In this document: positions 1-64,000 of the stretch, in pieces
Position numbering within the stretch: position 1 is the first letter of the stretch
Layout of the letters: every line of letters starts with the position of its first letter
The notes under the pieces: model-generated
Told to the model about the DNA's origin: nothing
Seen by the model: the letters and a program-made list of their open reading frames with translations, nothing else
The model's database searches: none
Made by a program: the position numbers and the translations under genes
Assembly (NCBI RefSeq): GCF_024138715.1
Contig: NZ_CP092074.1
Location: forward strand, 4,030,001-4,094,000
Length of the DNA: 64,000 bases
Direction of reading: 5' to 3'
Source: Emticicia sp. 21SJ11W-3
GTDB taxonomy: Bacteria > Bacteroidota > Bacteroidia > Cytophagales > Spirosomataceae

Positions 1-483
1 TCGGAAGTAATGCCCCAATATACCGAAGCGTACATTTTTGATGACCAACACCTTTATGAGGCACTGGGTTTAATTTCAAAATTTCAGTTGCAGATATTAG
101 GCGTGGTAGATGAAGACAAAGTATTTACCGGCGCAATTACCGCAACTGAAATATATAACCGCTTCGGCGAATTACTTGGCGTTCAGGAACCCGGAGCGGT
201 GCTGGTGATTGCCATAAAAAACAGAGACTATTCTCTGGCAGAAATCAGCCGGCTGGTGGAGTCAGACAATGCCAAAATCCTGAGCAGTTATTTTAACGGC
301 AGCGAATTCGGCGAAGAAAACGCGTCAAAACTTACCCTGAAAATAAACAGAAAGAATATTTCTTCAATTGTTGCTACACTTGAGCGTTTTGGCTACATGG
401 TTGAAGGAGCCTACGCGCACGAACCCATAGACAGCATTGAACAGGAACGTTACGATATGCTGATGAAATACCTTAGTGTTTAA
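1..483 (+). CDS. CBS-domain protein, 3' part only
   Basis: The reading frame is open from base 1 and has no stop upstream of the first ATG at base 10, so the gene starts outside the window. The visible 160 residues hold the end of a CBS repeat (VVDEDKVFTGAITATE) and then an ACT-like half (AISRLVESDNAKILSSYF). This is the usual layout of the roughly 220-residue CBS proteins of Bacteroidota, so about 60 residues are missing. CBS pairs bind adenine nucleotides, but the target of this family is not known. The stop codon overlaps by 11 bp the stop of the convergent efflux gene. The family call is firm; the function is open. Confidence 0.75.
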   Translation, partial: SEVMPQYTEAYIFDDQHLYEALGLISKFQLQILGVVDEDKVFTGAITATEIYNRFGELLGVQEPGAVLVIAIKNRDYSLAEISRLVESDNAKILSSYFNGSEFGEENASKLTLKINRKNISSIVATLERFGYMVEGAYAHEPIDSIEQERYDMLMKYLSV

Positions 484-1717
484 TTGACTCTGCCTGTTCT
501 ACTTTTGTAGTATGCTTTCTTAGCGTTTTTATAATCAATATCAGACTGATGGTGGTCAGAATTGCCGCGGCAAGAAACGGAACTCCCGGAAAATACACCG
601 GTGCGCCCTTTTCAGTAAACCTGTAGAACAGACCCGTCATTAAAACAGGGCCAATAATAGAAGCCACACTGTTGAGGCTGGTGAGTGAACCCTGCAATTC
701 ACCTTGTTCATTTGGAGGCACCTGGCCTGAAATAATTCCCTGCATGGCAGGCCCGGCCAGCCCCCCGAGTGCAAAAGGCACCATAATAGCATAAACCATC
801 CAACCCTCATTGGCAAAACAATACGCTACCGAACCAAATATTGAAAAGGCAAAACCTACATAGATAGCATTTCTGGTACCCAGTTTAGGAATTACCAGGC
901 GGGTAAGAAAACCTTGTACAAAAGCTATCATTACCCCTATAAATGTAAGAGAAAACCCTACTTCCTGCTCTGTCCAGTTAAATTTTTCTTTAGTAAAATA
1001 AGTCCAGGTTCCCTGGGTTGAAAAATTAGATATATAAACAAGGAATAAAGCGCCTACCAATCCGGTAATCATCGGAAACCGACGAATACTCATTAAAGCG
1101 CCAATAGGGTTAGCCCGTTTCCAGTTAAATTTCCTGCGGTTTTCAATACTGAGCGACTCCGGCAATACAAAATATCCATACAGCCAGTTCAGAATAGTAA
1201 GCCCACCTGCAACCATAAACGGTGCGCGTGTACCCAGATGACTTACAAAACCGCCGATAGACGGCCCTATAATAAACCCTAACCCAAATGCGGCACCAAT
1301 CATTCCAAAATTCTGCGCACGTTTGTCAGGCGTACTGATGTCGGCCATGTAGGCAGCTGCGGTTGTAAAACTTGCTCCCATTACGCCTGCAATGATTCTG
1401 CCTACAAACAACCACCCTATATTTGGGGCAAATACCAGCAACAGGTAGTCAAGCCCAAAGCCAAATAAAGAGGCAAGCAACACAGGCCGACGCCCGTATT
1501 GATCGCTTAAGCCCCCCATTACCGGCGAAAACAGAAACTGCATAACCGAATAAGCCGCAAAAAGCCAGCCGCCGTATCGGGCAGCGCCGCTGATATCCAC
1601 ATGTGCCAGTTCTGAAATCAACCTTGGCAAAACAGGGATAATTACACCAAATCCGATGGAATCAATTAAAACAGTAATGAGCACAAACGAGGTGGCAGCA
1701 CTTCTTTTGACAGACAT
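473..1717 (-). CDS. MFS efflux transporter, TCR/Tet type
   Basis: This is a 414-residue inner-membrane protein with the twelve-helix MFS pattern. Motif A is clear in the loop after helix 2 (GGLSDQYGRRPV, residues 68-79). An Asp lies in helix 1 (LIDSIGFGVIIPVLP), and the helix-5 antiporter motif is seen as AFGLGFIIGPSIGG. These are hallmarks of the TetA-like drug/H+ antiporters. The substrate cannot be read from the sequence, and many chromosomal members do not confer tetracycline resistance. There is no TetR-type regulator beside it. The gene lies downstream of tuf on the same strand but beyond a terminator, and it converges with the CBS gene. Confidence 0.85.
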   Translation of the reverse strand: MSVKRSAATSFVLITVLIDSIGFGVIIPVLPRLISELAHVDISGAARYGGWLFAAYSVMQFLFSPVMGGLSDQYGRRPVLLASLFGFGLDYLLLVFAPNIGWLFVGRIIAGVMGASFTTAAAYMADISTPDKRAQNFGMIGAAFGLGFIIGPSIGGFVSHLGTRAPFMVAGGLTILNWLYGYFVLPESLSIENRRKFNWKRANPIGALMSIRRFPMITGLVGALFLVYISNFSTQGTWTYFTKEKFNWTEQEVGFSLTFIGVMIAFVQGFLTRLVIPKLGTRNAIYVGFAFSIFGSVAYCFANEGWMVYAIMVPFALGGLAGPAMQGIISGQVPPNEQGELQGSLTSLNSVASIIGPVLMTGLFYRFTEKGAPVYFPGVPFLAAAILTTISLILIIKTLRKHTTKVEQAESIKH

Positions 1718-1860
1718 AGTTCAGTTTGGTAAGTTTTGTACAAAATAATTGATTTCCAGGGATAAAACCGCTCTGCCTCCTGAAAATTATATCAATATTA
1801 AGGCAATTTAATATGTTTCTAAACTGCCGGGGTATGGCCAGTACGGCTTAGTGGTTTTAT

Positions 1861-1897
1861 AAAAAACAAAGAGCGCTCCCTTGCGGAAGCGCTCTTC
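1861..1897 (-). terminator. Intrinsic terminator of tuf
   Basis: On the minus strand there is a strong hairpin with arms AAGAGCGCT and AGCGCTCTT at 1869-1877 and 1888-1896. The stem extends through TCC/GGG to a GCAA tetraloop and is followed by a T-rich tract (TTTGTTTTTT). It lies just after the tuf stop codon, so tuf is the last gene of its transcript. Confidence 0.85.
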
Positions 1898-1918
1898 TAT
1901 ATTTCTGCTCAATTAAAA

Positions 1919-3106
1919 TCAAGAAATGATTTCAGTTACCTGACCAGCACCTACTGTACGACCACCTTCACGAATCGCGAAACGAAGACCTTTATCCATG
2001 GCAATGGCATTGATCAATTTCACTTCGATAGTGATGTTATCGCCAGGCATAACCATTTCAACACCTGCAGGTAGAGTAATTTCACCTGTTACGTCAGTTG
2101 TACGGAAATAGAACTGTGGACGGTATTTGTTAAAGAATGGCGTGTGACGACCACCTTCTTCTTTGCTCAATACATAAACCTCAGCTTTGAAGTGAGCATG
2201 TGGTTTAACTGAACCTGGTTTACAGATAACCATACCACGTTTGATATCGGTTTTCTCAATACCGCGAAGCAATAGACCAACGTTATCACCGGCTTCACCA
2301 CGGTCAAGGATTTTACGGAACATCTCTACACCAGTTACAACTGATTTCAAGCCTTCAGCACCCATACCCAGGATTTCAACAGGCTCACCAGAGTTGATTA
2401 CACCAGTTTCAATACGACCAGTTGCAACAGTACCACGACCTGTGATTGAGAACACGTCTTCAACCGGCATCAAGAATGGTTTGTCAGTTGCACGAGCTGG
2501 AAGTGGAATGAATGTATCAACTGCTTCCATCAATTGTTCGATAGTAGCAACCCATTTAGGCTCTCCGTTCAAACCACCAAGAGCTGAACCTTGAATTACT
2601 GGGATATTATCACCATCGTATTTATAGAATGACAACAAGTCACGGATCTCCATTTCAACAAGTTCCAATAACTCAGGATCATCTACCATGTCAACTTTGT
2701 TCATGAACACAACCAATTGAGGTACACCTACCTGACGGGCAAGAAGGATGTGCTCACGGGTTTGTGGCATAGGACCATCAGTTGCAGCTACTACAAGAAT
2801 AGCACCATCCATCTGAGCAGCACCAGTTACCATGTTTTTCACGTAGTCAGCGTGACCAGGACAGTCAACGTGAGCATAGTGACGATTAACTGTTTGATAT
2901 TCTACGTGCGCTGTATTGATAGTGATACCACGCTCTTTTTCTTCCGGGGCGTTGTCGATAGATGAGAAATCTCTTTTATCTGCCAATCCTTTCTCAGAAA
3001 GCACCTTTGTGATGGCAGCTGTCAATGTTGTTTTACCGTGGTCAACGTGACCAATAGTACCAATGTTTACGTGAGGCTTGCTACGGTCAAAATTCTCTTT
3101 TGCCAT
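1919..3106 (-). CDS. tuf: Elongation factor Tu
   Basis: At 395 residues this is a full-length EF-Tu, the GTPase that delivers aminoacyl-tRNA to the ribosome. The P-loop GHVDHGKT is at residues 19-26, followed by the switch I region ([11 protein letters not shown]), DCPGH, the NKVD guanine motif, and domains 2 and 3 ending in [12 protein letters not shown]. The gene follows tRNA-Tyr, tRNA-Gly and tRNA-Thr on the same strand, the order that often precedes tuf in bacteria, and the promoter upstream of tRNA-Tyr probably drives all four. The secE-nusG genes that usually follow are absent; a terminator and then an efflux gene come next. Confidence 0.98.
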
Positions 3107-3389
3107 GATTATTGAAGTCTAAATATTAGATTTATTACAAATTTATTAATTTTCACTTTGATGAGCCTTCTTGCAGAACAGTTTTTGTACTTGCCAAGTT
3201 TCCCGCGTATGGAAGAAAACTCTTATTTTAAATTGTAAACCAGATTTCCGCAACTCATATCCTGATATTACTGATTTACTTTTCTTGAGGAAAGAACTAT
3301 CTTTTGGAATTCGAGCATTCAATATAAGACAGTCTGGAATTTACTCGTGTAAACTTTTCCTAAACAAAAAATGCTCTTTTCAAAGTTAG

Positions 3390-3450
3390 AGCCTTCAAGC
3401 AGGATTGAACAGTAACGACTGCCGCTGCCAACCCCTTCCTTACCAAGAAC
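3390..3450 (-). pseudogene. Degenerate 3' half-copy of tRNA-Thr
   Basis: Bases 3378-3410 are identical to 3457-3489, which cover the T-arm and acceptor end of the intact tRNA-Thr plus its 3' flank. Further on, an anticodon-arm remnant (CCTTCCTTACCAAG on +, 3434-3447) can be recognised. The T-loop position holds CAGT-AACG-ACTG, a four-pair hairpin with an AACG loop. There is no 5' half, so this cannot be a working tRNA. A parallel copy lies downstream of tRNA-Gly. Confidence 0.7.
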
Positions 3451-3468
3451 CACTCATTTCAAAGTTAG

Positions 3469-3540
<72 letters not shown>

Positions 3541-3551
3541 TTTTATTATCG

Positions 3552-3623
3552 AGCGGGAGACGGGTCTCGAATCGGTAACGACCGAACCGCCACCACCTAA
3601 AGATTGAATCGTCTATCGCTTTC
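3552..3623 (-). pseudogene. Degenerate 3' half-copy of tRNA-Gly
   Basis: Bases 3549-3571 are identical to 3622-3644, the acceptor and T-arm end of the intact tRNA-Gly. The T-loop is interrupted by TCGGT-AACG-ACCGA, a five-pair hairpin with the same AACG loop as the tRNA-Thr remnant. Beyond it, fragments of the variable and anticodon arms (CTATCGCT) remain but the cloverleaf cannot close. It lies between tRNA-Gly and tRNA-Thr and must be transcribed with them. Confidence 0.7.
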
Positions 3624-3624
3624 G

Positions 3625-3697
3625 AGCGGGAGACGGGTCTCGAACCCGCCACCTATAGCTTGGAAGGCTATCGCTCTACCAAATGAGCTACTCCCGC
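3625..3697 (-). tRNA. tRNA-Gly (TCC)
   Basis: The 73-nt cloverleaf reads from 3697 to 3625. The acceptor GCGGGAG pairs with CTCCCGC and the discriminator is T. The D-arm is GCTC-ATTTGGTA-GAGC, the anticodon stem ATAGC/GCTAT closes the loop CTTCCAA (anticodon TCC), and the T-arm is GCGGG-TTCGAGA-CCCGT. It is the second tRNA of the tuf transcript. Confidence 0.95.
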
Positions 3698-3741
3698 TTA
3701 ATTTCAATAATTCGTGATTCGGAATTCACGATTAATTATGG

Positions 3742-3824
3742 TGGGGGCGGATGGATTCGAACCACCGTAAGCGTAAGCTAGCAGATTTACAGTCTGCCCC
3801 ATTTGGCCACTCTGGTACACCCCC
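3742..3824 (-). tRNA. tRNA-Tyr (GTA)
   Basis: This is an 83-nt class II tRNA with a long variable arm, reading from 3824 to 3742. The acceptor GGGGGTG pairs with CGCCCCC and the discriminator is A. The anticodon stem CAGA/TCTG closes a loop with anticodon GTA. The variable arm is CTAGCTTACGCTTAC and the T-arm GGTGG-TTCGAAT-CCATC. It is the first gene of the tRNA-tuf transcript. Confidence 0.95.
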
Positions 3825-3882
3825 TTAATTTTTATTGCCATCCGGAACCCTTAACAAAGAACATTCTGTCCGAATGGGAGTG

Positions 3883-3913
3883 CAAAATTATATTCTTTTT
3901 TTTAATTGTCAAA
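3883..3913 (-). promoter_or_regulatory. Consensus promoter of the tRNA-tuf operon
   Basis: On the minus strand the sequence has TTTG at 3913-3910, exactly 19 bp, then TAATTTTG at 3890-3883. This is a perfect match to the Bacteroidota primary-sigma consensus TTTG-N19-TAnnTTTG. Transcription should start near 3876, about 50 nt before tRNA-Tyr, which fits a highly expressed stable-RNA/tuf transcript. Confidence 0.85.
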
Positions 3914-3975
3914 TATTCACCCCCAAAAAAAATCAATTCTTTTTTATTTTTTTTTCGACCTATGACTTAAAACCA

Positions 3976-4014
3976 AAAAAAGGGCGAAAACTCACACGTT
4001 TTCACCCTTTTTTT
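3976..4014 (-). terminator. Terminator of the ECF sigma operon
   Basis: On the minus strand, a hairpin with arms GGGTGAAAAC and GTTTTCGCCC lies 11 nt after the stop of the beta-barrel gene and is followed by seven T residues. The plus strand also ends in a T run, so it may act in both directions. Confidence 0.75.
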
Positions 4015-4024
4015 ATTGAAAAAA

Positions 4025-5068
4025 TTACAGTCTGATACCGATTGTCCAGGCCTGCAGGCCTGCCGCATTTTCCTGGCTGCTCTTAAACAACTCACCCATA
4101 TCGTATCGGCCAAAGAAGGTAATGCCCCTGCGCTTGCCAATCTCTGCCACCAGACCATACCTAAAATCGTTCAGGCCATAGTTATCTTTATTAATTTCTT
4201 TCTTGCTGCTGTCGCTGTACTTCAACTTACGGTAACTACCTACTCTATACCCTACATAGCCACCCAAACCTATTTTAAATTTAGCCTCTTCAAACCCGAA
4301 ATTGAACATAATGGGCAAATTAAGGCTGGTTACCACCAATTTACTTTTATTGAGGTCTTTGGCCGATTTGAAAAATTCTATCTTCCCGGTACTATTATCA
4401 ATGTAGTTGTTACCTTCAAACATAAAATTGTTCCAGGCAATCTCGGGGCCATAGCTGATGGCAAAATCTACCTGCTTGCCATTAATAAGCGTGGCATTTC
4501 TCTGGAAGGATAATGCTACAAAGCGCGACCCCCAGGTTTGCAAATCAGGCACCGTTGAAGGCCCATTAGCCCAGTTATTCAAGCCCAGATATATTCCAAA
4601 GTCTGACTTAGAAAAAAACCTGCTATTGCTGCTTTTCTTTTCAGGCTTTGAAGACCAGGTTCTGGTCTCGCTACTTTTTTCTTCTTCATTATCTCTAGTA
4701 TCAGACCTGCTCCAGTGGTCATTGTCTTCTTTGTCTTTTCTGCTCAAGTCGCCGGCATCGCTGGTTATAATTTTCAAGCTTCTGCCGTCTGCTGCCGCAA
4801 TTACCAAAGTATCTTGTTTAGCGTTGTTCTGTTCAAGCAAAGCTATTGTTCTTCTTCTTTCCGCTGAATCTACCCCCAGGGTTTTCAATACATTTTCCAG
4901 ATTAAGGTTGCGTGGTAATTCAAAATCTTTATTGCCCGATGTATAAACCGTTACCCGTTTCTTTACACCCTTATCTGTAAACTCTACTATGGTGGTGTCT
5001 TGCTTAACAGCTGCCTTTACCGAAATGCATCCTAATAGTATTAAGAGGATTAGTCCAATTCTTTTCAT
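4025..5068 (-). CDS. Outer-membrane beta-barrel protein, ECF-linked
   Basis: The 347-residue protein starts with a signal peptide (MKRIGLILLILLGCISVKA). Residues 20-115 contain no motif I know, and a charged, Ser-rich linker follows at about 120-160 (RKDKEDNDHWSRSD). The C-terminal half has the alternating pattern of a porT/OMP_b-brl-type barrel (FGIYLGLNNWANG, FKIGLGGYVGYRVG) and ends in an amphipathic strand with aromatic/leucine residues (AWTIGIRL). It is the last gene of a three-gene operon with an ECF sigma factor and a one-TM protein, so it may be an envelope sensor or a target of that system. The function is inferred only from context. Confidence 0.65.
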   Translation of the reverse strand: MKRIGLILLILLGCISVKAAVKQDTTIVEFTDKGVKKRVTVYTSGNKDFELPRNLNLENVLKTLGVDSAERRRTIALLEQNNAKQDTLVIAAADGRSLKIITSDAGDLSRKDKEDNDHWSRSDTRDNEEEKSSETRTWSSKPEKKSSNSRFFSKSDFGIYLGLNNWANGPSTVPDLQTWGSRFVALSFQRNATLINGKQVDFAISYGPEIAWNNFMFEGNNYIDNSTGKIEFFKSAKDLNKSKLVVTSLNLPIMFNFGFEEAKFKIGLGGYVGYRVGSYRKLKYSDSSKKEINKDNYGLNDFRYGLVAEIGKRRGITFFGRYDMGELFKSSQENAAGLQAWTIGIRL

Positions 5069-5115
5069 TATTTTGTTGCTAATTAAATTTTTCTGCTCAA
5101 ACGGGTTTTTATTAA

Positions 5116-6009
5116 TTATCTGAAATCTTCTTCTCTTTTCTGCATTCTTACTATACGGCGTTGCACAAAATCTCTTACATCTTCCCGCTCTTCTTTAAAC
5201 AAACCTTCGTCTACACGAGCTACCGCATCTTTTACACCTATTCTTTTTAAGTCTACTTTTTCACCGTATTTAAAGTTTTTGTATTCGCCATACAATTTGG
5301 CAAGGAAAGATTTATCTTTCTCGGCCTTTTCTTCTGCCTGTGCATTGTTGCTTTCGTTCAGTGCGGCAAGCGAGTTGTCTTCAATAGGTGTAACAATGAG
5401 TGTTACAGATTCGCCCAGATGATACTTTGAAGCAGCCGATGCAGGTTTCTCTTTAAGAGCAATCGTATTTTTACCGGCAAGTGTTTCTAAAGGCAATGGT
5501 TTCAATTCGTCTTTAGCATTACTAGCCAGTGCATTCGCTGCCTGCGGTGTATCTATAATCACTTTGTCTTCTGGGGCTGGCAGTTTTACCGTTTCTTTAT
5601 TAGTTATGGCGGCTTTGTTCTGAGCAACGGTAATTTTGCCGGCCGTTGCCTGGCTGCCAAGCTCAGGGGTGTTGTTTTCAGCACGGGCAATTAATGCCTT
5701 GTTCTCTTTCCCTTCCGGCGCCAAAGGCTGCTTAACAGCCTCAACTTTTTTAGAACTGGTATTATTGGCCGCCAGGTTGTTACCCCCGGTATTGTTTTGT
5801 GATAGAACACCTATGGTAAGTACTGCCACCACACCAGCTGCTGCGGCATAGTATGCCCAGTTGCGGTTGATAGCAAAAACTCCACCGCGACGTTTGGTTT
5901 GTTTTTCCTGCAAACGCGCCTGAAATTTCTCAAATGCTTTCTGAGAGGGTTCCTGGCGATGCTCGGCCAGTTTTCTGGCAAAAAGTTCGTCAATTGGATG
6001 TTTCTTCAT
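5116..6009 (-). CDS. One-TM protein of the ECF operon, possible anti-sigma factor
   Basis: I chose the ATG at 6009 (MKKHPIDELFARKLAEH) because this N terminus is typical of proteins encoded beside Bacteroidota ECF factors; an in-frame ATG at 6030 would add seven residues. The 297-residue protein has a cytosolic helical start, one TM helix at about residues 48-70 (AYYAAAAGVVAVLTIGVLS), a long Asn/Ala/Lys-rich periplasmic region, and a basic tail (VQRRIVRMQKREED). No zinc anti-sigma motif or FecR domain is visible, so an anti-sigma role rests only on topology and position. The gap to the sigma gene is about 60 bp. Confidence 0.5.
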   Translation of the reverse strand: MKKHPIDELFARKLAEHRQEPSQKAFEKFQARLQEKQTKRRGGVFAINRNWAYYAAAAGVVAVLTIGVLSQNNTGGNNLAANNTSSKKVEAVKQPLAPEGKENKALIARAENNTPELGSQATAGKITVAQNKAAITNKETVKLPAPEDKVIIDTPQAANALASNAKDELKPLPLETLAGKNTIALKEKPASAASKYHLGESVTLIVTPIEDNSLAALNESNNAQAEEKAEKDKSFLAKLYGEYKNFKYGEKVDLKRIGVKDAVARVDEGLFKEEREDVRDFVQRRIVRMQKREEDFR

Positions 6010-6071
6010 TTTTATAACTGATATTTTCATATCCCCGGCCGATTCGTCGGCACGCCCTTAAAGGGGAAATA

Positions 6072-6626
6072 TTAAACAACACTTTTTTCTACTTTCAATA
6101 ATTTACTCTGCAAAATGGCTCTCGCCCTGCTTAGCTGAGACTTGGAGGTACCTTCTGAAATACCCAGCAGCTCGCCAATTTCCTGATGATTATAGCCCTC
6201 AATGGCATACAGGTTAAAAACCATTTTGTAGCCATCGGGTAATTGGTCAATCAGCCGCATTAAATCTTCAGCCTCCAGGTTTGTGCTAAACGCCGACGCG
6301 CTGGGTTCTTCTATGGCATACTCAAGGTCAACCGAAATCATTTTTTTGCTACGCACATACATCAGCGCCTCGTTAATCATGATTCTTCTCACCCAGCCTT
6401 CAAAACTTCCCTGAAACGTAAATTGGTCTATCTTATCAAAAATCTTCATAAACCCTTCAATCATTACGTCTTCAGCCTCCATTTTATCTCCCACATACCG
6501 ATTACAAACTGCCAGCATCTTAGAAGCAAATTTCTCGTATAGCCGAGTCTGTGCTTTCGGATCCTGCCGCTGTACCGCCTTTGCGAGGTCGTATTCGTTA
6601 GTGAATAAAGATAAAATTCTGGTCAT
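6072..6626 (-). CDS. ECF-type RNA polymerase sigma factor
   Basis: The 184-residue protein has sigma region 2 at about residues 25-95, with the DxxQ-like core AEDVMIEGFMKIFDKI and the region 2.4 helix GWVRRIMINEAL. Region 4 is at about 125-180, with the helix-turn-helix YNHQEIGELLGISEGTSKSQLSRAR. Regions 1 and 3 are missing, as expected for group 4 (SigW/RpoE type) factors that direct RNA polymerase to envelope-stress genes. It is the first gene of the operon with the one-TM protein and the barrel protein, and presumably controls its own transcription. The signal is unknown. Confidence 0.92.
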   Translation of the reverse strand: MTRILSLFTNEYDLAKAVQRQDPKAQTRLYEKFASKMLAVCNRYVGDKMEAEDVMIEGFMKIFDKIDQFTFQGSFEGWVRRIMINEALMYVRSKKMISVDLEYAIEEPSASAFSTNLEAEDLMRLIDQLPDGYKMVFNLYAIEGYNHQEIGELLGISEGTSKSQLSRARAILQSKLLKVEKSVV

Positions 6627-6845
6627 AAAATCATACGTTCATAAGCAAGATGCAAAAAACTATTGAAAGGGTTGCGTGCAGAACAAAAAAATATTGCAAA
6701 GCCTAAAATATTTTTTTTTGCTGTGTATTTGCAAAACAACAGACTTGGCAAAAGCATTCCAAACTGATTTATGGACGAATGAACCGCCTGCTGATTAGTA
6801 ATGAATGCAGCCGGTTTGATTAAATAAAGTTTTTTTTCAGATTTC

Positions 6846-6877
6846 TTTGGGAGTTTAGTTCAATGCTTGTACTTTTG
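6846..6877 (+). promoter_or_regulatory. Promoter of tRNA-Cys
   Basis: TTTG at 6846-6849 and TACTTTTG at 6870-6877 are separated by 20 bp, one longer than the usual 19. The predicted start lies a few bases before the tRNA at 6889, as expected for a stable RNA with almost no leader. Confidence 0.7.
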
Positions 6878-6888
6878 CACTCCCAAAA

Positions 6889-6959
6889 GGTCCTGTGGCC
6901 GAGTGGCTAGGCAGAGCTCTGCAAAAGCTTCTACAGCGGTTCGAATCCGCTCGGGACCT
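6889..6959 (+). tRNA. tRNA-Cys (GCA)
   Basis: The 71-nt cloverleaf has the acceptor GGTCCTG paired with CGGGACC, discriminator T, a D-arm with GGCCGAGTGGCTAGGC, and an anticodon arm with loop CTGCAAA (anticodon GCA). The T-arm is AGCGG-TTCGAAT-CCGCT. It is a single-gene transcript between a consensus promoter and a terminator. CCA is not encoded. Confidence 0.93.
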
Positions 6960-6970
6960 CAAAAATTCAA

Positions 6971-6998
6971 AAAAGCACCTCAAAAGGGTGCTTTTTTT
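6971..6998 (+). terminator. Terminator of tRNA-Cys
   Basis: The hairpin AAAAGCACC-tcaaaa-GGGTGCTTTT is followed by a run of T residues, 12 bp after the tRNA. Confidence 0.85.
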
Positions 6999-7005
6999 GT
7001 GGCAT

Positions 7006-7039
7006 AAAAAAAAGTGTTGCCAAAATCAGGCAACACTTT
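7006..7039 (-). terminator. Terminator of the 7.1-kb lipoprotein gene
   Basis: On the minus strand, the perfect 11-bp stem AAAGTGTTGCC/GGCAACACTTT is followed by eight T residues and lies 21 bp after the lipoprotein stop. It sits back to back with the tRNA-Cys terminator. Confidence 0.88.
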
Positions 7040-7060
7040 CCGACATATTTAAACGTATTA

Positions 7061-8008
7061 CTAACCTTTTTTTCTCTTCGCTGGTTTTGTTCTCTCTTTC
7101 TCCTCTGTCACTCCGTTAACGGTTACTGTATATTTCAGGTCGCAGGTGCCGTCTCCGTAATCAACGGTTTTAGTATCACCCGAGAACGGCTTAATTTCGA
7201 TGGTTCCACTAACCGGGAATCCCTTGGCATTATTGCACGAATGTTTCACAACCAGTGCTTTGGTTATGGTAGACGTAAACTGGGTACCATCGCTGGCTTT
7301 GGCTGTGGTTGAACCCGTTGTCTGAAACTCGTCATCTTCTTTGCTGGCGGTTCCTTTGTTATCAACCACACGTTTTTTAGTGCTTGTATAAGTAATTACC
7401 TTGCTTGTATTGGTATTGGTGATAGACACATTGGCCATTTTCTCGTCGGCAGTGGCTTTTCCACTGGCCAATGTAGTAGTTATGGTATGTGTGCCATTCA
7501 ATACCAGTGTATCACGTTTCAGGTTTTCATAAGTTACGGTTCTGGTTAGGGTACCCGTAAAGCCGGAGTCTGGTTTTACCGGCATGGTAATTGTTAACTT
7601 ACCTCCTACCTCTTTATCTTTGCATACGCCACCGGCCACAGCTGTGTAGTCAAACACAATGGTAATTTTATTGTCGGCCACGGTTTTGGTTACTTCAGCG
7701 CAATTATCAAATTTGCCTTTCCAGGGTTTATCCCAGCCCATGCCCAATATCGGGAAATGCCCTCCACCCGGCTTAGGGCCGTCGGGGCCTCCGGCTTCAC
7801 GCAAATTACGCCCGCCAAATGGTAGAAAAGTGATGTCGTCAATCAGGTCATAAGCATCTTCCGACTCGTCCTGAATTGTCTGATTATCGGCTATCACCGC
7901 CGACTGGGCATCCGGTGTAAGTGAATTGGTGTCAGACTCTTTGGTACAACTAACTACCATGCCCATTGCCAAAGCAATTGCGCCCAATTTTAAAGAGTAA
8001 TTTTTCAT
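7061..8008 (-). CDS. Secreted lipoprotein of unknown function
   Basis: The 315-residue protein has an SPII signal with lipobox VVSC (Cys 21), so it should be lipid-anchored. After the Cys comes an acidic stretch (QDESEDAYDLIDD), then a Gly/Pro-rich segment (GGPDGPKPGGGHFPILGMG), then a beta-rich, Thr-rich region (TGTLTRTVTYENL, GTHTITTTLASG) with four scattered Cys that could pair. The last residues are very basic (TKPAKRKKG). I recognise no family. It stands alone between tRNA-Cys and a divergent MFS gene. Confidence 0.7.
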   Translation of the reverse strand: MKNYSLKLGAIALAMGMVVSCTKESDTNSLTPDAQSAVIADNQTIQDESEDAYDLIDDITFLPFGGRNLREAGGPDGPKPGGGHFPILGMGWDKPWKGKFDNCAEVTKTVADNKITIVFDYTAVAGGVCKDKEVGGKLTITMPVKPDSGFTGTLTRTVTYENLKRDTLVLNGTHTITTTLASGKATADEKMANVSITNTNTSKVITYTSTKKRVVDNKGTASKEDDEFQTTGSTTAKASDGTQFTSTITKALVVKHSCNNAKGFPVSGTIEIKPFSGDTKTVDYGDGTCDLKYTVTVNGVTEEKERTKPAKRKKG

Positions 8009-8242
8009 CGGTTTTTTGTGAAAATTAAATAGTGAACAAATGCAGATAAGTGTACACTTTTTACCATAAACAGTGATTCAGCCAGGTTAAAGATTTCGTC
8101 TCTGAAGCAATGACGAACACCCCGATTAAAATGGTTGCACGAGCCATATTAAAATTCGTGAGTGCCTGACCATCAACCATTTCGGGACTGATTGCAAAAA
8201 ATTGCACTTTATTACTGAATGATATTTAGAAACAAAGTTTAG

Positions 8243-8275
8243 TTTGCAAATGCCCGAAACGATACTTTACTTTTG
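8243..8275 (+). promoter_or_regulatory. Promoter of the MFS gene, abutting its start codon
   Basis: TTTG at 8243-8246 and TACTTTTG at 8268-8275 are separated by 21 bp. Only four bases (TAGA) separate the -7 element from the ATG at 8280, so transcription should start at or next to the start codon and give a leaderless or nearly leaderless mRNA. Confidence 0.6.
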
Positions 8276-8279
8276 TAGA

Positions 8280-9470
8280 ATGGAACAACAATCTGAATCT
8301 GAAAGTATCTTCTCTTTTCAATACTGGCTTTTGTGTATCAGTTCACTGGTCTTCTTTGCGAGCTTCAATATGCTTATTCCCGAGCTGCCCGATTACCTCT
8401 CAAAACTGGGTGGTGCAGAGTACAAAGGTCTTATCATTAGTCTTTTTACCTTAACTGCCGGGTTTTCAAGGCCTTTCAGCGGCCGGCTTACCGACCGCAT
8501 CGGCCGGGTACCTGTTATGGCCTTTGGCTCGCTGGTTTGTTTCGTATGCGGATTCTTTTATCCGTTAGTTACATCTGTTATGCCTTTTTTGTTTTTACGA
8601 TTAGCGCACGGGTTCTCTACCGGCTTTAAGCCAACAGGCACTGCTGCCTATATTGCAGATATTGTACCGGCATCAAGAAGAGGAGAAGCAATGGGAATGC
8701 ACGGGTTGATGAGTAGTTTCGGGATGGCCTTTGGCCCAGCACTTGGCAGCTGGATTGCCGATACCTTCTCTATGAATGTTTTGTTTTATGTATCGTCTAT
8801 GTTTGCGCTTATATCCATTGCTATTTTATACAACATGAAAGAAACCCTGCCTGTAAACCAGCAGGAAAAACTCAGTTTAAAAACATTGAAGATTACGCAG
8901 AGCGATATTTTTGATGAGATGGTGCTTCCGGCGGCTGTTGTTATATTTCTGACTTCTTTCAGCTTCGGAGCCATTGCCACGCTATCGCCCGACCTCAGTA
9001 AAAGTATCGGGCTGCACAATAAAGGGCTGTATTTTCTGGTATATACCCTGGCCTCTTTATTTATACGTTTTATGGCCGGTAGAATATCTGATAAAAACGG
9101 CCGTGTGCCAGTGCTGCGCTGGGGCTGTTTTGCGCTCATAATTGCCATGGGGTTCACGGCATTTGCCCATAATATTTATCTGTTTGTAATTGCGGCTGTT
9201 TTCTTTGGTATGGCACAGGGGGTGCTGTCTCCTATTTTGCAGGCATGGACAATCGACTTGTGCGATGAACACAACCGCGGACGCGCCCTTGCTACCATGT
9301 ATATATGTATGGAAGCCGGCATTGGTCTGGGCGCTTTTCTTTCTGCCGAGATTTACCAGAATCAGCTTTATCGTATGCCCTATGCTTTTCTTATCATGGG
9401 CGGGCTCGCCATTCTGGCTTTCGTATATTTGTTTACAGGCAAGGTACGCCGTATTAAGGAGGCATTTTAA
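8280..9470 (+). CDS. MFS transporter
   Basis: I set the start at the ATG at 8280 (MEQQSESESIF) because the upstream in-frame TTG and ATG lie inside the promoter. The 396-residue protein has about 12 membrane segments, motif A at residues 68-79 (GRLTDRIGRVPV), and a related motif in the second half (AGRISDKNGRVPVL). The pattern fits the drug/sugar efflux branch of the MFS. The substrate cannot be told. The stop overlaps by 4 bp the convergent Nudix gene; no other gene shares its transcript. Confidence 0.85.
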   Translation: MEQQSESESIFSFQYWLLCISSLVFFASFNMLIPELPDYLSKLGGAEYKGLIISLFTLTAGFSRPFSGRLTDRIGRVPVMAFGSLVCFVCGFFYPLVTSVMPFLFLRLAHGFSTGFKPTGTAAYIADIVPASRRGEAMGMHGLMSSFGMAFGPALGSWIADTFSMNVLFYVSSMFALISIAILYNMKETLPVNQQEKLSLKTLKITQSDIFDEMVLPAAVVIFLTSFSFGAIATLSPDLSKSIGLHNKGLYFLVYTLASLFIRFMAGRISDKNGRVPVLRWGCFALIIAMGFTAFAHNIYLFVIAAVFFGMAQGVLSPILQAWTIDLCDEHNRGRALATMYICMEAGIGLGAFLSAEIYQNQLYRMPYAFLIMGGLAILAFVYLFTGKVRRIKEAF

Positions 9471-9904
9471 AACCAGGCTTGTTCAAGCTTACCAACGTAT
9501 TTATCGGCAAGTTTGCCTGCCAAATGCGCTTGAAGGCTGATGCTGACGTTAGGATACAGATGCAGGGTGTCCAGGTCTGCAATATCAACCCACCTGATGT
9601 CAATGGCCGAGGTATGCTCGGGGTTCAATGCTGGTGTGCCTGCAGTAATTTTTCCCTCAAAAATAAAATGGATACATTGCTTCTGTTGCTCTGAGAAATG
9701 CACCTCTCCTACCATTAGCAGCTCGCCTATCTGTGCTTTAATGCCCAGCTCTTCTTCCAGCTCGCGCTCAAGTGCGGCGGTGAGCATTTCGCCATACTCA
9801 AGGTTACCACCCGGTAAATTAAATACGTCCTGTCCTCCATACTGGTAATGCATGGTTAATAACTTATCATCTTCTAGAATGACAACAGCCGGTCTGATTT
9901 TCAT
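9467..9904 (-). CDS. Nudix hydrolase
   Basis: The 145-residue single-domain protein has a complete Nudix box at residues 33-55: G-x5-E-x7-RELEEELGI, with the conserved Arg and Glu residues that bind the metal. These enzymes hydrolyse nucleoside diphosphates linked to another group (X) and often clean up oxidised or excess nucleotides. Nothing outside the box tells the substrate. It converges with the MFS gene and is followed on its strand by the 3' remnant of the split peptidase, so it was probably a neighbour of that gene before the insertion. Confidence 0.9.
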   Translation of the reverse strand: MKIRPAVVILEDDKLLTMHYQYGGQDVFNLPGGNLEYGEMLTAALERELEEELGIKAQIGELLMVGEVHFSEQQKQCIHFIFEGKITAGTPALNPEHTSAIDIRWVDIADLDTLHLYPNVSISLQAHLAGKLADKYVGKLEQAWF

Positions 9905-10025
9905 AGCTATTCAACTCAAAGTGGATTTTTCTACAATAATGAATTAGTGAAGGGTGAATTAGCGAATAACAGGTAATCAATTCACCATTCTTAATATCAT
10001 CATTACGAATCTAATAGGTTACTAT

Positions 10026-10169
10026 TTATTTCAATGCAGTGTCGTAAAACTTGTCTGCGTCTTTTTTTAGTTTTATTAACGATTCTTTATGGATATACAT
10101 CATGTGTCCGGCCTCAAAATACGTAAAATTTACATTTTTCTTTTGTTCGGGGCGTAGCATCATGTGGTT
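10026..10169 (-). pseudogene. Detached 3' end of the S10 peptidase gene
   Basis: Forty-seven codons and a stop read NHMMLRPEQKKNVNF, then the catalytic-His motif EAGHMMYIHK, and end in DKFYDTALK. This is the missing C terminus of the S10 carboxypeptidase whose front part ends at 12472. The fragment is in frame, has no damage and lies on the same strand, so the two pieces were one gene until a 2.3-kb insert separated them. It has no start codon context of its own and should not be made as a protein. Confidence 0.88.
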
Positions 10170-10196
10170 AGATGTTTATATATGAGCAAAAGGGTT

Positions 10197-10224
10197 AAAA
10201 GTAAAGCCCCAAAGGGTAGGGGCT
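10197..10224 (-). terminator. Probable terminator of the restriction-modification genes
   Basis: On the minus strand, the hairpin AGCCCC-taccctttg-GGGGCT is followed by TTTACTTTT. It lies inside the island between the methylase and the peptidase 3' fragment. The T tract is interrupted, so strength is uncertain. Confidence 0.5.
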
Positions 10225-10277
10225 GGTAAAAAAATCTTACACTTAAAATATTTTATCAAGTTGTTAAAATGGGTTGC

Positions 10278-10358
10278 TTATTTTTCGGTTTCTAAGATTA
10301 AACTGCCTTTTCCTTATCCCTCGGTACTGACACGATAGTATGCAATAGCTTTTTTTCT
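10278..10358 (-). pseudogene. Serine-recombinase N-terminal remnant
   Basis: In the methylase frame the codons read KKAIAYYRVSTEG, the start of a serine recombinase with the catalytic Ser of the Y-x-R-V-S motif. A TAA follows where the family has a Gln codon. Beyond it the same frame continues GKGSLILETEK and stops, which still resembles the family sequence QGKSGLxLEAQ. So about 26 codons of a recombinase remain, with a nonsense change and loss of everything downstream. The front is fused to the methylase. It may be the relic of the enzyme that moved the island. Confidence 0.65.
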
Positions 10359-11351
10359 ATCTTTTTGTGATATATTTTGTATTCGTTTATTTTTAATTAA
10401 TATCCTAAAATATGGGCATTTCCCATCTATTGATAAGTCTTTGTCATCGTTTCCTTTTCTGAATTTAATTAGCTCAAATTGGTCAGGATTAAATTTATGT
10501 AAAAATGTAATAGGTACCCCTATATGCCCATCATAGTCCAATGGTATGACTTCTGTTTTATCAACGTTTATACCTTCATAGTTGTCATATTTTGGATATT
10601 TATCTTCATTTCCAAAGTATTTTTTTGTTAGTTGAATGTCTTCGTGTCGCTTAAAGTTGTCCAAGTTGGTTAGCCATAAGCAATTATTTGGTGATACTAT
10701 TCTGTTTCCAAGATTATCTATTCTTGCTTCTGTGCCATAAAGTTCGTAGTGGTCAGGCACAATAAAGCCTGAAATACCTCTGCCAAGATTTATCCCTAAC
10801 CAAGCTTTATTATCTTTGATAAGCTTAAAAATTTCTTTGTATGTAATTGCGTTTATATTGCCAATTATTAAAAATTTCTTATCATACTTTACCAATTGTG
10901 CTACATATTCTCTGAATAACGAGAATGGGGGGTTTGTAACAACAATATCTGATTGCTTTAATAGTTTAATGCTTTCAGGACTGCGGAAATCGCCATCACC
11001 TTTAAAGTGAACAATATCATTAGAATTTGGCTTGTCCGTTTCTCCCTCTTTACCAGTATATTCAAAGAAAAAACCATTTTCAGTTTCTTCTGTATTAAAT
11101 AAATCATTCTTTTTTTCTTGATAGCAAGCAGCAATCAATTTTTTTAGTCCTAATTCTTTGAAATTGGATGAAAAATATTTAAAAAAGTTACTGATACGAG
11201 CATCATCACAATTACAAAAAACTACCTTGTCTTTAAAATGGTTTTTATAATATTTTAATTCACTTTCTATATCGGAAAGCTGTGTATAGAATTCATCGCT
11301 TTTCGATTTCTTAGCTTTTTGCAATAATTTATTATTTGCGTTTCTTGCCAT
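10314..11351 (-). CDS. EcoRI-type adenine-N6 DNA methyltransferase
   Basis: The 345-residue protein follows M.EcoRI from its first residues (MARNANNKLLQKAKKSKSDEF) to the end (CPYFRILIKNKR). The catalytic motif IV NPPF is at residues 140-143, and HYELYGTEARID and ITFLHKFNPDQFEL are typical of this family. It should methylate the second A of GAATTC and so protect host DNA from the nuclease next to it. The gene starts 9 bp after the endonuclease stop, the same order as in the E. coli system. It is about 19 residues longer than M.EcoRI because the end runs into a recombinase remnant (AIAYYRVSTEG). Confidence 0.93.
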   Translation of the reverse strand: MARNANNKLLQKAKKSKSDEFYTQLSDIESELKYYKNHFKDKVVFCNCDDARISNFFKYFSSNFKELGLKKLIAACYQEKKNDLFNTEETENGFFFEYTGKEGETDKPNSNDIVHFKGDGDFRSPESIKLLKQSDIVVTNPPFSLFREYVAQLVKYDKKFLIIGNINAITYKEIFKLIKDNKAWLGINLGRGISGFIVPDHYELYGTEARIDNLGNRIVSPNNCLWLTNLDNFKRHEDIQLTKKYFGNEDKYPKYDNYEGINVDKTEVIPLDYDGHIGVPITFLHKFNPDQFELIKFRKGNDDKDLSIDGKCPYFRILIKNKRIQNISQKDRKKAIAYYRVSTEG

Positions 11352-11360
11352 AATTGCTCT

Positions 11361-12197
11361 TTATTTACTTTTAGTAATCTGATTGAACAAATCACTTCCT
11401 AACACTTTAAGGGAGGTTTTTGCAATTTCAAACATAATTTCAAACATTTCTGTTCTGTCCCACCTTTCTCCTTTCCCTTGTGTGTAGATAGACGCTGCTT
11501 GAAGCATAATCGTCTTGTCTTTATGCTGAACAAATTTATTTTCACACAAATTGGTGTTAATGGGCATTCCAAAATTTGCTGAGGTCAGTCTATCTAATCT
11601 ATTTAACATCCCTGAGTTATATTCAAGCGTTACAATCCTACCATCATGTCCTATAATCGAAATTGTTTCTGTCAAAAAGTTTGAACCTTCTAAAAATAGT
11701 ACATAAGGAAAATGGGATTCAGAAAGCATATAGTTAGCAATTTCTGATATGTTTTTATGTGACCTTTCTATCGCATTTCCCGCAGCCATTAAGTCTTGAT
11801 TATTAGCCGTACCGACTAAAATTCCCTTTCTAATGTTTTCTATGTCTTTTCCTTGATGTTTAGCTTCTGTCACCAAAACTATTCTCCATTCATCGTTATC
11901 ATCTTTTACTTTGATTATTCCGCCATCAGGAATAATTCTTGAATTTGGAACAAAAAGCGTTTGACCTAATTCTGGGTCAATTTTCTTTAACGCTGCATTT
12001 ATTTCTTCTTTTCGTATGTATTTTTTATATTGAAACGTCAACTGAGGATAATCCATTTCAAGTTTTTCAATAACAAGTTTTGATATTTGTCCAACAGTTA
12101 AATCGTGTGACTTTGCCCCATCCCCGAAGATGCTTACAACGCCTTGCGATTTTTTATGCTGGGTTGTCAACCTTGTTGATTGGTTCTTTTCAGCCAT
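11361..12197 (-). CDS. EcoRI-type type II restriction endonuclease
   Basis: Starting at the ATG at 12197 (MAEKNQSTRLTTQHK; an upstream in-frame ATG at 12236 would add 13 residues) gives 278 residues, one more than EcoRI. With this start the catalytic residues D91, E111 and K113 (PDGG...EAK) and the recognition residues N141, E144, R145 (NAIER), R200 and R203 (NRLDR) all fall at the same numbers as in EcoRI. This strongly predicts cleavage of GAATTC as a homodimer. The methylase gene follows directly. The pair is A+T-rich compared with its neighbours, a sign of transfer. Confidence 0.95.
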   Translation of the reverse strand: MAEKNQSTRLTTQHKKSQGVVSIFGDGAKSHDLTVGQISKLVIEKLEMDYPQLTFQYKKYIRKEEINAALKKIDPELGQTLFVPNSRIIPDGGIIKVKDDNDEWRIVLVTEAKHQGKDIENIRKGILVGTANNQDLMAAGNAIERSHKNISEIANYMLSESHFPYVLFLEGSNFLTETISIIGHDGRIVTLEYNSGMLNRLDRLTSANFGMPINTNLCENKFVQHKDKTIMLQAASIYTQGKGERWDRTEMFEIMFEIAKTSLKVLGSDLFNQITKSK

Positions 12198-12267
12198 AAA
12201 ATTATTTTCTATTTGGTTAAGATCTTGAAATTTCAATTTTGAACCGTGTTTTAGCTTCTTGTTTCAG

Positions 12268-12336
12268 GGTTACGGTGTGTGATGTATGACCACTTGTAAA
12301 ACTTTTTAGCCTGCTTAACAAGTACACACTGTAACC
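12268..12336. repeat. Nested imperfect inverted repeat inside the island
   Basis: Outer arms GGTTACGGTGTGT (12268-12280) and ACACACTGTAACC (12324-12336) match at 12 of 13 positions. Inner arms ACTTGT (12292-12297) and ACAAGT (12318-12323) match fully. The left spacer is 11 nt and the right spacer is absent. It lies upstream of the endonuclease start near one end of the island. It could be a recombination site or a regulatory RNA fold. Confidence 0.6.
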
Positions 12337-12471
12337 AATGCTATTATCGCCCCAGACCTCAATTTTGGGGTCTGTTGTGCTATGGCTGCAACTTAGTTAG
12401 TAATATAAAACTGCAAAATACGGCAATTTTTTAAGATTTGCATTGCCAATAGATAATATGGTATTCAACCT

Positions 12472-13845
12472 TTAAATTAAAGTATATTCAGCAGCAAAAT
12501 AGGGCGTGGCCAGATCATAATACCCGGCGGCTACCCATACCTTCAGGTAAGGATTCTTGGCCATAGCCTGGCGTAGCGTTTCACTTACGTTCAGATATTT
12601 GTTCTGCACGTTGTTGTAGTTCCAGGGTTGAACACGGCCCGTCAGAATCAGGTAGGGCAAATCGTTTTCGTATTTCAGTTCCTGCCGTAAATACTGATTT
12701 ATGGTACCCGAATAAGGGCCAGAAATTGTTGCATCAAGGCTGGGGTCAAACTCATATCTTTCTCCGGCGTTATCATAATCAATTCCGGTAAAGCGGCCGT
12801 CCAGTCGCCCGGCTGTTTTACCTTCGTCACGCAGCAACTCTTTTACAAAACGAAAGATTTCAATCCTGTTATTGGCATTTTTTATAAATTCTTTAGATAA
12901 CCCCGTAAACCTGCTCAGTTTTTCAGTTACCATATTTTTTTCGGCATCACTGGCTAAATCGCCCTTCATTAATACAGTTGCGTAATCGTTAAGCACAAAC
13001 TTCTCAACCTCGCGTAAGGTCTTCTGTAAGTCGGCCTGATACTCCGGTGCTATCTTCTTATGATACCATGCCATGGCGGTGTAAGTTGGTAAGAAAAGCT
13101 CGAACGGCAAATCGTTTCCCTTATCAAAAAGTGCAGTCTGAAAATTGAGGATGGACGATATCAAAGCTACGCCGTTAATATACATATTGTATTTGTCTTG
13201 CAGATACCCCGATAGACCGGCTGCACGAGTAGTGCCGTAGCTCTCGCCGGCCAGAAACTTGGGCGATACCCAGCGGCCATATTTAGTAGCATGCAGCCGG
13301 ATAAACTCCCCTACCGATTCTATGTCTTCTACATAACCCAGAAACTGGCGTTCGCTTTCGCCCTGAGCGGCGCGGCTATAGCCTGTGTTTACAGGGTCAA
13401 TAAACACCAGGTCTGTTTTATCTAACCAGCTGTACTCATTATTAACATACGAATATGGCGGAGCCAGAGACTCTCCTTTGTCGCTCATGGGTATTCTTTT
13501 AGGGCCAATGCAGCCCATGTGCAACCAAACCGAAGCTGAACCGGGGCCTCCGTTAAAAGTATAAGTAACCGGGCGTTTAGACAAGTCCGTTACCCCATCT
13601 TTAGTATAAGCAACAAAGAACACATTAGCTTTTGGCTTTCCGTTTTCATCTTTTACAACCATGTAGCCGGTGCGCGTAGTATAATTAATGGTTTGCCCGC
13701 CAATAACTACCTGGCCTTTGGTTTCAACCGGTGGTGGCACAACCTGAGCAGTAGCCGGCTTTTCATCAGCTTTTTTCTCCGGTGTCTGGCCCAGGGCGGC
13801 CAGGCCAAGCCCTACTAATAGAATAGTATATCTTAGTTTGTTCAT
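12472..13845 (-). pseudogene. S10 serine carboxypeptidase, truncated by insertion
   Basis: The 457-residue piece has a signal peptide (to about AALGQ), the oxyanion motif NGGPGSAS at 98-105, the nucleophile motif GESYGT with Ser 202, and the catalytic Asp in GYYDLATP (Asp 444). It then runs into the insert after AAEYTL and stops one codon later. The catalytic His (EAGHMMYIH) lies on the detached piece at 10026-10169. A protein can still be translated, but it lacks the triad His and should be inactive. Intact members release C-terminal residues from peptides in the periplasm or outside the cell. Confidence 0.88.
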
Positions 13846-13954
13846 GTATGTCAGGGTAATTGTCTGAAAGCAAAAATATAAAAATTACTAAATCAGGCTA
13901 AAAAGTAGATACAAAAAAGAAAACAATTGCCATCTGGTAACAAATCAAAGCCAC

Positions 13955-14866
13955 TTAAAGCCTGAAACCTCTCAGAAAGTCTTCTACGTTCATTCTTTTT
14001 TTACCTTCCATTTGTAGTTCTTTAATACGCAACAGTTTATCGGCACATTTAAAAGCCAGAAAAGTCTTGTTATCGGTCTGCATACCTCCGGCCTCCAAAT
14101 CAGGCGCGTCGGTATCTGTCATTTCAGAAAGATATACCTTGCAGGTTTTGCCCGCGAGGGTTGTCCATGCCCCCGGATACGGCGATAACCCACGAATAAA
14201 ATTCTGTACTTTCTCTGCTGGCTGGCTCCAGTTAATCTCACAGGTTTCTTTAAATATTTTGGGTGCGGGGCGTAGTTCATCATCTGAATGCTGCGGCAAT
14301 TGCGGATAATCTCCAATCTCAATTGCTTTAACTGTTTTTAAAACCAGGTCGGCGCCTCGTTCCATCAGCCTGTCATGAACTGTTCCGGCGTTATCGTGCG
14401 GATAAATCGGTTCCTTGTCTACAAAAATAATATTGCCCGTGTCAATTTCCTGTTTTATAAAGAAAGTGGTTACACCTGTTACGGTATCGCCGTTAATAAC
14501 CGCCCAGTTAATAGGCGCAGCGCCTCTGTACTGCGGCAGTATAGAACCATGCAGATTAAAAGTACCCTTGGGTGGCATATTCCAAACCACTTCTGGCAGC
14601 ATTCTGAAAGCCACCACCACCTGCAAATCTGCATTGAAACTTTTTAGCTGCTCCAGAAACTCAGGATTCTTGAGCTTTTCAGGTTGCAAAACAGGTATAT
14701 TCTGAGACACCGCATATTTTTTCACAGGTGTTTCGTTCATTTGCAGGCCCCTGCCCGACGGCTTGTCGGGGGCTGTTACCACCGCTACTACTTCGCATCC
14801 GTTCTCTACCAGCTTCCTTAAACTCGCCACTGCAAAATCTGGCGTACCCATAAAAACTATTCTCAT
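13955..14866 (-). CDS. fmt: Methionyl-tRNA formyltransferase
   Basis: The 303-residue protein transfers a formyl group from 10-formyl-tetrahydrofolate to Met-tRNA, making the initiator tRNA. It begins with the Rossmann-like MRIVFMGTPDFAVASL. The folate-binding core NLHGSILPQYRGAAPINW is at about 107-124, with catalytic Asn, His and the SxLPxxRG loop, followed by the DTGNI segment with the catalytic Asp. The C-terminal OB-fold domain recognises the tRNA. Length is close to the family norm (about 310). It is divergent from greA, and folA at 31 kb belongs to the same folate pool. Confidence 0.97.
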   Translation of the reverse strand: MRIVFMGTPDFAVASLRKLVENGCEVVAVVTAPDKPSGRGLQMNETPVKKYAVSQNIPVLQPEKLKNPEFLEQLKSFNADLQVVVAFRMLPEVVWNMPPKGTFNLHGSILPQYRGAAPINWAVINGDTVTGVTTFFIKQEIDTGNIIFVDKEPIYPHDNAGTVHDRLMERGADLVLKTVKAIEIGDYPQLPQHSDDELRPAPKIFKETCEINWSQPAEKVQNFIRGLSPYPGAWTTLAGKTCKVYLSEMTDTDAPDLEAGGMQTDNKTFLAFKCADKLLRIKELQMEGKKRMNVEDFLRGFRL

Positions 14867-14938
14867 ATTTTATCTGTTGTATAGTTACATGGTATCAAAT
14901 ATGTAGTATCAAAAATACATCAATTAAAAAAATCTTTG

Positions 14939-14946
14939 TACCTTTG
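14939..14946 (+). promoter_or_regulatory. Possible -7 element of greA
   Basis: TACCTTTG matches the Bacteroidota -7 consensus TAnnTTTG, but no TTTG is seen at the expected upstream distance. A start near 14952 would give a greA leader of about 165 nt containing a small open reading frame and two terminator-like hairpins. Confidence 0.4.
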
Positions 14947-14963
14947 TTATCTAAATTACACAA

Positions 14964-15014
14964 ATGAACCAAAGTCGAGCAAATAAAGTATTTTTTCGAG
15001 TAAAATTCAGGTAG
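14964..15014 (+). CDS. Possible 16-codon leader peptide of greA
   Basis: ATG at 14964 opens a frame reading MNQSRANKVFFRVKFR and stops at 15012. It begins about 12 nt after the predicted transcript start and ends just before the two hairpins in the greA leader. The peptide is short, very basic (five Arg/Lys) and matches nothing I know. Without conservation data it may be chance; its position between promoter and terminator-like hairpins is the only support. Confidence 0.25.
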   Translation: MNQSRANKVFFRVKFR

Positions 15015-15044
15015 TTTCTTTGATAAAATTCAAAAATTTATCAG

Positions 15045-15074
15045 GAACGGTCGAATTTTCGCCGTTCTTTTTTT
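15045..15074 (+). terminator. Terminator-like hairpin in the greA leader
   Basis: GAACGG (15045-15050) and CCGTTC (15062-15067) form a stem, followed directly by seven T residues. It is upstream of the greA start with no gene before it on this strand, so it could act as an attenuator. Confidence 0.6.
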
Positions 15075-15078
15075 GTCC

Positions 15079-15102
15079 ACCCCTCAGAACAAAGGGGTTT
15101 TT
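15079..15102 (+). terminator. Second terminator-like hairpin in the greA leader
   Basis: ACCCCT (15079-15084) and AGGGGT (15093-15098) form a stem followed by TTTTAAATTT, ending 16 nt before the greA ATG at 15118. It may also hide the ribosome entry region. It is weaker than the first hairpin. Confidence 0.45.
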
Positions 15103-15117
15103 AAATTTATAAGCGAT

Positions 15118-15594
15118 ATGTCAAAATTCCAGTATTACACAGAAGAAGGGTACAATAACCTTAAAAATAAACTTCAGGAACTTAAAACCAAAGGCAGAGC
15201 GGATATTGCACGCCAGATTGCCGAGGCTCGTGATAAAGGCGACTTATCTGAAAATGCGGAGTATGATGCCGCAAAAGACGCTCAGGGCCTGATGGAGATG
15301 GAGATTTCGAAGCTGGAAGAATTGATGGCCAATGCACGTATCCTTGATGAGTCAACTATCGACACCTCTAAAGTTTCGTTGTTGTCTAAAGTAAAAATAA
15401 AAAATAAGAAAAATGGCGCTTTGATGACCTACACGCTGGTGTCGGAAGAAGAAGCAGATTTGAAACAAGGTAAGATTTCAGTAAACTCACCTTTCGGAAA
15501 AGGTTTGTTCGGTAAAAAAGTAGGTGAAATGGCGCAGATTCAGGCGCCTGCCGGATTGGTTGAGGTTGAAGTACTGGAAATCAGCAGACAATAG
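15118..15594 (+). CDS. greA: Transcription elongation factor GreA
   Basis: The start is the ATG at 15118 (MSKFQYYTEEGYNNLKNKL), giving 158 residues as in E. coli GreA; upstream in-frame codons lie in the leader. The N-terminal coiled coil carries the acidic tip GDLSENAEYDAAKDAQ at about residues 40-55, which enters the RNA polymerase secondary channel and stimulates transcript cleavage in backtracked complexes. The C-terminal FKBP-like domain ends with VEVLEI. Two terminator-like hairpins in the leader suggest that its expression is set by attenuation. Confidence 0.96.
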   Translation: MSKFQYYTEEGYNNLKNKLQELKTKGRADIARQIAEARDKGDLSENAEYDAAKDAQGLMEMEISKLEELMANARILDESTIDTSKVSLLSKVKIKNKKNGALMTYTLVSEEEADLKQGKISVNSPFGKGLFGKKVGEMAQIQAPAGLVEVEVLEISRQ

Positions 15595-15624
15595 AACAAA
15601 AATCTTTACTTTATAGCTTACTAG

Positions 15625-15660
15625 TGAAAGGCCATTCTTATAGATGGCCTTCGCTATTTT
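15625..15660. terminator. Probable two-way terminator between greA and an MFS gene
   Basis: The hairpin GAAAGGCCAT-tcttatag-ATGGCCTTC is followed on + by CGCTATTTT. It sits between two convergent genes. The T tracts are short, so activity is moderate at best. Confidence 0.5.
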
Positions 15661-15669
15661 AAGGCATCA

Positions 15670-16920
15670 TCAAGAGTTTTTCTCAAGCTTCACTGCAAAA
15701 AGCCCTTTTGAGCGCGTAAGTAAAGTACCCACTACAACCAGCGTCATTACTCCTCCAAAAATAACAGTAGGCACTGCCCCGATAAGTTTGGTCAATAGCC
15801 CCGACTCAAAAGCCCCGAGTTCATTAGAACAACTGACAAATATACCACTTACCGAATTAACACGCCCACGCATGTGGTCTGGAGGTAAAACCTGCAGAAT
15901 TGTCTGCCTTATAACCACACTAACGCTGTCAAAAGCACCTGTAAGAAATAACGCCCCTACCGATAACCAGAAACTGGTTGACACCGCAAATACCAATGTG
16001 GCAAGCCCGAAACCGGTTACAGCGATTAGCATATTGCGCCATGCTTTGCGCGTGGGCGGAAAATACGCCGTACCCAACATAGTAAGCACCGCACCTAAAC
16101 CGGGAGCGGCACGCATAATGCCCAAACCCTGTGCACCAACGTGCAGAATATCCTTGGCAAATACTGGTAGAATAGCCACAACACCCCCAAACAGCACCGA
16201 AAACATATCCAACATAATGGCGTAAAAGAGTATCCTGTTCCGGGTTACAAAACTGATGCCTTCTTTCAGGCTTTTGAAAACATCAGCCTGCTTCTCTATA
16301 TTCTGAATACCCTTTTTTGAGATGCGCGAAACAAAAATGAAAGCAGTCAGAAAAAGAAGAATTACCAGTACCAAAACATTAGTCAGCCCAAGCCAGCTAT
16401 ACAAAAACCCGGCAGAAGCCGGCCCCAGAATAGAGCCTGTCTGCCAGAACTGGCTGCTCCAAGAGGCCGAGTTTGAGTAGTGTTCGGCCGGAACCAGAAA
16501 CGGCTTCAATGAAGACCACGCCGGGCCATAAAACCCTCGGGCTACACCCAGAAAGAAAACCGTAAGATAAATAAAGTTTTTTTGCTGTGCCAGGCTGAAT
16601 CCGTGGTCGGTAGAAGGATGAGTTACCCATAGCAAAAGCAATGAGCACATCATAATAATGGTATAACAAACCTGAATGATGGTTCGCTTATCTTTGCGGT
16701 CGGCAAAGTAACCCCCAAACAAAGCCAGCGATATATACGGAATCGCCTCAAAAAGGCCAATCAACCCAAGCGAAAGGGGGTCGTGTGTTATTTCATACAG
16801 GTAATAACTTACAACCACCTCCTGCACCAGAATGGCAACTGTAAATATAAACTGAGCAGTAATAAAGTATCTGAACTCCGGGTACCGGAGGGCGGCATAA
16901 GGGTCCTTTGCTTGTTTCAT
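15670..16920 (-). CDS. MFS transporter, EntS-like (MFS_3)
   Basis: This 416-residue protein has about 11-12 membrane helices and a motif A variant GGYFADRKDKR after helix 2. The sequence DPYAALRYPEFRYF at the start and the late DHMRGRVNSVSGIF segment are typical of the MFS_3 branch that includes the enterobactin exporter EntS. A siderophore role is not supported here, since no siderophore genes are nearby. It converges with greA; the region upstream to the M1 peptidase gene is a short divergent intergenic space. Confidence 0.82.
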   Translation of the reverse strand: MKQAKDPYAALRYPEFRYFITAQFIFTVAILVQEVVVSYYLYEITHDPLSLGLIGLFEAIPYISLALFGGYFADRKDKRTIIQVCYTIIMMCSLLLLWVTHPSTDHGFSLAQQKNFIYLTVFFLGVARGFYGPAWSSLKPFLVPAEHYSNSASWSSQFWQTGSILGPASAGFLYSWLGLTNVLVLVILLFLTAFIFVSRISKKGIQNIEKQADVFKSLKEGISFVTRNRILFYAIMLDMFSVLFGGVVAILPVFAKDILHVGAQGLGIMRAAPGLGAVLTMLGTAYFPPTRKAWRNMLIAVTGFGLATLVFAVSTSFWLSVGALFLTGAFDSVSVVIRQTILQVLPPDHMRGRVNSVSGIFVSCSNELGAFESGLLTKLIGAVPTVIFGGVMTLVVVGTLLTRSKGLFAVKLEKNS

Positions 16921-17135
16921 GTTTATTTAAAATGAGGCATAACACCCATTGGTGTATCCGACCTTTTAAATTGCTGATTGTTTACGCTTATTTTATTACA
17001 ATTTTTAGCCCGAAACAGTTTTGATATCAGCCAATACTTTTTTGATTTTAAGCCGAAAGGAGCTCAATTGTTGATTTTATGAACTCGTTTTATTCAAAGT
17101 AAATATTTTAGACTAACTTTGGCTAATCGAAATTT

Positions 17136-18788
17136 ATGAATATGAAATTGTTAAAAACAACACTTCTCTCTATCAACTTACTATTATTTATTGCTGCCAA
17201 AGGGCAATTTCAGAAAAAAGAGTTCAGCCGTGAAGACACCCTCCGTGGAAGCATTACGCCTGAGCGCAGCTGGTGGGATTTAAAATACTATGAACTGCGA
17301 ATCAGGGTGAACCCCGCCGAAAAATACTTGTCGGGCAGTACTACTGTTATGTATGAAGTACTAAAACCGCACAAGGTAATACAGATTGACCTGCAACCTC
17401 CGCTAAAGGTTGATAAAGTAACACAAGACGGCAAAGAGCTAACTTTTAAGGTAGATGGCCATAATGCCTACATGATTAACCTGACCAAAAAGCAGGTAAA
17501 AGGCAAAAATGAATCTATTGTAGTACATTATTCTGGCAAACCTATTGTAGCAAAACGCCCACCTTGGGATGGCGGCGTGCAATGGGTAAAAGACGCTGAT
17601 GGCAACGATTACGTGGCTACGTCTTGCCAGGGTCTGGGTGCCAGTGCATGGTGGCCAAACAAAGACCACATGTATGACGAATGCGACAGCATGCTGATTG
17701 CCATAACCGTACCTGAAAAACTGAAAGATATCTCTAACGGCCGCCTGCGCAGGGTAGTTGACAATACCGATGGCACCAAAACGTTTGAGTGGTTTGTTAA
17801 AAACCCTATCAACAACTACGGTATCAACATGAATATCGGTAACTATACTCATTTTAATGATACATTTAAGGGTGAAAAGGGTGTACTGACCCTTGACTAT
17901 TACGTATTGCCCGAAAACCTTGAGAAAGCAAAGGAACATTTTAAACAGGTGCCCATGATGCTGAAGGCATTTGAGCACTGGTTTGGGCCTTACCCTTTCT
18001 ATGAAGACGGCTATAAACTGGTTGAAGTACCTTATCTGGGTATGGAGCACCAAAGCTCGGTTACGTATGGTAATAAATATAAAAACGGGTATCTGGGCAG
18101 AGACTTATCTGGCACAGGCTGGGGGTTAAAATGGGATTTTATTATAGTGCATGAGTCGGGCCATGAATGGTTTGCCAATAATATTACTTACAAAGACATT
18201 GCCGATATGTGGATTCATGAGAGTTTTACCAACTACTCAGAAAATCTGTTTACCGAATACTACTTTGGCAAAGAAGCCGGCGCGGCTTATGTGATTGGCT
18301 GCCGTAAAAACATCGAAAACAAATCGCCCATTATAGGCACTTATGGCGTAAATAATGGTGGCTCGGGTGATATGTACTACAAAGGCGGAAACATGCTGCA
18401 TACTTTGCGCCAGATAGTAAACGATGATGAAAAATGGAGACAGGTGTTGCGTGGATTAAACAAGACGTTCTATCACCAGACCGTAACTACCAAACAGATT
18501 GAAGATTTTGTAAGCCAAAGCAGCGGTAAAAACTTCAGTAAAGTTTTTGACCAATACCTGCGAGACATCCGGGTTCCGGTGCTTGAATATAAAATTGAAA
18601 ACGGCAGGTTATCTTACAGATGGGGGAATTGTATTGAAGGATTTGATATGCCCGTGAAAGTGTCTGTTGATAACGGGCCAATGGATTTTATTTATCCTGC
18701 CACCAGTTGGAAGACCTTAGATAAAAGCAATGTAAGCGACATTGCGCTGGACAATAACTTTTATGTTGCCATTAACAAGGTAAATTAA
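17136..18788 (+). CDS. M1-family metallopeptidase, secreted
   Basis: The 550-residue protein has a signal peptide (cleavage near AAKGQ, residue 24) and an aminopeptidase N-like beta domain. The catalytic domain has the zinc motif HESGH at 339-343 and the third ligand Glu 362 (WIHESF). The substrate motif, usually GAMEN, reads GMEHQ (302-306), as in a Bacteroidota subgroup, so specificity may differ from classical aminopeptidases. The C-terminal helical domain of large M1 enzymes is missing. A second ATG two codons on is equally possible as start. A TAACTTTG -7 element lies at 17114. The stop overlaps by 4 bp the convergent PorZ-like gene. Confidence 0.88.
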   Translation: MNMKLLKTTLLSINLLLFIAAKGQFQKKEFSREDTLRGSITPERSWWDLKYYELRIRVNPAEKYLSGSTTVMYEVLKPHKVIQIDLQPPLKVDKVTQDGKELTFKVDGHNAYMINLTKKQVKGKNESIVVHYSGKPIVAKRPPWDGGVQWVKDADGNDYVATSCQGLGASAWWPNKDHMYDECDSMLIAITVPEKLKDISNGRLRRVVDNTDGTKTFEWFVKNPINNYGINMNIGNYTHFNDTFKGEKGVLTLDYYVLPENLEKAKEHFKQVPMMLKAFEHWFGPYPFYEDGYKLVEVPYLGMEHQSSVTYGNKYKNGYLGRDLSGTGWGLKWDFIIVHESGHEWFANNITYKDIADMWIHESFTNYSENLFTEYYFGKEAGAAYVIGCRKNIENKSPIIGTYGVNNGGSGDMYYKGGNMLHTLRQIVNDDEKWRQVLRGLNKTFYHQTVTTKQIEDFVSQSSGKNFSKVFDQYLRDIRVPVLEYKIENGRLSYRWGNCIEGFDMPVKVSVDNGPMDFIYPATSWKTLDKSNVSDIALDNNFYVAINKVN

Positions 18789-20494
18789 CGCACCACGGCC
18801 AGTTTACCTACATAACTTTCAGAACCATCGGCAGCGATGCTGAAAACCATATATACACCGGATACAGTACGGCTGATTGACGAATCTGTCAGATTCCATG
18901 AGGCCGTACCTCCATTTGATTTCGTTTCGTAAATCAAACGACCAGCCGCATCAGTAATTTTCACCACGCTGTTTTCTTTAAGACCTGAAATGGTTAATAC
19001 GCCTTGAAAATCAGGCCGGATAGGATTAGGGTAGATGCTCACAGAACTAAAATTTTCTTCAGGTTCTGTGGCATCAGTCTGATACGAAAGCAAACCCTTT
19101 GTGGTTAAAACAAAAATCTCTCCCGTTTTGGTGTCGATACTTAAACCGGTTATTTCGTAGTCCGGTAAAGGGCTGTTTTCTTCAGTAAAATGCTGAATCA
19201 ACTCATCAACCGAGGGGTTAAATAAATTGAGCCCGTTATTAGTACCAATCCATTTTCTGTTGCCCCCATCCACTACTATTTTGTTTATGGTTTCCTGCAG
19301 TAAAATTCTTCTACCTGCACTATTAAAAGGAGTATAAGCATCTACCGGTCTTGAAAAAACATCTCTTGCTGTTATTACCGCTGCAACTCCGTCGTTCGTA
19401 CCAATCCAGACCACACCATCCCTGTCAATAGCAAGCGTATTAACTCTGCTACTGGGCAGGTTCCCCGCGTTTCTACCCACTGTATATAAGCGTGTTTGTT
19501 GGGTGGCATTATCTGCTACCCTTACACCGTTTGACACGATGTACCACCTAAACCCGTAAGCATCTGTTATATCTTCGGTATAAGCCGGTAACTGATTCAG
19601 GGGCAGTGTAGTCCAGGTTTGGTTTTCAAATACATTTCCTATCGTGGCAGCAGAGGCAAATATCTTTGCGCCTGAATAAAAAACGCCCGTGAGTTGCCCG
19701 GTAATACCGTTGGGCGAATAACGCCTGAAATCACCCTCCCAATTACTCACCAGCCCGTTTTCAGCGTCAGCAATCCAGAGCTTGCCCTCTGCGTCTGTTT
19801 CCATTTCAACAGGATTAACAAGCAGAGGGTCAGCAGGGTAGTCCTTTGGCACAAACAGCTGTTTATTTGTTACGGGTCTCCAGTTACCATAAAATTGCAG
19901 ATTCACATCGGCAGCATATCTGGCTCCCAGAATACCGTCAGAAGTAAGTACAAAAATGCTGTCGCGGGCAAACAATATTTGTTCCATGCCCAGTTCTTTT
20001 CCTCCGCTACCCAGGTTCTGGTAAGTTTCTTTTATTTCGGCCTTTCCGGCATCCAGAACCACCAGGCCAAAGTCAGTGGCCAGATACGCAAAGTCGCCCT
20101 TAAACTCAATTGCATTAATACGTTTGGCGGTCTGAATAGTACTGGTGTTTTTAATGAAGTTTACGTTTTCAATTTCAGCAGGTACGCCGTCGGCATCCAT
20201 TTTTATTAAGTCAAGGTTGCCGTTTTCATACGCCACCAATAGCTTTTTAAGGGTAGGGCTATATCTTATCTGTGTAGGATTTGCTTCTGCCAGACCATCT
20301 GCTTTAGATAATTTAGTGGCCTTCCTGTTAAGTTTATCGTAATAAAAGAAGCCATTACCCGAAAAAGCAAACACCTTCTTTTCTACCACCTCTACCCCTT
20401 TCAGATTCACATAGTTATTGTGTGTCCGCCAGCTTTTGGTCGGAATCTGCGCCCAGGTCTGAAAGGCCCATAAACAAAACAAAAATCTAAGCAT
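18785..20494 (-). CDS. porZ: PorZ-like type IX secretion protein
   Basis: The 569-residue protein starts with a short signal peptide (MLRFLFCLWAFQTWAQ). Two beta-propeller modules follow with repeated motifs of the regulator-propeller type (FSGNGFFYYDK, LATDFGLVVLD, DGVVWIGTNDGVAAV, NRKWIGTNNGLNLFNP). The last 85 residues form a type A sorting domain (VSIYPNPIRP to YVGKLAVV). PorZ sits at the cell surface and takes part in attaching type IX cargo to lipopolysaccharide. The order of modules and the opening SWRTHNNY fit PorZ better than a two-component sensor, as there is no kinase domain. It stands alone, away from the por core genes. Confidence 0.8.
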   Translation of the reverse strand: MLRFLFCLWAFQTWAQIPTKSWRTHNNYVNLKGVEVVEKKVFAFSGNGFFYYDKLNRKATKLSKADGLAEANPTQIRYSPTLKKLLVAYENGNLDLIKMDADGVPAEIENVNFIKNTSTIQTAKRINAIEFKGDFAYLATDFGLVVLDAGKAEIKETYQNLGSGGKELGMEQILFARDSIFVLTSDGILGARYAADVNLQFYGNWRPVTNKQLFVPKDYPADPLLVNPVEMETDAEGKLWIADAENGLVSNWEGDFRRYSPNGITGQLTGVFYSGAKIFASAATIGNVFENQTWTTLPLNQLPAYTEDITDAYGFRWYIVSNGVRVADNATQQTRLYTVGRNAGNLPSSRVNTLAIDRDGVVWIGTNDGVAAVITARDVFSRPVDAYTPFNSAGRRILLQETINKIVVDGGNRKWIGTNNGLNLFNPSVDELIQHFTEENSPLPDYEITGLSIDTKTGEIFVLTTKGLLSYQTDATEPEENFSSVSIYPNPIRPDFQGVLTISGLKENSVVKITDAAGRLIYETKSNGGTASWNLTDSSISRTVSGVYMVFSIAADGSESYVGKLAVVR

Positions 20495-20532
20495 ATTTAA
20501 CTTTGCAAGTGTTATTAAACATAACCGAAGGT

Positions 20533-20575
20533 ATAAAAAAATAATGACTACCTATAGCAATTTACAGGTAGTCAT
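20533..20575 (-). terminator. Terminator of the cytochrome c maturation gene
   Basis: On the minus strand, the perfect 10-bp stem ATGACTACCT/AGGTAGTCAT is followed by TATTTTTTTAT. It lies about 50 bp after the CcmF-like stop. Confidence 0.78.
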
Positions 20576-20625
20576 ACACAAATATTCAGTAGCCCTATTC
20601 CGTACTTTCAGGCCATAGGTTTAAT

Positions 20626-23172
20626 TCAAATTTCAGATGCCACATCGGCGCCCTTGAGCCTGAATCGCCTGATTGCCGAAAGAACAACCCCTGCAATAAC
20701 CAGCAGGAAGCCAAACCACAACAAGTTGATATGAGGTTTCTCCAGGGCTTTCAAGACAATAAACTCACGCTGCCCCCTGCTTACCGAAAAGCTAAACTGC
20801 CCGGTTGCCGGGTCAATTTTGGTTAGTTGCATGCGCAAACCCATTTCGGTATTTACTTCAGGCTTGCTCCATATCTCACGGTTTCGGATAGCAAAAACCG
20901 GGCGCATAGTTATAGCAACGTTTCTGTCAAGCACTTTTACAATGGCTCTGGCGGCGGCATCGCCCTGGCTCAGTTTCATGCCGTCTACCTCATTTACACC
21001 CTCTACATTTTCAAGAATGGCCACGTAGTCATTCACAAAAAAAGTATCGCCCACTGCTACGGTAAACTCCTCAGGTACGCTCCACTCTCTGTCTTCGTCT
21101 AAAGTTACAAAGCGTACGTGCGTGTAGATATCTTTGTTCCAGAATTTTTTAATATCCGGAGACGCAACATTACCCATTTTTTCATTAATCTGAAAACGAG
21201 GATACAGGTTAAAGGTTTTGCCGTCTTTGTTTTTATATTCTACCTGATAATACGTATTCTCGGCTTCATATTCAAGTGTGTCTCCACGATGATAGAAAGT
21301 CTTGTCGCCATCTACCACGTCGGCACGGGCAATCCCTTTAAAATTACTGCCCGGCACAGGTAAGATATACTTCTTCTCAATATAACCAGGCACTTTTCTT
21401 ACATCAACAAACTGGCCTTTATAGGTAAACGAGAAATCGCTAAACTCTGTAGGTCTATTCAGCCAAAGCAGAGCATTTTCTTTGTTTTCTTTATCGTTGC
21501 CCTGAAAAATCTCGGCACCTGAAAAGTTTAATGAAATAATTTTAGAATAGGCCGACGAAAACAGGATACCTATCAGCATCAGGGCAATACCTATGTGTGC
21601 TATGGCGCCACCGGCTACATTAAACTTGCCTTTCAGAATATCGGTAAGGATACTCATATTAGCTACCACACTAAAAAGTGCAGCCGTTAGCACAATGATA
21701 TACTGCCAGTTATTAACCTTGGCAAAGGTAATAATCAGTGCCGACAGCAGCAGCGTAATAATAAGCGGGTTAAGCAGCTTTGACAGGCTATCTTTTTTCA
21801 CACGTTTCCACCAGAAAAACTGCGCTATACCTGTAAGAATGGTTATTACCACAAAAAACCACATCTGGAAACGCGTGTAATGCTCTACCTGATTGGTTGG
21901 TAGCGCCATATTGAGCTTTACACCAAATGCCTCGCCGATTTTATTATAAACAGGGATAGAAGTTGTAACAATTACCTGAAACGCCGACAAGGCTATCATT
22001 AATACCCCCATGAAAATCCAGAATTCACGCGAGAACGTAGAAATCTCTTTTTCATCTTTCGGCAGGTGTTTCCAACGGATAGCCGATAAAACAACGGCCG
22101 CAATAATGAAAGTAAACAGATATAACAGTAATTGGCCAGATAAGCCCAGGTCAGTAAAAGAGTGTACGGATGCATTACCCAACACCCCGCTTCTGGCCAG
22201 AAACGTTGAATACAGTATCAAAACATATTGAGCTATAACCAGTATAATGGTGTATTTCAATGCAGAACTGTTGCGGCGGGCCAACATCATGGTATGAAAA
22301 CTAGCCACTAATATCAGCCAGGGAACATAAACCGCATTTTCTACGGGGTCCCAGTTCCAGTAACCTTCAAAGTTAAGGGTTTCGTAGGCCCATATACCCC
22401 CCATCATTATACCAGTGCCAAGTACAACCGTAGCCACGAGTGTCCAGGGTAATGCAGGCTTGGCCCACTCTGTAAATTGCTTGCGCCACAAGCCTGCCAT
22501 ACAAAAAGCAAAAGGTACAAGTGCCAGCGCAAACCCCAGGAAAGTAGTGGGTGGGTGTATAACCATCCAGTAGTTTTGAAGAAGCGGATTCAAACCGCTA
22601 CCGTCTTTCGGAACAAAATCCGGGTTGGTTTTCCAGATTGGAATATTAGGCATAGACTCTTTCAGTGTAAGAAAAGGAGAACTTCCTACCTTAAAATCAC
22701 CAAAAATAACTACCCCAAGAATCATTGATGCCAGAAAAGCCTCTACCAGAGTAAAGATAGTCATGGTCGGGGCCTCCAGTCCTTTGCTTTTTCTAAGGGT
22801 TGTGTTAATAAGCACTACCCCTACCAGTACATTCCAGAACATCCACAACAGGAAACTTCCCTCCTGATCTTGCCAGAAACAAGAAATGGCGTAGTCAACA
22901 GGTAGGCTCAGCGAGGCGTTGTCCCAGGCGTAATGGTATTCAAAATAATGGTTCAGAATAATACCCAGCAAAGTGGCGCAAACCGTTATTACTGCCACCG
23001 TATGCACATAAAATGCCCTGCGGGCAAATTTCAGCCAGTCGTCAATAACAGTTTTAGTACCCCGGGTAGTCTGGCGGCTTGCCTGCCAATATGCATATGT
23101 AGAAACTAAGGCAGCAACAAACGCGACAATAATGGACAAATGCCCTATACTTCCTAAATATGATCTTAACAT
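20626..23172 (-). CDS. ccmF: Cytochrome c maturation haem lyase, CcmF/CcsA family
   Basis: The 848-residue inner-membrane protein has about 14 helices. The haem-handling motif WWD is seen as GYWNWDPVENAVYVPWLI, flanked by conserved His residues (MVIHPPTTFLGFA and ASFHTMM). A large periplasmic domain near the C terminus (GTFSF...AVGDTFFVNDYVA region) is followed by a final helix. Such proteins ligate haem to apocytochromes in the periplasm, and the TsdA-like cytochrome at 40 kb would be a client. A four-helix membrane protein is encoded 66 bp upstream and may be co-transcribed. Other ccm genes are not in the window. Confidence 0.9.
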   Translation of the reverse strand: MLRSYLGSIGHLSIIVAFVAALVSTYAYWQASRQTTRGTKTVIDDWLKFARRAFYVHTVAVITVCATLLGIILNHYFEYHYAWDNASLSLPVDYAISCFWQDQEGSFLLWMFWNVLVGVVLINTTLRKSKGLEAPTMTIFTLVEAFLASMILGVVIFGDFKVGSSPFLTLKESMPNIPIWKTNPDFVPKDGSGLNPLLQNYWMVIHPPTTFLGFALALVPFAFCMAGLWRKQFTEWAKPALPWTLVATVVLGTGIMMGGIWAYETLNFEGYWNWDPVENAVYVPWLILVASFHTMMLARRNSSALKYTIILVIAQYVLILYSTFLARSGVLGNASVHSFTDLGLSGQLLLYLFTFIIAAVVLSAIRWKHLPKDEKEISTFSREFWIFMGVLMIALSAFQVIVTTSIPVYNKIGEAFGVKLNMALPTNQVEHYTRFQMWFFVVITILTGIAQFFWWKRVKKDSLSKLLNPLIITLLLSALIITFAKVNNWQYIIVLTAALFSVVANMSILTDILKGKFNVAGGAIAHIGIALMLIGILFSSAYSKIISLNFSGAEIFQGNDKENKENALLWLNRPTEFSDFSFTYKGQFVDVRKVPGYIEKKYILPVPGSNFKGIARADVVDGDKTFYHRGDTLEYEAENTYYQVEYKNKDGKTFNLYPRFQINEKMGNVASPDIKKFWNKDIYTHVRFVTLDEDREWSVPEEFTVAVGDTFFVNDYVAILENVEGVNEVDGMKLSQGDAAARAIVKVLDRNVAITMRPVFAIRNREIWSKPEVNTEMGLRMQLTKIDPATGQFSFSVSRGQREFIVLKALEKPHINLLWFGFLLVIAGVVLSAIRRFRLKGADVASEI

Positions 23173-23238
23173 AAAATTGATAAACTAAATTTGAAAATTG
23201 ATTTCCGGTAACCGCCGTAAACGGCATTATTACCTGAA

Positions 23239-23676
23239 TCAATCAAACCATGCAAACCACGGAATTCTGCTTAGAATCAATACCAGTGCCAATCCGAAGA
23301 AAATCATGGTTTGTTTGAATTTTTTACCGTTACCCACGGCACGTTTTACACGGGCATTGCCTACTGTTACCAGAATAACCGCAATCAGGTTAATGGTAGG
23401 GTGCTCTACCGCATACAGGCGCAGGGTTTTATCTTTCATGGCTGCTTTCATATCAGCAAAAGCCGACTGAGCTATGGGCGACGTAAACAACAAAAGAATA
23501 CCCAATAAAAACATGGTATGGGTTGCAATGAGAGCAAATTTATTTACTTTCAGGTGTTTTTCTTCAAATGCTTTCTCATTACTAACACCAGAAATACCAT
23601 TAATGGTGGCATAGGCCAGCAAAATGAGAGTCAGATAGGCAAGGTATGAGTGAATCGGTTGGATGATCTGATACAT
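23239..23676 (-). CDS. Four-helix membrane protein of unknown function
   Basis: The 145-residue protein has four predicted membrane helices with a His at the start of the first (IIQPIHSYLAYLTLILL), one in the second (ALIATHTMFLLGILLL) and one before the third (YAVEHPTINLIAV). This small family is common in Bacteroidota and sometimes labelled cytochrome b-like because of the membrane His residues; haem binding is not shown. It is directly upstream of ccmF on the same strand, which would fit a redox role. A TAATTTTG -7-like element is present at 23714-23721 on the minus strand. Confidence 0.65.
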   Translation of the reverse strand: MYQIIQPIHSYLAYLTLILLAYATINGISGVSNEKAFEEKHLKVNKFALIATHTMFLLGILLLFTSPIAQSAFADMKAAMKDKTLRLYAVEHPTINLIAVILVTVGNARVKRAVGNGKKFKQTMIFFGLALVLILSRIPWFAWFD

Positions 23677-23792
23677 ATAGTTTTTAATTAAGCCGTTTAA
23701 TAAATTTTTTTGTCAAAATTACGTCATAATCTTTTAATAACATAAATGTTCTGAAGCGAACTTTCGTCGAATAGTCTAATGTTACCATTTTA

Positions 23793-24527
23793 ATGAAATT
23801 TATCAAACCCATACTTTTCTTTCTTTTAGTTGTTTTTGTACTCTTTATGGCGGTTTTTCCGCAGGTATTACGCTGTTCGGTTGTGGCTTATGATGATTTC
23901 CAATCATTGCAGCCCCGGGTGTATGTTTCAGGCAGCTCTACATTAAAACAGTGCGACGCTCTCCTAAAGTATATAGGCATTGCAAAAAAAAGAGTAAATG
24001 ATTTCTGGGGTAACAGGCTGGGGCATGCAACCATTATCTTTTGTAATGACCCACAGCAGTATATGAAGTATTGCCGCACTGCCGAGGGTGCAGGCTGCAC
24101 GATAGGCACACCGGTGGGCTCATGGATTGTATTGAATAAAGACGGGCTGAATGCCGATGTTATTGCGCATGAGATGTCGCACGATGAACTGATGACTCGC
24201 CTGGGCTGGTGGAAAACCAGAACCACCATACCTACCTGGTTTGACGAAGGTGTGGCGCTAATGCTCGACAACCGGTTTGTAAACACCACCGACAGCGCCC
24301 TGCGCTACAAAGCTTATAGGGCAGAACTCGGTTTTTTGTCGCCGGTACCTCTTGCACTCAACAACCTCAGTACAGAAAAAGAGTTTTTTGGCCAAGGCGA
24401 ACTGCATACCAAACTGGCTTATCTGACAGCCGCCAGAGCGGTATCAGGCAAGATTGCTTACGGTGGCCGAATAGCCATCATGCACACCGTAGAAAAAGTA
24501 AAACAGCATAACCAATTTGAATTTTAG
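23793..24527 (+). CDS. Membrane-anchored gluzincin-like metallopeptidase
   Basis: The 244-residue protein has one N-terminal membrane segment (residues 4-24) and an outside domain. HEMSH at 126-130 is a zinc HExxH motif, and WFDEGVA with Glu 152 gives the likely third ligand in the WxxEG form of gluzincins of the peptidase-MA type. Cys 84, 94 and 102 may form disulfides. The catalytic domain is smaller than in known families, so it might be a chaperone-like or inactive relative, but the key residues are present. It stands alone between divergent ccmF-side genes and purD. Confidence 0.6.
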   Translation: MKFIKPILFFLLVVFVLFMAVFPQVLRCSVVAYDDFQSLQPRVYVSGSSTLKQCDALLKYIGIAKKRVNDFWGNRLGHATIIFCNDPQQYMKYCRTAEGAGCTIGTPVGSWIVLNKDGLNADVIAHEMSHDELMTRLGWWKTRTTIPTWFDEGVALMLDNRFVNTTDSALRYKAYRAELGFLSPVPLALNNLSTEKEFFGQGELHTKLAYLTAARAVSGKIAYGGRIAIMHTVEKVKQHNQFEF

Positions 24528-24617
24528 CGCTTCAAACCGTCAATTTTAATTTCCGTTTTTTTCTTTTCCGAAAAACTTCCGACCTTTGCCCCTTTGAAAC
24601 TTATAATTTTAGATTAA

Positions 24618-25916
24618 ATGAACATTTTGATTATTGGCTCTGGTGGTCGCGAGCATGCATTTGCCTGGAAGATTTCTCAATCTAAAAACTGTTCGCAACT
24701 ATTTGTTGCACCAGGTAATGCAGGTACGGCACAAGTGGCTACCAACTTACCTCTGGCAGTGAGCGATTTTACCGGTATTGCTGCAGCAGTAAAAGAGCAT
24801 AATATAGAAATGGTAATAGTTGGACCCGAAGAACCACTGGTTAAAGGCATTGTTGATTTCTTTAAGAAAGACAAAGCCCTTAAAAAAATAAAAATTGTTG
24901 GCCCCGATGCCACTGGCGCGCAGTTGGAAGGAAGTAAAGATTTCTCTAAAGCCTTTATGCAGAAATATGGCGTACCGGCGGCAGCTTCTAAAACTTTTAC
25001 TAAAGACACCCTAGCAGAAGGTTTAGCATACCTTGAAACACAATCGTTACCAATTGTATTAAAGGCCGACGGCCTGGCAGCAGGCAAAGGAGTAATTATT
25101 GCCGAGAGCATGAAAGAAGCCAAACAGGCTTTGCATGAAATGCTGGCCGAGGCAAAGTTTGGCGATGCCAGCAGCAAAGTACTGGTAGAACAGTTTCTGA
25201 GTGGCATTGAGCTGTCGGTATTTGTGCTTACTGATGGCAAAAACTACAAAATACTACCCGAAGCCAAAGACTATAAACGCATTGGCGAAGGCGACAAAGG
25301 CTTGAATACCGGTGGCATGGGCGCTGTTTCGCCGGTGCCGTTTGCTGATAAAGCCTTTTTGCAAAAAGTAGAAGAAAAGGTAGTAAAACCTACCTTGATT
25401 GGCTTGCAGGCTGAGGGAATCAAATATGTAGGGTTTATTTTCGTTGGATTGATGAATGTAAACGGCGAACCTTATGTAATAGAATATAACGCCCGCATGG
25501 GCGACCCTGAAACGGAGGTAGTTTTACCAAGAATAAAAACCGATATGGTAAAACTGATGAAAGCTACTGCTGACGGTAAACTGGATAAAATAAAACTGAC
25601 CATTAATCCGAAAGCGGCAATTGCTACCGTGGTTGTGGCCGGAGGATACCCGGAAGACTACCGCAAAGGTGATTTGATGCAGATACCGGAGGCCGAAAAA
25701 GACACCATTATTTTTCATGCAGGCACAAAACTGGCAGAGAACAACAGTGTTTTAACCAACGGTGGCCGGGTGATTGTTTCGGTTGGTATGGCACGTACTT
25801 TAAATTCTGCCCGCCAGAAATCGCAAAGATTAGCAAAAAACATTATATTTGACAGAAAATACTATAGAAAAGACATAGGCAAAGACCTTTTGGAGTATCT
25901 GAAAACAGATAATTAA
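24618..25916 (+). CDS. purD: Phosphoribosylamine-glycine ligase
   Basis: The 432-residue enzyme joins glycine to phosphoribosylamine using ATP, the second step of purine synthesis. It starts with MNILIIGSGGREHAFAWK, the phosphate-binding loop of the family. The ATP-grasp core includes LKADGLAAGKGV at about residues 152-163 and the metal-binding stretch EYNARMGDPETE near 294. The C-terminal domain (IATVVVAGGYPEDYRKGD) is complete. Length is normal. No other pur genes are adjacent; it seems to be a single-gene unit. Confidence 0.97.
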   Translation: MNILIIGSGGREHAFAWKISQSKNCSQLFVAPGNAGTAQVATNLPLAVSDFTGIAAAVKEHNIEMVIVGPEEPLVKGIVDFFKKDKALKKIKIVGPDATGAQLEGSKDFSKAFMQKYGVPAAASKTFTKDTLAEGLAYLETQSLPIVLKADGLAAGKGVIIAESMKEAKQALHEMLAEAKFGDASSKVLVEQFLSGIELSVFVLTDGKNYKILPEAKDYKRIGEGDKGLNTGGMGAVSPVPFADKAFLQKVEEKVVKPTLIGLQAEGIKYVGFIFVGLMNVNGEPYVIEYNARMGDPETEVVLPRIKTDMVKLMKATADGKLDKIKLTINPKAAIATVVVAGGYPEDYRKGDLMQIPEAEKDTIIFHAGTKLAENNSVLTNGGRVIVSVGMARTLNSARQKSQRLAKNIIFDRKYYRKDIGKDLLEYLKTDN

Positions 25917-26160
25917 GGTACTCCGAATCGTTTCAGACGCAAACAACATTTAAGATTAGTGGAATTTTATTCACCATAACTATACACTTATTGTTTATAA
26001 AACAGCGTAAACTGACCTCTGCCTATATCAAAACAATGGCTGCAGAAAATGAGTATGACTGAGCTTTATTTTAATCACTAATTAGCTCAATCACTAGTAC
26101 ACTCAATATACTTCAGCTATTGATTAATCAAATAATTCACTCATTTACAATAAAGAGGAT

Positions 26161-27849
26161 ATGGGCTGTGGACAATGTTCATCAGGTGGCTGCGGAGCAG
26201 TAAAGGCCTTAGACAGAACCGAAAAATCGAATCATAAAACCGTTGCAGGCTGCTCATCAGGCGGCTGCTCAACAGGTGGATGTAATAAAATGAATGCATA
26301 CGACTGGCTTTCAAACATGGAAGTACCAACCAGTATGCGCTATAATGTTGTTGAGATAAAATTTAAAGGCGGCCGTAAGGAGTATTTCAGAAATACAAAC
26401 AACCTTGAGTTATATACCGGCGACTTTGTGATTTGTGAAATGCCTACCGGCTACCACATTGGTAGCGTGTCGTTGCAAGGCGAGTTGGTACGCCTGCAAA
26501 TGATAAAAAAGGGTATTCAGGACGACGAAAACATCAGAAAAATATTAAGAATTGCGCAGGATAAAGACATAGAAAAGCACCAGCAGGCCATTGCCCGCGA
26601 CCTGCCCACTATGTACCGCGTACGCGAAATTGCCAAAGACCTGAAACTGGGCATGAAGGTGTCTGACGTTGAGTTTCAGTCAGACAACACCAAGGCGACG
26701 TTCTATTATTCTGCCGACGACCGTGTCGATTTCCGCGAGTTAATCAAATTACTGGCTGCCGAATTCAAAATCCGGGTTGAAATGAAGCAAATCAGCCTGC
26801 GTCAGGAGGCCGCCCGTGTCGGCGGAATTGGTTCCTGCGGTCGCGAATTGTGCTGTTCAACCTGGCTGACTGACTTCAGGGCTATTCCTACTTCAGCGGC
26901 ACGTTATCAGAATCTTTCCTTGAATCCGGCCAAACTTAGCGGCCAGTGCGGGCGTTTGAAATGCTGCCTTAACTACGAGTTGGAGACTTATCTGGATGCG
27001 TTGAGCGACATACCTACTGTAGAAAAACCACTGAAAACCGAGAAAGGTATCGCTGTTCTTCAAAAGACGGATATCTTCCGCCGTATTATGTGGTTCAGTT
27101 ATAATAACGATATCAACTGGCACTCGCTTCCTATCCATAAGGTAGTTGAAATCATGAAAATGAATGAACAAGGCCTGGTACCTTCGTCATTGGAAGATTT
27201 GAACCTGCTCGATACCACTGTATCTGACAGAAACGCACCGAGGAATTCAGATCTTGACCGTCTGGATAGAAAATATACCGATAAGGGTAAGAAGCCTCAT
27301 CATTCTTCATCTAAAGAGCAAAAAAATGAGGTAAGGCCACAAGGTAATAACCAGAAAACCGGTAACCAGCCACCAGCACAAAAACAAGGCAACCAGCCGC
27401 AACAACCCAAACAAGGCGGGCAGCCGGGAAACCAGAATAAACCGCAGAATAATCAGGGGAATAAAGGGGCGCAGCAACCAAATCAGAAGGGTAATCAGCC
27501 AAACCAGGGTGGTAATCCCAATAAACAACAGCAGCCCGGCAATCAGGGCGCTAACCAGACCAAGCCTCAGAACAACCAGGGCAATCAGGTAGCTAACCAG
27601 CCTAAGCAACAAAACCAACCCAATAAACAGCAGCCGGCCACGCCAAACGCCGGTGGCAACCCGAGCAAACAGGGTGGCAACCCGCCAAAACAGCCGAACC
27701 AACCCAATAATCAGGGTGCAAATGCAAATAGCCCGGCTAAACAGCAGAACAACCAGGGCGGGAACAAAAATCAGCAGAGAAATCAGCCGAAAAACAATTC
27801 CCAGCCAAATGGCAATAAAAACAATAATAATCCGAATCAGCCCGGCTGA
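26161..27849 (+). CDS. ricT: RicT/PSP1 protein with long N/Q/P/G-rich tail
   Basis: Residues 1-43 hold six Cys in GC/SGGC repeats (Cys 3, 6, 11, 31, 36, 41). The PSP1 domain follows at about 55-290 with the invariant Cys motifs GSCGRELCC and GQCGRLKCC, which in RicT (YaaT) of Bacillus bind Fe-S clusters in the RicA-RicF-RicT complex. After about residue 376 comes a disordered tail of some 186 residues made almost only of Asn, Gln, Pro, Gly and Lys (units such as GNQ, KPQNNQG). Relatives I know have shorter tails. It is followed 30 bp later by gldH, a pairing common in Bacteroidota. Confidence 0.9.
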   Translation: MGCGQCSSGGCGAVKALDRTEKSNHKTVAGCSSGGCSTGGCNKMNAYDWLSNMEVPTSMRYNVVEIKFKGGRKEYFRNTNNLELYTGDFVICEMPTGYHIGSVSLQGELVRLQMIKKGIQDDENIRKILRIAQDKDIEKHQQAIARDLPTMYRVREIAKDLKLGMKVSDVEFQSDNTKATFYYSADDRVDFRELIKLLAAEFKIRVEMKQISLRQEAARVGGIGSCGRELCCSTWLTDFRAIPTSAARYQNLSLNPAKLSGQCGRLKCCLNYELETYLDALSDIPTVEKPLKTEKGIAVLQKTDIFRRIMWFSYNNDINWHSLPIHKVVEIMKMNEQGLVPSSLEDLNLLDTTVSDRNAPRNSDLDRLDRKYTDKGKKPHHSSSKEQKNEVRPQGNNQKTGNQPPAQKQGNQPQQPKQGGQPGNQNKPQNNQGNKGAQQPNQKGNQPNQGGNPNKQQQPGNQGANQTKPQNNQGNQVANQPKQQNQPNKQQPATPNAGGNPSKQGGNPPKQPNQPNNQGANANSPAKQQNNQGGNKNQQRNQPKNNSQPNGNKNNNNPNQPG

Positions 27850-27879
27850 GAATTACGGAACTGAAAATCAATTGATCGG

Positions 27880-28359
27880 ATGAAAAACCTTTTTTTAGGC
27901 TTTATACTATGTATGGCGGTGTTATCCTGCGACAGCAACGCCATCTATAAGTCTTTTACGGATTTTAAGGATATGAAGTGGTATATCAAAGATGTGCCGT
28001 CTTTTACCTTTGAGGTAACTGACGAAACCATCGATTATGATATCTTTCTTTTAATTAGAAATGCCTCTCAGTACCCATATAATAACCTGTACCTCACCCG
28101 CTACATTTACGGGCCGGATGCCAAGCTGATAAGCAACAGGCTAGAGCAGGTTATTTTGTTTGACCCTAAAACGGGCAAGCCGCTTGGTAAAGGCCTGGGT
28201 GATATTTTCGACAGCAAGATTATCTCCAGCCGGGGTTTCAGATTTCCAAAAAAAGGCAAATACACTATCAAGCTGAAACAATACATGCGCCAGGATCCCC
28301 TGCCTTATATTATGTCGGTTGGTGTGAGTATCGAAAAACCGCTGCCACCGAAACCATAA
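27880..28359 (+). CDS. gldH: Gliding motility lipoprotein GldH
   Basis: The 159-residue protein has an SPII signal with lipobox VLSC (Cys 17). Features shared with GldH are WYIKDVPSFTFEVTD after the Cys, YDIFLLIRNASQYPYNNLYL in the middle and FRFPKKGKYTIKLKQYMR near the end, with the terminal GVSIEK. GldH is needed for gliding in Flavobacterium and is thought to work with the type IX secretion and motility machinery at the inner membrane or periplasm. It follows ricT closely and is probably co-transcribed with it and with the next two genes. Confidence 0.9.
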   Translation: MKNLFLGFILCMAVLSCDSNAIYKSFTDFKDMKWYIKDVPSFTFEVTDETIDYDIFLLIRNASQYPYNNLYLTRYIYGPDAKLISNRLEQVILFDPKTGKPLGKGLGDIFDSKIISSRGFRFPKKGKYTIKLKQYMRQDPLPYIMSVGVSIEKPLPPKP

Positions 28360-28411
28360 CGGCAGGCATGGTGTTATCATTCAAAGCTGATGTTCCACAA
28401 ATTAGGCTGCT

Positions 28412-29041
28412 ATGAGTTTCTTACCGCTTTTTCCGCTAAATCTGGTAGTCTTTCCTCATGAAGATTTAAACCTGCATATTTTTGAGCCCCGTTATAAAGA
28501 ACTGATTAACGAGTGCCTTGAGAATCAGGTAACGTTCGGAATACCCACATTTATTAACAATAAAGTTGCAGGTTATGGCACCGAAGTGCATATAACTCAG
28601 CTTTCGAAACGCTATGACGACGGCCAGTTGGATATTAAAACCAAAGGGCTGAGGGTTTTCAGAATTGTTGATTTCCAGAATCCGGTTGAAGGAAAACTCT
28701 ATTCAGGTGGTGAAGTGGCGTTTGACCAAAATCAGGATTTAAGCGAAGAAATAAATCCGTTTTTATTGAGCCTTGTAGACCGGCTATATAAACTGCTGAA
28801 AATAAATATTGACTATTACAAGCCAGACTACCAGCCCTTCAGCTACCGCATTGCCCATAAGATAGGTCTTTCTGTTAATGAAGAATATCAGTTGCTAACG
28901 ATTCCGACCGAGGCCGAAAGGCAGAAAATACTCATCTCTCACCTGGAACGGATTATACCCGTTGTAAAAGAAATAGAGCGGGCCAAAGAACGCATTGCCA
29001 TGAATGGCCATTTCAAGGAACTGGACACCCTTAATTTTTAA
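28412..29041 (+). CDS. Lon N-terminal-domain protein
   Basis: The 209-residue protein is a free-standing Lon substrate-binding domain: LPLFPLNLVVFPHEDLNLHIFEPRYKELI at the start is the signature of this beta-rich domain. There is no AAA or protease part. Such proteins are widespread, but their role is not settled; they may bind misfolded proteins or regulate Lon. The C-terminal half is helical (RQKILISHLERIIPVVKEIERAKERI). It lies 53 bp after gldH and 27 bp before hemB on the same strand. Confidence 0.85.
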   Translation: MSFLPLFPLNLVVFPHEDLNLHIFEPRYKELINECLENQVTFGIPTFINNKVAGYGTEVHITQLSKRYDDGQLDIKTKGLRVFRIVDFQNPVEGKLYSGGEVAFDQNQDLSEEINPFLLSLVDRLYKLLKINIDYYKPDYQPFSYRIAHKIGLSVNEEYQLLTIPTEAERQKILISHLERIIPVVKEIERAKERIAMNGHFKELDTLNF

Positions 29042-29067
29042 GTATTCAAACAATACCAGATATACAC

Positions 29068-30039
29068 ATGCTTATTCATAGACCCAGAAGAAACCGTAAA
29101 AGTGCTGCTATCAGAGACCTGGTGCAGGAGACCACGCTTACTGTCAACGACTTTATATTTCCGATGTTTGTGATGGAAGGCGCAGACATCAGAAGCGAAA
29201 TTAAATCCATGCCGGGTATCTATCGCTTTTCATTAGATACACTGCTGGAAGAATTGAAAGAAGTAACCGATTTGGGTATTAAATCTATCTGTCTTTTTCC
29301 CAATTACCCTGAGGCCAAGAAAGATAAATATGCTACCGAAAGTTATAACCCGGATACGCTCTACCTACGCGCATTGAGCGAGATAAAATCTCAATTCCCT
29401 GATTTGGCATTAATGACCGATATTGCGCTTGACCCTTATAGCAGCGACGGCCACGATGGTATTGTTGAAAACGGACGGATTCTGAACGATGAAACCCTTG
29501 ATGTGCTGGGCAAAATGGCAGTGGCACAGGCGAGAGCGGGAGCCGATATACTGGGGCCATCAGACATGATGGATGGCCGCGTGGGTTATATCCGTGAGTT
29601 GCTGGAAGATGAAGGTTTTTCAGATGTCAGCATTATGTCATACTCCGCCAAATATGCCAGTGCCTTTTACGGACCATTCCGTGATGCGCTTGATTCTGCA
29701 CCGAAATTCGGTGATAAAAAGACTTATCAGATGAACCCTGCTAATGTGCGTGAGGCTTTGATAGAAGGCCAATTGGACATGGAAGAGGGCGCGGACTTCC
29801 TGATGGTGAAACCGGCTTTCTCGTATCTGGATGTGATCAAAACCTTATCAGATAATTTCCCATTGCCGATAGCAGCCTACAACGTATCCGGCGAATATGC
29901 CATGATAAAAGCCACCTCACAAAACGGCTGGATAGACGGACAAAAAGCCATGTATGAAATGCTGTTGAGCATAAAACGTGCCGGGGCAAATATTATATTG
30001 AGCTACTTTGCAAAAGAATTTGCGCAGTTGAAAGCATAA
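29068..30039 (+). CDS. hemB: Porphobilinogen synthase (delta-aminolevulinate dehydratase)
   Basis: The 323-residue enzyme condenses two 5-aminolevulinate molecules to porphobilinogen, an early step to haem. The two active-site Lys are Lys 195 (SYSAKYASAFYGPFRDA) and Lys 248 (FLMVKPA). The metal segment reads DIALDPYSSDGHDG, with Asp in place of the Cys residues of zinc-type enzymes, so this should be a magnesium-type HemB. Length is normal. It closes the ricT-gldH run and is followed by a strong terminator. Its product feeds the haem needed by the cytochrome at 40 kb. Confidence 0.97.
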   Translation: MLIHRPRRNRKSAAIRDLVQETTLTVNDFIFPMFVMEGADIRSEIKSMPGIYRFSLDTLLEELKEVTDLGIKSICLFPNYPEAKKDKYATESYNPDTLYLRALSEIKSQFPDLALMTDIALDPYSSDGHDGIVENGRILNDETLDVLGKMAVAQARAGADILGPSDMMDGRVGYIRELLEDEGFSDVSIMSYSAKYASAFYGPFRDALDSAPKFGDKKTYQMNPANVREALIEGQLDMEEGADFLMVKPAFSYLDVIKTLSDNFPLPIAAYNVSGEYAMIKATSQNGWIDGQKAMYEMLLSIKRAGANIILSYFAKEFAQLKA

Positions 30040-30047
30040 TAAGCAGG

Positions 30048-30072
30048 AAGCCCGGTTTTGCCGGGCTTTTTT
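30048..30072 (+). terminator. Terminator of hemB
   Basis: AAGCCCGG-ttttg-CCGGGCTT followed by a T run, 8 bp after the hemB stop. Strong, short intrinsic terminator. Confidence 0.92.
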
Positions 30073-30093
30073 GTTTTATTCAACTTTAAGGCA

Positions 30094-31053
30094 TTAAATC
30101 TTTCCCTCTCTCTCTGCATTCTGCTTTATATGAATCAGAACTCTCTCATGAATTTTGTGAACTATGTATTCGCTCCAAATCTCCCAGTAAAACGCAGGTT
30201 TAATATTATGATAATACCATGTGGTACCTTCCAAAAGAGTATTTCCGTTAGGCAGAGCCGTCAATTTGAATTGCCCTTGTTTTGAAACAAAATAATCGTG
30301 AAGGTGTGGTGCATCAATGTCCCAGAAACTTATTTCTTTCATAGGTACGGGTTGTTCTGCCACATCAAACTTCAAAAGTCGCGGTTCATCCCACACTGTA
30401 ATTGGCTCTACAAAACTACCAGTTGTGAAGTTACAATGTCTTATAGCCCCAACTCCAGTTCCTTTAATTTTTGCATTAATTGGATACGCAATTCCTGTCT
30501 TAAAGATAAATTCAGTAGGCTCTGCCAATTTAGGAAACTCTACAACGTTTCTCCAAACAGTTTTTGGGTCAGCTTTTATTTCAATTGAAGTAACGACATG
30601 GGTTAAATCCGGCTCCTGTTTGCTTTCTACAAACGCTGTAAGAGGAATAATTCCTATCAACAATATAATTGTTGCTGTTGCATGGCCTGAATTCTTTTTG
30701 GTCATAGTATAAGCAATCAGGCTACCAGCCATTGTCATTACAATTGCAATGGGAGCAACCATTATAATACAAACTACTCCCTCCATTGCAAAAATCAATA
30801 GACCGAGAACAAAAGCACTGAGCGTGTTGAGTCCGATACGAATAGCAGCACTTTTAGTGATTTCCTTATTAATGCCATACAAAAGAGATGAACAGAACCC
30901 AATAAACAGAGGGGTAAGAATAAATAAGGCTATTCCATACTGTTTCATACCGTAAATACCCCAGAGTGTCAACAACCCGGCAATGAGTACAGTAATAACT
31001 ATTGCAATCCATTTACGTTTTCTGTTGTCTTCAGGCAAAAGTTTTTCTAACAT
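30094..31053 (-). CDS. Membrane protein with SRPBCC-like domain
   Basis: The 319-residue protein has about four N-terminal membrane helices (residues 15-150). A soluble part of about 165 residues follows with a lipid/polyketide-binding START-like pattern: VTSIEIKADPKTVWRNVVEFPKL at its start, GTGVGAIRHCNF, FDVAEQPVPM and FKLTALPNGNTLLEGTTWY. Such domains bind hydrophobic ligands; the ligand here is unknown. It lies 30 bp after folA on the same strand, and the two may form one transcript. Confidence 0.7.
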   Translation of the reverse strand: MLEKLLPEDNRKRKWIAIVITVLIAGLLTLWGIYGMKQYGIALFILTPLFIGFCSSLLYGINKEITKSAAIRIGLNTLSAFVLGLLIFAMEGVVCIIMVAPIAIVMTMAGSLIAYTMTKKNSGHATATIILLIGIIPLTAFVESKQEPDLTHVVTSIEIKADPKTVWRNVVEFPKLAEPTEFIFKTGIAYPINAKIKGTGVGAIRHCNFTTGSFVEPITVWDEPRLLKFDVAEQPVPMKEISFWDIDAPHLHDYFVSKQGQFKLTALPNGNTLLEGTTWYYHNIKPAFYWEIWSEYIVHKIHERVLIHIKQNAEREGKI

Positions 31054-31083
31054 ATTCTCATCACAGTTAAGTTGTTAAAAGTA

Positions 31084-31578
31084 TTACTTCCTCACCAATT
31101 CCACAATATCAAAATCATACTCATTCTTCTCATCTTTCTGATGCGCTACTCTTGAAACCTCCTGCCATTCATCAGCAGTCAATTCAGGGAAGAAAGTATC
31201 CCCCTCAATGTTAACCTTTACTTCGGTGAGATAAATTTTATCGGTAATACTTAGCGCCTGTTCATAGATATTTCCTCCTCCTACTATAAAAATTTCATCG
31301 GCCCCTTGCGCTTGTTTTGCCAGTTCAATGGCTTTATCAATAGAATCGGCTATCAGAACCGAAGCATCATCTGAAACCTTATCCGAACGGGTAATAACAA
31401 TATTGGTGCGGTTGGGCAGCGGCTTACCGATTGACTCAAACGTTTTGCGGCCCATAATGATGGCATGGCCGCTTGTGAGCGTCTTGAAATGCTTCAAATC
31501 GGTTGAGAGTCGCCAAAGCAACTGGTTGTTTTTTCCTATGGCTCTGTTTTCAGCAATGGCTACTATTATCGAAATCAT
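31084..31578 (-). CDS. folA: Dihydrofolate reductase
   Basis: The 164-residue protein reduces dihydrofolate with NADPH. The start MISIIVAIAENRAIGKNNQLLWRLSTDLKHF has the conserved Trp and the active-site Asp (STDLKHF). The NADPH-binding GRKTFESIG and the segment IFIVGGGNIYEQAL near residue 95 are complete. Length is typical of chromosomal enzymes. No thyA is adjacent. The next gene on the strand encodes an SRPBCC membrane protein. The gene is divergent from comB. Confidence 0.96.
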   Translation of the reverse strand: MISIIVAIAENRAIGKNNQLLWRLSTDLKHFKTLTSGHAIIMGRKTFESIGKPLPNRTNIVITRSDKVSDDASVLIADSIDKAIELAKQAQGADEIFIVGGGNIYEQALSITDKIYLTEVKVNIEGDTFFPELTADEWQEVSRVAHQKDEKNEYDFDIVELVRK

Positions 31579-31715
31579 CTGTTCAATTTTTGTGCTTGCA
31601 ATTTAGCGTTTTTAATAGGCTTTTACAGCATTTTTTGGCATATTTGCTGAAATTTTAGTCACTAAAACCGATTCAGATAGCCAGCCTGTTGTCTGAGTTT
31701 TTTTATTATCACTGA

Positions 31716-32423
31716 ATGAAAAATATTGACGTTTGCCTCACGCCGGATTTACTACACCTGCATAATATCGACAACTCCATTGTAATTATAGCAGATATCT
31801 TTCGTGCTACTTCCTGCATGGTTACTGCATTTGCTTATGGCGTTAAGAGCATTATTCCGGTAGAAACCGTAGAGGAGTGCAAAAACCTGCAGGAGAAAGG
31901 TTATATTGCCGCTGCCGAGCGCAATGCCCGTAAAGTAGAAGGCTTTGAGCTTGACAATTCGCCGTTCAGCTACATGAACGAAAAACTGATTGGTGAAAAA
32001 ATAGCCATGACCACCACCAACGGCACCTACTCTATCACCAAAGCCAAGGCATCGGCAGTAAAAGTGCTGGCCGGGTCTTTTCTGAACCTGAATGCCATAG
32101 TTACTTACCTGAAAACGCAGCCTTATGATGTACTGGTGCTATGTGCCGGTTGGAAAGGCCGTGTAAACATAGAAGATACGCTATTTGCCGGGGCATTAAT
32201 CGCCGCGCTGGAAGACGAGTATTTTGTACCTGAAGACAGCGCCATTATGGCGCTTCGCTTGTACAATCAGGCCAAAGACGATTTAATCGGTTATCTGGCT
32301 AATTCATCACATATCCGTCGCCTGCAAAACCTGGGTATTCATAAAGACATTGCCTATTGCCTTCAAAAAGACCTGTACGACGTAGTACCTATCTTAAGAG
32401 GCAATGAGCTGGTAAATCTATAA
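31716..32423 (+). CDS. comB: ComB-like 2-phosphosulfolactate phosphatase
   Basis: The 235-residue protein belongs to the ComB family: IADIFRATSCMVTAFAYGV near the start, the acidic AAERNARKVEGFELDNSP, the MTTTNGTYSI loop and CAGWKGRVNIEDTLFAGAL are the conserved blocks. The first known member removes phosphate from 2-phospho-3-sulfolactate in coenzyme M synthesis in methanogens. Bacteroidota do not make coenzyme M, so here it may act on a sulfonate related to sulfonolipids or on another phospho-compound. It precedes the epimerase gene by 65 bp, with no obvious shared role. Confidence 0.85.
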   Translation: MKNIDVCLTPDLLHLHNIDNSIVIIADIFRATSCMVTAFAYGVKSIIPVETVEECKNLQEKGYIAAAERNARKVEGFELDNSPFSYMNEKLIGEKIAMTTTNGTYSITKAKASAVKVLAGSFLNLNAIVTYLKTQPYDVLVLCAGWKGRVNIEDTLFAGALIAALEDEYFVPEDSAIMALRLYNQAKDDLIGYLANSSHIRRLQNLGIHKDIAYCLQKDLYDVVPILRGNELVNL

Positions 32424-32488
32424 ATTTGATGAATGCGAACAATTAATCACTCATTCGCTCAATCACTAATTCGCTCAATGGTTCTCCC

Positions 32489-33496
32489 ATGAAATTGAAA
32501 TTCCATATTCTAAAGCTGCAAATGCGGCATACTTTTACCATTGCACATGGCTCGAGAGATGATATCGATGCGTTTATTGTTGAGCTGCAAGATGGCGAAC
32601 ACAGCGGCTATGGTGAAGCCACCCCTATACCCTACTATGGTGTAACCGCCGAGGGTATGAGAGATACGCTGGCCGAATACCAGTCGTTAATTGAGAACTA
32701 CGATTTGCAGAATCCGGAAGATTTCTGGGCAACCATGTACCCTTACCTGAAAGATAATCCTTTTGCGCACTGTGCCTTAGACATGGCTGCGTGGGACTTG
32801 TTTGGTAAAAAACTGGGGCAGCCGCTATATAAACTCTGGGGATTATCGATAGATAAGGTTCCGTATTCAAACTATACAATCGGTATTGATACCATTGAAA
32901 AGATGGTATCAAAAATGCAGGAGTTCGATTTCCCGATTTACAAAATCAAGCTGGGTACTGACCACGACGTGGAGATTGTAAAAGAACTCCGCAAGCATAC
33001 CGATGCTGTTTTCAGGGTAGATGCCAACTGCGCCTGGGGCGTGGAAGAAACCATCAAAAATTCTATTGAATTCAGCAAACTGAACGTAGAGTTCATTGAG
33101 CAGCCGATGGCAAAAGGTGAGTACGCATCTATGGAAGAAGTAATGAAGCACTCTGTTTTACCACTGATTGCCGACGAAAGCTGCATCGTGGAAGAAGATG
33201 TAAAAAAATGCTTCGGGCGTTTCCACGGCGTAAATGTAAAACTGGCTAAGTGCGGTGGTTTAACACCCGCAAGAAGAATGATAGCCGAAGCCCGTGAGTT
33301 AGGCATGAAAGTAATGTGCGGCTGCATGACCGAAACCAGCATTGGTATTTCGGCCATCGGGCAGTTATTGCCGTTATTAGACTACGTAGATATGGATGGC
33401 TCTATCCTGATTGCCAACGACCCTGCTACGGGTGTATATCTTGATAAAGGCAAGCCCATCTTCCCGAATGTGAATGGTACGGGGGCGTTGTTGTAA
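32489..33496 (+). CDS. Dipeptide epimerase (L-Ala-D/L-Glu type), enolase superfamily
   Basis: The 335-residue enzyme has the catalytic lysines Lys 152 and Lys 154 (YKIKLG), the metal ligands Asp 178 (RVDANCAW), Glu 204 (EFIEQP) and Asp 229 (IADES), and Lys 251/254 (NVKLAKCGG) on the other face. The DMDG motif at 301-304 is the DxD mark of dipeptide epimerases that binds the amino group of the substrate. It probably inverts Ala-Glu from peptidoglycan turnover so that it can be reused; relatives accept other dipeptides. Length and motifs are complete. Confidence 0.88.
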   Translation: MKLKFHILKLQMRHTFTIAHGSRDDIDAFIVELQDGEHSGYGEATPIPYYGVTAEGMRDTLAEYQSLIENYDLQNPEDFWATMYPYLKDNPFAHCALDMAAWDLFGKKLGQPLYKLWGLSIDKVPYSNYTIGIDTIEKMVSKMQEFDFPIYKIKLGTDHDVEIVKELRKHTDAVFRVDANCAWGVEETIKNSIEFSKLNVEFIEQPMAKGEYASMEEVMKHSVLPLIADESCIVEEDVKKCFGRFHGVNVKLAKCGGLTPARRMIAEARELGMKVMCGCMTETSIGISAIGQLLPLLDYVDMDGSILIANDPATGVYLDKGKPIFPNVNGTGALL

Positions 33497-33519
33497 GAAT
33501 TATTTTTTAAATGATAATG

Positions 33520-33683
33520 GGTTAAAAAGTCCCGTCAGGGACTACATATCAGTAGAAAATTAATACGTAAAACCCATTCGAAATCCCGTAGGTAGGATAT
33601 GTTAATATATCATCCCTACGGGATTTCGAGCTTATTAAGAGACCTCTTTTCCTACAGATATACTATCACTACGTGATACTTTT
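33520..33683. repeat. Palindromic intergenic repeat, copy A
   Basis: About 160 bp, beginning GGTTAAAAAGTCCCGTCAGGGAC, with a second palindrome around 33589-33627 (TCCCGTAGG ... CCTACGGGA) and ending in TATCACTACGTGATACTTTT. It is repeated 213 bp downstream. The palindromes resemble the REP-like elements found in intergenic regions of many Bacteroidota. There is no gene in 33497-33991. Confidence 0.8.
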
Positions 33684-33732
33684 CCTGCTAACTTTTCGCG
33701 TCAACTAGTCATAAATTATTATGCCAACAGTA

Positions 33733-33896
33733 GGTTAAAAAGTCCCGTTAGGGACGAAATATCAGTAGAAAATTAAGACGTAAAACCCATTCAAAGTCCC
33801 GTAGGGACGGTATATTAATAAATCGTCCCTACGGGACTACATAACTTTGTTAGAGGGCTTATAACTACAGATATATTATCACTACGTGATACTTTT
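33733..33896. repeat. Palindromic intergenic repeat, copy B
   Basis: A second copy of the unit at 33520-33683 in the same orientation, at about 80 percent identity by eye. Stems include GTCCCGTTAGGGAC, GTCCCGTAGGGACG with CGTCCCTACGGGAC, and ATCACTACGTGAT. The palindromes are conserved better than the spacers between them. Confidence 0.8.
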
Positions 33897-33938
33897 ATCG
33901 AACTTATAAATATTTACTAATGGAATTATCTGAAACAA

Positions 33939-33972
33939 GAAAGGGTGTCTCGAATAATCGTGACACCCTTTC
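33939..33972 (-). terminator. Terminator of the PmoA-family gene
   Basis: On the minus strand, the perfect stem GAAAGGGTGTC/GACACCCTTTC, about 20 bp after the stop, is followed by TTGTTT. The T tract is short, but the stem is strong. Confidence 0.7.
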
Positions 33973-33991
33973 CTGCTATTTAATCTATCTC

Positions 33992-35014
33992 TTACTTGCC
34001 AAAATCTGTTTCCAGTTTATTTAAGTCAGCATCAGACACCTCGCCAGATGTTACTACCACTCTGTAACGGAAGGTAGTAGATTGTTTCGGTGCCAAAGTC
34101 AGATTCAATGTCTCTTTACCGTTTGAGAATACTTTTTGTCCCAATGGATTCACCGAGAAAAGACCGTATCCGCGTGAATGCCAGTAAGCCGGGTACCCCG
34201 GATTTTTAGGGTGGTCAATAATGGCTACCGATATTTTCTCGTCACCAATCTGGCCTCTCAGGTTTACCCACTCCGAGCGTTTTGCCCAGGTCGCTTCTCC
34301 TTCGATACCTTCTTTGTTCCGATAGCTTCCTACAATACCCTTGTTGTCTAGCACAGGCACTTTAGTAGCCACACCACTGGCATCAGTAAATACTTCTGGC
34401 TTGTTTGATGGGTGTTCCAGTTCTCTGGCTACGCGAATCGCAAATAAGCCGTCTTTCACATCTTTAAACACCACCTCTTTATCAGCTGCTGTAAGTGTGG
34501 TAGCTCTGTCTATAATCCGTTGGTTACCTGTACCCTGAAAAGTATAAGTAGTTTCTTCTGTCAGCATTACTTTGCCCTCTTTATCCAGCCAGTTGGCAGT
34601 TACTACCAATATACCTTTTTTACCTGATTTTACTGATTTGATACCCGTATGCACAATAGTACCATAAGTACCCTTGGCGCTGGGTGGTGTGTTAGAGTTA
34701 TTCCAGAAATCATGGCCGTTTACGTCTTCGTAGTTCAACCAGATACCTACATGGTGTGGATGGTCAACTCTTTCGCCCGGACGAGGGTCCAGCGGCCAGC
34801 CACGGGTAATCAATGTTCCTTTTGACGTATAAACCGGATACAAAACAGCCTTTTTGAGTACATCCGGACCCGGATAAAAGTAAGAAGTAAAAGGTTTACC
34901 GTCTATTAATACATTTACTTTCTTGCCCGTATCGTCTCTTACCAGCTTCACTTCTTTGGTTTGAGCAAAAAGCATTGCCGGACTCAACAGTAATAACAAC
35001 AATAATTTTTTCAT
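33992..35014 (-). CDS. PmoA-family (DUF6807) secreted protein
   Basis: The 340-residue protein has a clear signal peptide (MKKLLLLLLLSPAMLFAQ). The rest matches the so-called PmoA family of Bacteroidota and Planctomycetota: FTSYFYPGPDVLKKAVLYPVYT, RVDHPHHVGIWLNYEDVNGHDFWNN and PGYPAYWHSRGYGLFSVNPLG are its conserved blocks. The conserved His residues suggest a metal or sugar site. Despite the name it is not related in function to methane oxidation; members are often found with sugar-degradation genes. The gene stands alone. Confidence 0.8.
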   Translation of the reverse strand: MKKLLLLLLLSPAMLFAQTKEVKLVRDDTGKKVNVLIDGKPFTSYFYPGPDVLKKAVLYPVYTSKGTLITRGWPLDPRPGERVDHPHHVGIWLNYEDVNGHDFWNNSNTPPSAKGTYGTIVHTGIKSVKSGKKGILVVTANWLDKEGKVMLTEETTYTFQGTGNQRIIDRATTLTAADKEVVFKDVKDGLFAIRVARELEHPSNKPEVFTDASGVATKVPVLDNKGIVGSYRNKEGIEGEATWAKRSEWVNLRGQIGDEKISVAIIDHPKNPGYPAYWHSRGYGLFSVNPLGQKVFSNGKETLNLTLAPKQSTTFRYRVVVTSGEVSDADLNKLETDFGK

Positions 35015-35126
35015 GAGTATATCGGATTGAAATAATGATAGAGCAAATTAAGCAAGCATTTGCTAATGTCTCTACCCATATATTAGCTTTTTATTATATT
35101 TTTTTGACTTTAAATAAGCCATTTGC

Positions 35127-35627
35127 TCAATGCGGTAGTTTTTCTCTGATTAAACCGTAAAACCAGGTTCCGGCCAGTGCGCTTAATAAAGTAACAATAA
35201 ACACGGTAACTCCAGTACCTATCTGCGCATAAATAGGCCCCGGGCAAGCCCCTGTTAACGCCCAGCCAAAGCCAAAGAGCAAACCGCCATATATCTGCCC
35301 TTTGCTGAAAGGCTTCGGGTCTAGCTTAATGGTTTCGCCGTTAAGGCTTTTTATATTTAATCTTTTGATAATCTGTACTGATATGGCACCCACCACTACA
35401 GCTGTGCCTATTACGCCGTACATGTGAAAAGATTCAAGCCGGAACATCTCCTGAATGCGGAACCACGAAATAACCTCGGCCTTAACCAGCACAATACCAA
35501 AGCCCATACCAAACACAAGGTATTTCAGCAAACTGGCAGGGGTAATTTTCCTGGGAGCCTCTTCTGCCAGATTCTGTGTTTCAAAATCTAACTGGTCTAT
35601 ATCTTTAATATCTTTCATGTTGCTCAT
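35127..35627 (-). CDS. YeeE/YedE half-transporter (DUF6691), first pair
   Basis: The 166-residue protein has about four membrane helices after a 28-residue cytosolic start. The conserved Cys lies in GFGWALTGACPGPIYAQIG, the motif through which YeeE (TsuA) passes thiosulfate by Cys relay. It forms the C-terminal half of a split YeeE; the N-terminal half is the gene just upstream, with an ATGA overlap, so the two are translated together. It is closely similar to the protein at 37670 (shared block SWFRIQEMFR and SFHMYGVIG), so the pair was duplicated. Confidence 0.85.
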   Translation of the reverse strand: MSNMKDIKDIDQLDFETQNLAEEAPRKITPASLLKYLVFGMGFGIVLVKAEVISWFRIQEMFRLESFHMYGVIGTAVVVGAISVQIIKRLNIKSLNGETIKLDPKPFSKGQIYGGLLFGFGWALTGACPGPIYAQIGTGVTVFIVTLLSALAGTWFYGLIREKLPH

Positions 35628-36181
35628 TTTAAATAGGGTATTACAAACCAGGTAACTATAAAACCACCTGCCATAAAACAGATAGTGGCTATAAGCGAGG
35701 GTAATTGCAGATTAGACAAACCCATAATAGAATGCCCCGAAGTACAACCACCTGCATAGCGGGTGCCAAAACCTACCAGAAAGCCCCCTACTACCATAAA
35801 TATGAATCCGCGAATGGTCAGTAGGTTTTCCCAGCTGAACAAATCGGTGGGTACCAGAGCGCCGTACTCCTGAATACCAATAGATTGCAGATAAGCACGG
35901 GTGCTGTCGGCTATTTTTACAGGTTCAGGGTTAGTAAGCAGATGCGCCGCTATCCAGCCACCGATAACTACACCGGCTACAAAAACCAGATTCCAGCTTT
36001 CTTTCTTCCAGTCATAATTAAAGTAAGGAATTTTAGCGGGCAGAATAGCTGCACAGATATGCCGCATAGACGACGAGATTCCGAAAGCCTTATTGCCGGC
36101 TACTAAGAGCAAAGGGACAAAAAGACCTATAATGACACCGGCTACTGACCAATGCCAGGGCTGTTTGAGAAGTTCGAGCAT
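35624..36181 (-). CDS. YeeE/YedE half-transporter, N-terminal half, first pair
   Basis: The 185-residue protein has about five membrane helices and the conserved block [21 protein letters not shown] near residue 145, whose Cys is a thiosulfate-binding residue in YeeE/TsuA. A second Cys ([11 protein letters not shown]) is also conserved in its paralogue. Together with the overlapping gene it should make a complete sulfur-compound importer. The paralogue is at 38192. A TAGGTTTG -7-like element lies at 36208-36201, but the dyad found upstream of the other sulfur promoters is not visible here. Confidence 0.85.
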
Positions 36182-36295
36182 ATTACAATAGTTTTATGCA
36201 CAAACCTACAAAATAATCTACTACAATTATAGACTACTTATTGATTAGTTTATGCTAATAAACTACCGGCATGATAATACAATGAGTTTAAAGCC

Positions 36296-36805
36296 TTAGG
36301 TTTTCTCTCTGATACCCAGAAAAGGAACCCAGTTCTCCTCTATGGAGCCTGCGAAATCGCGGAGGAACATAATAAATGAGGGCTTGTAGGGTCTTCGGGA
36401 GAGAGAGAGGTTTGCTTCTTCAGGGGAAAGGTCGCCTTTTCGGGAGTTGCAACGGCGACAGGCGGTTACCAGGTTATCCCAGTTTGTTTTTCCGCCTTTT
36501 GATTTAGGTGTCAGGTGGTCGAGGGTGAGGTCTTCGTGGCTTCCGCAGTACACACATTTGTTACCGTCCCGCCTGAATACATTCTGCCTGCTGAGCATCA
36601 CACCTTTGAACGGTAAACTTACGTAACGGTGAAGCCTGATAACTGAGGGGAGCGGATAAGTGCTACTGACGGTCCGGAGGTAGCCCCGCTGGGAGTCTGA
36701 TACCAGTTCAGCTTTGTTGAGGTACACTAACGAAAAAGCTTTGGGAACGGTACAGATACTTAATGCACTATAGTCGGCATTCAAAACTAAAACTTTCCTG
36801 CCCAT
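36296..36805 (-). CDS. HNH endonuclease
   Basis: The 169-residue protein has an N-terminal part (MGRKVLVLNADYSALSICTVPKAF) conserved in a widespread group, and an HNH nuclease fold at about residues 80-130 with two CxxC pairs (CVYC and CRRC) and the catalytic LTLDHLTPKSKGGKTNWDNLVTAC, where DH and N make the HNH core. These proteins are common chromosomal genes in Bacteroidota. Their role is unknown and they are not linked to mobile DNA here. It lies between the two sulfur-transporter pairs and is divergent from yqgE. Confidence 0.88.
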   Translation of the reverse strand: MGRKVLVLNADYSALSICTVPKAFSLVYLNKAELVSDSQRGYLRTVSSTYPLPSVIRLHRYVSLPFKGVMLSRQNVFRRDGNKCVYCGSHEDLTLDHLTPKSKGGKTNWDNLVTACRRCNSRKGDLSPEEANLSLSRRPYKPSFIMFLRDFAGSIEENWVPFLGIREKT

Positions 36806-37009
36806 ATAACTATTAAGATTAAAAGTTCAATTCGCAAGGCAATATAGTTCATAAATTTTAAATTTACAATAGCAAGATTTTCAGGAAATTGTTTTTTCGT
36901 TAGTCTGAAAACCTCTATTTTGGAGAATGTTTTCAGAGCGGTTGCTAAAGCGGTGTTTTGCTAACCCGCCCGAATACAAAAATATTTTTTTACACATAAG
37001 CCAAGGAAT

Positions 37010-37555
37010 ATGCCGGTAGGTAAAGGGAAATTATTAATTGCTGAACCGTTTTTAGGTGACCCCAATTTTGAACGGAGCGTTGTGCTATTGTGTGAACATA
37101 ACGCGCAGGGGTCTTTCGGGCTGGTACTGAACCAGACCACTAACCTGAAACTGGACGACGTATTGGAGAATATTTACGGAGACCTGCCTTTATTTCTGGG
37201 TGGCCCCGTTGAACAGAACACTTTGCACTTTATTCATCGCCTTGGTGATGAAATTGAAGGGGCTGTTTCGCTGGGTGGAGGTATCTACTGGTCAGGAGAT
37301 TTTGAAAGCGTGAAAACACTGATTAACATCGGTAAAATTACAGAAAAAGACATTCGCCTTTTTGTAGGATATTCGGGGTGGTCGGCCGGGCAACTGGATG
37401 ACGAAATGAAGCGCGATTCATGGATTGTTACAGAAACCAATGCCCATTTTATTTTTGATACCCCGGCAGACCAGTTCTGGCGTTCGGTGCTTAAAAACAT
37501 GGGTGGCGAATACAAGGTGTTATCTAACTATCCAACCGACCCAAGGCTGAATTAA
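37010..37555 (+). CDS. yqgE: YqgE/AlgH family protein
   Basis: The 181-residue protein carries the family marks GKLLIAEPFLGDPNFERSVVLLCEHN at the start, FGLVLNQ, LFLGGPVEQNTLHFIHR and VGYSGWSAGQLDDEM. The family (UPF0301) has a known fold but no settled function; AlgH was named for an effect on alginate genes in Pseudomonas. It lies alone in the sulfur cluster, on the opposite strand from its neighbours, and probably has nothing to do with sulfur. The upstream region of 200 bp is shared with the HNH gene. Confidence 0.93.
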   Translation: MPVGKGKLLIAEPFLGDPNFERSVVLLCEHNAQGSFGLVLNQTTNLKLDDVLENIYGDLPLFLGGPVEQNTLHFIHRLGDEIEGAVSLGGGIYWSGDFESVKTLINIGKITEKDIRLFVGYSGWSAGQLDDEMKRDSWIVTETNAHFIFDTPADQFWRSVLKNMGGEYKVLSNYPTDPRLN

Positions 37556-37613
37556 TGGCAGATATACTTTTCTAAATATGATATCTGATTCAGTTAAAAT
37601 CTATGTTAAGAAA

Positions 37614-37642
37614 ATAACTCCGGAAAAAACATCCGGAGTTAT
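37614..37642 (-). terminator. Terminator of the porin-YeeE operon
   Basis: On the minus strand, the perfect 10-bp stem ATAACTCCGG/CCGGAGTTAT with a 9-nt loop is followed by TTTTC. It lies 28 bp after the last YeeE half-gene and also converges with yqgE. Confidence 0.72.
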
Positions 37643-37669
37643 CTCAACATTTAACCATCTAAACCTCGG

Positions 37670-38167
37670 TCAGTTAGGGAGCTTATCTTTCAAAAAACCA
37701 TACACCCAGGTGCCTGCCACTGCACTGGCCAATGTAACAAGTACCACAACAAAGCCACTCCCGATCTGAGCAAAAAGCGGGCCCGGACAGGCGCCCGTTA
37801 GTGCCCAACCCAACCCGAAAATCAAACCGCCGTAAATCTGACCTTTCTGGAATTTCTTGGGGTGGAAAATCACCTCTTCTCCATTCATAGTTTTAATGTT
37901 GTATTTTTTTATCAGATAGACAGATACCATACCTACCAGAATGGCGCTTCCTATTACGCCATACATGTGGAAGCTCTGAAACCTGAACATCTCCTGAATA
38001 CGAAACCAGGAAATGATTTCGGCCTTCACAAAAACAATACCGAAGGCTATGCCTACCACCAGATATTTCAGGTTTTCCAAAGGGCCTTCGGCTCTTTTCA
38101 TATCGTTAGGGGCTTCACATATAAAGGGTTCCCCGCTTATTTCAATCTGCTCTTTAGTGGTTTTCAT
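37670..38167 (-). CDS. YeeE/YedE half-transporter (DUF6691), second pair
   Basis: This is a 165-residue paralogue of the protein at 35127, with the same cysteine motif (GLGWALTGACPGPLFAQIG) and the block KAEIISWFRIQEMFR. It has about four helices. The start follows the N-terminal half-gene by 24 bp, without the ATGA overlap of the other pair. It is the last gene of the operon porin, YeeE-N, YeeE-C. Two pairs may differ in affinity, substrate or regulation: only this one is behind the shared sulfur operator. Confidence 0.85.
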   Translation of the reverse strand: MKTTKEQIEISGEPFICEAPNDMKRAEGPLENLKYLVVGIAFGIVFVKAEIISWFRIQEMFRFQSFHMYGVIGSAILVGMVSVYLIKKYNIKTMNGEEVIFHPKKFQKGQIYGGLIFGLGWALTGACPGPLFAQIGSGFVVVLVTLASAVAGTWVYGFLKDKLPN

Positions 38168-38191
38168 TGAAGTACAAAGTGGTTTTAATGC

Positions 38192-38767
38192 TTAAACAAG
38201 TTTTAAAATATGTGGAAGAACGAGGTGCGTCATAAAAATGCCCCCAGCCATAAAACAGCAGGTAGCCACCAGACTGGGCCATTGCAGATTAGACAACCCC
38301 ATAATGGCATGGCCGGAAGTACAGCCGCCTGCATAGCGCGTACCAAAACCAACCATAAAACCACCCACCACAAAAAACACAAAGCCTTTTAGGGTAAACA
38401 ACTCTGCTACTGCAAACAAATCGGCGGGCATTAAGCCGCCGAAATCTTTTATGCCGAGCGCTTTAAGGTCTGCTATGGTATTTTCAGACAACACAAAGGC
38501 ATTCGGATTCTCAAGAAAATGGGTGGCTATCATTCCTCCAAAAAATACCCCCAATACAAAAACCAGATTCCATATTTCGTTTTTCCAGTTGTATTTAAAA
38601 AAAGGAATATCTGCCGGAAAACAAGCAGCGCATATATGCCGCAAAGAAGAAGAGATACCAAAAGATTTGTTGCCAATTAATAGCAGTGTGGGTACTGTAA
38701 GACCAATAAGCGGCCCGGCAACATACCAGGGCCAGGGTTGGGTAATCAGTTCGAGGATTTCTTTCAT
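38192..38767 (-). CDS. YeeE/YedE half-transporter, N-terminal half, second pair
   Basis: The 191-residue membrane protein has the same conserved block as its paralogue at 35624 ([21 protein letters not shown]) and the [15 protein letters not shown] segment, which here has one more Cys. It is encoded 11 bp after the porin gene on the same strand, so outer- and inner-membrane uptake steps are translated from one mRNA. The function is inferred as thiosulfate or related sulfur import from the family and neighbourhood. Confidence 0.85.
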
Positions 38768-38778
38768 AAGGATTTTTT

Positions 38779-40179
38779 TTAGAATTGGTAATTTGTAATT
38801 AAGTTCAGGTGTGTCATATTCACTTTGTTGAATATAAATTTCATGTTCTGGTAGGTTTCACCCGTGGCGTCTTTCCTCACCAATAACAGGCGGGTGCTAA
38901 GGCCACGCAGGTATTGGCCGAACTTATGGGTAACTGAAAGATTCAACTGGGTGTACGATGGCATTCCGTATTTATTAAGGTTGTAGTTCTTTACATCAGG
39001 CAATTGATAATACCCTCCGCTTATTTCCAGACTCAAATCAGACCTTAACTGCAGGGCACTGTTAATTGAAATGGCAGATAAATCGCCGAAACCATCGTTT
39101 CTCTCGCGGGGCATAAAAGTATAGAAGGGTTCTTTGCCCCATTCTCTGGGCATCAGGTATCTGCCCTTGTCAGTAATTCTGGTTACGTTTACGAACCAGC
39201 TGAAATTTTTCGCCTGCCGGCCGAACCGACCTGAAAACACCTGCGCACCACCACTGGGCAAGGCATAAGTTTTGGCCGGGTCTGCATTACCGCCATCGGC
39301 CAGCGTATGCTGAAAAACAGCCTGCGCTCCTGCAAACCAGTTAAATCCTGCCTGGGGTACCGACCTCCATTCAACCTGAGCAAAGGCAGTATTCAGTACC
39401 TGGTCCAGATAAGTATCCCAAAGTTGTAATTGCCAGTTTTTTCTGGTAAATGTTAAACCCAGTACACCAATGCCGCGGGTTGTGATGTTATTTTTATAAG
39501 CAGAGACCGAGCCGTCAGGGTTTACACCCATCGAATAAACCCCCATACTTTTGCCTACTGAAAACCATTTAATAGTTGAACGAGGTGAAATTTTACCGAT
39601 GTATTCGGCATGAATGGCCAGATTTTGGTTGGGCTTCCAGTCTGTCACCACAGCTTCTATCAGCGTAGGTTGCATTCTGCCATCCTGCACGTTTAAAAAT
39701 GGGCTTGACGGGTACTGCCTGCCTGCCGTGATATTCAGTTTCCTGCCTGCTCTGAATCTAAAGTAAAGTTCTTCCAGGCGAGTCTGGTCCTTGCCGGAGT
39801 TCGGGTCTTCTAAATTAAAAAGCCCTACTTCATAGCGGTTTACCTGCCTGGTTGTGGGGTCTGGTTTCAGCATGTCTGATGCCCACAGGTTAAACTGCGT
39901 AAAACCGCTGATGCCCATACTGAAATGTTTGAAAAAAACGGGCGACTCATAACCGATACCTGCACCGGCTGCCCAGGCGAAATAATCGGTCAGCGCCCCC
40001 TGATTAACGGTGGCAGAAAAATAATTCCGCACTCTGCCATAAAGCCTGCCATTTTTAATCAGCTTGTAAGCTATTATTGAAGTATCCGTTTTAATCACAG
40101 CCTTCTGCTCCTGCCCTTTTAGCATTTGTACTGGTATAAAAAACAGGCACAGCAGGTAAACCACACTTATTTGCCTCAT
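38779..40179 (-). CDS. Outer-membrane porin of the sulfur cluster
   Basis: The 466-residue protein has a signal peptide (cleavage near LKGQEQ, residue 23) and then a long run of amphipathic strands of the OprD/porin kind: [17 protein letters not shown] at the start, [30 protein letters not shown] and the C-terminal strand [12 protein letters not shown] ending in Phe. This would be a 16- to 18-stranded barrel. Position directly before a YeeE pair suggests that it lets small sulfur anions cross the outer membrane. It has its own promoter and operator after the tsdA terminator. Confidence 0.75.
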
Positions 40180-40198
40180 GTATCAGTAATTAGTATTA

Positions 40199-40244
40199 CA
40201 AAACTACGTGGCCTGGTTGGGCTGTACCGTGACAAATGTTACAT
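40199..40244 (-). promoter_or_regulatory. Sulfur-cluster operator and -7 element, porin promoter
   Basis: On the minus strand, ATGTAACATTTGTCAC (40244-40229) is followed after exactly 22 bp by TAGTTTTG (40206-40199), then 19 nt to the porin ATG. The dyad GTAACA/TGTCAC is centred about 44 bp before the likely transcript start, the place of a class II Crp/Fnr activator. The same arrangement is found before two other genes of the cluster. Confidence 0.65.
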
Positions 40245-40260
40245 TCTGAAAGGAAAAGTA

Positions 40261-40294
40261 AATAAAAACAGTACCCCGGCTGCGAGATACTGTT
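40261..40294 (-). terminator. Terminator of the TsdA-like gene
   Basis: On the minus strand, AACAGTA-(14 nt)-TACTGTT is followed by TTTATT, 33 bp after the cytochrome stop. It separates the cytochrome transcript from the porin operon. Confidence 0.62.
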
Positions 40295-40326
40295 CATTAA
40301 TTATCCAATATATTAAAATTGTCTTG

Positions 40327-41367
40327 TTAGTGATGAGATGCCTTCCAGTCTTTAATAGGCTTGAAAGGCCCGTATTTATGCTGAACCTCTGAGAACGGGT
40401 CGGCATAAGGCCCAAAAGGATGGTCAAAAGGCTTTGCGGCAACTTTGGGCCAGTCATGACTTAAATCTTTGGTTGGTCTGGGCATAGTGTTCACAAAAGC
40501 GGCTACATCCCATGCTTCCTCGTCGGTTAGTTGCGGCTTATCAAAAGAAGCCCCCAAAGGCATATTTAACTTTACATAACCGGCAAAGTTTGATATCCGG
40601 AATAACCCAGCCCCAACATTATAACTATGTGGCCCCCACAACGGCGGAAAACTATACTCTCTACCGCTTTCGGCCAGCATACCCTCTCCGTTTTTCTGGT
40701 GGCAGCTGGCGCATTTTTGCTCATACACAGCCTTACCTTTAATGGGGTCTGCTGCGCGGTCAAGCAATTTAAGTTTAAAAATGCCTGTACCTTTGGGTGT
40801 GGTTTTATGCGGCACATCAGCGCCTAACCATTTAATATAAGCCAGAATTGCCTTCATCTCTTTACTGGTGGAATCAAGCGGATGTCCGTTCAGGCTGCGT
40901 TCAAAACAATCGTTAACCCGCTTTACCTGGTTCTCTTTAGTACCCGAACGTTCTCTGAATCTTGGATAATTGGCTTGTACTCCAAAATAATTATTTCCCC
41001 AGGGTTTGGTTCCGGCCTCCAGATGGCAGTTCTGGCAGTTCATCCCGTTTGATATAGCCGCCACGCTGCCCTTTGGCCCCAGATAGGCCGAAGTATGGGC
41101 TATCAGTTCACGGCCATACTTAATGCTTTCCTGTTCGTCAACGGCAAGGCGGCTTAATCGCCAGTCGGACGGCGCACTCCACACATTTATAAAATTAGAA
41201 TCTGCCGCAACGTTGGCAAGCTGTTTTGTTTTTGTGAAAACTCTTTTTGAATGAGGAAAATAAAGCGTATAAATTAATGCGGCAATAGAAACAAAAACAA
41301 GCAGAACCGATAAGCGCAGAACCAGCGAAACCCTTCTGATTTGTTTTTGTAAAAGCCTGATATCCAT
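40327..41367 (-). CDS. TsdA-like dihaem c-type cytochrome (thiosulfate dehydrogenase)
   Basis: I set the start at the ATG at 41367 (MDIRLLQKQIRRV); an upstream in-frame TTG lies in a -7-like sequence. The 346-residue protein has one N-terminal membrane anchor and two haem sites, CQNCH at 111-115 and CASCH at 219-223. Between them, CFERSLNG holds Cys 154, which corresponds to the cysteine haem ligand of TsdA, and NYFGVQANYPRFRERSG matches the same family. TsdA oxidises two thiosulfate to tetrathionate and passes electrons to another cytochrome. Some relatives run in reverse, so direction is not certain. Confidence 0.78.
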   Translation of the reverse strand: MDIRLLQKQIRRVSLVLRLSVLLVFVSIAALIYTLYFPHSKRVFTKTKQLANVAADSNFINVWSAPSDWRLSRLAVDEQESIKYGRELIAHTSAYLGPKGSVAAISNGMNCQNCHLEAGTKPWGNNYFGVQANYPRFRERSGTKENQVKRVNDCFERSLNGHPLDSTSKEMKAILAYIKWLGADVPHKTTPKGTGIFKLKLLDRAADPIKGKAVYEQKCASCHQKNGEGMLAESGREYSFPPLWGPHSYNVGAGLFRISNFAGYVKLNMPLGASFDKPQLTDEEAWDVAAFVNTMPRPTKDLSHDWPKVAAKPFDHPFGPYADPFSEVQHKYGPFKPIKDWKASHH

Positions 41368-41525
41368 GATGGGTGTTTTTTGCTGCAAAATAATGATATA
41401 AATCTGTACTTAATATGGCTTAGAAAACTTTTCTACAACCCCACAAACTTTACAATAAAAATAAACGTCTGCGGGGTTGGGTTCTGTTCACTCCCTTTAA
41501 AGATCCTGCCGTAGAAAACACCGAA

Positions 41526-42941
41526 TTAAACCAGGTTAACAATAGTTTCTTCTATTGCCACTGTATTACCTGTTTTTACCCACTCGTTCATACCACCCGA
41601 GTAATTGCTAATGCGCTCAAATTCGTTTTTTTTCAGTATAGAATATCCAATGGCGGCTCTGTCGCCTCCCTGGCAGTAAATCACAACCTCTTTGTCTTTA
41701 TTCAGCTTATCAAGATTTTGCGGAAGTGTGCCAATAAATACATTTTCGGCGCCAGGTATGTGTCCGGTTTTATATTCAGATGCACCTCTTAAATCAATGA
41801 GTTGAATGTCATCAGTGCTGGCCATATTCCTGAATTCATCAATAGTCAGCACATGGCTTACTTCAAGTTCAATACCCAGGTTATTTACATCATTAATATA
41901 CCCCAGCACGTTATCAAGGCCTATGCGCATTAGTTTGCGGGTAAGGTCTTCAATCTGCTTATCTTCAGCCACCAGCATAAATGGCTCCTGATAATTCAAA
42001 AACCAGCCCATCCAGGTAGCAAAAGAGTTATTACCCTGAACATTCAGGCTCCCGGGTACGTACCCGGCTGCAAAATCAGCCTTATTGCGGGTATCAATCA
42101 GCTTTATTCCTGCAGCCAACCCTTCCAGCACCTGCTCGGCGGTTAACTTTGTCTGTTCGGGTACCGTTGTTAACAAGGGTCTGTCTGTCTTGTTAAGCAT
42201 TTTCATCATGGCAAAGTACTTAGGAGGTTCAGGCTGGTCAGCCAACAGATTCTCCGAAAAACCTTCGGGGTCTTCCGGGTATTGAAAAGCCCAGTTTCTT
42301 ATCTTCTCATAGCCTACTGTGGTGCTGGCTACAGCGCCCAAAGCCTTACCACAGGCCGAACCAGCCCCATGCCCTGGCCAAACCTGCACGTAATCAGGCA
42401 GTTGCTCAAACTTCTGCAAAGACTGATACATTTGTCTGGCACCTGCATCCATAGTACCTTTTAATCCAGCGGCTTTTTCCAGTAAGTCTGGTCTGCCAAT
42501 ATCGCCGACAAAAACAAAATCTCCGGTAAACAGCATAACGGGCGCACTGGAGGCTGGCGTATCTGTCAGAAGAAAACTGATGCTTTCTGGCGTGTGCCCC
42601 GGTGTATGCAGCACCTCAAATTTCAGATTTCCTACCTTAATAAGACTACCGTCTTTCAGCGCTATGTGGTCAAAAGCATATTGCCAGTCGGGGCCGCCTT
42701 CATCTGACAGGTACATACCGGCACCGGTAATGGCAGCCAGTTCTCTGGCACCTGAAAGGAAATCGGCATGAATATGCGTTTCAGCAATATGTGTAATTTG
42801 CATATTGTTCTGCCGGGCTATTTCAAGGTAGGTATCTACATCTCTTTTGGGGTCAATAACCATTGCCACACCGGCTTTCTGGCAGCCAATAAAATAACTT
42901 CCCTGCGCCAGCGATTTGTCGTATATATGTTGAAAAAACAT
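41526..42941 (-). CDS. Persulfide dioxygenase-like MBL protein with two rhodanese domains
   Basis: The 471-residue protein has a metallo-beta-lactamase fold at 1-250: ETHIHADF (His 56, His 58, Asp 60), HTPGHT (His 112, 116), Asp 141 (TGDFVFVGD) and His 191 (WPGHGAG), as in ETHE1/CstB-type sulfur dioxygenases that turn glutathione persulfide into sulfite. A rhodanese domain at about 265-360 lacks the catalytic Cys (FMLVAEDKQI in the loop). A second at 365-465 has it (Cys 423 in YCQGGDRAA). So persulfide could be handed from the active rhodanese to the dioxygenase. It has its own promoter with the shared operator. Confidence 0.9.
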   Translation of the reverse strand: MFFQHIYDKSLAQGSYFIGCQKAGVAMVIDPKRDVDTYLEIARQNNMQITHIAETHIHADFLSGARELAAITGAGMYLSDEGGPDWQYAFDHIALKDGSLIKVGNLKFEVLHTPGHTPESISFLLTDTPASSAPVMLFTGDFVFVGDIGRPDLLEKAAGLKGTMDAGARQMYQSLQKFEQLPDYVQVWPGHGAGSACGKALGAVASTTVGYEKIRNWAFQYPEDPEGFSENLLADQPEPPKYFAMMKMLNKTDRPLLTTVPEQTKLTAEQVLEGLAAGIKLIDTRNKADFAAGYVPGSLNVQGNNSFATWMGWFLNYQEPFMLVAEDKQIEDLTRKLMRIGLDNVLGYINDVNNLGIELEVSHVLTIDEFRNMASTDDIQLIDLRGASEYKTGHIPGAENVFIGTLPQNLDKLNKDKEVVIYCQGGDRAAIGYSILKKNEFERISNYSGGMNEWVKTGNTVAIEETIVNLV

Positions 42942-42965
42942 CTTTAGATTAGTTTAATTTTGTTA

Positions 42966-43011
42966 CAAATTTATTATTCATACCTTTTCATGTCTGTGAC
43001 TTATATTACGC
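42966..43011 (-). promoter_or_regulatory. Sulfur-cluster operator and -7 element, MBL-rhodanese promoter
   Basis: On the minus strand, GCGTAATATAAGTCAC (43011-42996) is followed after exactly 22 bp by TAAATTTG (42973-42966), 24 nt before the ATG. The dyad is weaker than in the other two copies, but spacing and the core GTAAYA/GTCAC agree. Confidence 0.55.
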
Positions 43012-43018
43012 AAGGCTG

Positions 43019-43837
43019 TTATTTTAACACCAGCTCTTTTAATAGTATGTAGGTACCCATCAGAAGCACAAACCAGCCAAAGCCTTTCTTTAGTTTTTCG
43101 CCTGCAATAAACTTTGAAAGATACGTGCCTGCAAAAATGCCTACTACAGACAAGGCCGTAAATTCGAGCAGAAATGGCCAGTCTACATCCAGATTAGACA
43201 GGTCGCCCAGAAAACCAATCAATGATTTCGCCGCGATGATAAGCAATGAAGTACCTACCGCCGACTTCATGGGCAGGTGGGCAAACAATACCAGTGCCGG
43301 AATAATCAAAAAACCACCTCCGGCGCCCACCACACCTGTCAGGGTTCCTACTACTGCGCCTTCCAACGCAATCATAAAATAATTAAATCTGATTGCCCCG
43401 TCTTCCGCATCTGCCTGCTGTTTTTTATTTTTGATCATAGAATAAGCAGCCGCCAGCATAATAATGGCGAAAAACAGCATTACCCCTAAATTTTTTGAGA
43501 GTTCAAAACCACCAACTGCCAGAATAGGGTCTGGTATGGCAGGCACCAGATATTTGCGGGTAAGAAAAACAGTAATGAATGAAGGCACAGCAAAAACCAA
43601 AGCGGCCTGATAATTAACCAACTTTTGCTTCATGTAATTGGCCGACCCGACTAATGACGTAGTACCCACTACAAAAAGAGAATACGCCGTTGACAACACA
43701 GGGTTTACATGCAGCAGATAAACCAGAACCGGCAGGGTAAGAATGCTCCCGCCACCACCTATCAGGCCCAGGCTTATGCCAATTAACACTGAAGAAGCAA
43801 ATCCTAAGATTTCTGTAATATTCATTTTGCAATACAT
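43019..43837 (-). CDS. TauE/SafE family sulfite/sulfur anion exporter
   Basis: The 272-residue membrane protein has about eight helices in two related halves, each with a Gly-rich motif: GISLGLIGGGGSILTLPVLVY near the start and GTLTGVVGAGGGFLIIPALVL in the middle. This is the TauE/SafE signature. Members export sulfite, sulfoacetate or similar anions. Next to a persulfide dioxygenase, which makes sulfite, export of sulfite is the likely job. A second ATG four codons in is also possible as start. It has its own promoter with a good copy of the shared operator. Confidence 0.88.
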   Translation of the reverse strand: MYCKMNITEILGFASSVLIGISLGLIGGGGSILTLPVLVYLLHVNPVLSTAYSLFVVGTTSLVGSANYMKQKLVNYQAALVFAVPSFITVFLTRKYLVPAIPDPILAVGGFELSKNLGVMLFFAIIMLAAAYSMIKNKKQQADAEDGAIRFNYFMIALEGAVVGTLTGVVGAGGGFLIIPALVLFAHLPMKSAVGTSLLIIAAKSLIGFLGDLSNLDVDWPFLLEFTALSVVGIFAGTYLSKFIAGEKLKKGFGWFVLLMGTYILLKELVLK

Positions 43838-43851
43838 TTTAATAACGATTG

Positions 43852-43897
43852 CAAAACTAGATTTTACCCGGCCGCCAATTGGTGATAATTGTTACAT
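43852..43897 (-). promoter_or_regulatory. Sulfur-cluster operator and -7 element, TauE/SafE promoter
   Basis: On the minus strand, ATGTAACAATTATCAC (43897-43882) is followed after exactly 22 bp by TAGTTTTG (43859-43852), 14 nt before the ATG. It matches the porin operator at 14 of 16 positions and has an identical -7 element. Confidence 0.65.
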
Positions 43898-44064
43898 ACC
43901 CCTGCATATCTGGTTAAATAATTGTTATATTGCCTTATGTGCCTGCAAAAGTCTGTGCAGGGCTATTGTAACCCCACAAATTACCTGCATACAGAAATAT
44001 TTGTTTGCCCTGCCTTTTTTTGATTACTTTGGGGCCTGTTTCGACTCAAAACCTAAATTTTCTT

Positions 44065-45939
44065 ATGAAAAGAAATATTGTTCTGCTTCTGCTAAGCATA
44101 CTTACCTGTAATGCTTTTGCACAAAATATTATTCCTAAGCCTGTTGAAATTGAAAGTCTAGCCGGGGTATTTAAAATTAAAGCGGCCACAACCATAGGCG
44201 CCAGCGATGAAGAAAGCCGTAAAATTGCTGCCATGCTGGCTGCCAAACTAAAAAATGCGGCAGGTTTTGCGCCCGTCATAAAAAAGACCGGGGCCATTCA
44301 GTTTAGTATTAACACTACCCCAAATAACAAAATCGGTGACGAAGGCTATACACTACATGCCAGTAGCGCAGGTGTAAAAATTGCGGCCAACAAGCCTGCC
44401 GGTTTGTTTTACGGCCTGCAGTCTTTATTACAATTGCTACCTAAAGAGATTGAAAGTAAAACAGTGGTTAAAAACGTAAGCTGGACAGTACCGGGCGTAA
44501 AAATCACCGATTATCCGCGTTTCGGATGGCGCGGGTTAATGCTTGACGTAAGCCGTCACTTCTTTCCGAAAGAAGATGTAAAACGCTATATTGATGATAT
44601 GGTTCGTTACAAATTCAATACCCTGCACTGGCACCTGACCGATGATAACGGCTGGAGAATTGAGATAAAATCTTTACCAAAACTAACTGAAGTAGGCGCA
44701 TGGCGCGTGGAAAGAGCCGGAAGATTTGGCGACAGAAAAGACCCGCAAGACGGCGAACCTGCCACTTATGGGGGCTTTTATACACAGGATGACATCCGAG
44801 AGATTATTAAATATGCGGCAGACCGTGGCGTAACCATTTTGCCCGAGGTAGACGTACCCGGCCATAGCATGGCTGCATTAGCGGCTTATCCTGAGCTTTC
44901 GTGTTCTAAAGACCCTAAAACAAAGGTAAACCCGGGCACCAACTTTGCCGAATGGTATGGCGATGGCAAGTTCAGAATGTTTATAGACAACACATTGAAC
45001 CCTTCAGACGAAAAAGTATATGATTTTCTGGATAAAGTGTTTACCGAAATGGCCGCCTTGTTTCCTAACAAATACATTCATGTAGGTGGCGACGAATGTT
45101 ACAAGGGTTTCTGGGAAAAAGACCCCGGTTGCCAGGCGCTTATGAAAAAAATGGGTATGACCCACGTAGAAGAATTACAAGGCTACTTTATGAAACGGGT
45201 AGAAAAAATACTGAACGCCCGAGGCAAACAGCTATTGGGTTGGGATGAAATTCTGGAAGGTGGTATATCGCCAACGGCTACCGTTATGAGCTGGCGTGGT
45301 GTAAAAGGTGGTATTGAGGCCGCCAAAATGAAACATAATGTGGTTATGACCCCCACTACCTTTGCATACCTTGATTACATCCAGGGCGATGCCAGCATTG
45401 ACCCTCCCATCTACGCTTCGTTACGCCTGAGCAAAACCTATAGTTTTGAGCCTGTGCCAGACGAAGTTGATGCCAAATACATTTTAGGCGGGCAAGGTAA
45501 TTTATGGACAGAGCAGATTCCGACGATCCGTTATGCTGAATATATGACCTACCCGAGAGCCTGGGCGTTGTCTGATATCTACTGGTCGGCAAAAGGAAGT
45601 AAAGACTGGGCCAACTTTACAAAACGCATGGAAGCCCATTTTGACAGAGCGGATGTGGCAGAAATGGGGTATTCGAAAGCCGTTTATGATGCTATTATAA
45701 ATACAAGCATTAAAGATGGCAAGTTAATGGTTGAGCTGGCCTCTGAAATGCCGGAAATTGATATCTATTACACTACTGACGACACCATGCCGGATAATTT
45801 CTCTAAAAAATACACTCAGCCGATTGAAATCGCTGATGCACAGGTAACCTTAAGAATTGTTACTTACAAGAATAAATCAGCAGTTGGACACCTGATTACA
45901 TTAAAACGAGAAGATTTGTTGAAAAGAGCAGGGAAATAG
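44065..45939 (+). CDS. Beta-N-acetylhexosaminidase, GH20
   Basis: The start is the ATG at 44065 (MKRNIVLLLLSILTCNAFAQ), which gives a proper signal peptide; the frame is open further upstream without one. The 624-residue protein has the N-terminal GH20b domain (about 21-145) and the catalytic barrel at 150-500, with the Asp-Glu pair D343-E344 in HVGGDEC. In this family Asp holds the substrate acetamido group and Glu is the acid. The last 90 residues (YYTTDDTMPDN) form the small chitobiase-type C-terminal domain. It should cut terminal GlcNAc/GalNAc from glycans in the periplasm or outside. Confidence 0.95.
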   Translation: MKRNIVLLLLSILTCNAFAQNIIPKPVEIESLAGVFKIKAATTIGASDEESRKIAAMLAAKLKNAAGFAPVIKKTGAIQFSINTTPNNKIGDEGYTLHASSAGVKIAANKPAGLFYGLQSLLQLLPKEIESKTVVKNVSWTVPGVKITDYPRFGWRGLMLDVSRHFFPKEDVKRYIDDMVRYKFNTLHWHLTDDNGWRIEIKSLPKLTEVGAWRVERAGRFGDRKDPQDGEPATYGGFYTQDDIREIIKYAADRGVTILPEVDVPGHSMAALAAYPELSCSKDPKTKVNPGTNFAEWYGDGKFRMFIDNTLNPSDEKVYDFLDKVFTEMAALFPNKYIHVGGDECYKGFWEKDPGCQALMKKMGMTHVEELQGYFMKRVEKILNARGKQLLGWDEILEGGISPTATVMSWRGVKGGIEAAKMKHNVVMTPTTFAYLDYIQGDASIDPPIYASLRLSKTYSFEPVPDEVDAKYILGGQGNLWTEQIPTIRYAEYMTYPRAWALSDIYWSAKGSKDWANFTKRMEAHFDRADVAEMGYSKAVYDAIINTSIKDGKLMVELASEMPEIDIYYTTDDTMPDNFSKKYTQPIEIADAQVTLRIVTYKNKSAVGHLITLKREDLLKRAGK

Positions 45940-45953
45940 TTTACAACTGAAAT

Positions 45954-45994
45954 AAAAAAGCGAGGCTTACAATGGATGTATGTCTCGCTTTTTT
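45954..45994. terminator. Two-way terminator between GH20 and a lipoprotein gene
   Basis: AAAAAAGCGAG and CTCGCTTTTTT are arms around a 19-nt loop, giving an A-run before and a T-run after the stem. It can serve both convergent genes. Confidence 0.8.
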
Positions 45995-46008
45995 ATTTGC
46001 AAACAAAT

Positions 46009-47193
46009 TTAAGGCAAGGTATACCGTAAAGTCTTCCAGCTTGTTTCTCCTGCCTGCTTGGTGGTATTGACAAAAAACTCTTTGTCAGACAACCACCCGA
46101 AATTAGCTACGTCAGATATCTGCCATGTTTTATGTGTGTTGAGGTTATATACCCATAAATCCGGATTATTGGCGGCATCACTCGCAAATAGCATGTATTC
46201 GTCTTTAGGCGAAAATATTACCCATTCAAGGTTATAAGCCCATTCAAAAATCTGTTTTGCTTGTATTTGCCCTTCCTTACTGACAGAAAGCTTCACTAAT
46301 TCTTTCAATGCACCGCCTGAGTTCAGTTTGTTTCTTAACTGAATAATGCTACTTCCATCGTTAGACCACTTGAAAGAATAAAAACTATCTGCAGAAAACT
46401 GCTTGTTTTCTTTGGTAACCAGATTATAAATATACAATCCGGTTTTATCATAGTCGGTATATGCCAGCTGCGTGCCATCCGGCGAAAAGTCATAGTTCCA
46501 AATTCTTGCCCCAGTGGGTAAATTTATTTCTACAAACTTCTTTGCTGCTATATCATAGAAATCAAAAGCGCGCTCTTTATTTCGGGTGGTTTCCAGAAAC
46601 AATTGAGTCCCCCGCCCATTAAAACCTTTTACCAGATAAATCTTGGCAGACGTATTCTTAAAAATCACCTGCTTCTGTTTATCTACCCAATTCTGTAAAA
46701 CAGTCTCTCCTGTATTTATATCTGTATAGGCAAGATACGGGCTGGTGGCAGAACTATTCATATACAAACTTTTGGGCAACTCCAATATTGTATCCTTAGG
46801 CTTCAGTGTATTGGTGGTAAACATTATCTGCCTTGCAAAATCAGTTTTCACACCTTTTTTTATACCTTTTACTGAAACATAATAGGTCTGGTCTGGCTTT
46901 AAGTTTTCCAGTTTTAGTGTCTCCTCGCTGGTGGTTTTCAGCAATTGCATATTGCTAAGCCCCGAAGAGCCTTCTGAAAGCCAGACCTCGGCGGCATCAA
47001 AGCTAGTAGGTACCGGGCCACTCAGGCTTTTAAATGTATAAGCAGTTATGGTAAGTAAAACATCATCGTTTACGTTTCTGGCCAAAACTGCCATATTAGA
47101 AATCTTGTCGTCAGGCGAAGGTTCATTTTTCTCCCCGCAAGCGTTGGCAATAAAAGCCAGCAGAAATATTAAAGCTATGGTTACTTTTTGCAT
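46009..47193 (-). CDS. Lipoprotein with Fn3-like domain and WD40-like propeller
   Basis: The start is set at the ATG at 47193 (MQKVTIALIFLLAFIANACGEK), which places the lipobox ANAC properly; an in-frame ATG 33 bp upstream only adds a non-signal stretch. The 394-residue protein has an Fn3-like domain at about 30-130 (KLENLKPDQTYYVSVKG) and then TolB/WD40-like blades (WNYDFSPDGTQLAYTDYD, FSFKWSNDGSSIIQLRN, WVIFSPKDEYMLFASD). Such proteins bind partners rather than catalyse. The role is unknown. Confidence 0.75.
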   Translation of the reverse strand: MQKVTIALIFLLAFIANACGEKNEPSPDDKISNMAVLARNVNDDVLLTITAYTFKSLSGPVPTSFDAAEVWLSEGSSGLSNMQLLKTTSEETLKLENLKPDQTYYVSVKGIKKGVKTDFARQIMFTTNTLKPKDTILELPKSLYMNSSATSPYLAYTDINTGETVLQNWVDKQKQVIFKNTSAKIYLVKGFNGRGTQLFLETTRNKERAFDFYDIAAKKFVEINLPTGARIWNYDFSPDGTQLAYTDYDKTGLYIYNLVTKENKQFSADSFYSFKWSNDGSSIIQLRNKLNSGGALKELVKLSVSKEGQIQAKQIFEWAYNLEWVIFSPKDEYMLFASDAANNPDLWVYNLNTHKTWQISDVANFGWLSDKEFFVNTTKQAGETSWKTLRYTLP

Positions 47194-47279
47194 AAATAAA
47201 TGGTATTTAAAAACCCTGACTTGCATTTCGGTAAAAGGTTGGAAAACAGTATTAATTAGTCTAAGATTTTTTTATTATG

Positions 47280-47287
47280 TACTTTTG
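47280..47287 (+). promoter_or_regulatory. Likely -7 element of the DEAD-box helicase gene
   Basis: TACTTTTG fits the TAnnTTTG consensus 54 nt before the helicase ATG. No clear TTTG lies at the expected upstream position. Confidence 0.4.
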
Positions 47288-47341
47288 CAGTTAATAATCA
47301 GGAGTTAAGCCTTAAATTTTGGCTTGATTGAACAGAAATAC

Positions 47342-48691
47342 ATGGAAAATTCTTTTGAAAAATTTGAGCTGAACCGTCAGTTGCTGAATGCCATTGAAGA
47401 CAGCGGATATACCACGCCCACACCTATACAGGAAAAGGCCATACCGCTGATAATGAAAGGGCATGATGTACTGGGTATTGCTCAGACGGGCACCGGCAAA
47501 ACAGCTGCTTATCTTTTGCCAGTGCTAATGAAAATAAAATACGCTCAGGGCCACATGCCCCGCTGCATTATTTTTGCACCCACCCGCGAACTGGTAATAC
47601 AGATAGATAAGGCAGTGGCAGAACTGGCCAAATATACCGATTTACGCCACACCGCCATTTATGGTGGGCTAGGCCCCAAAACACAGATTGAGACCATCAA
47701 GAAAGGCATAGATATAATTGTAGCCACACCGGGCAGATTCATGGATTTGTACCTTCGCGAAGAAATAGGCGTAAAAGAAATAAAAGTAATGGTGCTTGAC
47801 GAAGCCGATAAGATGATGGACATGGGATTTATGCCACAGATACGCAAAATTCTGGAGGTGATTCCGCGAAAAAGACAGAATCTTTTGTTTTCGGCCACTT
47901 TTGCTGATAAAGTTGAGAAACTTTCAGAAGAATTTCTTGAGTTTCCGCTACGGGTAGAGGTTACCCCGCAGGCCACTACAGCAGAAACAGTAAAACAGCG
48001 TATGTATGAGGTACCCAATGCACAAACCAAGCTGAATCTGCTTAAATATATCTTTGAAACAGAAGAAGTACAAAAAGCTATCATTTTTACGCGTTCAAAA
48101 GAAGTGGCCGACCACGTTTATAATTCAATGGTGCAAAAGATTGTGCCATTCAATAAAATACGTGTCATACATGCCAATAAGGGCCAAAACACCCGTATTA
48201 ACTCTATGGATGCGTTCCGTGAGGGCAGTGTAAGTGTTTTGGTGGCCACAGACGTGGCAGCAAGAGGAATCGACATTCTGCAGGTATCACATGTTATTAA
48301 TTTCGATGTACCCATTATTTATGAAGACTACGTACATCGTATCGGCAGAACCGGGCGTGCCAATCATGTTGGTGAAGCTATAACCTTCCTGACATCTCCG
48401 GAAGATTATCACATCAAAAAAATTGAGAAGATAATCCGCATGGAGATTCCGCGCATGCAGATACCTGAAGAGGTAGAAACTCCTGCCACGCCTTTTGATG
48501 AACGCCAGAATTATCTCAGAGAAATTGACGACCAACGCAAGAAAGAAGACCCGACGTTTCAGGGGGCTTTCCATGAAAAGAAAGTCAGATTCCCAGTCAT
48601 GAAAAAAAGCAAACCGGCTACATCGGCAAGAAAAAAACACTCACCGGATAAAAGAAAAAGCACGACAAAAAAATCTGCAAAACGCAGATAA
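47342..48691 (+). CDS. DEAD-box RNA helicase, RhlE-like
   Basis: The start is the ATG at 47342 (MENSFEKFELNRQLLNAIEDSGY). The 449-residue protein has all the motifs: Q motif (TPTPIQEKAIP), motif I AQTGTGKT, Ia PTRELVIQ, II DEAD, III SAT, IV IIFTRSK, V ATDVAARGID and VI HRIGRTGR. A basic tail of about 60 residues (KKSKPATSARKKHS to KKSAKRR) should bind RNA. RhlE-like helicases help in ribosome assembly and RNA decay, often in the cold. It is a single-gene unit. Confidence 0.95.
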   Translation: MENSFEKFELNRQLLNAIEDSGYTTPTPIQEKAIPLIMKGHDVLGIAQTGTGKTAAYLLPVLMKIKYAQGHMPRCIIFAPTRELVIQIDKAVAELAKYTDLRHTAIYGGLGPKTQIETIKKGIDIIVATPGRFMDLYLREEIGVKEIKVMVLDEADKMMDMGFMPQIRKILEVIPRKRQNLLFSATFADKVEKLSEEFLEFPLRVEVTPQATTAETVKQRMYEVPNAQTKLNLLKYIFETEEVQKAIIFTRSKEVADHVYNSMVQKIVPFNKIRVIHANKGQNTRINSMDAFREGSVSVLVATDVAARGIDILQVSHVINFDVPIIYEDYVHRIGRTGRANHVGEAITFLTSPEDYHIKKIEKIIRMEIPRMQIPEEVETPATPFDERQNYLREIDDQRKKEDPTFQGAFHEKKVRFPVMKKSKPATSARKKHSPDKRKSTTKKSAKRR

Positions 48692-48747
48692 TAAAATATT
48701 TATATTAACTTGAGTCGCAAAAGTACTGATATATTCAACCTCCTATC

Positions 48748-49785
48748 ATGAATCATTACCTGAACCGACGCGATTTTTTCAAGCTTGGCGGACTGGCAAC
48801 TGCTGCAACTTTATTACCGGGCCTTACTTACGGCAAAAATGATGAAATTATCATTGGCCATAATACCCATAAATACCGTATCCGGAAAGGTTGGGGTGTG
48901 CTGGATGCAGCGCAGAATCCGGTTAACGACTGCCACGAAATGGTGGAAGACGCCAAAGGGCGTCTTATACTTTTAACCAATGAAACCAGAAACAACGTAT
49001 TGATTTACGACAAATCGGGTAAGTTGCTGGACACCTGGGGAAACTCCTATCCGGGTGGGCATGGGCTGACCATAGGCGGCCAAGGCACCGACCAGTTTTT
49101 GCTCATTTGCGATACTGACCGCCACCAGGTAATAAAAACCGACCTGAGCGGTAAAGTACTATTTAAAATAGATTATCCGAAAGAAACCGGCGTCTATGAA
49201 TACCCCACACAGTTTAAACCAACTGAAACAGCGGTAAATCATGCCAACGGAGATATTTACGTTGTTGACGGCTACGGCCTCAATTACGTAATGCAATATG
49301 ACGCCAAAGGGAAACTGATACGCCATTGGGGCGGTAAAGATGAGTTTAAATGTAACCACGGGGTGATTGTTGACACCCGCAACAAACAGAAACCCACCTT
49401 ACTGGTAACATCACGGGTAGAAAACTGCTGGAAACGCTATACCCTTGATGGCAAATATATATCAACCATTGCCCTACCGGGCACATTCATTTGCCGGCCG
49501 GTGATTAAAGGAGATACCCTTTTCGGTGCTGCTTTCCGGTCAACCACAGAGGGCAACGTTAACTCCGGATACATAACAATTTTAGATAAAAACGACAAAG
49601 TGGTTTCAACGCCGGGTGGTAGTGAACCTATCTATACCAACGGTAAGCTGGAACCCCAGTTTAAACAAGACCCGTTTAATGTTTTTATGCACCCGCATGA
49701 TGCTTACATGGACTCTGACGACAACATTTACGTACCGCAGTGGAGTTCTAAAAAAACGTATCCTGTTAAACTGGAGAGGGTGTAA
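48748..49785 (+). CDS. Secreted six-bladed beta-propeller (NHL-like), Tat signal
   Basis: The 345-residue protein begins with a twin-arginine signal (NRRDFFKLGGLATAATLLPG), so it should be exported folded. NHL-like repeats follow with the usual spacing (LLTNETRNNVLIYDKSGKLLDTWG, IYVVDGYGLNYVMQYDAKGKLIRHWG, GVIVDTRN, MHPHDAYMDSDDNIYVPQW). These form a propeller. Tat export hints at a cofactor or metal, and His residues such as in HPHD could take part. No catalytic motif is certain. It is followed by a strong terminator. Confidence 0.78.
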   Translation: MNHYLNRRDFFKLGGLATAATLLPGLTYGKNDEIIIGHNTHKYRIRKGWGVLDAAQNPVNDCHEMVEDAKGRLILLTNETRNNVLIYDKSGKLLDTWGNSYPGGHGLTIGGQGTDQFLLICDTDRHQVIKTDLSGKVLFKIDYPKETGVYEYPTQFKPTETAVNHANGDIYVVDGYGLNYVMQYDAKGKLIRHWGGKDEFKCNHGVIVDTRNKQKPTLLVTSRVENCWKRYTLDGKYISTIALPGTFICRPVIKGDTLFGAAFRSTTEGNVNSGYITILDKNDKVVSTPGGSEPIYTNGKLEPQFKQDPFNVFMHPHDAYMDSDDNIYVPQWSSKKTYPVKLERV

Positions 49786-49805
49786 GTTTACGACCATTGT
49801 ATCTG

Positions 49806-49841
49806 AAAGCGGTTGTCTGGTGTATCAGACAGCCGCTTTTT
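49806..49841 (+). terminator. Terminator of the propeller gene
   Basis: AAAGCGGTTGTCTG and CAGACAGCCGCTTT (one G-T pair) form a 14-bp stem followed by a T run, 20 bp after the stop. Confidence 0.88.
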
Positions 49842-49914
49842 GCTTTTCTTGGGGTCTTTTTGTCCGGATTACGGCCTGCAAACAGTAGATAACCCAAAAC
49901 CGCATTTTTAGTGC

Positions 49915-49922
49915 TACCTTTG
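49915..49922 (+). promoter_or_regulatory. -7 element abutting the SF1 helicase start codon
   Basis: TACCTTTG ends four bases before the ATG at 49927, the same spacing as for the MFS gene at 8280. Transcription would start at about the start codon. No perfect TTTG is seen upstream. Confidence 0.4.
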
Positions 49923-49926
49923 CTGC

Positions 49927-51831
49927 ATGAATTATTTCAGAAAACTACTGGACTTACTCCGGATTGAGCGGGAAGAAGACCACAATCAATACATAAAACA
50001 AACCGAACAAAGCTCTGCTGCCGACCGTAGAGCTAAAGGGCTATGCTGGTATCCAATTGCTATCAGAGGCATGGAAATGAGCCGGGGAGATTACCTGACC
50101 GTTGAAGTTGAGCGAACCACCCATCAGGACATTGCCCACCAACTAAGAACCGGCATGCCGGCCGTGCTTTTCAGTAACTACGATGCCAAAAATGACAAGG
50201 TTGAAGGTACAATTGCTTTTCAGCACAATAACAGGCTTAAGATAACGCTCCGAACTGATGAACTGCCCGACTGGAGCCGGGATGGTAAGTTGGGCATTGA
50301 TGTGCTGTTTGATGACAACAGTTATGACGAAATGCAGGAGGCACTGAAACAGGCATCTGCCATCAGCGAAAAACAAGAGGGCAAGCTGATAGATATACTG
50401 ATTGGAGAAAAACCGCCTACTTTTCAGACTGAAAAACCTGTTTTTTTGGGTGGAAATCTGAATGAATCGCAACAATCGGCAGTTGAAAAAATATGGCAAG
50501 CCAACGAACTGGCCATTGTGCATGGTCCACCCGGCACAGGTAAAACTACTACCCTGGTGCAGGCCATTAAGGCCTTATGGCAAAAAGACCATAAGCCCAT
50601 TCTGGTAGTAGCACCCAGCAACACTGCAGTAGATTTACTAAGCGAGAAACTGCACCTGGAAGGCCTGAATGTGCTGCGTGTGGGTAACCCGGCCCGGGTA
50701 ACCGAGAGACTGATGGCCTTGACGCTCGACAGCAAAATGGCAGAACACAGCCTGATGAAAGAGGCAAAAAAGCTAAAAAAACAAGCGCAGGAATACAAAA
50801 ACATGGCGCATAAGTATAAACGTAATTTCGGAAAAGCCGAGCGTGACCAGCGTAAACTACTGTTTGACGAAGCCCATAAGATAATGAAAGAAGTGGGTAA
50901 TTCAGAGCAGTACATGATTGACGACATTGTTGCCAGGGCTCAGGTAATTACGGCCACCTTAGTAGGGGCAAACAATTACACGGTTAAAAATCTGAAGTAC
51001 CATACCGTGGTGATTGACGAAGCCGGACAAGCCCTTGAACCTGCCTGCTGGATACCCATTCTTAAAGCACAAAAAGTAATTCTGGCCGGCGACCATCTTC
51101 AGCTTCCACCGACTATCAAATCAAATGAGGCAGCCAGAGGCGGGTTGGCCACTACCCTGCTCGAAAAACTCGTCAGCCTGCATCCGGAGGCTGTGGTGCT
51201 GCTGGAAGAACAATACCGTATGAATGAACAGATTATGGGTTTTTCGTCGAAAGTATTTTATGAAAACCGTCTGAAAGCCAATAGCACTGTGGCAAATCAT
51301 TTATTGTTTAAAAATGATTTTCCAGTTGTTTTTATAGATACGGCGGGGTGTAGCTTTGATGAAAAACTGGAAGGCACGAGTACCACCAATCCCGACGAGG
51401 CCGTGTTTGTGTTCAAACACCTGCATGCACTTGTGGCAGAGTTAAAAAACCAAGGCTATACACCAGAGAAGTTCCCTTCTGTTGCAGTTATATCGCCCTA
51501 TAAAGAGCAGATTAATCTATTGCAGGCACAGTTAGAAAGCAGCCCCGATTTACAGGATTACCGGGCTAAGATTTCGGTTAATACCATAGACAGTTTTCAG
51601 GGGCAGGAACGCGACATTGTGTACATCAGCATGACCCGAAGCAATGCTGAAGGCAGTATCGGGTTCTTATCAGACATCCGCCGGATGAACGTAGCCATGA
51701 CACGCGCCCGAAAAAAACTGGTAATTGTAGGCGACAGCGCCACGCTGGCTTCGTTTCCGTTCTATGCCGATTTCATTGCCTATACCGAGCAACTGAACAC
51801 CTACCAAAGCGCCTGGGAATTTATGGATTAA
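49927..51831 (+). CDS. Superfamily 1 helicase, IGHMBP2/UPF1-like
   Basis: The 634-residue protein has an N-terminal beta-rich region (residues 1-170). The SF1B helicase core follows: Walker A GPPGTGKTTT near 200, Ia VAPSNTAVDLL, motif II DEAGQALEPAC, motif III GDHLQLPPT, IV SPYKEQ, V SFQGQERDIVY and VI VAMTRARKKL. A Lys-rich helix pair between Ia and II (KKLKKQAQEYKNMAHKYKRN) is the stalk of UPF1-like enzymes. Bacterial members are DNA or RNA helicases of unknown role. The stop overlaps by 4 bp the convergent oxyR. Confidence 0.9.
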   Translation: MNYFRKLLDLLRIEREEDHNQYIKQTEQSSAADRRAKGLCWYPIAIRGMEMSRGDYLTVEVERTTHQDIAHQLRTGMPAVLFSNYDAKNDKVEGTIAFQHNNRLKITLRTDELPDWSRDGKLGIDVLFDDNSYDEMQEALKQASAISEKQEGKLIDILIGEKPPTFQTEKPVFLGGNLNESQQSAVEKIWQANELAIVHGPPGTGKTTTLVQAIKALWQKDHKPILVVAPSNTAVDLLSEKLHLEGLNVLRVGNPARVTERLMALTLDSKMAEHSLMKEAKKLKKQAQEYKNMAHKYKRNFGKAERDQRKLLFDEAHKIMKEVGNSEQYMIDDIVARAQVITATLVGANNYTVKNLKYHTVVIDEAGQALEPACWIPILKAQKVILAGDHLQLPPTIKSNEAARGGLATTLLEKLVSLHPEAVVLLEEQYRMNEQIMGFSSKVFYENRLKANSTVANHLLFKNDFPVVFIDTAGCSFDEKLEGTSTTNPDEAVFVFKHLHALVAELKNQGYTPEKFPSVAVISPYKEQINLLQAQLESSPDLQDYRAKISVNTIDSFQGQERDIVYISMTRSNAEGSIGFLSDIRRMNVAMTRARKKLVIVGDSATLASFPFYADFIAYTEQLNTYQSAWEFMD

Positions 51832-52766
51832 ATTTCAACCACAAATTGGCCGTCCGGGTTTTCGGGCAATACCTTATTTACTGCCTCTTTTATTTCCTGT
51901 TGCAGTACTTCCAGCAACCGGGTTTTTATAAAGTGGCGGTAGGTAACCAGGCTAATCTCGCGCACAGGCACGGGCGACATAAACTCCCGTATCTGGCTTT
52001 TCTTTTTGTCGTCAAAATTGATGATGGCCAGTTCGGGTATTACCGTTATGCCTTTGTTGATTTCTACAATTTTCAACAAAGACTCAATACTGCCGGCCTC
52101 ATATTCCAGATTCCCCAGGTCGGTATTCTTCTTGCGCAGCTCGCACAGGTTCATCATTTGTGAGCGTAAACAATGCCCCTCTTCCAGCAGCCAAAGGCGA
52201 TTCACATCAATATCCTCAGGTATTATATACTTTTTGTTCAGCGTTTCTTCACTATCCGACACAAAAGCCACCAGTTTTTCATAAAACAACGGATATTCCT
52301 TTATACCCTCTGCATTAATGGGTGTGGCCAGAATCCCCACATCTATCTGGTCATTGCTTAGTTGTTCAATTATCTGCCCGGTGTTAAGCTCACTGATACG
52401 AACCTTTACCTGCGGATATTTTTTTAGGAGGTCGTATAAAAACAGCGGTAGCAGATAAGGCGCCAGGGTAGGAATTATACCAATTCTCAGTTGGCCCTGT
52501 ACTTCTTTTTTTACTGCTCTGGCTACTTCTTTCAAGATTCCGGTTTCTCTTAATATTACCTGCGCCTGGGCTATAATCTTTTTGCCGGTATCGGTGGGTA
52601 CCACGGGTTGCTTGCTGCGGTCGAATATAATTACCTCCAGTTCTTCTTCCAGTTTTTTCACCATCATGCTAAGGGTAGCCTGTGTTACAAAGCACGCCTC
52701 GGCCGCTTTCATAAAATGACGGTGCTTATCAACCGCCACTATGTATTCCAATTGTTGTATATTCAA
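51828..52766 (-). CDS. oxyR: Hydrogen-peroxide-sensing LysR regulator OxyR
   Basis: The 312-residue protein has the LysR winged helix-turn-helix at 1-60 (EACFVTQATLSMMVKKLEEEL) and the periplasmic-binding-like sensor domain. The redox pair is C199 and C208 in GHCLRSQMMNLCEL, at exactly the same numbers as in E. coli OxyR, so peroxide should form a disulfide and activate it. Usual targets (catalase, ahpC, dps) are not in the window. It converges with the helicase and is divergent from the FtsX-type permease. Confidence 0.95.
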   Translation of the reverse strand: MNIQQLEYIVAVDKHRHFMKAAEACFVTQATLSMMVKKLEEELEVIIFDRSKQPVVPTDTGKKIIAQAQVILRETGILKEVARAVKKEVQGQLRIGIIPTLAPYLLPLFLYDLLKKYPQVKVRISELNTGQIIEQLSNDQIDVGILATPINAEGIKEYPLFYEKLVAFVSDSEETLNKKYIIPEDIDVNRLWLLEEGHCLRSQMMNLCELRKKNTDLGNLEYEAGSIESLLKIVEINKGITVIPELAIINFDDKKKSQIREFMSPVPVREISLVTYRHFIKTRLLEVLQQEIKEAVNKVLPENPDGQFVVEI

Positions 52767-53022
52767 CGTAAATAGATTTTATCTATGCAAATATACAAAA
52801 CATCAACCCTGTTTAACACCTTAACGCTTCTAAAAATGCAGCTGTAGTTGCGGCTGAAAGGCAGCAAAGCAGGTTTGTCCATATATGAACAAAGAACTGT
52901 CCGTTTTCGGACAGTTAACCACAGGCAAAAAAAACATAAAATACTATATATCAACCATTTATATTTATTGGTATAGGGTTTGCAGATGCTTTATTCAAAG
53001 ACCTGTTCCTTAATACAAAATT

Positions 53023-55380
53023 ATGATAAGAAATTACTTGAAAGTTGCCTGGCGCAATTTATGGAAAAACAAAACATTCAGCCTGCTCAACATTATGGGT
53101 CTGGCTTTAGGTATGACCTGCAGCCTGCTTATTATGCTATGGTTGCAGGATGAATTACAAAAAGACAAGTTCCATAAAAACGGTAGCAGGCTTTACCGGG
53201 TTATGGAAAACCAGTTTTACGCCGGAGAAGTAGTTACCTACCCTTCCACTCCGGGCATTTTGTCTCAGCATATTACCAAAGACATTCCTGAGATTGAAAT
53301 GGCCAGCCAGATTCTCTGGGAAGAATCTCCACTTTTTACGGTAGGCGATATCTTTGAAAAAGAAAAAGGCCGGTATGTAAACGGCGATTTCCTGAATATG
53401 TTCAGTTTTGAACTGGCAACAGGAGATGCCCGCACAGCACTGAAACGCCCCGACGGGGTGGTTATTTCTAAAAGAATTGCAGATAAGTACTTCCCTAATC
53501 AGGACCCTATGGGCAAAATCATCCGGGTTGATAACCGTGATGACGTAATGGTAACAGGTGTACTTAAGCAAATTACAGAACAGTCTTCTCTCAAGTTCGA
53601 CTTTCTGATGAGCTATGACCGTTGGCTTAAAACCAACGAATGGGCCAAAGAATGGAGTAATAACGGGCCAAGATGTTACGTAATGCTCAACAAAAACGCC
53701 GATATCAAAAAGGTTCAGGCCAAAATAAAGGGCTATATCAAAACCAAAAATAAAGACAGTAACGTTGAGTTGTTTCTGCAACCTTATGAAGACGTTTATC
53801 TGTACTCTAATTACAAAGCAGGTGTACAAGATGGCGGCCGTATAGACTACGTTAAGATGTTCAGCATTATAGCTGTTTTTATTCTGGTAATTGCCTGCAT
53901 CAATTTCATGAACCTGGCCACGGCGCGTTCGGTAAAACGGGCTAAAGAGGTAGGCGTACGCAAAGTAGTAGGCGCATTAAGATACTCTCTGATAGGCCAG
54001 TTTCTGGGAGAATCGCTAATTATCGCATTTTTAAGCTTGATTTTCGCCATTTTACTGGTATTTCTGATACTGCCGGCGTTTAACACGCTTACCGACAAAC
54101 ACCTGAGCCTTAATTTTACCGACCCGCTTTTCCTGCTTATTCTGCTGGGCCTTACCATCATTACGGGTTTAGTAGCTGGTAGTTACCCGGCTTTGTTTAT
54201 GTCATCGCTCAAACCTGTAGTGGTTCTGAAAGGCAGCCTGAAATTTAAACCCAGCGCTACGTTTTTCAGAAAAGGACTGGTTGTATTTCAGTTTTCACTT
54301 TCTATCATGCTTATTGTAGGCATGATGGTGGTGTACCGACAAATCCAGTTTATCCAAACCAAAAACCTGGGCTTCGACAAAGAAAATCTGATTTTTTCGC
54401 CTATTGAAGGAGACCTCCGTGCCAATTTTACGGCCTTCAAGCAGGAGTTACTCAATATGCAGGGCATTAAATCTGTTACCAGCTCGCAGGCGGACCCACT
54501 GCAGGTTGGAAGCTCAACGCAGGGGGTGACTTGGCCCGGTAAAGATACCACCAAGACAATCCTGTTCTCACAGAATCCGGTTTCTTTTGATTATCTGGCA
54601 ACGATGGGCATAAAATTAAAAGACGGGCGCGATTTCTCACCGTCTTTCAGCACAGATACCTCCAATTATATTATTAATGAAGAGGCAGCAAAAAAAATGG
54701 ACATGAAAGACCCGGTTGGTAAAGAAATGACCATGTGGGGCAAAAAAGGCACTATTATTGGTTTGGTAAAAAGTTTTCATATCAATTCGCTGCATGAGAG
54801 TATTCCACCACTGATTCTTAATTTTCAGAGAGGGAAAGAAAACTGGGGTCAGATAATTGTGCGGGCAGAGGCAGGAAAAACCCGCGAAGCCCTGGCAAGT
54901 ATGGAAAAAGCCTACAAGAAATTTAATCCGCGCTTTCCGTTTCAGTATTATTTTACTGACCAGGAGTTTGCCGACCAGTATAAAGGCGAAAACGTGGTAA
55001 GCAAGCTGGCTAATTACTTTGCATTTCTGGCCATTTTTATCTCTTGTCTGGGTTTATTTGGTCTGGCCATGTTTACCGCCGAACAACGCACTAAAGAAAT
55101 TGGCGTAAGAAAAGTACTGGGCGCAAGTGTATTTAGTATTACAGCTATGCTGTCTAAAGATTTTCTGAAATTAGTGTTTATTGCCGCTTTGATTGCGTTC
55201 CCGCTGGCGTGGTATCTGATGAAAAACTGGTTGCAAAAATACGCCTATCGTATTGAAATCCAGTGGTGGTTCTTTTTGGTGGCGGGTTTAGTAGCCGTGG
55301 CAATTGCTTTGCTGACTGTCAGCTATCAGTCAATCAAAGCAGCTTTGATGAATCCGATGAAATCTCTTAAATCTGAATAG
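53023..55380 (+). CDS. FtsX/MacB-type ABC transporter permease
   Basis: The 785-residue protein has two copies of the unit: one N-terminal helix, a large periplasmic MacB-like domain (about 45-280 and 450-660) and a group of three helices each with the FtsX coupling motif (RAKEVGVRKVVGA at about 305 and RTKEIGVRKVLGAS near 690). This duplicated form without ATPase is very common in Bacteroidota. No ATP-binding protein is encoded nearby, so the partner must be elsewhere. Members probably move lipoproteins, peptides or drugs, or pass mechanical signals. Confidence 0.9.
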   Translation: MIRNYLKVAWRNLWKNKTFSLLNIMGLALGMTCSLLIMLWLQDELQKDKFHKNGSRLYRVMENQFYAGEVVTYPSTPGILSQHITKDIPEIEMASQILWEESPLFTVGDIFEKEKGRYVNGDFLNMFSFELATGDARTALKRPDGVVISKRIADKYFPNQDPMGKIIRVDNRDDVMVTGVLKQITEQSSLKFDFLMSYDRWLKTNEWAKEWSNNGPRCYVMLNKNADIKKVQAKIKGYIKTKNKDSNVELFLQPYEDVYLYSNYKAGVQDGGRIDYVKMFSIIAVFILVIACINFMNLATARSVKRAKEVGVRKVVGALRYSLIGQFLGESLIIAFLSLIFAILLVFLILPAFNTLTDKHLSLNFTDPLFLLILLGLTIITGLVAGSYPALFMSSLKPVVVLKGSLKFKPSATFFRKGLVVFQFSLSIMLIVGMMVVYRQIQFIQTKNLGFDKENLIFSPIEGDLRANFTAFKQELLNMQGIKSVTSSQADPLQVGSSTQGVTWPGKDTTKTILFSQNPVSFDYLATMGIKLKDGRDFSPSFSTDTSNYIINEEAAKKMDMKDPVGKEMTMWGKKGTIIGLVKSFHINSLHESIPPLILNFQRGKENWGQIIVRAEAGKTREALASMEKAYKKFNPRFPFQYYFTDQEFADQYKGENVVSKLANYFAFLAIFISCLGLFGLAMFTAEQRTKEIGVRKVLGASVFSITAMLSKDFLKLVFIAALIAFPLAWYLMKNWLQKYAYRIEIQWWFFLVAGLVAVAIALLTVSYQSIKAALMNPMKSLKSE

Positions 55381-55484
55381 AAACAAGCAAATGGCATGTA
55401 GCATGGGGCAAAGGGTTTTTCACCTTATGCCCTTTGCCTTTACCCCCCTGCTCCGTTGTCTTCTGCTCTAAACCAAATGAAACA

Positions 55485-55781
55485 ATGGCACATATAGCTG
55501 TACCGATTCCGTCGCTTCCGGGTAAGCAGGATATCGAAATCGAAGTAACCATCAATGGTTTAAAACAAGAATTGCATTACAGAGTAGAGCTATTTTATTG
55601 GGACGAGTGCGAGTTTCCGATAATTGACCGCGCTGAGTGCATCAGAAACATGCTGGCTAGGTACGACCAGGACTGGACGCTCTATTACATTGGCGCCCCC
55701 ACAGAAGCGTTTGTGCCTATTACTTTTGTAAAACGAACCGATTTACCATTACAACGAAAACTTGCCGGAGCCGAAATTTGA
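55485..55781 (+). CDS. Small conserved-looking protein of unknown function
   Basis: The start is the ATG at 55485 (MAHIAVPIPSLPGKQDIEIEV), giving 98 residues; the upstream 51 bp in frame contain a terminator-like hairpin and look untranslated. The protein is acidic, has no membrane segment, and has a paired-strand pattern (IEVTINGLKQELHYRVELFYW, WTLYYIGAPTEAFVPITFVKR). The Cys in DECEFPI and AECIRNM may be buried. I recognise no family. It lies between the permease and a convergent transporter gene. Confidence 0.6.
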   Translation: MAHIAVPIPSLPGKQDIEIEVTINGLKQELHYRVELFYWDECEFPIIDRAECIRNMLARYDQDWTLYYIGAPTEAFVPITFVKRTDLPLQRKLAGAEI

Positions 55782-55820
55782 TACAACTTTACCTACCCAT
55801 CTATCAACCAGATTAAACAT

Positions 55821-55864
55821 AACCCGGTATTGAATTGTGCTGGCAATGGCACCAATACCGGGTT
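55821..55864. terminator. Two-way terminator near the AI-2E-family gene
   Basis: AACCCGGTATT and AATACCGGGTT form a perfect 11-bp stem around 22 nt that can fold again (GTGC/GCAC). It is followed by TTTATC on +. It separates two convergent genes and touches the stop of the transporter gene. Confidence 0.75.
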
Positions 55865-56947
55865 TTATCTTTCTACACGCCATTTCTTTACATCATTATG
55901 GTCGGCATCGCCAATCAGAAATCCGTAAGGACGCAGGCTTTCTATAGAATCGAATATCACTTTTATGATGGCCGTTATAGGTAATGCCAGCACAAGGCCA
56001 GACAACCCCCATAAGTTGCCAAAAACAATAAGCGCTATAATAGCCGCCATTGAATTGACACTCACCTTTGAGCCCACCACATAAGGTGTAATAAAATTAC
56101 CCTCAAGAAACTGCACTCCTCCAAACAAAGCCGCTACCCCTAATGCATACCAGGCCGAATCTTTGGTAATTAAAGCAAACACTATGGGCAGTAAAGAACC
56201 AATGGCCACGCCAATGTAGGGTATAAGCACTAGTATGGCTGCAAAAAAACCAAAGAAAAAGGCGTGCTCAATACCCATAATAAACAAACCCAGGGTGTTT
56301 AGTATGCCAATAATACCAATTACTATAATAAGACCTACCACGTAATTGACAATTACATCTTTCACCTTTTTCAAGACAACGTCTACCCGGTGGTTACTTA
56401 CCGGCTTTAATGCTTTATAAAAAAACACACGGATGAAGTCGCGATAGAGCAACAATAAAAATATATAAAGCGGAATCAGGGTCAGGTTACCTAACAGCCC
56501 GGTGGTTGTTGATAACGTATTGGTAATGATAGAACTATTGTTTTTCAGCAGTTCAGTCAGGTATTTCTGTCCTTCTATCCGCTGTTTGGTTCGGCTGATA
56601 TGAAAAGTATCACGAATCAACAACTGAAAACTGCGGTACCATTTCTCGGCTTTTTCAGTAAGTTGTGGCAGCACCTCTTCCAAATCTATTATCTGTACGT
56701 ATATCATATAGCAAAACAGGCAGAAAAACGAAAGGGCAATCAGAATAGACATAAAAATAGCCAGCCAGCGCGGCACCCCGTATTTTTCAAGAAACTGCGA
56801 TACCGGCAATAAAAGCAGCGCAAACAGCCCCGAAAACGTGAGCGGTATGAGCAAATCTTTCAGGATGTACATACCGTAAATGATAATTACCACCGAAATA
56901 AGCACATACGCTAGACGGGTATAAAATGGCTGCTGACGGACCTTCAT
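55865..56947 (-). CDS. AI-2E family transporter (YdiK/TqsA-like)
   Basis: The 360-residue membrane protein has about eight helices. After the first three comes a cytosolic/periplasmic helical stretch with many charged residues (LEEVLPQLTEKAEKWYRSF). The conserved C-terminal block is LVLIPYIGVAIGSLLPIVFAL, GNFITPYVVGSKVSVN and GLVLALPITAIIKVI. The family includes the autoinducer-2 exporter TqsA and Na+/H+ antiporters, so the substrate is not certain. There are no quorum-sensing genes nearby. Confidence 0.88.
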   Translation of the reverse strand: MKVRQQPFYTRLAYVLISVVIIIYGMYILKDLLIPLTFSGLFALLLLPVSQFLEKYGVPRWLAIFMSILIALSFFCLFCYMIYVQIIDLEEVLPQLTEKAEKWYRSFQLLIRDTFHISRTKQRIEGQKYLTELLKNNSSIITNTLSTTTGLLGNLTLIPLYIFLLLLYRDFIRVFFYKALKPVSNHRVDVVLKKVKDVIVNYVVGLIIVIGIIGILNTLGLFIMGIEHAFFFGFFAAILVLIPYIGVAIGSLLPIVFALITKDSAWYALGVAALFGGVQFLEGNFITPYVVGSKVSVNSMAAIIALIVFGNLWGLSGLVLALPITAIIKVIFDSIESLRPYGFLIGDADHNDVKKWRVER

Positions 56948-57069
56948 ACAGAGAGGTTAGAAATAAATTGGATACTATTAATTAGGAAACTTTCTGAAAC
57001 AATCCAAAAATAGCTAACTTGTTTGCGATATTCAAACATTTACAATGAATTAAAAAAATCCGCATATCG

Positions 57070-57903
57070 ATGTTGTTTAAATTTTATATGTTTTTGTTTT
57101 CAATGAAAGTGGCGCTTTGCAATTGCTATCCTGAAATTCATAAAAGTGGATTTAATAGAGCCAAAGCCCATTACAAAATATCAAAAACCGGAGAATTAAA
57201 GGGAGTAGTGAATGAGAGTTCGGGGCTTACACCTTCTGCAAAACCTGGGCTATACTGGACCCACAACGACAGCGGTGGAAAACCAGAATTATACCTTGTA
57301 GATACGAATGGAAATGTATCTGACACCCTGAAAATCAGCAATAGTAAAAATGTTGACTGGGAAGACCTTACCCACGATACCCACGGCTACATTTATATAG
57401 GCGATTTTGGCAATAACAGCCAGAAACGAAAAGACCTGGGCATTTACAGATTTAAAGATGGCCAGACAGATAAAATAACGTTTCGGTATGCAGACCAGAC
57501 GGATTATCCGGCAAAGGAGACGGTGTTTGATTGCGAGGCTTTTTTCTGGTTTAACAACAACCTCTATTTGTTTTCTAAGGATAAATCAAAAAAACATGTA
57601 TCGAAACTGTATGTAATGCCAGACAAACCCGGCGATTATACAGTAAGCCCCATAGACAGTATTTTTTTAAAAACGCAGGTTACCGCTGCTGATGTAAGCC
57701 CTGATGGTAAAGAATTTGCACTGCTTACCTATGGCAAAATCTTTACTTTTGAGATTACGAATGGAAAGATTGATTTCTCTAAACCCAAAGGATGTATTAA
57801 GTTTGACCGTAAACAGACCGAGGCTATTGCATATAGTAACAATACTGATTTTATTGTTACCAACGAGCAACGCAGTGTTTACACGCTAAGAAAAAAGAAG
57901 TAA
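57070..57903 (+). CDS. Secreted propeller-like protein of unknown function
   Basis: The 277-residue protein has a hydrophobic N terminus that could be a signal (MLFKFYMFLFSMKVALC); a second ATG at codon 7 or 12 may be the true start. It contains ESSGLTPSAKPGLYWTHNDSGG, NVDWEDLTHDTHGYIYIGDFGNNSQ, FDCEAFFWFNNNLYLFSKD and AADVSPDGKEFALLTYG, blocks seen in a Bacteroidota family with a calcium-dependent propeller related to phytase-like esterases. The acidic clusters may bind calcium. There is no proven activity. Confidence 0.6.
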   Translation: MLFKFYMFLFSMKVALCNCYPEIHKSGFNRAKAHYKISKTGELKGVVNESSGLTPSAKPGLYWTHNDSGGKPELYLVDTNGNVSDTLKISNSKNVDWEDLTHDTHGYIYIGDFGNNSQKRKDLGIYRFKDGQTDKITFRYADQTDYPAKETVFDCEAFFWFNNNLYLFSKDKSKKHVSKLYVMPDKPGDYTVSPIDSIFLKTQVTAADVSPDGKEFALLTYGKIFTFEITNGKIDFSKPKGCIKFDRKQTEAIAYSNNTDFIVTNEQRSVYTLRKKK

Positions 57904-58029
57904 CCCGGCGGCAATTTGACTACCTTCTGGCAGATAAGCCATCATTCAAGACTCGCCGCCAGGTCATGTGCATTCAACGTACCGAACCTGCTTTTCTGCA
58001 AAAAACTTTATTTTTTCTCTGAATATTAC

Positions 58030-58037
58030 TATCTTTG
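58030..58037 (+). promoter_or_regulatory. Likely -7 element of the sterol-desaturase-like gene
   Basis: TATCTTTG matches TAnnTTTG 29 nt before the ATG at 58067. The -33 box is not clear. Confidence 0.4.
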
Positions 58038-58066
58038 ATCTAAAATTATTATGCAGGCATATTTAA

Positions 58067-59356
58067 ATGGAAACCTACGGCAAAATTCTTAACATAGCCA
58101 TGCCGGTCTTTCTGGCATTGGTTTTATTAGAAAAACTCTATGGATGGGCTATCAGGAAAGAGTCATTCAAAACCATGGATATGCTCTCAAGCATGAGCTC
58201 GGGCTTTACCAATATTATTAAAGATGTATTAGGACTAAGCGTTTCTATTATCACTTATGACTACATGGTAAAACACTGGGCTATTTATAAAGTTGAGTCT
58301 ACTATCTGGGTTTATATCATTGCTTTTATTGCCTTAGACTTCTCTGGCTACTGGATACACCGCCTGAGCCACCAGATAAATTTCTTCTGGAACAAACACG
58401 CCATCCATCATAGCAGTGAAGAGTTCAACCTGGCATGTGCGTTACGGCAAAGTATTTCTTCGTTCGTTAATCTATTTACCGTTTTTCTGCTTCCTGCTGC
58501 ATTGCTGGGGGTTGACAGCAAAGTAATTGCCATTGTGGCACCCTTGCATTTATTTGCGCAGTTCTGGTATCACACTGTCTATATTGGCAAACTGGGCTTT
58601 CTTGAAAAAATCATAGTTACCCCGTCGCACCACCGGGTGCATCATGCCATTAATCCGGAGTATCTGGATAAAAACCATGCGCAGATATTCATTATCTGGG
58701 ACAAACTCTTTGGCACATTTCAGGAAGAGCTACCCAACATACCCCCGGTTTATGGTATTACAAGACCGGTAAGCACCTGGAACCCGATTAAGATTAATTT
58801 TCAGCATTTGTGGTTACTGATGCAGGATGCTTACCATACCGCTAGCTGGCGCGACAAACTGCGAATATGGTTTATGCCTACCGGCTGGAGACCCACCGAC
58901 GTAACAGAAAAGTATCCGGTTTTTAAAATTGAAGACCCTTATCATTTTGAAAAATACGCGCCTAAGTCTTCATTGCTGATGCAAACCTGGATCTGGGTGC
59001 AGTTCATTTTCACATTTGCGCTCATCAGTTATTTCTTTGCTAACCTGTCTGCCATTGGTAGCCCGGGTATCTTTATTTATGGTGGCTTCGTTTTTCTGAT
59101 TGTTTTCAGCTATTCAGAGCTGATGGACAGAAACCCTTATGCCTTGCTGTACGAAATCCTTAAAAACCTGGCTGGTCTGTTTATTATTTATTACACCGGC
59201 AACTGGTTTGGTATCAGTACGCAGATACCCTGGGCGGTTTATGCCATTTCTTCTTATTTTATATTATCTACATTGGTAACCGCATATTTTGTTTTTTACG
59301 ACATCCGGAAAGATCTGACAGTTGCCAAAGTAACCTTGCAGGAAGTAGCACAATAG
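58067..59356 (+). CDS. Sterol desaturase/fatty acid hydroxylase family protein
   Basis: The 429-residue membrane protein has the eight-His diiron pattern: HRLSH at 98-102, HAIHH at 111-115, and later HHRVHHAINPEYLDKNH near 195. Helices flank these, and four more helices make up the C-terminal third. In this family the enzymes hydroxylate or desaturate lipids. The length and the long C terminus recall alkylglycerol monooxygenase-like members in Bacteroidota. The substrate may be a sulfonolipid or fatty acid, but nothing here proves it. It is followed by a strong terminator. Confidence 0.88.
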   Translation: METYGKILNIAMPVFLALVLLEKLYGWAIRKESFKTMDMLSSMSSGFTNIIKDVLGLSVSIITYDYMVKHWAIYKVESTIWVYIIAFIALDFSGYWIHRLSHQINFFWNKHAIHHSSEEFNLACALRQSISSFVNLFTVFLLPAALLGVDSKVIAIVAPLHLFAQFWYHTVYIGKLGFLEKIIVTPSHHRVHHAINPEYLDKNHAQIFIIWDKLFGTFQEELPNIPPVYGITRPVSTWNPIKINFQHLWLLMQDAYHTASWRDKLRIWFMPTGWRPTDVTEKYPVFKIEDPYHFEKYAPKSSLLMQTWIWVQFIFTFALISYFFANLSAIGSPGIFIYGGFVFLIVFSYSELMDRNPYALLYEILKNLAGLFIIYYTGNWFGISTQIPWAVYAISSYFILSTLVTAYFVFYDIRKDLTVAKVTLQEVAQ

Positions 59357-59377
59357 AAAGAGCGCTTTTCTGAACCT

Positions 59378-59419
59378 AAAAAGAGGGTCTGCAGAATTAA
59401 ATCTGAGACCCTCTTTTTT
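59378..59419. terminator. Two-way terminator between desaturase-like and patatin genes
   Basis: AAAAAGAGGGTCT and AGACCCTCTTTTTT form a long stem with a 15-nt loop. The A-run and T-run make it work in both directions for the convergent genes. Confidence 0.87.
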
Positions 59420-59432
59420 GGTTAATTAACAG

Positions 59433-60353
59433 CTACTTCACACGTTCAAACAACTTTTTGTAGGCGTGTTCATATCCTTGTTTAATTACCTCTCTGATAT
59501 CGTTTGAGTTGAAATCCGTCAATTCCAGATGAATCGGCTCGTCAGGCCTGATAATATTCAGATTTACTTTTCTGGCCAGTTTAAAAGAACCAATCGTCAT
59601 ATAATTTTCGGCATAGTTTTCGGCCCATTCAATATCACTGTTTTCAAACTGGTTCACAGTTATGTCTTTTACGCGTTCTATAAGGCTCAGAAAATTGCGG
59701 TAGTTAAAATGCTCAAGCGGGCGATGCTTGGGGTGCGTAGCTATGCAATAAATTTCAGTGGCGCCGTCTTCAATGGCTTTTTTTACGGGTACCACCTCTC
59801 TTAGGCCCCCGTCCATATATGCCTCGCGGTGGTCGCCGCCAATTTGTATCGCCGGCATAATAAACGGCAAAGAGCTACTGGCCCGCAGGTAGTCCAGAAA
59901 ATGTTGTTCCATGGGGTCGGCGTATTTCATGGCTCCGGTATTAATATTTACAGCGCCTACTTTCAGATAAACCGGACTCTTACGCAACAGGTTGGCATCA
60001 AGGTATTTTTTGAGTTTATCATGCAACGGATTAGTATCAATCAGGCCATTGAAGCGGCTCATGATGGTATCAATGCCCAATGAGAATCTTGATTTCAGGA
60101 TACCGATATCGCTTGGGCGGGTTATGTTTTCAAGCCAGAATTTAAGCAGTTTTTTATTGACCAGGTCCCAGTTTATTTCACCTGTTTCAACGTGCTGCCG
60201 CCCGGCTTCATTTACCATAAAACTGGCATTAAGTGCACCCGCCGAAATGCCATAAATCATTTCAGGCTTAAACCCGGTTTCTAAAATTGCCTGAATGGCC
60301 CCTACCTGCCATGCTCCTTTCAGCGAGCCTCCCCCCAAAACTAATGCCTTCAT
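59433..60353 (-). CDS. Patatin-like phospholipase
   Basis: The 306-residue protein has the oxyanion loop GGGSLKG at 7-13, the nucleophile motif GISAG at 35-39 and the catalytic Asp in DGG (YMDGGLREVVP). So the Ser-Asp dyad is complete. There is no signal peptide, so it is probably cytoplasmic. Patatins release fatty acids from phospholipids; some bacterial ones act in defence systems, but no nucleotide-cyclase or other defence gene lies nearby, so this looks like a housekeeping lipase. It converges with the desaturase-like gene. Confidence 0.9.
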   Translation of the reverse strand: MKALVLGGGSLKGAWQVGAIQAILETGFKPEMIYGISAGALNASFMVNEAGRQHVETGEINWDLVNKKLLKFWLENITRPSDIGILKSRFSLGIDTIMSRFNGLIDTNPLHDKLKKYLDANLLRKSPVYLKVGAVNINTGAMKYADPMEQHFLDYLRASSSLPFIMPAIQIGGDHREAYMDGGLREVVPVKKAIEDGATEIYCIATHPKHRPLEHFNYRNFLSLIERVKDITVNQFENSDIEWAENYAENYMTIGSFKLARKVNLNIIRPDEPIHLELTDFNSNDIREVIKQGYEHAYKKLFERVK

Positions 60354-60665
60354 GAATAGTGGTTAAGTTAATTTAGATAAGCGAATTAGGAAATATTTAC
60401 TAATTATTCAAATATACCGTACAAAATTAAATTTGGCTATCATTATTATCAGTTTTATATTTGAGCAAATTTTGAATACTATAACATACGCCAATTGTTG
60501 TAATCTGAAACCAGATTCAGAAATCTTATTAAAGTAAAACAATTACCATATTTATTTGCATTAAAGCACTAATTATAGTATTATTTACTTAGTTCTGCAT
60601 TAAAAATCAGGTTTAGGTTGTAACATTGCACTCTAAGAGTAAGCTATCTACTTGCTCAGGTCTAA
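60354..60665. other. A+T-rich gap without a gene
   Basis: This 312-bp stretch lies between the start of the patatin gene and the start of the polyprenyl synthase gene, so it must hold both promoters. I see no TTTG-N19-TAnnTTTG match, no RNA gene and no repeat in it. Confidence 0.6.
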
Positions 60666-61640
60666 ATGTCTTTAAGTATAAAGCAAATACAGGCTCCGAT
60701 TGAACAGGAGTTAAAAATTTTCGAGAAGAAATTCCGTCAGTCCATGAAAACTGATGTAATGCTGCTCGACCAGATAATGAGTTATATCGTACACCGTAAA
60801 GGCAAGCAGGTACGCCCTATGTTTGTTTTTCTGACGGCCGGTACGTTAGGCCCTATCAGCGAATCTACACACCGTGGAGCAGCCATGATTGAATTGCTTC
60901 ATACAGCCACCCTGGTACATGATGACGTAGTGGACGACTCAAACTACCGACGTGGATTCTTCTCTATCAATGCGCTCTGGAAAAACAAAATAGCAGTGCT
61001 TGTGGGCGACTACCTGCTGTCGCGGGGGTTGCTGCTCAGTGTTAAAAATCAGGATTTTCAGTTGCTTGAAATCATGTCTACGGCCGTAAAAGAAATGAGC
61101 GAGGGAGAGCTGTTGCAAATGGAAAAAGCCCGCAGGCTTGATATAACTGAAGACCTTTACTATGACGTTATCCGGCAAAAAACTGCTTCTCTCATAGCTT
61201 CCTGCTGTGCCGTTGGGGCTGCTTCTGTGGGTGCAGATGAAACCACAATTGCCCAGGCCAAACTATTGGGAGAAAAAATTGGCATGGCGTTTCAGATAAA
61301 AGACGATTTGTTTGACTACGGAGATGCCGAAATCGGTAAACCTACCGGTATAGATATCAAGGAGAAAAAGATGACACTTCCGCTCATTTATGCCCTGAAC
61401 AATGCCGGTTGGTCTGAAAAACGTAGGATTATAAATCTTGTAAAAAACCATTCTGAAAACCCTAAGAAGGTTGACGAGGTTATTACGTTTGTGAAGCAGT
61501 CAGGTGGTATTCATTACACTACCGACGTCATGAAACGCTATGTGGCAGAAGCCAAAGAAATACTGTTTACTTTCCCTGAGTCTGTCTACCGCCAGTCATT
61601 ACATGATCTGATACAGTTCACCATTGAACGCACCAAGTAA
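60666..61640 (+). CDS. Polyprenyl diphosphate synthase
   Basis: The 324-residue enzyme adds isopentenyl units to an allylic diphosphate to make a long all-trans chain. The first Asp-rich motif is DDVVDD at 86-91 and the second QIKDDLFDYGD at 210-220 (DDxxD). The residues before the first motif that set chain length are small, as in long-chain (C35-C40) enzymes. In Bacteroidota the product is probably the side chain of menaquinone. The gene is alone on its transcript, although crtZ 2 kb away shows that the cell also makes carotenoids from the same pool. Confidence 0.92.
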   Translation: MSLSIKQIQAPIEQELKIFEKKFRQSMKTDVMLLDQIMSYIVHRKGKQVRPMFVFLTAGTLGPISESTHRGAAMIELLHTATLVHDDVVDDSNYRRGFFSINALWKNKIAVLVGDYLLSRGLLLSVKNQDFQLLEIMSTAVKEMSEGELLQMEKARRLDITEDLYYDVIRQKTASLIASCCAVGAASVGADETTIAQAKLLGEKIGMAFQIKDDLFDYGDAEIGKPTGIDIKEKKMTLPLIYALNNAGWSEKRRIINLVKNHSENPKKVDEVITFVKQSGGIHYTTDVMKRYVAEAKEILFTFPESVYRQSLHDLIQFTIERTK

Positions 61641-61776
61641 ACTTTTCCAATCAAAAGGCATTAATCTTCAATAAAAACAAAATTGATTAAATTTACCGTA
61701 AAATTAATTTTTACAATTAATTCGATACATTCAATCAATATATTATTTTCAGAATATTTTTTATTTTCAAAATAAA

Positions 61777-62628
61777 ATGAAAATACATTTATTATTCCCG
61801 CTTTTGTTCGTTTTTTCAGCCATTGCATACGGGCAACAATCCATGCAAAAGAGTATAGACGTAAATAAACTGAATGACTACCTGCGGCAGCTTCCGGCAA
61901 CAATAAAAGTATCTATGGTAGTAGAGAGCGTTACAGGGCATAGGTATTTTGCTTTCAGACCTGAAGCAAAAGTACCGGCTGCGAGTGTGATTAAGATACC
62001 TGTTCTGATAGAACTGATGGAACAGGCAGGGAAGCAGGAAATAGAACTGACTAAAATTTATAAACTAACCGCGGCAGATAAAACCGGAGGCTCAGGCATT
62101 ATAGCCGGTATGCCTGATGGCAAGGATTTTACGCTCAGAGAACTGGCTCAGGAGATGATACATTCTAGCGATAACACAGCTACCAATGTGCTGATACGAG
62201 AAGTAGGCATGAAAGCAATTAATGATAATTTAATAAGGCTGGGTAGTACGCATACCCGCCTGAACCGTATAATGATGGATACACTGGCCGCCAGACAAGG
62301 CCGGGAAAACTATGTAAATACGGTAGAAATTAACGATTTGCTTCGTAAAATTTACAACAACAAAGTAGCAACACCGGCTTTGTGTAAAGAAATGCTGGAA
62401 ATACTGAAAAACTGTGCCGATACCACCACCATACCAAGATACCTGCCCAAGCAGGTGGCCATAGCCCATAAGACAGGAGAATTGAGCTATGTACGTGGAG
62501 ATGCCGGTATTGTTTATACCGGCAACCCGTTTATATTATCTGTATTTGTTGAAGGTTTTAGCGAAATGAGCCAGGCAGAAAAAATTATAGGTGATTTAGC
62601 CCTGATATGCTGGGAAAGCCTGAAATAA
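61777..62628 (+). CDS. Class A beta-lactamase-like serine hydrolase
   Basis: The 283-residue protein has a signal peptide (MKIHLLFPLLFVFSAIAYGQ). The active-site motifs are complete: SVIK with Ser 70 and Lys 73, SDN at 131-133, an ExxxN element with Glu 177 and Asn 181 (ENYVN) in the omega-loop place, and KTG at 232-234. The Glu position is a little later than usual, so the loop is unlike that of TEM. It may hydrolyse beta-lactams or be a peptidase relative. No mobile-element marks surround it; it looks chromosomal. Confidence 0.85.
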   Translation: MKIHLLFPLLFVFSAIAYGQQSMQKSIDVNKLNDYLRQLPATIKVSMVVESVTGHRYFAFRPEAKVPAASVIKIPVLIELMEQAGKQEIELTKIYKLTAADKTGGSGIIAGMPDGKDFTLRELAQEMIHSSDNTATNVLIREVGMKAINDNLIRLGSTHTRLNRIMMDTLAARQGRENYVNTVEINDLLRKIYNNKVATPALCKEMLEILKNCADTTTIPRYLPKQVAIAHKTGELSYVRGDAGIVYTGNPFILSVFVEGFSEMSQAEKIIGDLALICWESLK

Positions 62629-62633
62629 AGAAC

Positions 62634-63089
62634 TCAATCCCGTTTTTTGGGTTCATATTTGGGTGGAGCATACAAAAACCCGAATGCCTCGGCGCCCTCT
62701 TTGGTATGTACCCTGTGGTGCACATAATGCGCATTAATAATTCTTTTGAGATACTTGTTTTTGGCCACAAACTTTATTTTTACTCTTCTGTGCACGATGA
62801 TGTCATGAAAAACAAAATAAGCTACGCCATAGCAGGTAACGCCTGCGCCTATCCAGGTAAGGTACCAGAAGTCAGGATTCAAATCGCCATAAATAATGGT
62901 TGAAGCAGCCACAATACTAAAAACAATGGCGTAGTAATCGTTTTTTTCAAAAAAACCCTTGTGGTGATTATGGTGGTCTCTGTGCCAGTTCCAGCCGAAG
63001 CCGTGCATAATATATTTGTGCGAGAACCAGGCCATAAATTCCATAAAGCAGAAAGTGCCTGCTACAATTGCCACTTTTATTAAAAACAT
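62634..63089 (-). CDS. crtZ: Beta-carotene hydroxylase
   Basis: The 151-residue membrane protein has the histidine boxes of CrtZ: HKYIMH at 24-29, HRDHH at 36-40, HR in FHDIIVHRR near 100 and HYVHH near 122. The motif spacing and the small size fit CrtZ, which adds hydroxyl groups to the rings of beta-carotene to give zeaxanthin. Other crt genes are not in the window. It converges with the beta-lactamase-like gene, with only 5 bp between the stops. Confidence 0.88.
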   Translation of the reverse strand: MFLIKVAIVAGTFCFMEFMAWFSHKYIMHGFGWNWHRDHHNHHKGFFEKNDYYAIVFSIVAASTIIYGDLNPDFWYLTWIGAGVTCYGVAYFVFHDIIVHRRVKIKFVAKNKYLKRIINAHYVHHRVHTKEGAEAFGFLYAPPKYEPKKRD

Positions 63090-63250
63090 TTTAGTGCGGT
63101 TATTTTAGGTTTAAATCTATAAAATTTTCGTTATCGTCTTCTTAACACAAAATTAGCGTCGAATGTTTGAAAAAGCATCCAGAAGATTTATAATTTTGAA
63201 CCCTGTTCAATCCGTAACACCAATAATATTCTATAAATAAATTTTAATCA

Positions 63251-64000
63251 ATGAAACGTCTTATCTATCTACTACTGTTGTTAAGCCTGCCTGTCTTAGC
63301 ACAAAAACCACAGAAGGCAGCCACACCTGCCAAACCTAAACTGGTGCTGGGCATTATGGTTGACCAGATGCGCTATGACTACCTGGAGCGTTATTACAGT
63401 AAATATGGCAACGGAGGCTTTAAACGACTGATGAATCAGGGCTTTAACTGCCGCAATAACCATTATCATTATGCCAGCACCATAACAGGCCCAGGCCACG
63501 CTGCGGTATATACGGGTTCAGTACCGGCCGTGAATGGCATTATAGGCAATGACTGGTATGACCCTTTTCTTAATAAAGTAGTCTATGTGGCCGAAGACAC
63601 AACGGTAACTGCCGTAGGAACCGACATAGCCGGCACAGAAGGCAAGCGGTCGCCGGTGAATATGAAAACCACAACCATTACCGACCAGTTGCGTCTGGCT
63701 ACGCAGTTTAAATCTAAAGTAATTGGTATTGCCGCCAAAGACCGTGGAGGTATTCTTCCGGCGGGGCATTCGGCCAATGCGGCTTACTGGTTTGATGGCA
63801 AATCGGGCAACTGGATTACGAGTACCTATTACATGAAAGAACTGCCGGAATGGGCAAAAGCGTTTAACGCCAGAAAATTGCCAGACTATTACAAAAGCCA
63901 GAAATGGAACACGTTATTCCCGATTGAGCAGTACACTGAAAGTGATGAAGATAATCAGGAATATGAAAACGTAATGAGTGGTGAGAAACTGCCGGTTTTT
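63251..64000 (+). CDS. PafA-like alkaline phosphatase, 5' part only
   Basis: The frame opens at ATG 63251 and is still open at the window end, with 250 codons visible. It starts with a signal peptide (MKRLIYLLLLLSLPVLAQ). The metal/nucleophile region follows: LVLGIMVDQMRYDYLERYY has the first metal Asp, and ASTITGPGHAAVYTGSVP holds the Thr nucleophile of PafA-type enzymes. NGIIGNDWYDP is also typical. PafA is a calcium-activated periplasmic phosphomonoesterase of Bacteroidota. About half of the expected protein is outside the window. Confidence 0.88.
   Translation, partial: MKRLIYLLLLLSLPVLAQKPQKAATPAKPKLVLGIMVDQMRYDYLERYYSKYGNGGFKRLMNQGFNCRNNHYHYASTITGPGHAAVYTGSVPAVNGIIGNDWYDPFLNKVVYVAEDTTVTAVGTDIAGTEGKRSPVNMKTTTITDQLRLATQFKSKVIGIAAKDRGGILPAGHSANAAYWFDGKSGNWITSTYYMKELPEWAKAFNARKLPDYYKSQKWNTLFPIEQYTESDEDNQEYENVMSGEKLPVF

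Follow-up and report, generated by a model that had tools for sequence, protein, structure and literature searches.

EcoRI restriction-modification (R-M) systems are plasmid-borne in E. coli and Klebsiella, and their endonuclease gene (R) precedes the methyltransferase gene (M) on one strand, the same order as at the locus described here. The passage of R-M systems from plasmids to chromosomes has mostly been inferred from end states. For the PaeR7I plasmid, excerpts of the published account name three routes, cointegration by IS1/IS5, aberrant insertion of an IS together with almost the whole plasmid, or crossing-over at 1–3 bp, and mention R-M insertions with long target duplications of variable length (PMC3031569). 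In plasmid res systems, as described in excerpts of two further reports, res is an insertion hotspot and a resolvase can join molecules at low frequency (PMC3276174, PMC12217951).

Results

An EcoRI-type R-M insert splits an S10 carboxypeptidase-like gene

The window (the whole 64,000-nucleotide stretch of the Emticicia sp. 21SJ11W-3 genome that was analysed) contains an insert of ~2.31 kb, from 12478 to 10170/10171, inside an S10 gene. An earlier note, made from the letters of the window, had proposed an R-M island of ~2.3 kb splitting this gene, and the comparison bears it out: the gene is uninterrupted in three same-genus genomes, and R and M are EcoRI-type. The gene pieces and the R-M genes are as follows.

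12479 to 13845, minus strand: S10 carboxypeptidase-like gene, front piece (PF00450; intact same-genus homologues L002–L004; contains GESYG and GYYD)
10026 to 10169, minus strand: S10 tail, NHMMLRPEQKK...GHMMYIH...ALK (by comparison with intact relatives)
11361 to 12197, minus strand: EcoRI-type type II restriction endonuclease R, 278 aa (PF02963, 478.7 bits; EcoRI 1ckq, 444 bits over residues 3–276)
10314 to 11351, minus strand: EcoRI-type adenine methyltransferase M (PF13651, 433.7 bits; comparison of C-termini)

The front-piece reading frame (12472–13845, minus strand, 457 aa) reads past 12479 into the insert to a stop at 12472, ends after AAEYTLI and matches PF00450 with 57.5 bits (cut-off 21.9; profile positions 5–355 of 420); the S10 protein of an intact relative matches with 61.5 bits (5–370 of 420). 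A continuous S10 gene, hence an empty site, occupies the same locus in G008, G002 and G001 (L002, L003 and L004), where the counterparts of window positions 12479 and 10169 lie one base apart. Amino acid identity of these three loci is 87.6–89.3% to the front piece and 93.6% to the tail. The same-genus search covered 10 other genomes, with the intact locus in 3 and only 41–43% S10 homologues, one of them partial, in the remaining 7; the genome itself has a single S10 match. A naturally short S10 gene is ruled out, as homologues of the front piece do not end at the break: GHMMY follows 20–23 residues past it in the same open frame in 27 of 29 homologous loci (L002–L030), the other two being a contig end (L028) and a weak match of 57 residues (L029). 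Nor does the small fragment belong to another gene: in the same-genus genomes the S10 gene ends with it.

The Ser motif GESYG, aligned to GESY of KEX1, and the His of GHMMY are each invariant in 15 of 15 aligned relatives. We take the His of GHMMYIH, whose invariance fits the role, to be the catalytic His of the S10 family; alignments to solved S10 structures in PDB searches, like the Pfam match of the intact relative, end before this C-terminal His. The front piece and GHMMY are not in one polypeptide, lying 2.3 kb apart with stops between them. The suggestion that the catalytic His had been removed holds for the front polypeptide in so far as this His is the catalytic one, but the motif has been displaced by 2.3 kb and not deleted. 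The product of the split gene is presumably inactive.

R and M are adjacent with open frames, and PADLOC labels the pair REase_II and MTase_II. The last ~10 residues of M (AIAYYRVSTEG) are read from a recombinase-gene relic that replaces the C-terminus of its relatives. GAATTC, the site that such a pair would cut and methylate, is not avoided in the 64-kb window (11 observed, 11.7 expected). R and M presumably work. With both frames open, the tail 93.6% identical to relatives and GAATTC not avoided, a recent insertion is plausible. The absence of a target duplication, also proposed earlier, holds: no usable one was found at the junctions (0–1 bp, or, in the resolvase model discussed below, a recombinase overlap of 2 bp).

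Both insert ends match a plasmid-like contig

Homology to other EcoRI loci spans at most ~265–2133 of the insert and leaves both of its ends outside. A search of the 5' flank against its own genome returned, besides itself, short matches only. The following features lie at or near the ends.

12402 to 12480, minus strand: left end of the insert, plasmid leader DNA (79 bp, 94% to L108 9243–9321, upstream of the L108 R-M gene; its initial 2 bp are shared with the junction)
10170 to 10224, minus strand: right end of the insert, a terminator-like hairpin plus the left half of a resolvase core site (55 bp, 89% to L108 20–74)
10276 to 10362, minus strand: decayed relic of a plasmid serine-recombinase gene, covering roughly 29 codons from its start, KKAIAYYRVSTEG*GKGSLILETEK* (nucleotide identity 69% across 87 nt with the gene of L108, E 6e-4, and 74% across 65 nt with that of L152)

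Among 200 family genomes searched, both ends match one 11,935-bp contig of the same family, G011:C1 (E 9.5e-14 and 1.3e-27). This contig is plasmid-like, with ParA, RepA_C, T4SS coupling protein, NikA/MobC, relaxase and resolvase domains, and the two matches flank its R-M gene; it shows no terminal overlap, and the right-end neighbourhood of that gene assumes circularity. A further 22 bp at 12308–12287 match L108 9388–9409. The leader is known from this single contig, L108. Weaker matches to the ends were seen in G062, G131 and G132, of which G062 alone was followed further; PLSDB plasmids gave only short, chance-like matches, and the searches made found no donor plasmid with both this EcoRI pair and this leader. 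The recombinase relic adjoins M, the two meeting in an A-rich stretch similar in both, and no full recombinase of the L108 kind was found in the genome (best match 22.7 bits). Since the insert carries neither a full recombinase gene nor a full core site, it should be stranded. The earlier description of the DNA between the S10 pieces as only R-M genes and short non-coding DNA does not hold, because the flanking DNA is plasmid-derived. Judged from these matches, the insert is a fragment of a small, probably mobilizable Bacteroidota plasmid, and this origin is what is new beyond the confirmed gene split.

The right insert end stops at the centre of a resolvase core site

On the right, the insert breaks off in the middle of a 32-bp palindrome beside the L108-type recombinase, the core site GCTCATATATAAACA-TC-TGTTAATATGTGAGC, whose centre is the presumed crossover point of that recombinase. 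Of 30 related recombinases, 17 have a similar palindrome no more than 300 bp upstream; these 17 were chosen by eye from the best palindrome of each locus, and the core matrix was built from them. With this matrix, 22 of 23 contigs show a strong site, scoring at least 34 bits; 6 of the 22 were no part of the training set (L149, L150, L154, L156, L159 and L160). Similar palindromes, left out of the matrix, also occur 153–161 bp upstream of the recombinase in four further loci whose recombinases are ~50% identical (L141, L143, L144 and L146). Across 390 genomes of the order, the core pattern at up to 2 mismatches was exact in G011 and G062 and had 2 mismatches in G280, taken to be a chance match; the reversed control pattern, too, gave two matches (G104, G302). 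Viral contigs gave 0 matches to the core pattern and three to the recombinase, at 29–35%.

The core elements at the two junctions are as follows.

10173 to 10191, minus strand: resolvase core half-site TTTT-GCTCATATATAAACA (matrix; top of 127,964 half-positions in the window)
12481 to 12499, minus strand: S10-borne left arm resembling a core half-site, TTTT-GCTGCTGAATATACT, on the target side (matrix score 4.8, rank 82 of 127,964, fraction 0.0006)
12479 to 12480, minus strand: presumed central dinucleotide TT of the left junction (from the register; the right-junction counterpart is TC at 10171–10172)

The top rank of the right half-site is partly built in, its 15-base arm being identical to 2 of the 34 arms used to build the matrix. 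The S10 target resembles the core in the same register, within the top 0.06% of window positions, and this register uses up every base at the right junction (AAACA-TC-T-AACC). In the intact relatives L002–L005 the full look-alike site, at the best of nine offsets scanned, ranks 76/4329, 73/4335, 200/4305 and 1/4308, respectively, and is weak in 3 of the 4; L006 was left out, as the pattern matched the wrong place. Reciprocal half-sites are present at the right junction and absent at the left, where the right arm scores −11.3 (fraction 0.06). The central dinucleotides are unequal, TC in the plasmid site versus TT in S10.

An R-M-type gene is the first upstream ORF of the recombinase in 6 of 22 loci, all scanned, versus 0 of 21 downstream (20 ORFs, that of L113 being the second ORF, plus L108; L155 and L165 left out). 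Adding second upstream ORFs, scanned at 7 loci picked by eye (L109, L148, L150, L152, L156, L161 and L166), gives a mixed count of 10 of 22. The loci do not count as independent, L153 and L154 being from one genome, and several may not be plasmids (L161, L163, L164 and L165, on contigs between 160 kb and 8.8 Mb in length). Together the recombinase contigs show a defence slot that recurs next to the res core, worth a proper survey.

Discussion

A resolvase most likely made the insertion

The right insert end at the core centre, the recombinase relic and the plasmid-type ends count together for a resolvase. We put the probability at roughly 0.75 that the resolvase of a plasmid joined the plasmid's R-M segment to a look-alike site in the S10 gene. 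Such a small Bacteroidota plasmid would have carried an EcoRI-type pair adjoining its resolvase site; its small serine recombinase would have cut its own core site at the central dinucleotide, and the cut core would have been joined to the S10 look-alike TTTTGCTGCTGAATATACT-TT-. The left end falls in the R-M leader and forms no half-site; there, either a second, weak plasmid site may have recombined or a later deletion may have ended at the junction. A resolvase can join two molecules, at frequencies of ~1.4e-3 and 2.1e-4 in an excerpted report (PMC12217951). The role of the recombinase is something we infer, and it is the most likely maker of the insertion.

Lacking a right half-site at the left junction, the present locus does not have the form of a simple whole-plasmid integration. 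The resolvase might instead have integrated the whole plasmid at the S10 look-alike, with a deletion of the ordinary kind, at short repeats (CTTT, for instance), then removing the recombinase, replication and mobilization genes and leaving the R-M segment only. This sequence of events, whose share is counted within the figure above, accounts for the right end at the core centre and for the full recombinase not found in the genome, and S10 ...ACTTT and the plasmid leader ...CCTTTTTAATTT have a short T-rich sequence in common. It is nevertheless the unlikelier course, as the deletion would have had to stop no more than about 2 bp from the S10 border, S10 itself having lost one base at most.

Less probable again is that a plasmid fragment was inserted by illegitimate end-joining or with the help of R-M, its right end falling at the resolvase core by chance. 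This would suit the left end without a half-site and the A-rich stretch, alike in both, at which M and the relic meet, and an R-M plasmid joining a chromosome at 1–3 bp of identity is on record (PMC3031569, in excerpt). By simple arithmetic, however, ~4 in 10,000 random breakpoints in a ~12-kb plasmid would lie 2 bp or less from the core centre, and the S10 side has a core-like arm in the same register.

Insertion of a transposon, IS or integron cassette is very improbable. Other Bacteroidota EcoRI pairs are bounded by repeats with cassette-like ends, but here no ORF of the insert was recognised as a transposase, the duplication is 0–1 bp, and no inverted repeat among the 25 longest of 80 listed pairs the insert ends, which match plasmid leader and resolvase site instead. 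IS or IS200/IS605-like insertion was dropped, with neither ends nor transposase seen, as was an integron cassette, the insert having a plasmid leader and a resolvase half-site in place of cassette-like ends. Rearrangement or assembly error can be set aside almost entirely: of the genomes searched, one alone shows the split, but that genome is a single contig, both flanks align with the same locus in L002–L004, and G+C is lower in the insert windows (29–34%) than in the flanks (42–48% in 8250–9999 and 12500–14999).

On the preferred reading, that a resolvase joined the R-M segment to S10, we tentatively suggest a wider possibility: the resolvases of a family of Bacteroidota plasmids may moonlight as low-efficiency integrases that occasionally strand the genes of a swappable defence slot, lying next to the res core, at chromosomal core look-alikes. 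If so, multimer-resolution enzymes would be a route for R-M systems into chromosomes. Here each element, from donor plasmid family and recombinase to core site and empty target, can be named, which makes the step testable at the bench.

Comparison with known systems

The R and M genes belong to the same families as those of the EcoRI system (PDB 1eri/1ckq); R aligns over the length of EcoRI and is 74–76% identical to enterobacterial plasmid copies. Here, in contrast, the pair is chromosomal, in a Bacteroidota genome and inside a gene, and the C-terminus of M is replaced by a recombinase relic. As in the excerpted account of PaeR7I (PMC3031569), a plasmid R-M unit becomes chromosomal, but here it is the R-M segment only, ending at a resolvase core. 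The R-M insertions with long target duplication mentioned there likewise bring R-M genes into a chromosome; the present one did so without duplication. No R-M insertion ended at a resolvase core appeared in the open-access titles and abstract beginnings among the best matches listed, a set with subscription papers mostly outside it. Staphylococcal sin-res (PMC3276174) and SGI1 res (PMC12217951), as described in the two reports, share with this locus a palindromic site beside a small serine recombinase. In those systems transposons land in res, or multimers and cointegrates are resolved, whereas here a res-type core appears to have been joined to a chromosomal look-alike.

The S10 gene was whole before the insertion

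The earlier note held that a restriction-modification (R-M) island had split an S10 carboxypeptidase-like gene, and a search of 10 other same-genus genomes bore this out. A close, continuous S10 gene stands at the same locus in G008, G002 and G001, where the bases matching window positions 12479 and 10169 are one apart (the empty site of L004, the intact G001 locus, is ATACTTTCAACCACATG). Of 29 homologous loci fetched, 27 keep the reading frame open through GHMMY, 20–23 residues past the break; the other two are a contig end (L028) and a short weak match (L029). The S10 gene was therefore once whole and was then split. G+C is 29–34% in stretches within the insert versus 42–48% in 8250-9999 and 12500-14999.

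Features of the split locus
12472-13845, minus strand, S10 front piece, as earlier described
ATG at 12197, EcoRI-family R, 278 aa
EcoRI-family M, 345 aa
10026-10169, minus strand, S10 tail, as earlier described

Other EcoRI loci lack the insert ends

R aligns over the full length with EcoRI itself and is 74–76% identical to the Escherichia, Klebsiella and Raoultella plasmid copies. When 84,980 species were scanned by pattern, 37 relatives came up, the closest at 84–88%, mainly from Bacteroidota MAGs. Since EcoRI-family R is present in 4/200 genomes of the window's family, own genome included, its distribution is sporadic. M is without the C-terminus of close relatives (e.g. ..KKASRQQAFGAMAGDLVN in L047), and its final residues, ..KKAIAYYRVSTEG, are those that begin a serine recombinase. 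DNA homology to other EcoRI loci covers at most about insert positions 265 to 2133, and the insert ends are foreign to those loci.

Among the other EcoRI loci, L034/L035 (G095) and L080, apparently from the same genome, have an R gene without its middle (464 bp by alignment) and an adjoining M whose alignment runs to residue 333 at 89%, perhaps a solitary-methylase state. In L046, L047, L048, L049, L050, L051 and L078 (several MAGs and Flavobacterium covae), the EcoRI pair is flanked by repeats ending like CCAAACCG|TTG that are reminiscent of integron gene cassettes. An integron integrase scored above cut-off in one of the 14 genomes behind tested EcoRI loci (G233, that of L078), and bottom-strand folds were not convincing.

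Both ends match one plasmid-like contig

When the insert ends were searched separately against 200 family genomes, the best foreign match of each lay on the same 11,935-bp contig, G011:C1; weaker matches were found in G062 (23 bp, right end) and in G131 and G132 (left end, E ~7e-4). The domains on G011:C1 comprise ParA, RepA_C, T4SS coupling protein, NikA/MobC, relaxase and resolvase. Besides a large R-M gene of the N6-methylase/specificity type, the contig has a distinct N6-methylase gene. The left 79 bp of the insert match the leader of this R-M gene at 94%, and the right 55 bp match the terminator and half palindrome upstream of the resolvase at 89%; downstream of M lies a relic of the resolvase start (87 nt, 69%, E 6e-4 against G011:C1). 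The resolvase comes after the R-M gene provided that the contig is circular, which is assumed, since a search for terminal overlap found none.

The same core recurs on G062:C44 next to a 77% identical resolvase, with type III R-M-like genes ~1.4 kb away. The G178:C2 resolvase has the coordinates of that in Dyadobacter fanqingshengii plasmid NZ_CP099632, which is annotated with relaxase and MobC and typed by MOB-suite as non-mobilizable.

The right end stops at the centre of a recombinase core site

In 17/30 related recombinase loci, the best palindrome within 300 bp upstream, chosen by eye, was the 32-bp core GTTCATATAYATACG-NN-CGTATGTATATGAAC. It has two variable central bases and lies 38–130 bp from the recombinase start in 16 loci and 237 bp in L130. 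A matrix built from these 17 sites found a site of at least 34 bits in 22 of the 23 contigs scanned, including 6 that had not supplied training sites, and none at that level in L163; additional matches reached 19–21 bits in L113 and L165 and 9–10 bits in L152, L155 and L157. The window half-site at 10191-10173 (minus) ranks first of 127,964 half-positions, a rank partly built in because its 15-base arm is that of two training sites. It stops at the core centre, where S10 DNA begins.

Other places in the window also resemble half-sites: a short palindrome at 52873-52894, scoring 16.3 and 14.1, and a sequence at 42938(-), scoring 20.1. In L149, L150, L156 and L159, the core lies ~0.46–0.88 kb upstream of the recombinase versus the usual 38–130 bp, with an intervening ORF of 112–298 aa that overlaps the core in L149.

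An R-M-type domain occupies the first ORF upstream of the recombinase in 6/22 loci (L108, on G011:C1, and L152, L157, L158, L160, L166) and the second in four more (L109, L148, L150, L161; second ORFs of seven loci scanned). Other upstream proteins are Abi_C (L149), TIR (L148) and Fic (L151, L153, L154), and the remaining first ORFs encode a transposase, RHS protein, DUF3800 or response regulator, or gave no match. On the opposite side, 0/21 scanned ORFs had an R-M domain and 9/21 were ParA-like. An R-M or other defence gene recurs within the first two upstream ORFs (L108, L109, L148, L149, L150, L152, L157, L158, L160, L161, L166), in loci that are not all independent and not all shown to be plasmids.

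The left junction and the origin of the insert

At the left junction S10 reads TTTTGCTGCTGAATATACT-TT, in the same register as the core and within the top 0.06% of half-positions. As a full core match, the homologous S10 position was the best of 4,308 in L005 and ranked 73–200 of ~4,300 in the intact loci L002–L004; L006 was left out because the pattern was mis-placed. Nine offsets were examined, so support from this look-alike is moderate. The reciprocal core half is absent here: leader DNA follows the S10 arm, and the leader-side arm is not site-like (fraction 0.06).

S10 is short of one base at most, so the two junctions go back to a single S10 breakpoint. This favours either a molecule whose ends were already in place when it inserted or a deletion that the recombinase made at the centre. 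The left end may instead come from an ordinary deletion at a later time, but that deletion would need to end at the border by chance.

We conclude that S10 was split, and add an origin for the insert: it is an R-M segment of a plasmid, with one end at a resolvase core. The plasmid's resolvase probably joined this segment to the look-alike in S10. Searches of the own genome gave no full recombinase of the family (best match 22.7 bits) and no match to RepA of G011:C1, the latter an empty answer of little weight; the insert should therefore be unable to exit by the recombinase route.

In published work, a PaeR7I plasmid enters the E. coli chromosome via IS1/IS5 or at 1–3 bp of identity (PMC3031569), res sites are transposon hotspots (PMC3276174), and cointegrates made by a resolvase were measured at ~1.4e-3 and 2.1e-4 (PMC12217951).
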